Shown piece after piece: positions 1-22,354 of a stretch of DNA of 22,354 nt (the first letter of the stretch is position 1; each line of letters starts with the position of its first letter). The translations under genes were made by a program, and so were the position numbers. Source of the stretch: a virus; IMG/VR virus record IMGVR_UViG_3300008448_000730, positions 1-22,354 of that record; one strand, given 5' to 3'. The notes beneath the pieces were generated by a model. It was not told where the DNA came from. It searched no databases and saw nothing but the letters and a program-made list of their open reading frames with translations.

Positions 1-49
1 GTTTTTCACACCTGTCGGAATTTCAGGCTTTTCGGGGTAGGATGTTTTT

Positions 50-499
50 ATGGTCAATTACACGAAACCTGCGGAGTTGAAGATTTTGCAGGGCAACCCG
101 GGTCAGCACAAGATTCGCACGAATGATGCGATTGCTCCTTTGGAGTATGGGTTTGTTGAGCCGTTGCGCCCGTTGGGTGAGGTTGGTCGTCAGTTGTGGG
201 ATACGGTGTTTGGTGCTGGTGAGTTGTGGATTTCTATTCGTACTGATACTCAGTTGGTGCAGATGGTGTGTGAGCAACTTGACCGCCGTGAGTGGTTGAG
301 GGAACACATTGTTGAGAACCCTGACCAGTGGCACATGGTGAAGCAGTTGAATGATACTGAGACGATGATTGTGAAGAACTTGAGTTTGCTTGGCTTTACG
401 CCTGCTGACCGTACTCGTTTGGGTTTGGTGTCGGCTAAGACTAAGAGCAAGTTGGAAGAACTGTTGGCTAAGAAAGCCCAGAAGCAGAATGACGGATAG
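50..499 (+). CDS. terS: Terminase small subunit (P27-like)
   Basis: Predicted DNA-recognition subunit of the packaging motor; it would bind the packaging start site and hand DNA to the large subunit coded directly downstream. The 149-residue protein carries the LQGNPG motif near residues 13-18 and a C-terminal LGFTPADRTRLGL stretch (about 114-126), both typical of the P27 family of small terminases, and it ends in a Lys-rich helix. The length is normal for the family. The ATG is preceded by a TAGGATG ribosome-binding site at 38-44. The gene overlaps the large subunit by 11 bases, indicating coupled translation. Family placement rests on motif recognition and on the adjacency to an unmistakable large subunit; the recognition sequence cannot be told from here. 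Confidence 0.85.
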   Translation: MVNYTKPAELKILQGNPGQHKIRTNDAIAPLEYGFVEPLRPLGEVGRQLWDTVFGAGELWISIRTDTQLVQMVCEQLDRREWLREHIVENPDQWHMVKQLNDTETMIVKNLSLLGFTPADRTRLGLVSAKTKSKLEELLAKKAQKQNDG

Positions 500-2009
500 T
501 TGGCCGCCTGCTTATTTGACTCCTGTTCCTGTTGAGGCGATTGCTCAGGGTGATGGGGAGTTTGCGATTGAGTTTGCTGAAACTTTTGGGTCTGTTGGTA
601 AGGATGGTATTGCTGGTAAGGCTGGCGATGCTTTGCAGTTACGTGGCTGGCAGAAAGAGTTGTTGAAGAACCTGTATGCCCGTGATGAGCGTGGTGGGTT
701 GTTGGCTACTACGGCTCTTGTGGGGATGCCCCGGAAGAACGGCAAGTCGGCGTTGTCGTCTGCCGCTATTGGTCTTTATTCGCTGATTGCTGAGGGTGTG
801 AACGGTGGCGAGGTTATTGCTGTGGCTGCTGAGAAGGAGCAGGCTCGCATCGTGTTCGGTGAGGCGAAGCGCATGGTTGAGAACTCGGAACTCAATGACC
901 TATGCCAGATTTACAAAGACTCAATCTATGTGCCTAGCACTAACTCGGTGTTTAAGGTTGTTTCGGCTGAGGCTTACTCCAAAGAAGGTTTGAACCCTAG
1001 CCGTGTGATTATGGATGAGTTGCACGCCCACAAGAACCGTGACTTGTATGACGTGTTTTCATTGGCTATGGGTAACCGTGGAAAGATTGCTCAGTTGGTG
1101 GCGATTACTACCGCTGGCGTGAAGTCTGACTCTACGGGCGAGGACTCGATTGCTTACAAGATGTACCAGTATGGCAAGAAGGTTGCTAGTGGTGAGTTGG
1201 TTGACCCTGCGTTCTTCATGGCTTGGTGGGAAGCGCCACAGGATGCTGACCATCGTGACCCTGCGATGTGGGCTATTGCTAACCCCGGCTTTGATGACAT
1301 TGTTTCTGCTGATGACTTTGTGTCTGCGGTCAAGCGAACACCAGAGGCAGAGTTCCGCACTAAGCGCCTCAATCAGTGGGTCTCATCGCAGATTAGTTGG
1401 TTGCCTACTGGCACTTGGGATGCTTGTGCCGATGCTGGCGAACTTGACCCTGATGCCCAATACATTCTTGGTTTCGATGGTTCGTTCAGTGGTGACTCAA
1501 CTGTGATTGTGGCTTGTTCTATTCCTGAGTCTGAGGATGACTTGCCTCGGCTTACTTTGGTGAAGGCTTGGGAAAAGCCTGCCGATGCTGACGATTCTTG
1601 GCGTGTGAACATTCAGGATGCTGAGGACACGATTGGTGAGTTCTGTCGGCAGTACAAGGTTCGTGAGGTTGCTTGTGACCCTTACCGCTGGCAGAGGTCC
1701 ATGGAAGTTATGGCTGACAAGGGCATCCCGATTGTTGAGTGGCCTAGCACCTCGGCTCGCCGCATGGTGACTGCTTGTGCCAAGTTTTACGATGCGGTTG
1801 TTGAGAAGCGTTTAGTGCATGATGGCGACCCGTTGCTGGCTCGCCACTTGTCTAACGCTGTTGTCAAGAAGGATAATTTAGGTGTTCGCATTGTGAAAGA
1901 GAACCGTGCCAGTAGTCGCAGGATTGACGCTGCTGTTGCTGCTGTTCTCGCATACGATAGAGCAAGCGGTAGAATAGAAAAGGCAGTAGTGCCTCAGTTC
2001 TTTATTTAG
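489..2009 (+). CDS. terL: Terminase large subunit (ATPase and nuclease)
   Basis: Motor protein that pumps DNA into the prohead and cuts the concatemer. From ATG 489 the protein has 506 residues, the usual size. The N-terminal ATPase shows the Walker A variant PRKNGKS (81-87), Walker B VIMDEL (173-178) and coupling motif ITTAG (206-210). The C-terminal RNase H-like nuclease has its acidic residues at D330 in GFDGSFSGDS, D397 in ACDPYRW and D480 in RRIDAAVAA. This is the Terminase_1 type common in siphoviruses. A longer open frame begins at 390 but lies inside the small subunit gene; ATG 489 is preferred because it overlaps the upstream stop by 11 bases and its protein begins MTDSWPPAYLTP, typical of the family. 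The last codons use rare AGA and ATA triplets that form a TAGAAT hexamer. Confidence 0.95.
   Translation: MTDSWPPAYLTPVPVEAIAQGDGEFAIEFAETFGSVGKDGIAGKAGDALQLRGWQKELLKNLYARDERGGLLATTALVGMPRKNGKSALSSAAIGLYSLIAEGVNGGEVIAVAAEKEQARIVFGEAKRMVENSELNDLCQIYKDSIYVPSTNSVFKVVSAEAYSKEGLNPSRVIMDELHAHKNRDLYDVFSLAMGNRGKIAQLVAITTAGVKSDSTGEDSIAYKMYQYGKKVASGELVDPAFFMAWWEAPQDADHRDPAMWAIANPGFDDIVSADDFVSAVKRTPEAEFRTKRLNQWVSSQISWLPTGTWDACADAGELDPDAQYILGFDGSFSGDSTVIVACSIPESEDDLPRLTLVKAWEKPADADDSWRVNIQDAEDTIGEFCRQYKVREVACDPYRWQRSMEVMADKGIPIVEWPSTSARRMVTACAKFYDAVVEKRLVHDGDPLLARHLSNAVVKKDNLGVRIVKENRASSRRIDAAVAAVLAYDRASGRIEKAVVPQFFI
1970..1975 (+). promoter_or_regulatory. Candidate -10 box TAGAAT inside end of terL
   Basis: TAGAAT preceded by CGG, 48 bases before the GTG of the small membrane protein and 188 before the portal gene. 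The same 13-base string AGCGGTAGAATAG recurs at the end of the cytidylyltransferase gene, ahead of the connector gene. It is built from codons (AGA, ATA) that the surrounding genes mostly avoid. No -35 box is evident, so this is a weak call. Confidence 0.3.
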
Positions 2010-2017
2010 GTGGCGTT

Positions 2018-2158
2018 GTGATTGCAACAATTTTGCAGGTGACTGGTATCACTTTGGTATCTCTTGGCATTGGGCTTATCTTTGCCCCGGCTGGTGTGAT
2101 TATGGCTGGCGTCGGTGCTGTGCTTTTTGGTTTGGCGATTGAGCGAGGTCGTAAATAA
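2018..2158 (+). CDS. Small two-segment membrane protein between terL and portal
   Basis: A 46-residue protein starting with GTG, with AGGTGG at 2008-2013 just upstream as ribosome-binding site. Almost the whole chain is hydrophobic: one segment at about residues 2-22 and a second at about 25-42, separated by a Pro-Ala-Gly turn, ending in a charged ERGRK tail. This suggests a helical hairpin in the host membrane. The stop codon overlaps the portal ATG (TAATG), so it is part of the packaging/head transcript. I do not recognise a family. Small membrane proteins in this slot could be lysis or superinfection accessories, but nothing in the sequence decides between them. Confidence 0.65.
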   Translation: MIATILQVTGITLVSLGIGLIFAPAGVIMAGVGAVLFGLAIERGRK

Positions 2159-3486
2159 TGCTAGGTAATCTTTTTGAACAGCGTGCTGTCAGTTTCCAAA
2201 CTATTTGGGGTGCAGGTCTTGATTCAACGATTGCGACCAACGCTGGTGTTGCTATCAACAACAAGAGCGCTTTTGAGGTTGTTGCTTTCTTCTCGGCTGT
2301 CAGCCTAATTAGCGACACCATCTCTACTTTGCCTGTTGATTCTTATGTGCGTGTTGATGGTGAGCGCAGACCTTACCGCCCACGCCCTATGTGGATTGAC
2401 CAGCCAGATGTTGACACTACCCGTCAGGCACATTACGGCGCTGTTGTTGCGTCTATGTTGGTGAGCGGTAACTCTTACACCCGTGTGTTCCGTGACAGCA
2501 ATGGTGAGCCTGTGAACTTGGTTGTGCTTGACCCGACAACTGTTGAGGTAAAGCGTTCTGCTATTGGTCGCAAAGTTTTCATTGTCACTGGTGAAGAAAA
2601 GCCCCTGACTTCTGAGGACATCATTCACTTGATTGACTTGGCAGAGCCGGGGTCGTTGATTGGTATCAGCCGTGTGAGTAAGTTGAAAGATGCTTTGGGT
2701 GTTGCCAGTGCGTTGCAGTCTTACGCCGCTAGGTTCTTCGGTCAGGGCGCAACAACTCAGGGTGTTATTGAAGTGCCGGGCGAAGTTACTGCTGAACAGG
2801 CCAAGAACTTGCAAGAGGGCTTTGATAGCCGTCACCGTAGTTGGCGTAATGCACACAAGACAGGAATCCTGTCGGGCGGTGCTAAGTATGTTTCTACACA
2901 GGTTGAGAACAACGCTGCACAGTTCTTGGAGTCACGTCGTTTCGCTGTTGAGGAAATGGCTCGTGCGTTCAACATTCCGTTGCACATGATGGGTATTCCT
3001 GACACTGCCTCGTATGCGAGCGTTGAGCAGAACAACTTGCAGTTTGTTTCTCACACGCTACGACCTATCTTGGAAAAGATTGAGTGGGGCTACTCTCGTT
3101 TGCTTCCTAACAATGCGTTCATCAAGTTCAACTTCAACGCACTACTCCGTGGCGACCTACAAAGCCGTGCGACCTCTTACAGCATTATGACTCAGGCAGG
3201 CATTATGTCGGTCAACGATGTTCGCCGTCTTGAAGACTACTCACCTGTTGAGGAAGGCGACCAGCACCGTGTTCCGTTGGCTAACGTGGCTTTGACTCAG
3301 ACCACAATCATTGAGGAAGAAAAGTTGGTCAAGATGGCTCAGATGCTTGTGCAGGTCGGTTATGACCCTGCCGAGACTTTGGCTGCCCTGAACCTGCCCG
3401 CTATTACTCACACTGGTTTGCCGTCTACTCAGTTGCAGAATGTCGCACAGGTTAATCCTGAAAACCCTGAGACGGTTTACCTATGA
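2158..3486 (+). CDS. Portal protein (HK97/SPP1-type Phage_portal family)
   Basis: Forms the dodecameric ring at the single head vertex through which DNA is packaged and to which the tail attaches. The 442-residue length fits the HK97 gp3 group. Recognisable stretches are AFFSAVSLISDTISTLP (about 43-59), SMLVSGNSYTRV (about 98-109), the GISRVSKLKDAL region, and the C-terminal FAVEEMARAFNIPLHMMG followed by the NNLQFVSHTLRPILEKIE helix, all typical of the family. The final ~60 residues are a variable Gln/Glu/Pro-rich tail. ATG 2158 overlaps the TAA of the preceding small gene by one base; GAGG at 2143-2146 is the likely ribosome-binding site. It shares an ATGA overlap with the next gene. Confidence 0.93.
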   Translation: MLGNLFEQRAVSFQTIWGAGLDSTIATNAGVAINNKSAFEVVAFFSAVSLISDTISTLPVDSYVRVDGERRPYRPRPMWIDQPDVDTTRQAHYGAVVASMLVSGNSYTRVFRDSNGEPVNLVVLDPTTVEVKRSAIGRKVFIVTGEEKPLTSEDIIHLIDLAEPGSLIGISRVSKLKDALGVASALQSYAARFFGQGATTQGVIEVPGEVTAEQAKNLQEGFDSRHRSWRNAHKTGILSGGAKYVSTQVENNAAQFLESRRFAVEEMARAFNIPLHMMGIPDTASYASVEQNNLQFVSHTLRPILEKIEWGYSRLLPNNAFIKFNFNALLRGDLQSRATSYSIMTQAGIMSVNDVRRLEDYSPVEEGDQHRVPLANVALTQTTIIEEEKLVKMAQMLVQVGYDPAETLAALNLPAITHTGLPSTQLQNVAQVNPENPETVYL

Positions 3487-3752
3487 CGCTACCTATTGAA
3501 TCTGGTCGTATAACTGTTGGTGTGACACCTGTGCAGGTTGACGGTTTGGGTGTTTCACCTATCCGCATCTACATTCACAACGAGGAATCAACTAAGACCC
3601 TTTTCATTGGCAACGAAAACGTCACCATACTCAACGGTTTTGGCATCGAAAAGCAAAGCACACAAGATTTCTTAATTTTTCCGGGGCAGTCGTTATGGAT
3701 GGTTTCGGAAAGCGCAGGCCACATCGTAAGTTATCTAAGGATTCCCGTCTAA
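3483..3752 (+). CDS. Small beta-rich protein of the head operon, function unknown
   Basis: An 89-residue protein starting at the ATGA overlap with the portal gene and ending in a TAATG overlap with the protease gene, so it is translated between the two. The sequence alternates hydrophobic and polar residues (ITVGVTPVQV, IRIYIHNEES, SLWMVSE) without helix-forming stretches or a signal peptide, suggesting a small beta-sandwich. Small proteins of this type occur beside portals in other siphoviruses, but I cannot assign a role; a decoration or virion-accessory protein is one guess. Confidence 0.7.
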   Translation: MTLPIESGRITVGVTPVQVDGLGVSPIRIYIHNEESTKTLFIGNENVTILNGFGIEKQSTQDFLIFPGQSLWMVSESAGHIVSYLRIPV

Positions 3753-5275
3753 TGCCATACTTCATTGCTAAGAACCGTGAGGGTTGTGAATCTGGTTGGG
3801 CTGTCGTTGATGACGGCGGCGACCTCATTGCCTGTCACGACAGCAAACAGAGCGCCATTGATAACGCTGTGGCTTTGAGCATCGCCACCGAAGAACCATT
3901 TGAGGGCGAGAGAGCCGCTGTCGGCAGTTTGCTTGTGGGCGACTATGTCACTTGGGTTGTTGATGGTGAAACTAAGACTGGTGAGATTTATTCGGTTGAT
4001 GGCGACATGGCTCAGGTAAAGATTTATGACGACATGGGTGGTTTCTTTGTCGAAACTGTTTTGATTACCACTGTGCCTGTTGCTGATTTGACTCGCATCG
4101 CTGAACCAGAAGTTTTTGAAGACGAAGATGAGACTGAAGACCGTGCAGTAAATCAGTCTGCACCTGCATACATGAGGGCTGCTGCTCGTCGTGGTCTTGA
4201 ATACTATGAGCAGGGCTTGGGTGGCGATGGTCTGGTTGACCGCACTATCCGTGAGGCTCGTGAGATGGCTTCTGGTGAAGTTTCTGACGATAAGTGGATT
4301 CGCATTGCTGCGTGGATTGCACGACACCTAGTAGACCTTGACTCGCCTGACGCAGACCCGTCATCAGACAACTATCCGTCTGCTGGTGTGGTTGCCCACT
4401 TGCTGTGGGGTTCAGGGCCGAGCAAGCGAGCAGCGCAAAGAACTTTGGCGTATGCGGAATCTGTGGTTGCTAGAATTAGAGCAGAGCAAGAAAGAGATGC
4501 TATGACTGACACAGTAGTTCGTAACAAGTGGCACGATGTCGCTTATGCGATTAAGAACCGTCTTGACGGTGTGGGTGAGGGGCGTTCTGTTCCAGCCACC
4601 GAGCAGCGTGTAAACGTTGCCGATTTTCAGATTCGTGAAACTGGTGACGGCATGACCTTCGAGGGTTACGCTGCCGTGTTCAACTCTGACTCTGTGCCTT
4701 TGCCGTTCGTTGAACGCATTGCGCCGGGTGCTTTCAAGCGTTCGTTGCAGTCACGCAACGAGGTCAAACTGTTGTGGAATCATGATGCTGGTGAGCCGTT
4801 GGCTTCGGTTCGTGGTGGCACTCTGCGTCTAACTGAGGATGCTCGTGGACTAAAGGTTCAGGCAACGTTAGCCAACACAACTCGTGGTCGTGACGTTTCG
4901 GAACTTATCCGCTCAAAGGTTATTGACTCAATGTCGTTTGGGTTCTCAGTCATAAAAGATACTTGGTCGAACGATGGTGGCACTCGCACTCTTGAGGCTG
5001 TCAGATTATTCGAGGTGTCAATCGTTAGTAGCCCGGCGTACGAAGGTACTGCTGGAACTATTGCTGTGCGTTCAACCGAAACTGGTATTGATGCAGACAC
5101 TTTGGCTGACGCTTTGATGCGTCTGGAGTCGGGTGAAGAACTTGACCCTACTCAGGCTTCATTGATTACTGACGTTGTGGCTAAACTTACCAAGACCGAA
5201 GAAGTCGAGGAAGTTCAGGGCGACATCCTTGCGCTGAAGAAAAAGAAACTAGACCTACTACTAAAGGAAATCTGA
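3752..5275 (+). CDS. Multi-domain prohead protease (S78/HK97 gp4-like)
   Basis: Serine protease that matures the prohead by trimming the capsid delta domain. From ATG 3752 (TAATG overlap with the previous stop) it has 507 residues, about twice a normal HK97-type protease. Residues 1-52 form a small module (GWAVVDDGG...AIDNAVALSIA), about 58-115 look like an SH3-like beta barrel (VGDYVTWVVDGETKTGEI), 133-248 form a helical module (YMRAAARRGLEYYEQG ... AHLLWGSG), and about 285-440 the protease itself, with FEGYAAVFN, candidate catalytic His344 in LLWNHD and the Ser motif SMSFGF at 393-398. The C-terminal ~60 residues are charged and helical, ending in LALKKKKLDLLLKEI. An upstream in-frame ATG at 3695 lies inside the previous gene and is less likely. 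An internal ATG at 4502 (Met251) could start a protease-only form. Confidence 0.88.
   Translation: MPYFIAKNREGCESGWAVVDDGGDLIACHDSKQSAIDNAVALSIATEEPFEGERAAVGSLLVGDYVTWVVDGETKTGEIYSVDGDMAQVKIYDDMGGFFVETVLITTVPVADLTRIAEPEVFEDEDETEDRAVNQSAPAYMRAAARRGLEYYEQGLGGDGLVDRTIREAREMASGEVSDDKWIRIAAWIARHLVDLDSPDADPSSDNYPSAGVVAHLLWGSGPSKRAAQRTLAYAESVVARIRAEQERDAMTDTVVRNKWHDVAYAIKNRLDGVGEGRSVPATEQRVNVADFQIRETGDGMTFEGYAAVFNSDSVPLPFVERIAPGAFKRSLQSRNEVKLLWNHDAGEPLASVRGGTLRLTEDARGLKVQATLANTTRGRDVSELIRSKVIDSMSFGFSVIKDTWSNDGGTRTLEAVRLFEVSIVSSPAYEGTAGTIAVRSTETGIDADTLADALMRLESGEELDPTQASLITDVVAKLTKTEEVEEVQGDILALKKKKLDLLLKEI
4471..4476 (+). promoter_or_regulatory. Candidate internal -10 box TAGAAT before Met251 of the protease
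   Basis: TAGAAT formed by rare AGA codons (VARIRAEQ). It lies 25 bases before an internal ATG at 4502, which has an AGAAAG ribosome-binding match at about 4489-4494. Together they could express the protease domain alone. There is no clear -35 box, so the call is tentative. Confidence 0.25.
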
Positions 5276-5433
5276 TGTTTACCAAAGAAGAAATCGAGAT
5301 TGCTATAAAGGTAATCAACGAGACCGCAGGCGAGCCTGACTCTGGCGTTATCGCCGACTTGGTGCGTGACCTCAAGAAAAGTTCAGCCCCAGTTAAAGAG
5401 AATCGGGTGACTGAACCAAAAGAAACGAGATAA
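5275..5433 (+). CDS. Small charged protein, function unknown
   Basis: A 52-residue protein whose ATG overlaps the TGA of the protease gene (TGATG). It starts MFTKEEIEIAIKVINETAG and has one predicted amphipathic helix followed by a Lys/Glu/Pro-rich tail ending in KETR. AAAGGAAA at 5262-5269 is a good ribosome-binding site. The gene closes the head operon: its last codons form the left arm of an 8-bp inverted repeat, and a strong terminator begins 17 bases after the stop. A scaffold- or protease-associated peptide would fit the position, but no family is recognised. Confidence 0.65.
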   Translation: MFTKEEIEIAIKVINETAGEPDSGVIADLVRDLKKSSAPVKENRVTEPKETR

Positions 5434-5448
5434 TCTCATCTCTCGTTT
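5423..5448 (+). repeat. 8-bp inverted repeat spanning a stop codon, next to the terminator
   Basis: AAACGAGA (5423-5430) and TCTCGTTT (5441-5448) are exact reverse complements around a 10-base loop that starts with the TAA stop of the preceding gene. It abuts the terminator stem at 5450, giving two hairpins in series. Confidence 0.6.
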
Positions 5449-5449
5449 G

Positions 5450-5492
5450 CCCCACCGCCTTTACTCCCTTTCGGCGGTGGGGTTTTCTTTTA
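5450..5492 (+). terminator. Strong intrinsic terminator before the capsid gene
   Basis: Perfect 10-bp GC-rich stem CCCCACCGCC (5450-5459) / GGCGGTGGGG (5473-5482) with a 13-base loop, followed by TTTTCTTTT. It separates the packaging/portal/protease operon from the capsid gene. Confidence 0.9.
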
Positions 5493-5610
5493 CAGGGTGT
5501 TCCACACTCTCAGTAAACTTGTATGTAGGTTGAGCGTTAGCGCCACCGTTTCTGTTCTGTGTTATTCACGGCAGAGTTCCCTGTTTATCCTTACACTGAA
5601 AGAAGACAAA
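5493..5610 (+). promoter_or_regulatory. Capsid leader with possible promoter
   Basis: This 118-base non-coding stretch lies between a strong terminator and the capsid ATG, so a promoter is expected in it. The best -10-like hexamers are TAAACT (5514-5519) and TGTTAT (5560-5565, with TTAGCG 17 bases upstream). ACAGGG near its start and CCCTGT near 5577-5582 could pair over a long loop. The capsid ribosome-binding site GAAAGAAG lies at about 5598-5605. None of the promoter candidates is convincing. Confidence 0.35.
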
Positions 5611-6762
5611 ATGTCTGAATTTATCAAGGGTCAGGCAGAAGTTCGCAACAACCTAGTTGCCCAGATGCGTGAGGTCATTGACCTCGCTGAGTCTGAGAAG
5701 CGTGGACTAACTGCTGAAGACCTACAAAAGATTGACCGCATCGAGGCTGACATTGCACAGCGTGATGCTGCTATTGCTACCGCAGAGAAGGTTGCACAGC
5801 GTTCGGCTGAGGCTGCTGCTGCTGCTGGCTCATTTGCACCAGAGGTCGCACCGACTTCTTCTGACGCAGATGTTTTGCGTTCGATTGCTCGTGGCGAACT
5901 TCGCTCATACGAGTTCAACCGTGAAACCCGTTCACCGCTAGTTCCATCTAGCAACACCGTTCCAACTTCGTTCTATGACCAAGTTTTCCAGATTGCGACC
6001 CTTGTTGGCCCAATGCTTCAGACTTCTGAGGTATTCAACACCGCATCAGGTGAGAACCTAGTCATCCCAACCGTTACTGCACTAAGCACTGCTGGTTCAG
6101 TTGCTGCTGCTGGAACTGTTGCAGAGTCAAACCCGACCTTCTCAAGCATCACTCTTGGTGCAATCAAGTATGGCGCAATCGTCAACTTGGCAAACGAGTT
6201 GGTTGCTGACGCTGGCTTCGACATCACTGGTTACATTGCACAGCAACTAGGTACTTCGCTTGGTGTGCAGACTAACACTGCACTAACCGACAAGTTGGTT
6301 TCTGCTGCTGGTTCAGTTGTTACTGGTGGAACTGGTGTTTCTGGTGCTGCTACTTACGAGAACTTGATTGACCTCGTTTACGGCATCGCTGATGGCGCTC
6401 GTGTTCTTCCGGGACTTGGCTTCATGATGGCTAAGTCTGGTATTGCCGCTGCTCGTAAGTTGAAGGATGGTTCAGGTGCTTACATCTGGACTGACTCTGC
6501 TGTTGCTGGTCAGCCAGCATCGTTGCTTGGTTACTCGGTTTACGAGAACCCTGCAATTCCTGCTGTTGCTGTTGGTGCGAAGTCGGTTCTATTCGGACAC
6601 CTTCCATCATTCAAGGCTCGTGTTGCTGGTGGCGTTCAGGTTGCAACTTCAACCGATTTCGCTTTCAACACAGATGTTACGGCATATAGAGGTCTGATTA
6701 GAGTTGACGGTGGATTGACACACGCCAGCCACATCGGCTTCTTCAAGGGTGGCGCAAGTTAA
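5611..6762 (+). CDS. Major capsid protein (HK97 fold)
   Basis: Shell-forming protein, made as a 383-residue precursor from ATG 5611. Residues 1-75 form a charged coiled-coil delta/scaffold domain (RNNLVAQMREVIDLAESEK...) ending in an Ala-rich run. The stretch at about 86-125 (DADVLRSIARGELRSYEF...VPTSFYDQVF) is typical of the junction between the delta domain and the mature capsid, where the protease would cut; the exact site is not determined. The rest has the N-arm/E-loop and P- and A-domain character of HK97-fold capsids, such as SSITLGAIKYGAIVNLANEL and the C-terminal LIRVDGGLTHASHIGFF. The frame is open from 5497, but ATG 5611 has the ribosome-binding site and the correct delta-domain start. 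Codon choice differs from neighbouring genes (more GCA, CTA, AAC, ATC), as expected for very high expression. Terminators flank the gene on both sides. Confidence 0.93.
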   Translation: MSEFIKGQAEVRNNLVAQMREVIDLAESEKRGLTAEDLQKIDRIEADIAQRDAAIATAEKVAQRSAEAAAAAGSFAPEVAPTSSDADVLRSIARGELRSYEFNRETRSPLVPSSNTVPTSFYDQVFQIATLVGPMLQTSEVFNTASGENLVIPTVTALSTAGSVAAAGTVAESNPTFSSITLGAIKYGAIVNLANELVADAGFDITGYIAQQLGTSLGVQTNTALTDKLVSAAGSVVTGGTGVSGAATYENLIDLVYGIADGARVLPGLGFMMAKSGIAAARKLKDGSGAYIWTDSAVAGQPASLLGYSVYENPAIPAVAVGAKSVLFGHLPSFKARVAGGVQVATSTDFAFNTDVTAYRGLIRVDGGLTHASHIGFFKGGAS

Positions 6763-6783
6763 TCCTTAGCCGACAAATAGGCT

Positions 6784-6823
6784 GAACACCCCTCGTATGC
6801 GTAGATACGGGGGGTGTTCTTTT
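6784..6823 (+). terminator. Intrinsic terminator after the capsid gene
   Basis: A 15-bp stem, 6784-6798 pairing with 6805-6819 (GAACACCCCTCGTAT / ATACGGGGGGTGTTC, one T-G wobble), a 6-base loop GCGTAG, then TTTT. It isolates the capsid gene from the sugar cassette. Confidence 0.92.
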
Positions 6824-6825
6824 AC

Positions 6826-6831
6826 TATGAT
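6826..6831 (+). promoter_or_regulatory. Candidate -10 box TATGAT for the sugar cassette
   Basis: TATGAT matches five of six consensus positions. It starts two bases after the terminator's T tract. A transcript starting about 6838 would have a ~20-base leader containing GAAAGG (6848-6853) and the ATG at 6859. The -35 position falls in the terminator hairpin and shows no consensus. Confidence 0.4.
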
Positions 6832-6858
6832 TAGTTATACCTACTACGAAAGGTTCTA

Positions 6859-8037
6859 ATGCTAAAGGGAACAATCACTTGGTTTAGCAACTCGCCCACA
6901 GCACCTACTGGCTATGGTGTTCAGTCGCAACAGGTTTTGAGTCGCATGGTTCGTGATGGCCTTGATGTCGCAATTCAGTCGAACTATGGGCGTGAGGGTG
7001 TTAATGGCACTTGGGATTCTGGTCACGGTCTTGTGCCTGAATATGCTCGTGGCGCTGATGCATATTCGCAGGATGTTACTGCCATCAATCACCTGAATCA
7101 CAAGGCTAAGGTTGAGAAAGAAAAAGGCAAGCAAGCCGACTTGTTGATGACTTTGTATGATGTTTGGATTTTAAAGAAGGACAAATACAAGGACATCCCG
7201 ATTGCTTCGTGGACTCCGATTGACCACAACCCGATACCGCCTTTGGTTATGCAGTGGTTGAGCAATCCTAACGTCACACCTATTGCCATGTCTAAGTGGG
7301 GTCAGCGCCAGATTGAGGCTGCGGGTATTGAGTCGCTTTACATTCCTCACGCTGTTGATGACGTGTTTAAACCTACGCAGATGATTGAGGGCAAGACTGC
7401 TCGTGAGTTTATGGGCATCCGTGATGACCAGTTTGTTGTGGGCATGAACTTTGCTAACAAGTCTTCTGGTGCTATTCACCGCAAGGCAGTTGGCGAGGCT
7501 TTGTTGGCTTTTGGTATTTTTGTGAAAAGACACCCTGACGCTTTGTTGTATTTACACACCGATATGTTCGGCGCTTACGGTTGGCGTTTGGCCGACTTGC
7601 TGACTTCGTGTGGTGTGCCTGCTGAAAACGTTTTGTTCTGCGACCAGTTGCAGTATCGTTACGGCTATCCGCAGGAAGTGTTGGCTGCTCTTTATACCGC
7701 TATGAATGTGTATTTGGGCGTGTCTTATGGCGAGGGTTTTGGTGTTGGCACGATTGAGGCACAAGCCTGTGGTGTGCCTGTAATTGTTTCTGACATTTGT
7801 GCAAGCACAGAACTTGTTGGCGATGGTTGGTTGGTTGAGTGTCAGCCGTTGTGGGATGAGTCTCAGAAGTCTTGGTTTAGCATCCCTAACATTCCGCAAA
7901 TTGTTGAGGCCTTGATGCAGGCTTATGAGCGTGGTCAGGGCGTGTCTGAGAAGGCGTTGGCGTTTGCTGAGGGTTACCGGGCTGAGAAGGTTTGGCAAGA
8001 TTACTGGATTCCTACTTTGGGCAAGTTGCTTAAATGA
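6859..8037 (+). CDS. GT4-like glycosyltransferase (GT-B fold)
   Basis: Predicted retaining glycosyltransferase that moves a sugar from a nucleotide donor to an unknown acceptor. The 392-residue protein has an N-terminal acceptor domain starting with a TAPTGYGVQS loop (14-23) and a C-terminal donor domain with R208/K209 and the EX7E signature, E292 and E300 in GEGFGVGTIE, followed by GVPVIVSD (305-312). These are hallmarks of the Glycos_transf_1 family. It has no signal peptide or membrane segment, so it is cytoplasmic. It is the first gene of a three-gene unit between capsid and connector and overlaps the next gene by ATGA. GAAAGG at 6848-6853 is the ribosome-binding site. Possible acceptors are capsid or tail protein, modified phage DNA bases or host wall polymers; the sequence does not decide. 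Family call is secure, substrate unknown. Confidence 0.88.
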   Translation: MLKGTITWFSNSPTAPTGYGVQSQQVLSRMVRDGLDVAIQSNYGREGVNGTWDSGHGLVPEYARGADAYSQDVTAINHLNHKAKVEKEKGKQADLLMTLYDVWILKKDKYKDIPIASWTPIDHNPIPPLVMQWLSNPNVTPIAMSKWGQRQIEAAGIESLYIPHAVDDVFKPTQMIEGKTAREFMGIRDDQFVVGMNFANKSSGAIHRKAVGEALLAFGIFVKRHPDALLYLHTDMFGAYGWRLADLLTSCGVPAENVLFCDQLQYRYGYPQEVLAALYTAMNVYLGVSYGEGFGVGTIEAQACGVPVIVSDICASTELVGDGWLVECQPLWDESQKSWFSIPNIPQIVEALMQAYERGQGVSEKALAFAEGYRAEKVWQDYWIPTLGKLLK

Positions 8038-8681
8038 TTCCAGTTCTGGGCTTTGCGACCCTGAAACGTTTTGACCTTGCTGACAGGTTGCTTGCCAGCA
8101 TTGATTACCCTGTTGAAAATCTGGTCATCGTTGACAACTCTGGTCAGGCTTCATGGAATCCAGTCAAGCCCGACTGGGTGGTGAATATGTGGGTTATCCG
8201 TGTGCCTTACGGTTTGGGGCTTGTTGGCGCTTGGAATCTGATTATCAAATCAACACCGTATGCCCCGTATTGGTTGCTGGTGAATGATGACTGCTGGTTC
8301 GCCCCTGAGACGCTCTCTAAGGCCGCACAAGGCGTTTTGACGGATGCCGTGAACTTCTTTGACTGTGTACCTCACTGGTCTGCGGTAGCCTTTGGTGAGG
8401 GCTGTATAGAGAAGGTGGGTTTGTATGATGAACGATTTTATCCTCTTTATTTTGACGATAACGATTTGGAACGCCGTATTGATTTCTGTAATGTTCCGAA
8501 GAACTTTATTGATGCGAAAGTTCATCACGACAATTCGTCAACGCTCAACAGTGGTTTTCAGGCGCAAAATTCTCGCACCTATCAGGCGAATCACAGACTC
8601 TTTGAGGAGAAGGTGGCACAAGGCGATTATTCAGAGGGCGCTTGGTCGTTGTCGGTGCGTAGGGCTAACCGATGGGATTGA
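8034..8681 (+). CDS. GT-A (GT2-like) glycosyltransferase
   Basis: A compact 215-residue protein that looks like an inverting GT-A glycosyltransferase. It starts with PVLGFATLKR and has the nucleotide-binding beta strand NLVIVDNSG (29-37), a YGLGLVGAWNLII segment (59-71), the DXD-like metal-site region LLVNDDCWF (81-89), and a YFDDNDLERR acceptor/catalytic motif (139-148), the counterpart of the ED-x-D-x-x-R motif in GT2 enzymes; H164-H165 follow. It is shorter than many GT2 enzymes and has no membrane helix, so it should be soluble. It overlaps the GT4 gene (ATGA) and the cytidylyltransferase gene (10 bases), implying coupled synthesis and a shared pathway. Donor sugar and acceptor are unknown. 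Confidence 0.8.
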   Translation: MIPVLGFATLKRFDLADRLLASIDYPVENLVIVDNSGQASWNPVKPDWVVNMWVIRVPYGLGLVGAWNLIIKSTPYAPYWLLVNDDCWFAPETLSKAAQGVLTDAVNFFDCVPHWSAVAFGEGCIEKVGLYDERFYPLYFDDNDLERRIDFCNVPKNFIDAKVHHDNSSTLNSGFQAQNSRTYQANHRLFEEKVAQGDYSEGAWSLSVRRANRWD

Positions 8682-9109
8682 GGGTTTACACAGGTGGAAC
8701 GTTCGACTTGTTTCACGCAGGCCACGTCAGGTTGTTGGCTCGGTGCGCCGAGTTGGGTGCTGTGACTGTTGCCCTGAACACGGATGAGTTCATAGCCGAA
8801 TACAAGGGCAAGTCGCCTGTGATGAGTTTTGATGAGCGCCGTGAGGTTCTTGAGGCTTGCAGGTTCGTTGATGATGTTGTGGCGAACATTGGTGGTGCGG
8901 ATTCTCGACCAAGCATTGAGATGGTGAAACCTGATTTGGTTGTAATCGGTTCGGACTGGGCTAAGAAAGATTACTACAAGCAGATGCAATTCGACCAAGA
9001 TTGGTTAGACCAGCGAGGTATTGGTCTTTGCTACATTCCTTACACGTCAGGTATCAGCACCACTGACATAAAAGCCCGTATGCGGTTTAGCGGTAGAATA
9101 GACTCATAG
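8672..9109 (+). CDS. TagD-like cytidylyltransferase
   Basis: Nucleotidyltransferase that would join CTP to a polyol or sugar phosphate (glycerol-3-phosphate in TagD) to give a CDP-linked donor. The 145-residue chain begins MGLRVYTGGTFDLFHAGH, containing the HxGH signature at 15-18. It continues with LNTDEF, SFDERREVLEACRFVDDVV (52-70), the VIGSDW strand (91-96) and the ISTTDIKAR motif (128-136); together these define the cytidylyltransferase superfamily. Glycerol-3-phosphate is the closest-looking substrate, but ethanolamine-phosphate or heptose-type substrates are possible. It is co-translated with two glycosyltransferases, so it probably makes an activated donor or primer for them. Its last codons contain the TAGAAT hexamer used as a candidate promoter for the connector gene. 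Confidence 0.85.
   Translation: MGLRVYTGGTFDLFHAGHVRLLARCAELGAVTVALNTDEFIAEYKGKSPVMSFDERREVLEACRFVDDVVANIGGADSRPSIEMVKPDLVVIGSDWAKKDYYKQMQFDQDWLDQRGIGLCYIPYTSGISTTDIKARMRFSGRIDS
9094..9099 (+). promoter_or_regulatory. Candidate -10 box TAGAAT for the connector/tail genes
   Basis: CGGTAGAATAGAC lies in the end of the cytidylyltransferase gene, with the rare codons AGA and ATA. A start near 9106 would leave an 18-base leader carrying AGGAG (9114-9118) before the TTG at 9124. No -35 consensus is visible. Confidence 0.38.
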
Positions 9110-9113
9110 ATTT

Positions 9114-9118
9114 AGGAG
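9114..9118 (+). promoter_or_regulatory. AGGAG ribosome-binding site deciding a TTG start
   Basis: AGGAG ends five bases before TTG 9124. An in-frame TAG at 9094-9096 closes the frame upstream and the first in-frame ATG is about 45 codons in, so TTG is the start. Confidence 0.75.
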
Positions 9119-9123
9119 TCATT

Positions 9124-9735
9124 TTGGCTATTTCAAATGGTTACTGCACTTTGGCTGAGGTCAAGGCTGCTTTGCGTATCCCAAATGCGGATACTGTTGA
9201 CGACACCATCCTTGAGGGCAACGTTGAGGCTGCTTCTCGCCTGATTGATGGTTACACGATGCGTTCGTTCTACAACGCTGGAACCGCTGTGCGCTACTTC
9301 GCACCAGATAACGCTATTTACTTGCCGATTGATGACGCTATCAGCATCAGTGAGGTTGCAACTTCTAGCGACATTGACACTACCTATGACGTGATTTGGG
9401 CTTCTACCGACTATCAGAAAGAGCCATTAAATGGTCGTGTTGATGGTTTAGGTGGTTGGCCTACGACTGGTATTCGTGCGATTGACAACTACGACTTTTA
9501 TGTGAACAACGGTCAGGCTTTGGCTCGTGTGACTGGTGTGTGGGGTTGGTCTGCTGTTCCTATCGCCATCAAGCAGGCAACGATTATTCAGGCAAGCCGT
9601 ATCTTCAAGCGTCTCGATTCGCCGTTGGGGGTTTTGAGTTCACCAGACATGGGCTTTATCCGTGTCGGTCACAAACTTGACCCTGACGTGCAGATGCTTG
9701 TCAGTTCTTACCGTTTGATGAGAAATCTAGCATGA
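9124..9735 (+). CDS. Head-tail connector (HK97 gp6-like adaptor)
   Basis: A 203-residue protein predicted to form the ring below the portal that links head and tail. The N-terminus GYCTLAEVKAALRIPNADTVDDTILEGNVEAASRLIDGYTMRSF is the helical head-tail connector pattern, here in pieces at about residues 6-48. A beta-rich middle follows (YFAPDNAIYLPIDDAISISEV), then a C-terminal helix (IAIKQATIIQASRIFKRLDSPLG). The TTG start is supported by AGGAG at 9114 and by the absence of any usable ATG. The ATGA overlap with the next gene places it in the connector/tail transcript. Family assigned by pattern and position. Confidence 0.82.
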   Translation: MAISNGYCTLAEVKAALRIPNADTVDDTILEGNVEAASRLIDGYTMRSFYNAGTAVRYFAPDNAIYLPIDDAISISEVATSSDIDTTYDVIWASTDYQKEPLNGRVDGLGGWPTTGIRAIDNYDFYVNNGQALARVTGVWGWSAVPIAIKQATIIQASRIFKRLDSPLGVLSSPDMGFIRVGHKLDPDVQMLVSSYRLMRNLA

Positions 9736-10136
9736 CCACTCTTGGCAGCATCAAGGCTGGCTTGGCTGCTAACCTCGCCACTATTACTGGTATGCGAACT
9801 TCTTTGCAGATACCTGAGCAACCTCAGCCACCCGTGGCGATTATCACGGTCAACTCGATAAACTATGACACAACTTTTGGTCGTGGCTTGGATGAGTATA
9901 TGTTTACCGTGACTGTCATTGTGAGCAGGGCTGATGGGCGTAACGCTCAGAACTTGCTTGACCCTTACTGTGCTAGTTCGGGAACACTCTCGGTCAAGAG
10001 TGCGATAGAATTAGACCGTTCACTTGGCGGTAGTGCAAACGACTGTCGGGTAACCGGGTTATCAACGTATGGTAATCTGACAATAGGTGAAACAAACTAC
10101 CTAGCAGGCGAATGGTCTGTGACGGTTTTCGCATAA
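9732..10136 (+). CDS. Tail terminator / neck-like protein
   Basis: A 134-residue protein that begins MTTLGSIKAGLAANLATI, continues with a TSLQIPEQPQPPVAIITV strand and a GRGLDEYMFTVTVIVSRADGRNAQ segment, and ends in SVKSAIELDRSLGGSANDCRVTG and EWSVTVFA. This alpha/beta pattern and the slot between connector and major tail protein match the small tail-terminator/neck proteins of siphoviruses (gpU/HK97 gp10-like group), which cap the tail tube. It starts within the ATGA overlap of the connector gene. A TAGAAT string occurs inside it at 10006-10011. The exact role (tail terminator or other neck component) is inferred from position. Confidence 0.7.
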   Translation: MTTLGSIKAGLAANLATITGMRTSLQIPEQPQPPVAIITVNSINYDTTFGRGLDEYMFTVTVIVSRADGRNAQNLLDPYCASSGTLSVKSAIELDRSLGGSANDCRVTGLSTYGNLTIGETNYLAGEWSVTVFA

Positions 10137-10138
10137 GT

Positions 10139-10143
10139 AGGAG
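10139..10143 (+). promoter_or_regulatory. AGGAG ribosome-binding site for a TTG-started tail gene
   Basis: AGGAG ends six bases before TTG 10150. An in-frame TAG at 10138-10140 blocks any upstream start, and the open frame contains no ATG codon, so TTG is the only reasonable start. Confidence 0.8.
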
Positions 10144-10149
10144 AATAAA

Positions 10150-10566
10150 TTGGCTAAGTTTCTTGCCACACAGTTTCAGGTAACCCTTAACGGCGTTAAC
10201 CTGACTGACTCACTTCACGCCGTCACTCTCGATGTGTCGTCTAATGAAGTAGACACCACCACCTTCGGAACTGCCTCAACTGTCTACAAGACTGTTGTTG
10301 GTGGCATCGTTTCTGGTTCAGCAAAGTTGGACTTCTATCAGGACTACGCTGCTGGTTCGGTAGATGCAACCATCTTCCCATTGGTTAACACAATCGGTAC
10401 TTTGGTTATCAAGCCTGCTGGTACTGCGGTTTCGGCTACGAACCCGTCATACACGGCACTCTGCTTGATAAACGCATATAGTCCAATTTCGGGCAGCATC
10501 GGCGACCTCAGTTCATTCTCAGTGACTTGGCCTACAAGCGGCACAATCACTAGAGCAACTGCATAA
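10150..10566 (+). CDS. Major tail protein (tail tube)
   Basis: Predicted subunit of the tail tube, 138 residues. It is beta-rich and has the typical tube-protein pattern: FQVTLNGVNLTDSLHAVTLDVSSNEVDTTTFG split over residues 9-40, a SGSAKLDFYQDYAAGSVDATIFPL segment (about 55-78), and a C-terminal SIGDLSSFSVTWPTSGTITRATA. It lies immediately before the tail chaperone pair, the standard place for this gene. The start is TTG with AGGAG upstream; no Met codon occurs anywhere in the frame, so an ATG start is excluded unless the gene is mis-sequenced. Codon choice is biased to C- and A-ending triplets (ACC, TTC, AAC, GCA), as in the capsid gene, in line with high expression. Confidence 0.85.
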   Translation: MAKFLATQFQVTLNGVNLTDSLHAVTLDVSSNEVDTTTFGTASTVYKTVVGGIVSGSAKLDFYQDYAAGSVDATIFPLVNTIGTLVIKPAGTAVSATNPSYTALCLINAYSPISGSIGDLSSFSVTWPTSGTITRATA

Positions 10567-10574
10567 GGAAAATA

Positions 10575-10826
10575 ATGAAAATCAATCTACGCATTGAATT
10601 GAATACTGGTGAAGCAAAGGAAGTAACTTGTTCGGCTGCCGACCTTGTTGCTTTTGAAACTAAGTATGACGTGTCAGTTACCACTTTGGAATCTGGTGTG
10701 AAGTACACTCATTTGCTCTTTTTGGCTTGGACTAGCGAAAAGCGCCGCAAGGAAACTACTAAGGACTTCGAGTCTTGGGTTGAGGATGTCGCCTCTGTTG
10801 GGGCGAGTGAAACAGACCCAAAATAA
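10575..10826 (+). CDS. Tail assembly chaperone, short form (gpG-like)
   Basis: An 83-residue protein thought to coat the tape measure with the frameshifted form during tail assembly. It begins MKINLRIELNTGEAKEV and has the central FETKYDVSVTTL and YTHLLFLAWTSEKRR segments seen in many G-type chaperones, ending GASETDPK. TAAGGAAA just upstream of ATG 10575 serves as ribosome-binding site. Its last two sense codons and the preceding base form the slippery heptamer C CCA AAA right before the TAA. Position between major tail protein and tape measure supports the call. Confidence 0.88.
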   Translation: MKINLRIELNTGEAKEVTCSAADLVAFETKYDVSVTTLESGVKYTHLLFLAWTSEKRRKETTKDFESWVEDVASVGASETDPK

Positions 10827-10981
10827 AGGGTCTGGGCGAAACTTCAGCCCACTGGCACATTGCGGCTTTGGCTTGCGAGACTGGTATCGCTCCTTCTGTG
10901 CTTATGCAGGAGTCTGACCGTATGTTGTTCACGATGACTCGTTATCTGACGGCTAGGGCGCAGGCTCAGTCTTCTAAATAA
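10575..10981 (+). CDS. Tail assembly chaperone, -1 frameshifted long form (gpGT-like)
   Basis: A -1 slip on C CCA AAA at 10817-10823 joins the 83-residue short form to a 52-residue extension read from 10823 to the TAA at 10979-10981, giving 135 residues. The extension reads IKGLGETSAHWHIAALACETG and IAPSVLMQESDRMLFTMTRYL; the T-domain pattern of small helical modules is clear and it has no start codon of its own near the junction. Only a fraction of ribosomes is expected to slip, giving the usual excess of G over GT. GT would recruit tail tube protein to the tape measure. Expression by frameshift is inferred from the heptamer, frame and gene order. Confidence 0.87.
10813..10851 (+). promoter_or_regulatory. 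Programmed -1 frameshift signal with two competing hairpins
   Basis: The slippery heptamer CCCAAAA (10817-10823) is in X XXY YYZ phase directly before the zero-frame TAA. It is embedded in a perfect inverted repeat, CAGACCC (10813-10819) / GGGTCTG (10828-10834), with loop AAAATAAA. A second possible stem, TGGGC (10833-10837) / GCCCA (10847-10851), starts nine bases after the heptamer, the right spacing for a stimulatory structure. The two stems share bases 10833-10834 and cannot fully coexist. Confidence 0.85.
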
Positions 10982-10985
10982 AGAG

Positions 10986-11012
10986 ACCACCCGTAAGGGT
11001 GGTTTTCTTTTT
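10986..11012 (+). terminator. Intrinsic terminator after the tail chaperones
   Basis: Perfect 7-bp stem ACCACCC (10986-10992) / GGGTGGT (10997-11003) with a GTAA tetraloop, followed by TTTCTTTTT. It closes the connector/tail-tube unit before the tape-measure unit. Confidence 0.9.
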
Positions 11013-11018
11013 GCTCGG

Positions 11019-11024
11019 TAGACT
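11019..11024 (+). promoter_or_regulatory. Candidate -10 box TAGACT, leaderless arrangement
   Basis: CGGTAGACT resembles the CGGTAGAAT strings at 1967 and 9091. Exactly six bases separate it from ATG 11031, so transcription would start at the ATG. There is no Shine-Dalgarno sequence before that ATG, in agreement with a leaderless message. Confidence 0.4.
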
Positions 11025-11030
11025 TGGTGT

Positions 11031-11669
11031 ATGGAAATCAGTAAAATGTATGCGTCTTCTGCCAGCGGTAGAGCATCTGTTTCTTTTACTGATGTGCGTC
11101 AAATGATTACAATTCTTGGGCAAATTGACCGTGAACACGTCAAGAAACTAAAGGCAAGGGCTCGTGAGATTGCTAAACCCGTTGAAGATGCGGTTAGGCG
11201 AGGAATCCCGTCTACCCCACCTTTGCTAAAGGGTATGACACCTGCGGTAATACCGGGGCGTTTAAGTTGGAACACAGGTTTTCCTGCTAATTCGACTACT
11301 ATTCAGACACCTCGCATGGCTGTAAAGAAAAAATACAATTCGATTGCTCGTGTTAGGACTCGTTCTGCTGCTTTGGGTCTTGCTGACATGGCTGGTCGTA
11401 GCCGTAAGTACATGAATAAATATGCAGAAACTAAACCTTATCCTTATTCTGGGCCGGGCAATGTTGGTGGTATGCGTAAGCACAAGAACACGATTGCTCG
11501 TTCTACTAAATTTATCCAGAACTTGAATAGTGGTCGTGGTGTTGTCAAAAATTCGCCATCTCGTTATGTTTGGCCTAGCGGTCTAAAGGCCTTGCCTATT
11601 GCAAGGTATAAAATGGAAATTGCTTTGAACGAGTATGTGGCTATTGTTAATGCCAGATTGAGAGGCTAG
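11031..11669 (+). CDS. Basic tail-module protein, function unknown
   Basis: A 212-residue protein rich in Lys, Arg and Ser, in the slot between tail chaperones and tape measure. The N-terminal ~60 residues contain a helix (FTDVRQMITILGQIDREHVKKLKARAREIAKPVEDAVRRGIP, in pieces). The middle and C-terminal parts are basic with Gly/Pro turns (PYPYSGPGNVGGMRKHKNT) and end in a helix, ALNEYVAIVNARLRG. It has no signal peptide or membrane segment. Proteins of this type occur before the tape measure in other actinophages and are usually annotated as minor tail or tail-completion proteins; that role is inferred only. ATG 11031 lacks a ribosome-binding site and lies six bases after TAGACT; a second ATG six codons in, at 11046, is an alternative start. 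Confidence 0.75.
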   Translation: MEISKMYASSASGRASVSFTDVRQMITILGQIDREHVKKLKARAREIAKPVEDAVRRGIPSTPPLLKGMTPAVIPGRLSWNTGFPANSTTIQTPRMAVKKKYNSIARVRTRSAALGLADMAGRSRKYMNKYAETKPYPYSGPGNVGGMRKHKNTIARSTKFIQNLNSGRGVVKNSPSRYVWPSGLKALPIARYKMEIALNEYVAIVNARLRG

Positions 11670-11671
11670 TT

Positions 11672-14341
11672 ATGGCTGGCAATATTTACCTACCTATTCT
11701 TTCGACCTTTAATGGTGCTGGTGTTAAGCAGGCTCAGGGCGCTTTGGCTGGCTTGGCTGGCACTGTGCGCTCTTTGGGTGCGTCTTTTAAGGCTGCTGCT
11801 ATTGGTTTTGTGGCTTTCCAGTCTGTCAGCGGTTTAGCGAACTTCGCTACTGGAACTATTGTTCAGGCTCGTGACCTTGAACGTAACATTCGTGCTTTGG
11901 AACTTGTTTTTGATGATGCCACTGGCAGGATGAAAGAGTTTGTCACAACGGCAAACACTATGGGTCTTTCTCAGAGTCAGGCTGCTCAGGCTTCAACTTT
12001 CTTGGGTTCGGTTTTGCGTGGTGCAGGTTTTGACACTGCTAAGACCGCTGATGAGACTGAGAAACTTGTTTCTTTAGCGTCTGACCTTGCAACCGTTTAT
12101 GGTTATGACGTTTCTGAGGCTTTGTCGGGTATGACGGCGTTGTTCCGTGGTGAGTATGACCCGATTGAGAAGTTCGGTGTTGCTATGAAGCAACAAGAAG
12201 TAAACACTATTTTGGCTTCTAGGGAGATGGGCAATCTTACTGGTCAAGCATTGTTGAACGCTCAACAGCAGGTTCGTCTTGAATTGTTGTATCAGAGAAC
12301 TGCTAGGGCGCAGGGTGCTTTTGCTAAGGGTGCAGGTACTTTGTTTGTTGAGCAGAAGAAACTTGAGAGTGCTTTTAAGGACTTTGAGGCTCAACTTGGT
12401 GGGAAACTGACCCCTGTTATTACTGAGTTTATGATGGCTTTACAGCCGATGCTTGAGGGTGGTGCTGGCGCTGGTTTGAACTTCTTTCAGGGTCTCGCAG
12501 ACACTATGGATGCGTTGATGCCTCTGCTAAAACCTGTTGGTGACTTGTTCAACATCATTGTTGATGTTTTGGGTGATTTAATGATTGCCTTTGCACCACT
12601 GCTTGAGATTATCTCTATCAGTTTGGGTGATGCTTTGAACTTCTTGATGCCTGCGCTGGCTTTCATTGGCGAAACCTTTAGCATAATTGCCCGTGTAGTT
12701 AGTGCGGTGCTATCGCCTGTGCTTGACATTCTTGCTATTACTTTCAAAATTATTTTGGGAGTTACTAGCACTTTTATGGGAATCTTCAAGCCACTTGTTG
12801 ACCCGATTATGAGTTTTATTGGTTTTGTAGTAAACGGGCTTGAGGACTTTGCTAAGGGTTTCCGCAGTGTAACAAAGATGATTGTTGATGGCCCGGAGTT
12901 CCGTGCAAAGAGTTCGATTCGTAGCATTGAAGGCCCTGACGCAATAATTCCTACAACTGGTGACGATGATGACGATAAGGGCAAAGATTACGTTGCCGAT
13001 TTTTACAAAAACATTAAAGACGAGATTAAGAAACAGAACGCCCGTCTAAAACTTGAAAATCTGGGTGCTTCTGAGGCTTTGATTAGCAGCATCCTTAGCG
13101 GTGAGGGTTGGGGAACTGTTTACGCCCGTATAGTCAAGGGTGGGGCTGCTGGTGTTGCCGCTTTGCAGGCACAGTTCAATAAGACTAAGGCTGGCATTGA
13201 CGAGTTGGCTAAGGTTGCTGAGGAGTCTGCTAAGGCGTTTGAGGCTATGCAACAGGCGTTGGCTGATGTTGCTGAGGAGATTGTTTCTTTCGGTAATGGC
13301 ATGATGACTTTGCTGAAGTCGGTTTCGCCGTTGCCTGCTGTTACTCGTGCTTTGGGCGAGTTTGAGTCTGCGGTTGTTGAGGCTTTTGATGCTATCGCTG
13401 ACAAACTTGCTAGTGCGGTTGATAACAAGTTGTTGTTCCAGTCTTCTGCTGATGATTTGATGGCTTATGCTCGTGCCACACAGACTACTTTGGCTGGTAT
13501 TGCACAGCAGCGTGACGCTATCGCTCAACGCATTGCGGATGCTAATGATTTGATTGCTTCGACTAAGAACGCCGTGATGGGTTTTGCGAACATCACTTCG
13601 TTGTTGGAGTCGCAGTCTCAGACGATTGTTGAGACGACCACTTCGGTTGCTGACGGTATTCGGTTGACTTTGACTCGCACTCTTGATGTGCAGGGCATGG
13701 TTGGGGATTTGACTGGCAATTTCCAGAAGGTTTTGGATAAGACTAAGAAGTTTGCGGCTGATTTGCGTGAGTTGCGCCGTCTTGGTTTGGATAAGAACTT
13801 GTTTAAGCAGATTGTTGATGCAGGTTTGGAGTCTGGTGGGGCTACGGCTGCTGCAATTATTTCTGGTGGTGCTGACACTGTTGCCGAGTTGAATAATGTG
13901 TTTGCTGAGTTGTCTGATGTTGGTTCTATCATTGCTGAGGAAACCGCTCAGGTAATGTTTGGTGCTGGTGTTGATGTTACTAATGGTTTGATTGAGGGGT
14001 TGTTGTCGCAGGATAACGCTTTGCGTCAGGCTGCTCAGACTTTGGCTGATGCGTTTACTGCCACGTTTAATTCTCGTATGGCTGAGTCTATGGGTATTGA
14101 TGCTTACAATTTGGCTGGTTTGAACCCGAACATGACTGGTGTTGAACAGCCTGCGACTGTTGGTGCTGGCGGTATTGGTGGCGGTTTGATGTTTACGGCT
14201 CAGTCTGCTGGCCCTGCAAAGATTTTCGAGGTGAACATCAACGCTGGCATGGTTACTGATAAGGCCGAACTTGGTCAGACCATTGTTGATACTATTTCTC
14301 GTTATGAGCGCACTAATGGCAGTGTTTGGGTGAGAGCCTAA
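11672..14341 (+). CDS. Tape measure protein
   Basis: Sets tail length and probably passes through the tube during infection. It is the longest gene in the window at 889 residues. The N-terminal ~260 residues are helical (LERNIRALELVFDDATGRM, GLSQSQAAQASTFLGSVLRG), resembling minor-tail/tape-measure N-termini. Residues about 285-390 are a long hydrophobic block (AFAPLLEIISISLGDALNF ... MSFIGFVVNGL) that could insert in the host membrane. An acidic linker with DDDDDK follows, then a second long helical region with Ala/Glu/Gln repeats. The C-terminal ~60 residues are Gly-rich, ending in a KIFEVNINAGMVTDKAELGQ beta/helix motif typical of actinophage tape measures. Codons shift towards T/G-ending forms in the second half. 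GAGAGG at about 11660 is the ribosome-binding site. It overlaps the next gene by one base (TAATG). Confidence 0.93.
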   Translation: MAGNIYLPILSTFNGAGVKQAQGALAGLAGTVRSLGASFKAAAIGFVAFQSVSGLANFATGTIVQARDLERNIRALELVFDDATGRMKEFVTTANTMGLSQSQAAQASTFLGSVLRGAGFDTAKTADETEKLVSLASDLATVYGYDVSEALSGMTALFRGEYDPIEKFGVAMKQQEVNTILASREMGNLTGQALLNAQQQVRLELLYQRTARAQGAFAKGAGTLFVEQKKLESAFKDFEAQLGGKLTPVITEFMMALQPMLEGGAGAGLNFFQGLADTMDALMPLLKPVGDLFNIIVDVLGDLMIAFAPLLEIISISLGDALNFLMPALAFIGETFSIIARVVSAVLSPVLDILAITFKIILGVTSTFMGIFKPLVDPIMSFIGFVVNGLEDFAKGFRSVTKMIVDGPEFRAKSSIRSIEGPDAIIPTTGDDDDDKGKDYVADFYKNIKDEIKKQNARLKLENLGASEALISSILSGEGWGTVYARIVKGGAAGVAALQAQFNKTKAGIDELAKVAEESAKAFEAMQQALADVAEEIVSFGNGMMTLLKSVSPLPAVTRALGEFESAVVEAFDAIADKLASAVDNKLLFQSSADDLMAYARATQTTLAGIAQQRDAIAQRIADANDLIASTKNAVMGFANITSLLESQSQTIVETTTSVADGIRLTLTRTLDVQGMVGDLTGNFQKVLDKTKKFAADLRELRRLGLDKNLFKQIVDAGLESGGATAAAIISGGADTVAELNNVFAELSDVGSIIAEETAQVMFGAGVDVTNGLIEGLLSQDNALRQAAQTLADAFTATFNSRMAESMGIDAYNLAGLNPNMTGVEQPATVGAGGIGGGLMFTAQSAGPAKIFEVNINAGMVTDKAELGQTIVDTISRYERTNGSVWVRA

Positions 14342-15564
14342 TGCCGATGCCTACTCGCAAGGTCGAACTTGGTTTTGATGAGAATGGCCCGGGTGCTTGG
14401 TTCACTTTGGATGACGCTACTGCTGGTGTTTTAGACAACACAGGCTATACGCTTGCTGGCGCTGTTTATTATGACGTTACTCAGTATGTGAAAAGCGTGT
14501 CTATCAACCGTGGTAAGAGCCGTGAACTTGACCGTTTCAATTCTGGTTCGTTGACGGTTCAGTTCAATAACCAAAACCGTTTCTTTGACCCGACTAATAC
14601 TCTTAGCCCGTTTTTTGGTCAGATTGTGCCTCGCCGTGAGGTTCGTGTGACTGCTGGTACGGCTGTGCAGTTTTATGGGTTGGTTGATGACTGGGATTTG
14701 GATTACAACATTTCTGGTTTGTCTGATGCGACTTTGGCTGCTTTTGATGGTATGTCTGCGTTGGCTGGTCAGACTTTGACTGCTGGAACGGCTACTGTGC
14801 AGTTGTCTGGCGCTCGTATTGATACTGTGTTGAGTGATGCTGGCGTGAACTGGCCTGCCACTGAGCGCAACATTGATGCTGGTGGTCAGACTTTGCAGGC
14901 TGATGTGATTTCTGCTGGCACGAACGTGATGCAATACGTCAATGTTGTTGAACAGTCTGAGCCGGGTATTTTCTTCATTGATAAGACAGGTAAAGCCACT
15001 TATCGTGACCGCAACAGGCTATATCCGAGTTCTTCGGCTGTTCTGTTGTCTGATGATGGTACTGGTATTCAGTATGGCGACATCAAGGTGAATTATGGGT
15101 CGGAGTTGCTTTACAATCAGGCTGAAGTTAGTCGCCTGAATGGTGGTTTGGCTGTTGCTGATGATTTGACTTCTCAACGGACTTACGGTGTCAGGACTTA
15201 TGTTGCTGATGGTTTGTTGATGAATACTGATGAGGCTTTGGGTCAGTTGGCTATTTATTTGGTCAATCAGTATGCCAACCCTGAGTACCGTTTTGAATCT
15301 GTGACTATTCCGTTGAATAAGTTGTCAACGTCTCAGCAGAATGATGTTTTGGGTCTTGAGATTGGCTCTATTTGCCAAATCAAGTTTCAGCCCAATAAAG
15401 TTGGGGCGGTTATCAATAAGTATGCTCAGGTCATTGGTGTTCAGAACCAGATGACCATTAGCGACCATAAGGTTACTTTGGCGTTCCAAACCATTGACAC
15501 GGCTTATTTTGTGTTGGATGACCCTGCGTTTGGTTTGCTAGACTATAACTCGTTAGGTTTTTAG
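14341..15564 (+). CDS. Minor tail / distal tail protein
   Basis: A 407-residue beta-rich protein starting at ATG 14341, which overlaps the tape-measure TAA. A longer frame from TTG 14326 is possible but lies inside the previous gene. The N-terminal part contains DVTQYVKSVSINRGKSRELD and SGSLTVQFNNQNRFFDP, a pattern I associate with distal-tail or baseplate-hub proteins of actinophages, followed by a REVRVTAGTAVQFYGLVDDWDLDY barrel strand set. The second half carries NVVEQSEPGIFFIDKTGKATYRDR and a C-terminal VTLAFQTIDTAYFVLDD-x-AFGLLD motif. Position directly after the tape measure fits a distal tail or hub protein that starts tail assembly and holds the receptor-binding parts. Confidence 0.8.
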   Translation: MPMPTRKVELGFDENGPGAWFTLDDATAGVLDNTGYTLAGAVYYDVTQYVKSVSINRGKSRELDRFNSGSLTVQFNNQNRFFDPTNTLSPFFGQIVPRREVRVTAGTAVQFYGLVDDWDLDYNISGLSDATLAAFDGMSALAGQTLTAGTATVQLSGARIDTVLSDAGVNWPATERNIDAGGQTLQADVISAGTNVMQYVNVVEQSEPGIFFIDKTGKATYRDRNRLYPSSSAVLLSDDGTGIQYGDIKVNYGSELLYNQAEVSRLNGGLAVADDLTSQRTYGVRTYVADGLLMNTDEALGQLAIYLVNQYANPEYRFESVTIPLNKLSTSQQNDVLGLEIGSICQIKFQPNKVGAVINKYAQVIGVQNQMTISDHKVTLAFQTIDTAYFVLDDPAFGLLDYNSLGF

Positions 15565-15573
15565 GAGTATTTC

Positions 15574-16104
15574 ATGGCTGGTGCTGGTTGGCGCACATTT
15601 AGTGCGGGTGCGGTTCTTACTGCTGCTCAGGTACAAACTTATTTGCAAGACCAAGCGGTTCAGGTCTATGCGACTACGGCGGCTCGCACGACTGCGCTTG
15701 GTACTGCTGTTAGTGCAGGTATGATTTCGTACATCACCACTGGTCAGCAGTTGGAGTATTACAACGGTTCGGCTTGGACTGGGTTGAACTATACGACTGT
15801 TGCTGCTTCAACAGTTTCTGCTTACACGGTTACTTCAAACGACCACAACAAAACATTTTTGTCTTCTTCGGCTTCGGCTCAGACCATTGTTGTGCCTGAT
15901 GTGTTTGAGATTGGTGAGCGTTTTGATGTTGTGCGTGACGGTGCTGGCACTGTAAGCATTTCGGCTGGTACTGGTGTGACTACTTGGGCTGGTGCTGGTA
16001 CGGCTGGTACTGCTAAGTCGTTTGCGATGGGTACACAGTATTCGGCGGCTTCGGTTATCAAGGTTGCGGCTAACTCGTACCGTGTTATTGGTGCGGTGGC
16101 CTAA
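15574..16104 (+). CDS. Tail tip/fibre adaptor protein
   Basis: A 176-residue protein whose first part, WRTFSAGAVLTAAQVQTYLQDQAVQVY followed by AARTTALGTAVSAGMISYI and QQLEYYNGSAWTGL, belongs to a widespread short phage-tail module in which VLTAxQVxxYLxxQAV and YNGSAW recur. The second half is a Thr/Ser/Ala-rich beta domain (SAQTIVVPDVFEIGERFDVVRDGAGTVSI), similar to small structural fibre domains. AGGAG at about 15564-15568 lies before ATG 15574. The stop overlaps the next ATG (TAATG). Probably a virion tail-tip component linking hub and fibres; the exact role is inferred. Confidence 0.75.
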   Translation: MAGAGWRTFSAGAVLTAAQVQTYLQDQAVQVYATTAARTTALGTAVSAGMISYITTGQQLEYYNGSAWTGLNYTTVAASTVSAYTVTSNDHNKTFLSSSASAQTIVVPDVFEIGERFDVVRDGAGTVSISAGTGVTTWAGAGTAGTAKSFAMGTQYSAASVIKVAANSYRVIGAVA

Positions 16105-16667
16105 TGTCACTTCTTCCACTGGGCTTGCTCAGTCAAGGCGGTGGTGCTAGCGGTGCGATTGGTTTTCAACTTATTTCAACCAGCCTGATTTCAACAACAA
16201 CAGCGTCAGTTACTTTTAGTGCAATTCCTTCTACTTTTAAGCATTTGCAGTTGCGTATTGTAGGTCGCAATACTGATGCCGCTACTTTTCGTAGTTTGAC
16301 GCTGCGTTTGAATGGCGACACTGGCTCAAATTATGGGTATCAGTCAATGCGTGGTCAAAACACAACAATTTCATCGGCTGCGCCGGGCGCTTATCAAACT
16401 TCACTTTTGATTGGTGAAACACCCGGTGCTGGCTCTGCGGCTAATGGATTTGGCTCATTGTTTGTTGATTTGATTGACTATGCCAACACAACAAAAATCA
16501 AAACAACAAAAACTATGGGTGGTAACGCTGCAACAAATGATGTCATTGCTTTTAACGGAACATGGAATAGCACTGCTGCTATTACTTCAATTTTGGTCAG
16601 CGATGCCGTAACTTCAACATCGTTTGCTGCTGGCACTCGCATCTCACTTTATGGCAGGGGTAACTAA
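16104..16667 (+). CDS. Tail fibre-like protein, paralogue 1 of 3
   Basis: A 187-residue beta-rich protein, first of three consecutive genes that share one fold pattern. The N-terminus has SVTFSAIPSTFKHLQLRIVGR (about 36-56) and the C-terminus has FNGTWNSTAAITSILVSD...FAAGTRISLYGRGN. The shared elements are a serine/threonine beta strand, an I-x-x-x-Y/F-x-x-L-x-L strand, a W-x-x-x-x-A-I/V-T-S-L/I turn near the end and a closing GT-x-x-x-LYG strand. The N-terminal ~19 residues (LLPLGLLSQGGGASGAIG) are a Gly-rich attachment segment absent from the other two copies. Proteins like this are probably receptor-binding or tail-surface domains. It overlaps both neighbours by TAATG. Confidence 0.75.
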   Translation: MSLLPLGLLSQGGGASGAIGFQLISTSLISTTTASVTFSAIPSTFKHLQLRIVGRNTDAATFRSLTLRLNGDTGSNYGYQSMRGQNTTISSAAPGAYQTSLLIGETPGAGSAANGFGSLFVDLIDYANTTKIKTTKTMGGNAATNDVIAFNGTWNSTAAITSILVSDAVTSTSFAAGTRISLYGRGN

Positions 16668-17158
16668 TGTCTTTTACCGCTTTGGGCAACATCACGCTTA
16701 CTAGCGCACAAACAACAATTACTCTTTCCAGCATCAGTCAGGCTTATCGTGACTTGTATTTGGTCGTGACTATTGCTGGGCTTGGGTCAGGTGGTTCACC
16801 GCTACTTAGAGCCAATAACGATGCAGGGCTAAACTACACAGGCACTGTTTTAAGGGCTAATGGTACAGTTGCAAATGGTGTAAACCTTACAACTTACAAC
16901 TATGGTGCAACGTTAGGAATTTATGTCGCTAACAGTGGCAGCAACGACACTTTTTTTGATGTTTGGATGCCTGATTATGCAACTACTGATAAACATAAGA
17001 ACATGATGATTAGGGCTAATGGCGCAAGTTCGGGTGTTGAAATGCAAATAACTAAATGGAATAACACCAGCGCAGTTACTTCTTTGGTTCTCACTTTCGG
17101 TAGCGGTCAAACTTGGGGTATTGGCACAACTGTTGCGCTTTACGGGGTGACTGCATAA
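16667..17158 (+). CDS. Tail fibre-like protein, paralogue 2 of 3
   Basis: A 163-residue protein with the same arrangement as its neighbours: TLTSAQTTITLSSISQAYRD and LYLVVTIAG near the N-terminus and ITKWNNTSAVTSLVLTFGSG with GIGTTVALYGVTA at the C-terminus. The middle part (residues about 45-125) differs strongly from the other copies (LLRANNDAGLNYTGTV, FFDVWMPDYATTDKHKNMMI), which suggests that this surface-loop region is under diversifying selection. There is no transmembrane or signal segment. The start codon overlaps the previous stop and the stop overlaps the next start. Function inferred as tail-surface or host-contact protein. Confidence 0.72.
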   Translation: MSFTALGNITLTSAQTTITLSSISQAYRDLYLVVTIAGLGSGGSPLLRANNDAGLNYTGTVLRANGTVANGVNLTTYNYGATLGIYVANSGSNDTFFDVWMPDYATTDKHKNMMIRANGASSGVEMQITKWNNTSAVTSLVLTFGSGQTWGIGTTVALYGVTA

Positions 17159-17679
17159 TGTATGGCACTTTGATTGCATCGACAACTGTTGGTGCTGGTG
17201 GCAGTTCGAGCATTGACTTTACTTCGATTCCGCAAACTTACACTGATTTGTTTGTTATTTTGTCTGCTCGCTTTTCTTCACAAGGTAACTCGAGGCTCAA
17301 CCTAAATTCATCTGGCTCTGGCTTTTCTTCAAGGTCTGTTTACAGTTTTGCTACTAATGCGCCGCTTTCTTACACAGACACTGTTGGGCTTGGGCGCTCT
17401 ACAAGCGACTCAGGCGACCAGACTAACAACTTTGGCGCTAATCAGTTGCATTTGCCAAATTATCGTAGTGGCGTATCTAAGCCATTTTCCGCCGATGCTT
17501 TTGCGGCCAATTACAATGGCGGTTACATTGTTTTGACTGGTGGAGTTTGGGCGAACAATGCGGCGATTACCAGCCTGAGTTTGTTGCCGCCAACTAGCAC
17601 TACTTTTCTTCAAAACACAACCGCATATCTTTACGGCGTATTGGTAGGCACTGGCGGCGCAACAGTCACTAGCGCATAA
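17158..17679 (+). CDS. Tail fibre-like protein, paralogue 3 of 3
   Basis: A 173-residue protein from ATG 17158 (TAATG overlap); a longer open frame from 17113 runs into the preceding gene and is not preferred. It repeats the family pattern: SSSIDFTSIPQTYTDLFVIL near residues 16-35, and GGVWANNAAITSLSLLPPTS...FLQNTTAYLYGVLVG near the end. The centre is Ser/Asn/Gly-rich (LNLNSSGSGFSSRSVYSF, HLPNYRSGVSKPFSADAF). The C-terminus carries a short GGATVTSA extension. It is the last of the three tandem copies. Role inferred as receptor-binding or tail-surface domain. Confidence 0.72.
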   Translation: MYGTLIASTTVGAGGSSSIDFTSIPQTYTDLFVILSARFSSQGNSRLNLNSSGSGFSSRSVYSFATNAPLSYTDTVGLGRSTSDSGDQTNNFGANQLHLPNYRSGVSKPFSADAFAANYNGGYIVLTGGVWANNAAITSLSLLPPTSTTFLQNTTAYLYGVLVGTGGATVTSA

Positions 17680-17699
17680 CATCTAGCAAAGGAATAAAA

Positions 17700-17930
17700 A
17701 TGGCTTTAACTAAAATTGTTGTAAATTGCGAAACAGGCATTTCTGAAGTTATTGAATTGACGGCTGAAGAAATTGCCCAACTTGAGGCTGACAAGGTTCA
17801 GGCAGAATTAGATGATGCTGCTCGTGAAGTTGAGGCTGCCCGTATTGCTGCGCTGAAGGATTCGGCTAAGGCAAAACTTGTTGCTGGTACTAAGTTGACG
17901 GCTGAAGAAGCAGCACTAATCATAGGATAA
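17700..17930 (+). CDS. Small tail-associated coiled-coil protein
   Basis: A 76-residue protein with a beta start (ALTKIVVNCETGISEVIELT), a long charged helix (AEEIAQLEADKVQAELDDAAREVEAARIAALKD, in pieces) and a C-terminal LTAEEAALIIG element. This layout is common in short genes just after fibre genes in tailed phages; it may be a fibre chaperone or structural cap, but that is inference. AAAGGA at 17688-17693 is a strong ribosome-binding site. The gene ends the tail block: a likely terminator follows at 17948. Confidence 0.72.
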   Translation: MALTKIVVNCETGISEVIELTAEEIAQLEADKVQAELDDAAREVEAARIAALKDSAKAKLVAGTKLTAEEAALIIG

Positions 17931-17947
17931 ACTAGACCTGTAAACGT

Positions 17948-17969
17948 ACCGATTCTGCGCTCGGTTTTT
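17948..17969 (+). terminator. Probable weak terminator before the lysis genes
   Basis: A short stem ACCGA (17948-17952) / TCGGT (17961-17965) with an 8-base loop, then TTTTT. The stem is only 5 bp. A TATAGA hexamer (17969-17974) follows directly and could serve the next gene. Confidence 0.5.
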
Positions 17970-17985
17970 ATAGAAAGACCAAATT

Positions 17986-18192
17986 GTGGATTCAGGAAAC
18001 GACAAGATTCTTATTCAGTTAGTGCGTGACATTGCCGAGGTTAAGGCGATGGTTCAGAACTATGCGGACATTGAATTGCGTGTGCGTGAACTTGAGAAGG
18101 CTCGTTGGAAGTCTGCGTGGATTACTGGGTTGTTGTCTGCTGCTGTGTCTAGTTCTGCTGTTGCAATAATTATCCGATTGGTTGTGATGTGA
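17986..18192 (+). CDS. XhlA/holin-like single-span membrane protein
   Basis: A 68-residue protein starting with GTG. Residues 1-42 form a charged amphipathic helix (DKILIQLVRDIAEVKAMVQN, IELRVRELEKARWK) and residues about 44-67 one hydrophobic span (AWITGLLSAAVSSSAVAIII). A cytoplasmic coiled coil followed by a C-terminal membrane anchor matches XhlA-type lysis accessories. AGAAAGA upstream at 17972-17978 may be the ribosome-binding site. It overlaps the M23 gene by one base, which supports a lysis role. It could instead be a tail- or membrane-anchored accessory. Confidence 0.7.
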   Translation: MDSGNDKILIQLVRDIAEVKAMVQNYADIELRVRELEKARWKSAWITGLLSAAVSSSAVAIIIRLVVM

Positions 18193-18722
18193 TGTCGTGC
18201 GTTTATGAACCGTTGCGTATGAAGACTCGTGAGCGCCGTGACGAGTTGGGTAAGGCAACCATTGGTGATACTGGTAAGCCTCGTAAACGCCCTCACCGTG
18301 GCAATGACTGGGGCGACAGGACTGGTTCGGCTGGTAAGGACTTTTATGCTGTTCATGCTGGCAAGGTTGTTAAGGTTTTGAAGACTGGTGAACTTGGTCA
18401 CAGCCTGATTGTTGAGCGTATGGGTTGTGTGAACCCTAAGTGCAAAGGGCGTTTCGATGAGTACAACCACAGCAACCAGCCGACCAAGTTGAAGGTTGGC
18501 GACATGGTGACTCACAACACTGTGCTGAATCAGATGGGTGACATGGGGTCGCCGGGTGCAAACCACTTGCACATGAGTTCGGCTTTTGCCCCTGTGCCTC
18601 ACGAATCGCCTGTTCCTAAACTTGTGGACTTGTTCAAAGACATTGATGCCGCTACTGCCGTTCGCCGTGCTGAGAAGGCTGCTGCCTCTGCACCACTTAT
18701 TCAGAATCCAGAGGGTCAGTAA
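18192..18722 (+). CDS. M23-type metallopeptidase, probable endolysin
   Basis: Predicted zinc endopeptidase that cuts peptide cross-links in the host wall. From ATG 18192 (TGATG overlap; GTG 18189 is one codon upstream and also possible) it has 176 residues. The LytM/M23 zinc and catalytic pattern is visible: H35-x3-D39 in PHRGNDWGD, H93 in YNHSN, and H125-L-H127 in GSPGANHLHM. The usual HAGKVVKVL strand (55-63) precedes a GHSLIVERMG strand. An unusual insert, CVNPKC at 79-84, could be a second metal-binding or loop feature. No signal peptide or cell-wall-binding domain is present, so export would need the neighbouring membrane proteins. It lies between two holin-like genes, as in a lysis cassette. 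Confidence 0.83.
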   Translation: MSCVYEPLRMKTRERRDELGKATIGDTGKPRKRPHRGNDWGDRTGSAGKDFYAVHAGKVVKVLKTGELGHSLIVERMGCVNPKCKGRFDEYNHSNQPTKLKVGDMVTHNTVLNQMGDMGSPGANHLHMSSAFAPVPHESPVPKLVDLFKDIDAATAVRRAEKAAASAPLIQNPEGQ

Positions 18723-19012
18723 TGGCTAAGAGTATAAAAACCCGTGTAAAAGCCATCAGTGCCGTTGTGGGTGCTGTTGTGTGGCGTGGCTTTGGTCTGT
18801 TCCTGTTTATTGCTGGTGGCGCTGCTGGTACTGGTGCGATTGTGACTGGTTCGTGGGTTGATGGTGTTGTGATTGCTTGGGCAACGTTAATGTTGGGTGT
18901 GATTGGGGCTATTGGTTATGCGATTGCTACTACTGGTGAGGCGACTCCCGATGTTGTTGCTAAAGCGTCTCAGGATGCGGTGCAGAAAGCGTCTGACAGG
19001 GCTTCTAAGTAG
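18722..19012 (+). CDS. Holin-like two-span membrane protein
   Basis: A 96-residue protein whose ATG overlaps the preceding TAA. A short basic N-terminus (MAKSIKTRVKAI) is followed by a first hydrophobic span at about 13-43 (VVGAVVWRGFGLFLFIAGGA) and a second at about 45-71 (VDGVVIAWATLMLGVIGAIGYAIA), then a helical charged tail (DVVAKASQDAVQKASDRASK). Two spans with both ends probably inside is a common holin layout, and the position after the M23 enzyme supports it. It would form the membrane lesion that lets the enzyme reach the wall or depolarises the membrane. It is the last + strand gene before the convergent WhiB gene. Confidence 0.8.
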   Translation: MAKSIKTRVKAISAVVGAVVWRGFGLFLFIAGGAAGTGAIVTGSWVDGVVIAWATLMLGVIGAIGYAIATTGEATPDVVAKASQDAVQKASDRASK

Positions 19013-19052
19013 TTTTATTCGCCGTTTGTTGACGTTTCAGGCGTGGTTTTTG

Positions 19053-19331
19053 TTACGCTGATTTGTTGTTTTGGAAGAAGTCAATTCCGCCGTAGATGCC
19101 GTATTGGGCGTTGGATAGTATCCCAAATTCTCGGCATTGTTGTTTGAGTGGGCAGTCGTCACAGATGGCTTTGGCTACTTTGCGTGCCATGCGTTGCATT
19201 TCTTGTGATTCGTAGTCTTCTGGGTAGAAAAGTTCTGGGTTTTCTTCACAGGGTGTGCCACCGTTATCAGATTGTAATTCTAATAGTCGAAATCTTGCGT
19301 TTTCTATTAGTTTTTGTCGGCGGTCTGTCAT
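19053..19331 (-). CDS. WhiB-family iron-sulfur transcription factor
   Basis: Predicted [4Fe-4S] regulator that would bind the host main sigma factor and redirect transcription. The 92-residue protein has the four cysteines of the family, C28, C57, C60 and C66 (C-x28-C-x2-C-x5-C), followed by GIYGG at 78-82, the turn that replaces the classic GVWGG. Upstream of the first Cys is a helix (QKLIENARFRLLELQ). It is the only - strand gene, convergent with the lysis genes and divergent from the exonuclease gene. No Shine-Dalgarno sequence precedes its ATG; a TAAGAT hexamer ends exactly six bases before it, which suggests a leaderless message. Such phage WhiB proteins can repress host WhiB genes and block superinfection (known for mycobacteriophage TM4); here this is inference. 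Confidence 0.88.
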   Translation of the reverse strand: MTDRRQKLIENARFRLLELQSDNGGTPCEENPELFYPEDYESQEMQRMARKVAKAICDDCPLKQQCREFGILSNAQYGIYGGIDFFQNNKSA

Positions 19332-19337
19332 AGGGTT

Positions 19338-19343
19338 ATCTTA
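19338..19343 (-). promoter_or_regulatory. Candidate -10 box TAAGAT for whiB, leaderless
   Basis: On the - strand TAAGAT is followed by AACCCT and then the ATG, the same six-base gap as at 11019-11031. On the + strand a possible divergent promoter overlaps it (TTGTCG 19314-19319, 16 bases, TTATCT 19336-19341) for the exonuclease gene. Confidence 0.42.
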
Positions 19344-19363
19344 CTTCGAGAAAGGGAGTTTGT

Positions 19364-20239
19364 ATGCCTAAATTGTTGGGTAATTTCGAGTCTGGTTCGG
19401 CTGAGTGGTTGGCGTTGCGTGAGGGTGATGCTGTCGTTACGGGTACTTTGGTTGGTCAGATTTGTGGTGTGAATCCGTGGGAGTCTGCGTTCACTGCGTG
19501 GGCTAAGGCGACTGGTCGTATTCCTAATGAGGTGAAACCGTCTTTGGCTATGCGTTTTGGTCAGGTGTTTGAGGCTGGTGTTCGTCAGGTTTGGTTGGAG
19601 CAGAACCCTGATTACAAGGTGCAGGATTCGGTTGGTACTTGGGCTGCTGATGTGCATGACTGGGCTAGGGCTAATCCTGATGGGTTGCTGACTTGGCCTG
19701 ATGGTACGAAGGGGATTCTTGAGATTAAGACTTCTCGTTTTCCGTTTGATGAGTTGCCGTTGCATTACAAGTATCAGGTGCTTTGGTATTGCTATGTGAT
19801 GGGTTTGACTAAGGGCAAGGTTGTTGCGTTGTTTGCTGGCAGCGAGTTGAAAGAGTTTGATGTCGAGTTTGACCCTTACGAGTTCTCGGCGATGATGGTT
19901 GCTGTTATGCGTTGGCGTGAGTGTGTGCTGAAGGACTCTAAGCCTGAGTGGGATGGGTCAGATTCGACTTATCAGACTGTGCGTGATTTGTCGCCTCGTG
20001 ACGTGTTGGATGAGCCTGTTGAGTTGGGTGAGTTGGGTATTCATTTGCAGAACGCCCAGAATGATGCGGATAAGGCTTACGCTCATTTGCAGATGTTAAA
20101 GTCTATGGCTTTGGACAATCTTGGTTCGGCGGGTCGTGGAGTTGTAAATGTCGGTGGTGAGGAGTATGTTGTTTGTACCCGTTCCGTAAATAAGAATGGG
20201 GTTGTTTCGTTGACTGTTAAGAAAGGGAAAAATGTCTGA
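19364..20239 (+). CDS. YqaJ-type viral recombination exonuclease
   Basis: Predicted PD-(D/E)XK nuclease that digests one strand of double-stranded DNA ends, feeding the annealing protein coded two genes downstream. The 291-residue protein opens with SAEWLALREGDAVVTGTLVG (12-31) and GVNPWES, the usual YqaJ N-terminus. E70 lies in FGQVFEAG, then D106 in ANPDGLL, E120-x-K122 in GILEIKTS and Q138 in HYKYQVLWYCYVMG form the nuclease core. The C-terminal ~90 residues contain a helical segment and a beta hairpin (NVGGEEYVV...VVSLTVKKGK). AAAGGGAG at 19351-19358 is the ribosome-binding site. It overlaps the next small gene by eight bases. It may be used for recombination-dependent replication or repair. 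Confidence 0.87.
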   Translation: MPKLLGNFESGSAEWLALREGDAVVTGTLVGQICGVNPWESAFTAWAKATGRIPNEVKPSLAMRFGQVFEAGVRQVWLEQNPDYKVQDSVGTWAADVHDWARANPDGLLTWPDGTKGILEIKTSRFPFDELPLHYKYQVLWYCYVMGLTKGKVVALFAGSELKEFDVEFDPYEFSAMMVAVMRWRECVLKDSKPEWDGSDSTYQTVRDLSPRDVLDEPVELGELGIHLQNAQNDADKAYAHLQMLKSMALDNLGSAGRGVVNVGGEEYVVCTRSVNKNGVVSLTVKKGKNV

Positions 20240-20411
20240 AGAAAAGAAGCCGTCTGTGTTTGAGATGCAGATGGAGATTAACCAGTTGCTCAGTGACCGC
20301 TTGGATTTGATTGTGAAGTGGAACTCTGAGTTGAACACGATTGTGAAAACTTTGTCGGAGCGTTTGGTTGCTCTTGAGGGTGATTGCGCTTGCAAGAAGG
20401 GTGAGATGTAA
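20232..20411 (+). CDS. Small coiled-coil protein between exonuclease and ERF
   Basis: A 59-residue protein starting at ATG 20232, inside the end of the exonuclease gene (8-base overlap), after AAAGGGAAA. Most of it is one amphipathic helix (FEMQMEINQLLSDRLDLIVK, LNTIVKTLSERLVALEG), ending DCACKKGEM. Its TAA overlaps the ATG of the ERF-like gene (TAATG). Tight coupling on both sides suggests it works with the recombination pair, for example as a linker or modulator, but no family is recognised. The CxC near the end could bind metal or be incidental. Confidence 0.65.
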   Translation: MSEEKKPSVFEMQMEINQLLSDRLDLIVKWNSELNTIVKTLSERLVALEGDCACKKGEM

Positions 20412-20935
20412 TGGCTCGTTTTGATTTGTCGAAGTATGCGACTGTTGCTGAGAGAATCCAGTTGCTTTATGCGGAGTATCCTGACGCTCGAATCATTACC
20501 GAGAACAAGACGACTTTGCAGGACAGGGCTGTTTCAACTTGGGTTGTCAAGGCTAGTTTGTATTTGTCGGGTGAAGACCAAGCAGAGGGTTTGGTGAAGG
20601 CGACAGGTCACGCTTTTGAGGTGGATGGTGGTTCTGGTGCAAACCAGACTAGCGCCCTCGAAAACGCCGAGAGTTCGGCGGTGGGCAGGTGTCTCGCTTT
20701 GGCTGGCTGGTCTGCAAACAAGGACAGCAATTCTTTGGCTTCGGCTGAGGAAATGCGTAAGGTTGAGCGTGGTGTGACCCCAGTTGGTCGTAATTGGTTG
20801 GGCGAGGCTGAGGCTTTGGGTCTTGCTTACAACGTGGATGGTTTGCTGGCGTTGTATCAGGATGCGGTGGCTGCTCGTGTGCCTGCCGATGTGTTGGCGC
20901 AGATTAAAGATTATGGCACTGCCGCCAGAGGATAA
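20411..20935 (+). CDS. ERF-like single-strand annealing protein
   Basis: A 174-residue protein that probably anneals complementary single strands produced by the YqaJ enzyme. The N-terminal part (FDLSKYATVAERIQLLYAEY, RIITE) and the signature at 81-100, SALENAESSAVGRCLALAG, where ALE-x-AE-S/T-SA-x-GR is the core, resemble the ERF/RecT-like group found in many actinophages. A VKATGHAFEVDGGSGANQT stretch precedes the signature. The C-terminal helix (EAEALGLAYNVDGLLALYQDA) may be a small protein-interaction domain. It is co-translated with the preceding small gene. Assignment is by pattern; a remote Rad52-like fold is the likely structure. Confidence 0.78.
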   Translation: MARFDLSKYATVAERIQLLYAEYPDARIITENKTTLQDRAVSTWVVKASLYLSGEDQAEGLVKATGHAFEVDGGSGANQTSALENAESSAVGRCLALAGWSANKDSNSLASAEEMRKVERGVTPVGRNWLGEAEALGLAYNVDGLLALYQDAVAARVPADVLAQIKDYGTAARG

Positions 20936-21119
20936 ACGGATTCTTTTGGCTTCTGTGATTGAGTTGCAGGAGTGCATCAATGATGTTTATTCAAAATTTG
21001 GAACTAACGAGTTGTTCATTAGTTTGGTTAATTTGATTGAGGAAAGGGTTGTGAAATTAAATGACGAAGATACTTACCCCAGACATGGTGATTCAGGAAC
21101 TGCAACGCCTAATTGGTGA
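20913..21119 (+). CDS. Small helical protein, overlaps both neighbours
   Basis: A 68-residue ORF from ATG 20913 that fills the otherwise empty stretch between the ERF-like gene and the next gene. It reads MALPPEDKRILLASVIELQE and DVYSKFGTNELFISLVNLIEE, a helical, soluble protein, then EDTYPRHGDSGTATPNW. It overlaps the ERF-like gene by 23 bases and the next gene by 59 bases in another frame, which is more than elsewhere in this window. A weak AAAG at about 20906-20909 precedes it. The amino-acid pattern up to the overlap looks coding; the C-terminal ~20 residues lie entirely in the overlap. No family is recognised. Confidence 0.55.
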   Translation: MALPPEDKRILLASVIELQECINDVYSKFGTNELFISLVNLIEERVVKLNDEDTYPRHGDSGTATPNW

Positions 21120-21405
21120 GTCGGCTAAAGCGCCTGCCGCTATTTATGATGCGGAGTGCAAGTTGGCTGATTGCGAGTATGAGTATGACCGCATCTACCA
21201 CACGACTATTTTGAACACTGAGGGTGCGATTGCGGTTCGTGAGGCTTATGCGAAGTTGGATGCTGCTGAGGCTCGGTTGGCTGCTGACTTGGCTAAGGCT
21301 GAGTTGAACCGTATTCGCAATAAGACTAAGCAGTTGACGGATGCTGGTATGTTGACGGCGACTATGGCGAAACAGGTTGAACTAACCTATAAGCATGGCA
21401 ATTAG
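21061..21405 (+). CDS. Small charged helical protein, function unknown
   Basis: A 114-residue protein beginning MTKILTPDMVIQELQRLIGE and made of long charged helices (AIYDAECKLADCEYEYDRIY, AYAKLDAAEARLAADLAKAELN). The layout, a short N-terminal helix plus an Ala/Glu-rich helical hairpin with GAIAVREAYA between, matches a recurrent actinophage protein of unknown function placed near recombination genes. Its ATG is inside the end of the preceding small ORF; GGAAAGG at about 21041-21047 could be a ribosome-binding site, rather far from the start. It could act as a partner of the ERF-like protein, but this is conjecture. Confidence 0.72.
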   Translation: MTKILTPDMVIQELQRLIGESAKAPAAIYDAECKLADCEYEYDRIYHTTILNTEGAIAVREAYAKLDAAEARLAADLAKAELNRIRNKTKQLTDAGMLTATMAKQVELTYKHGN

Positions 21406-21610
21406 CGAATCTTGTTCTTGTGGGGCTTCTATCGAGTTGGATAGGGCTGATGAGTTGACGTTGCTTTATGAGTGGCGTAAAACGCACAGGTGTAAGGGTC
21501 AGGATTCTGCCGAGTTTTTTAGTTCGGCTGCTCCAAGTATTGAGACTGCCCCAGATTTCACTGACAAGAATTTGCACATTGGTTTTAGGGGTTCTGAGTT
21601 TGATGAATAA
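21395..21610 (+). CDS. Small protein with CxC...HxC putative zinc site
   Basis: A 71-residue protein starting at ATG 21395 within the last codons of the previous gene (11-base overlap). Residues 7 and 9 (CSCG) and H31/C33 (KTHRC) could hold one zinc, with a helix between them (ADELTLLYEWRK). The C-terminal half is acidic and Ser/Phe-rich (EFFSSAAPSIETAPDF). Small zinc-ribbon-like proteins of this kind are common in phage DNA-metabolism regions; its partner is unknown. Confidence 0.65.
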   Translation: MAISESCSCGASIELDRADELTLLYEWRKTHRCKGQDSAEFFSSAAPSIETAPDFTDKNLHIGFRGSEFDE

Positions 21611-21619
21611 AGGGAAAAA

Positions 21620-22249
21620 ATGCTCGATGAGAAGTTCTACATAGAACGCATCACGAATCAAATGGCAATGGAAGTTGTTGTTGCTAATCACTATTTGCAT
21701 CGCAGAGCGCCGTGTAGTTGGGCGTTTGGGATGTTTGACAAATCCAATCATCAGTTGGTTGGTGTTGTGGTTTATGGTGTTTCTGCGTCTTCGACTTTGT
21801 TGCGAGGTATTTGTGGTGATGATGAGGCAAAGAATGTTTACGAGTTGACTCGTTTGTGGATTGACGATGATGTGCCTAAGAATGGCGAGTCTTGGCTGAT
21901 TGCTAACACGATGGGTAAGACGGACAGGGAAATCATTGTCAGTTATGCTGACAGTTCACAGAACCATGTGGGTGTGGTTTATCAGGCTGCGAACTTTATT
22001 TACACGGGTTTGTCGTCTAAGTTCAAAGACCCGAAGGTTCGTGGGTTAGAGCATCAGCATCACGCTACTTATGCAAATGGTATGACCAACAAAGAGGTTG
22101 TCGAGAAGTTTGGTGACCGTGTGTATTTTGTCGAAAGACCACGCAAGCACAGGTATGTTTATTTTGCAACTTCTAAGAGTCGGCGTAAGGTTTTGATGGG
22201 TAAGTTGCGTTATCCTGTTTTGCCGTATCCGAAAGCAGCAAGTGAATAA
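21620..22249 (+). CDS. Mom-like DNA-modification protein (GNAT-type fold)
   Basis: A 209-residue protein resembling the Mom family, whose phage Mu member converts adenine to N6-(1-acetamido)adenine and shields DNA from restriction. Visible family features are NHYLHRRAPCSWAFG (23-37), LVGVVVYGVSAS (47-57), ELTRLWI (75-81), SYADSSQNHVGVVYQAANF (109-127, with SYAD at 108-111) and YTGLSS (128-133), then a basic C-terminus with RYPVLPYPK (197-205). The length is close to other Mom proteins. Ribosome-binding site AAAGGGAAAA lies at about 21609-21618. No Com-type translation activator is seen beside it. The reaction and target base are not proven here; some homologues in actinophages are annotated only as GNAT-like. 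A truncated HNH gene overlaps its stop. Confidence 0.8.
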   Translation: MLDEKFYIERITNQMAMEVVVANHYLHRRAPCSWAFGMFDKSNHQLVGVVVYGVSASSTLLRGICGDDEAKNVYELTRLWIDDDVPKNGESWLIANTMGKTDREIIVSYADSSQNHVGVVYQAANFIYTGLSSKFKDPKVRGLEHQHHATYANGMTNKEVVEKFGDRVYFVERPRKHRYVYFATSKSRRKVLMGKLRYPVLPYPKAASE

Positions 22250-22354
22250 GAAACAGTTTCAGAAATTTCTTGACCGTGATAAGGGGTGTTGGCATTGTGG
22301 CACTACTGATGAGACGCTTGTTCCTCAGCATCGCAGTAATCGGGGGATGGGTGG
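22242..22354 (+). CDS. HNH endonuclease-like protein, cut by window edge
   Basis: The first 37 codons of a gene starting with GTG inside the end of the Mom-like gene (8-base overlap). It reads KKQFQKFLDRDKGCWHCG, then LVPQHRSNRGMGG, the CWHCG...PQHR...RGMGG pattern of small actinophage HNH proteins, in which the two cysteines bind zinc. The active-site part beyond the window is missing. AAAGCAGCAAG just upstream is a poor ribosome-binding site, so translation may depend on coupling to the Mom-like gene. Confidence 0.75.
   Translation, partial: MNKKQFQKFLDRDKGCWHCGTTDETLVPQHRSNRGMG

Follow-up and report, generated by a model that had tools for sequence, protein, structure and literature searches.

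A candidate capsid-glycosylation locus of exchangeable content in uncultured actinophages

The viral DNA analysed here (22,354 nucleotides, hereafter the window) carries a three-gene cassette between its major capsid protein (MCP) and neck genes, comprising a GT4 glycosyltransferase, a GT2-like GT-A glycosyltransferase (GT2) and a cytidylyltransferase-like enzyme (CT). Within the group to which this virus belongs the slot between capsid and neck is fixed, its content can be swapped and it is occasionally lost. Because many uncultured relatives keep a variable cassette in the same place, these phages may coat their own particles (or the host) with sugars. We give an even chance to the reading that this is a modular phage glycosylation locus with the capsid protein as its most likely acceptor. 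The features concerned are as follows.

5611..6762, + strand: MCP (HK97 fold family PF05065), start probably 5611; proposed acceptor
6784..6819, + strand: terminator-like hairpin with T tract, 3′ of the capsid gene; loop GCGUAG
6826..6831, + strand: -10-like element TATGAT ahead of the cassette; candidate promoter
6859..8037, + strand: GT4, retaining-type GT-B glycosyltransferase, 392 aa; phrog_2170; EX7E = E292/E300
8034..8681, + strand: GT2-like GT-A glycosyltransferase, 215 aa; phrog_29879; NDD 84-86, DDND 141-144
8672..9109, + strand: CT, cytidylyltransferase-like nucleotidyltransferase, 145 aa; PF01467, phrog_7878; HAGH, GSDW, YTSGISTT
9094..9099, + strand: -10-like element TAGAAT within the 3′ end of CT, ahead of the neck gene
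9124..9735, + strand: neck / head-tail adaptor, right border of the slot; PF05135, phrog_442
19053..19331, - strand: WhiB-like transcription factor; PF02467

An earlier, sequence-only reading had described three overlapping ORFs between capsid and connector, with the EX7E motif of the first at 292/300, and all of this was confirmed. The three ORFs are intact on the + strand; GT4 and GT2 overlap by ATGA at 8034-8037 and GT2 and CT by 10 bases (8672-8681), with the MCP as left neighbour and the head-tail adaptor as right neighbour. The WhiB gene in the window indicates an actinobacterial host, and WhiB was present in 29/29 long relatives. The virus, one of aquatic actinobacteria, belongs to a large, almost uncultured group of WhiB-bearing actinophages. 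An Rfam scan of the window returned 0 families at the gathering threshold.

Loci were selected from IMG/VR by their MCP or neck gene, the second and third MCP scans being separate. GT4 directly followed the MCP in 61/61 of the MCP- or neck-selected loci, in 51/51 loci of the second scan and in 33/42 of the third, which covers the phiPsal1 side; the remaining 9/42 have no GT4. The slot of the window is of the phiPsal1 type, with GT4 in direct position between MCP and neck genes that are homologous to those of that phage (see below). The third scan corrected a picture in which every locus had GT4 and the three genes were strictly nested: nine loci lack GT4, and at two loci (L430 and L439) GT2 stands without it, which shows that GT2 has no strict requirement for GT4. 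The absence of GT4 falls into two separate MCP clades. GT2 is rarer in the slot than GT4 and CT was never seen without GT2; of the three, CT is the one most readily dispensed with. Empty slots were also found, showing that the whole block is dispensable. The great majority of additional slot genes encode glycan enzymes (GT17, GT2, GT4, epimerase, UDP-glucose/GDP-mannose dehydrogenase and SAM methyltransferases). The reading-frame overlaps are conserved, GT4-GT2 in 69/85 and GT2-CT in 73/74, and all three genes are under purifying selection (dN/dS mostly 0.02-0.26). The finding named beforehand as one that would refute the earlier reading, a block absent or scattered among close relatives, was not made: nearly all of them keep it at this position. 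The description of the cassette as inserted applies only relative to distant capsid relatives, e.g. TG1 and RHph_Y3_1.

GT4 is the core enzyme of the slot. PF00534/PF13692 domains above cut-off, a GT-B fold and the EX7E motif place it in family GT4, and its catalytic glutamates are kept in 90/93 (E292) and 93/93 (E300) nonredundant relatives. The closest solved relative, both by profile (1.6e-11) and by Foldseek (E 2e-17, TM 0.74), is the GT4-type glycosyltransferase B736L of chloroviruses PBCV-1/NY2A (PDB 3oy2), on which no functional data were found in the literature. In chloroviruses, virus-encoded enzymes of the cytosol add the glycans of the capsid protein (PMC7019647), although these are eukaryotic viruses with an unrelated capsid. 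The second enzyme scored below the gathering threshold of PF00535 (21.5 vs 23.3 bits, E=2.4e-4) and matched phrog_29879 at 1e-32. Its structure model (pLDDT 93) has a GT-A fold with a metal-binding DxD-like motif, and the GT-A assignment made from the NDD and DDND motifs was borne out, with D86, D142 and H165 invariant in 86/86 relatives. The best Z scores of the model were 16.8 to polypeptide GalNAc-transferase 2 and 16.4 to WrtF; the former match was dropped as evidence for protein O-glycosylation, as polysaccharide glycosyltransferases score equally.

The third protein had been called a TagD-like cytidylyltransferase. It belongs to PF01467 (E=4e-16) and both histidines of HxGH are invariant in 75/75 relatives, but it falls below the curated cut-offs for TagD/GCT (TIGR01518, 82.0 vs 165.4 bits) and for heptose-1-phosphate adenylyltransferase (RfaE domain II / HldC; TIGR02199, 75.6 vs 181.5 bits), so that its identity as a true TagD or heptose enzyme is not supported. 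The RTxGISTT signature of TagD is likewise absent: CT reads YTxGIS(S/T)T, with tyrosine in 75/75 where 1coz has arginine. CT has the PF01467 fold family, HxGH and G(D/S)DW in common with TagD/GCT (1coz, 2b7l) and Fom1 CyTase (5x3d); with the latter it also shares IPYTxGIS(T/S)T, in an alignment with a single two-residue gap. CT likely makes a CDP-activated product, putatively of a small phospho-alcohol. Its cellular homologues, at seven loci, gave no clue to the substrate; L306, L310 and L311 seem to be phage contigs binned into MAGs, and L307 probably is one too. Transferases for CDP-glycerol, CDP-ribitol or choline-phosphate (TagF-type PF04464, LicD PF04991) were found in 0/29 of the long relatives among the phage records searched, with positive controls. 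With these missing and CT below the TagD cut-off, the proposal of a complete pathway from activated donor to transfer was not upheld. CT homologues (53-56%) overlapping an upstream annotated glycosyltransferase also occur in Streptomyces phage Larnav (gp36/gp35) and Arthrobacter phage Mimi (gp177/gp178). However, these pairs are not beside the capsid gene, and their glycosyltransferases have no detectable homology to GT2.

The terminator proposed to the left of the cassette was substantiated by comparison. The hairpin (15 pairs plus T tract, 6784-6819) is found at the same place in 85/91 relatives and in nearly none of the shuffled gaps, is covarying and has a conserved GUAG loop. It stays 3′ of the MCP at loci without GT4 and was therefore rejected as a component of the cassette. 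Candidate promoters on both sides fared less evenly: a consensus scan of the window alone gave chance level (4 found vs 2.7 expected), but comparison revealed a -10-like TARRMT ahead of the neck gene at 92/93 loci, where shuffles averaged 15 and reached at most 25. Ahead of GT4 the signal was weaker, an extended -10-like element (TANNNT) occurring in 54/93 relatives compared with 11 after shuffling. Lying between the hairpin and the pre-neck element, the cassette may be its own transcription unit.

The nearest known arrangement is that of the Pontimonas phage phiPsal1 (MG835450), which uses the same slot (MCP, GT4, a reverse-strand methyltransferase, GT2, neck) and has homologues of the window's MCP (47%), GT4 (46%) and GT2 (40%); it differs in lacking CT and in the methyltransferase between its glycosyltransferases. 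The locus was annotated, not interpreted, in the phiPsal1 paper, and the phage is reported lost (PMC6106888). In Microcystis phage Mae-JY09 (PP395641) a GT4 homologue also follows the MCP (39%, hhalign probability 100), succeeded by a 210-aa ORF with no detectable homology to GT2 and a PF01370 epimerase, but the host is cyanobacterial, the capsid and other head genes differ and CT is absent. The mycobacteriophages Che8, Corndog and Myrna encode glycosyltransferases that attach sugars to their capsid or tail-tube proteins, as PMC12363180 and PMC11256854 report, citing Freeman 2023. Che8 resembles the window in being an actinophage with several adjacent glycosyltransferase genes (gp108-110), and this kind of system is a candidate model for how the locus would operate. 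In these mycobacteriophages, however, the genes lie at the right genome end, not between capsid and neck, and CT is absent; GT4 and GT2 showed no homology to Che8 gp108 or gp110 (hhalign probability under 1%) and a weak match to gp109 (13% over 45 columns).

Turning to the acceptor, MCP residues 233-245 form a G/S/T-rich loop, GSVVTGGTGVSG. Ser or Thr occupies position 235 in ~94% of the 109 MCPs from GT4-positive loci and in 0/9 from GT4-negative ones, a pattern that rests on two GT4 losses and has exceptions (L067, L069, L074, L079, L424, L455, L457). Hydrophobic segments of 19 residues were found in 0 of 232 GT4, 228 GT2 and 200 CT proteins; by this measure all three are soluble, which fits a cytosolic protein acceptor. 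GT4 distances correlate with those of MCP (0.63), portal (0.59), neck (0.41), tail terminator (0.32) and major tail protein (0.32). As the portal-MCP correlation (0.81) exceeds that of GT4 with MCP, this comparison brings out no special signal of coevolution. Separately, the adjacency of GT4 and MCP may merely mirror late expression.

Capsid decoration by a glycan module within the virion gene block, as suggested beforehand, is the best single explanation of these data, with co-transcription as part of what we infer. Unlikely but the main contender is remodelling of the host envelope, in which sugars would be added late to a cell-wall or surface glycan, blocking re-adsorption of progeny or superinfection. 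Such remodelling has been proposed for freshwater Nanopelagicales phages (PMC10202952); CT, a stand-alone PF01467 protein, resembles the envelope-polymer enzyme TagD/GCT (94.6 bits to 1coz), and swappable glycan genes would fit a cell-surface arms race. Teichoic-type polymers in particular, one of the targets first named, are weakened by the solubility of the three proteins and by the polyrhamnose, rather than teichoic acid, reported for P. salivibrio, the sequenced host of phiPsal1 (PMC6106888). The lack of hydrophobic segments argues against envelope remodelling in general, as do the absence of TagF and LicD from the 29 long relatives and the tight linkage of the cassette to the MCP in the virion block. 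Serotype-converting phages usually bring a membrane protein, flippase or lipid-carrier enzyme, and none was recognised among the annotated slot proteins. Tail or neck proteins are an improbable acceptor: the cassette ends directly ahead of the neck gene and tail-tube glycosylation is reported for mycobacteriophages (PMC12363180), but GT4 distances correlate better with MCP and portal than with neck and tail genes, which map distance could explain, and the loop-235 pattern also counts against it.

Accessory 'moron' metabolism with no dedicated acceptor is very improbable; a gene-by-gene swap at one locus (L010, where MCP and GT2 are near and GT4 has diverged) and the empty slots would fit such cargo, but the constancy of position across almost all of the hundreds of loci, the purifying selection and the conserved overlaps are too regular for it. 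Glycosylation of DNA against host nucleases, a role that PMC10202952 suggests among others for the glycosyltransferases of phages E7/F5, is extremely improbable here. The window does contain a Mom DNA-modification gene (PF25680), and a Tet/JBP-like gene occurs in a single relative. However, the base-hydroxymethylating partners expected for modified DNA as target are scarce, with thymidylate-synthase-type enzymes (PF00303) in 0/30 and Tet/JBP-like PF12851 in 1/30 records, which may be incomplete, and Mom occurs in 9/30 only, so its distribution does not track that of the cassette. The known product of Mom is not a sugar acceptor, and DNA-modifying glycosyltransferases normally lie in early regions.

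In the scheme that we infer for transcription, enzyme order, donor sugars, CT substrate and capsid acceptor, the hairpin would leave capsid in excess and hold the enzymes at catalytic levels through read-through and their own promoter. Late in infection GT4 would make the first (or invariant) transfer of sugar from a host nucleotide-sugar to a phage acceptor, most likely the MCP encoded just upstream, and GT2 would then elongate it. CT would use CTP to activate a small phosphorylated alcohol or phosphonate, and the terminal group from its product would be added by GT2, a host transferase or another transferase. A more explicit form of the capsid reading, which we think distinctly unlikely as a whole, is a capsid-glycosylation island of widespread uncultured actinophages. 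The core GT4 would act on the Ser/Thr-rich MCP loop (235/238); exchangeable modules would extend the glycan, one capping it with a non-sugar group that a phage enzyme has activated as a CDP derivative. Such variation would make particle surfaces diverse, and where GT4 is lost the loop would be freed from its acceptor residue.

A teichoic-acid or heptose annotation of phage 'TagD/HldE-like' nucleotidyltransferases is unjustified by sequence. If the locus glycosylates virions, these widespread enzymes would gain a context as partners of a GT-A enzyme in glycan building. A few mycobacteriophages have so far been shown to glycosylate virions with enzymes of their own; should the present locus have this function, the trait would be near-standard in one common group of phages of aquatic actinobacteria, and its series of gains, losses and swaps would let acceptor and enzyme roles be tested across near relatives.

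The late block of the window, a 22,354-base virus record from IMG/VR, is of the siphophage type. Genes for TerS, TerL, portal, protease and the major capsid protein (MCP) are followed by a cassette of GT4, GT2 and CT, and then by the neck/adaptor gene, tail terminator, tail tube, tape measure and M23-type peptidase; beyond these lie WhiB (reverse), a YqaJ/RecE-type exonuclease and a Mom gene. WhiB is also found in 29/29 long relatives, and an actinobacterial host is therefore likely. The features concerned are as follows:

5611-6762 (+), MCP
6784-6819, terminator-like hairpin with T tract, 3′ of MCP
6859-8037 (+), GT4, a GT-B glycosyltransferase
8034-8681 (+), GT2, a GT-A enzyme
8672-9109 (+), CT, a cytidylyltransferase-like protein
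9094-9099, TARRMT -10-like element, within the CT 3′ end and before the neck gene
9124-9735 (+), neck (head-tail adaptor)
21620-22249, Mom-family DNA-modification gene (PF25680, phrog_1384), in 9/30 records of the group

The three overlapping ORFs described in the sequence-only reading were borne out, with exact coordinates and overlaps. GT4 clears its Pfam cut-offs and CT that of PF01467; GT2 narrowly misses the PF00535 cut-off, yet matches phrog_29879. AlphaFold models gave confident GT-B and GT-A folds for GT4 (pLDDT 92) and GT2 (pLDDT 93), respectively. Catalytic positions are kept among relatives in GT4 (E292 in 90/93, E300 in 93/93), GT2 (D86, D142 and H165 in 86/86) and CT (H15, H18, D95 and W96 in 75/75), and comparison with close relatives puts cassette dN/dS mostly at 0.02-0.26. 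Transmembrane-like segments were found in none of the three families.

Related loci were gathered by similarity to GT4, GT2, CT, MCP or neck, each separately. Of 61 nonredundant loci picked by MCP only or neck only and spanning both genes, all 61 had GT4 in the slot that separates the two, 48 had GT2 there and 37 had GT4-GT2-CT in this order. A second capsid scan found GT4 there in 51/51 loci and a third, from the phiPsal1 capsid, in 33/42, the other nine lacking it. The cassette had been read as inserted in the structural operon; these counts point instead to a standing slot and not a one-off insertion. CT without GT2 was seen in none of the loci compared, and two carry GT2 without GT4, so GT2 is not strictly dependent on GT4. 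The loci that lack GT4 fall into two distinct clades of the MCP tree, nested among GT4-positive ones, suggesting that GT4 was lost at least twice, with the starred branches alone forcing one change only. The only close cultured record, phage phiPsal1 of Pontimonas (Microbacteriaceae), has the order MCP-GT4-(methyltransferase)-GT2-neck, and in Microcystis phage Mae-JY09 the capsid gene is followed by a GT4 homologue and then by an epimerase. Streptomyces TG1 and Rhizobium RHph_Y3_1, cultured phages with more distant capsids, lack GT genes at this place. No description of the MCP-cassette-neck layout was found in the open papers searched.

The extra genes of the slot, once clustered and scanned, proved to include GT17 (8 loci), GT2 relatives, additional GT4, an NAD-dependent epimerase, UDP-glucose/GDP-mannose dehydrogenase, SAM methyltransferases, a radical SAM/SPASM protein and a weak MptE-like match. 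Nucleotide-sugar epimerase genes lie within the slot of two loci (L065, L279), and these members bring their own sugar-modifying enzyme. Reverse-strand HNH endonuclease genes, apparently mobile, directly follow MCP in 13 loci (L115:2108-2758 (-), L017:4752-5300 (-) and 11 more). One slot holds a PNP_UDP_1 nucleoside phosphorylase (L182:1844-2455 (-)).

A family of 170-180 aa, absent from the window and without a match in Pfam, PHROG or PDB, occurs in 15 slot loci, every one with CT. Three phage-like contigs, from bins of Epsilonproteobacteria, Pacebacteria and Micrarchaeota, also have it beside CT; in all loci seen (among them L124:1945-2481, L306:8411-8944, L310:2384-2917 and L311:2178-2720) it adjoins CT or shares its cassette, across phages of very diverse bins. 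It is a candidate partner enzyme of CT where present, perhaps a transferase. The CT-bearing GTDB MAG contigs L306, L310 and L311 are of phage look, with capsid or tail-type genes nearby, and look like viral contamination or provirus within the bins. Streptomyces phage Larnav and Arthrobacter phage Mimi each have a CT homologue that overlaps the glycosyltransferase gene upstream of it; this GT has no detectable relation to the window GT2. Given these pairs and the slot loci, CT accompanies GT-type genes in several unrelated phages.

The hairpin after MCP recurs in 85/91 gaps of relatives, and a score that 90% of real gaps attain is attained by 0/415 shuffled ones; Rfam gave no match. Across 45 distinct sequences the inner 12 pairs each show at least 3 pair types and at most 2 broken cases, a pattern indicating compensatory change with strong covariation. 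The loop takes GUAG(G) forms, as GCGUAG / UGUAGGUU, with GUAG in 57/77 strong hairpins; GTAG loops number 67/90 at this site vs 11/145 in other terminator-like hairpins of the same contigs, so that the form is specific to the place after MCP. Since cassette-less genomes keep the hairpin, mostly with a UGUAGG loop, it belongs to the capsid gene. A plain terminator would not usually have a conserved loop, and this one may be a binding site for some factor. Of 93 loci, 92 have the TARRMT element just 5′ of neck (shuffled mean 15); a GCTATGNT-type element, which is weaker, stands 5′ of GT4. The genes for GT2, CT and the tail tube are preceded by neither. The cassette may thus be separately transcribable, which is partly supported: capsid would be made in excess, and the enzymes and neck/tail genes would be transcribed both by read-through and from starts of their own. 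The arrangement resembles that of T7, which has a terminator 3′ of its capsid gene.

CT scored 82 bits against the TagD profile (cut-off 165) and 76 bits against the heptose enzyme profile (cut-off 181). CTP enzymes (ethanolamine-phosphate CT, GCT and Fom1 CyTase) head the list of its solved relatives, and its motif YTxGIS(S/T)T, without the Arg of RTxGISTT, matches YTPGISST of Fom1, which activates 2-hydroxyethylphosphonate (PMC6697681). Its role is most likely to activate a small phospho- or phosphono-alcohol in a CTP-type reaction. The proposal of a complete activated-donor plus transfer pathway is not supported: neither TagF nor LicD occurs in 29 relatives, leaving the pathway incomplete on the phage side.

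The virion is most likely the acceptor. The case is circumstantial, resting on the place of the cassette, its soluble enzymes, mycobacteriophage precedent and the closest solved GT4 relative, which is from a chlorovirus. A few mycobacteriophages glycosylate virion proteins with their own enzymes, as reported in PMC12363180 and PMC11256854, and chloroviruses glycosylate their own capsid in the cytosol (PMC7019647). When 109 GT4-positive and 9 GT4-negative MCPs were compared, loop residue 235 was Ser/Thr in about 94% vs 0/9 and residue 238 in 91% vs 2/9; with two losses behind it, and exceptions among GT4-positive capsids, this is a lead only. Distance correlations gave no MCP-GT4 link beyond map position. 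Modification of the host envelope by the cassette is a serious alternative to the virion. Modified DNA, also put forward from the sequence, is an unlikely target: thymidylate-synthase-type partners occur in 0/30 records and a Tet/JBP gene in 1/30, and Mom (9/30) does not track the cassette.

The sequence-only observation is thus confirmed and its interpretation upheld in part, short of the complete pathway: there is partial support for the cassette as a conserved modular glycosylation locus, of a known functional kind.
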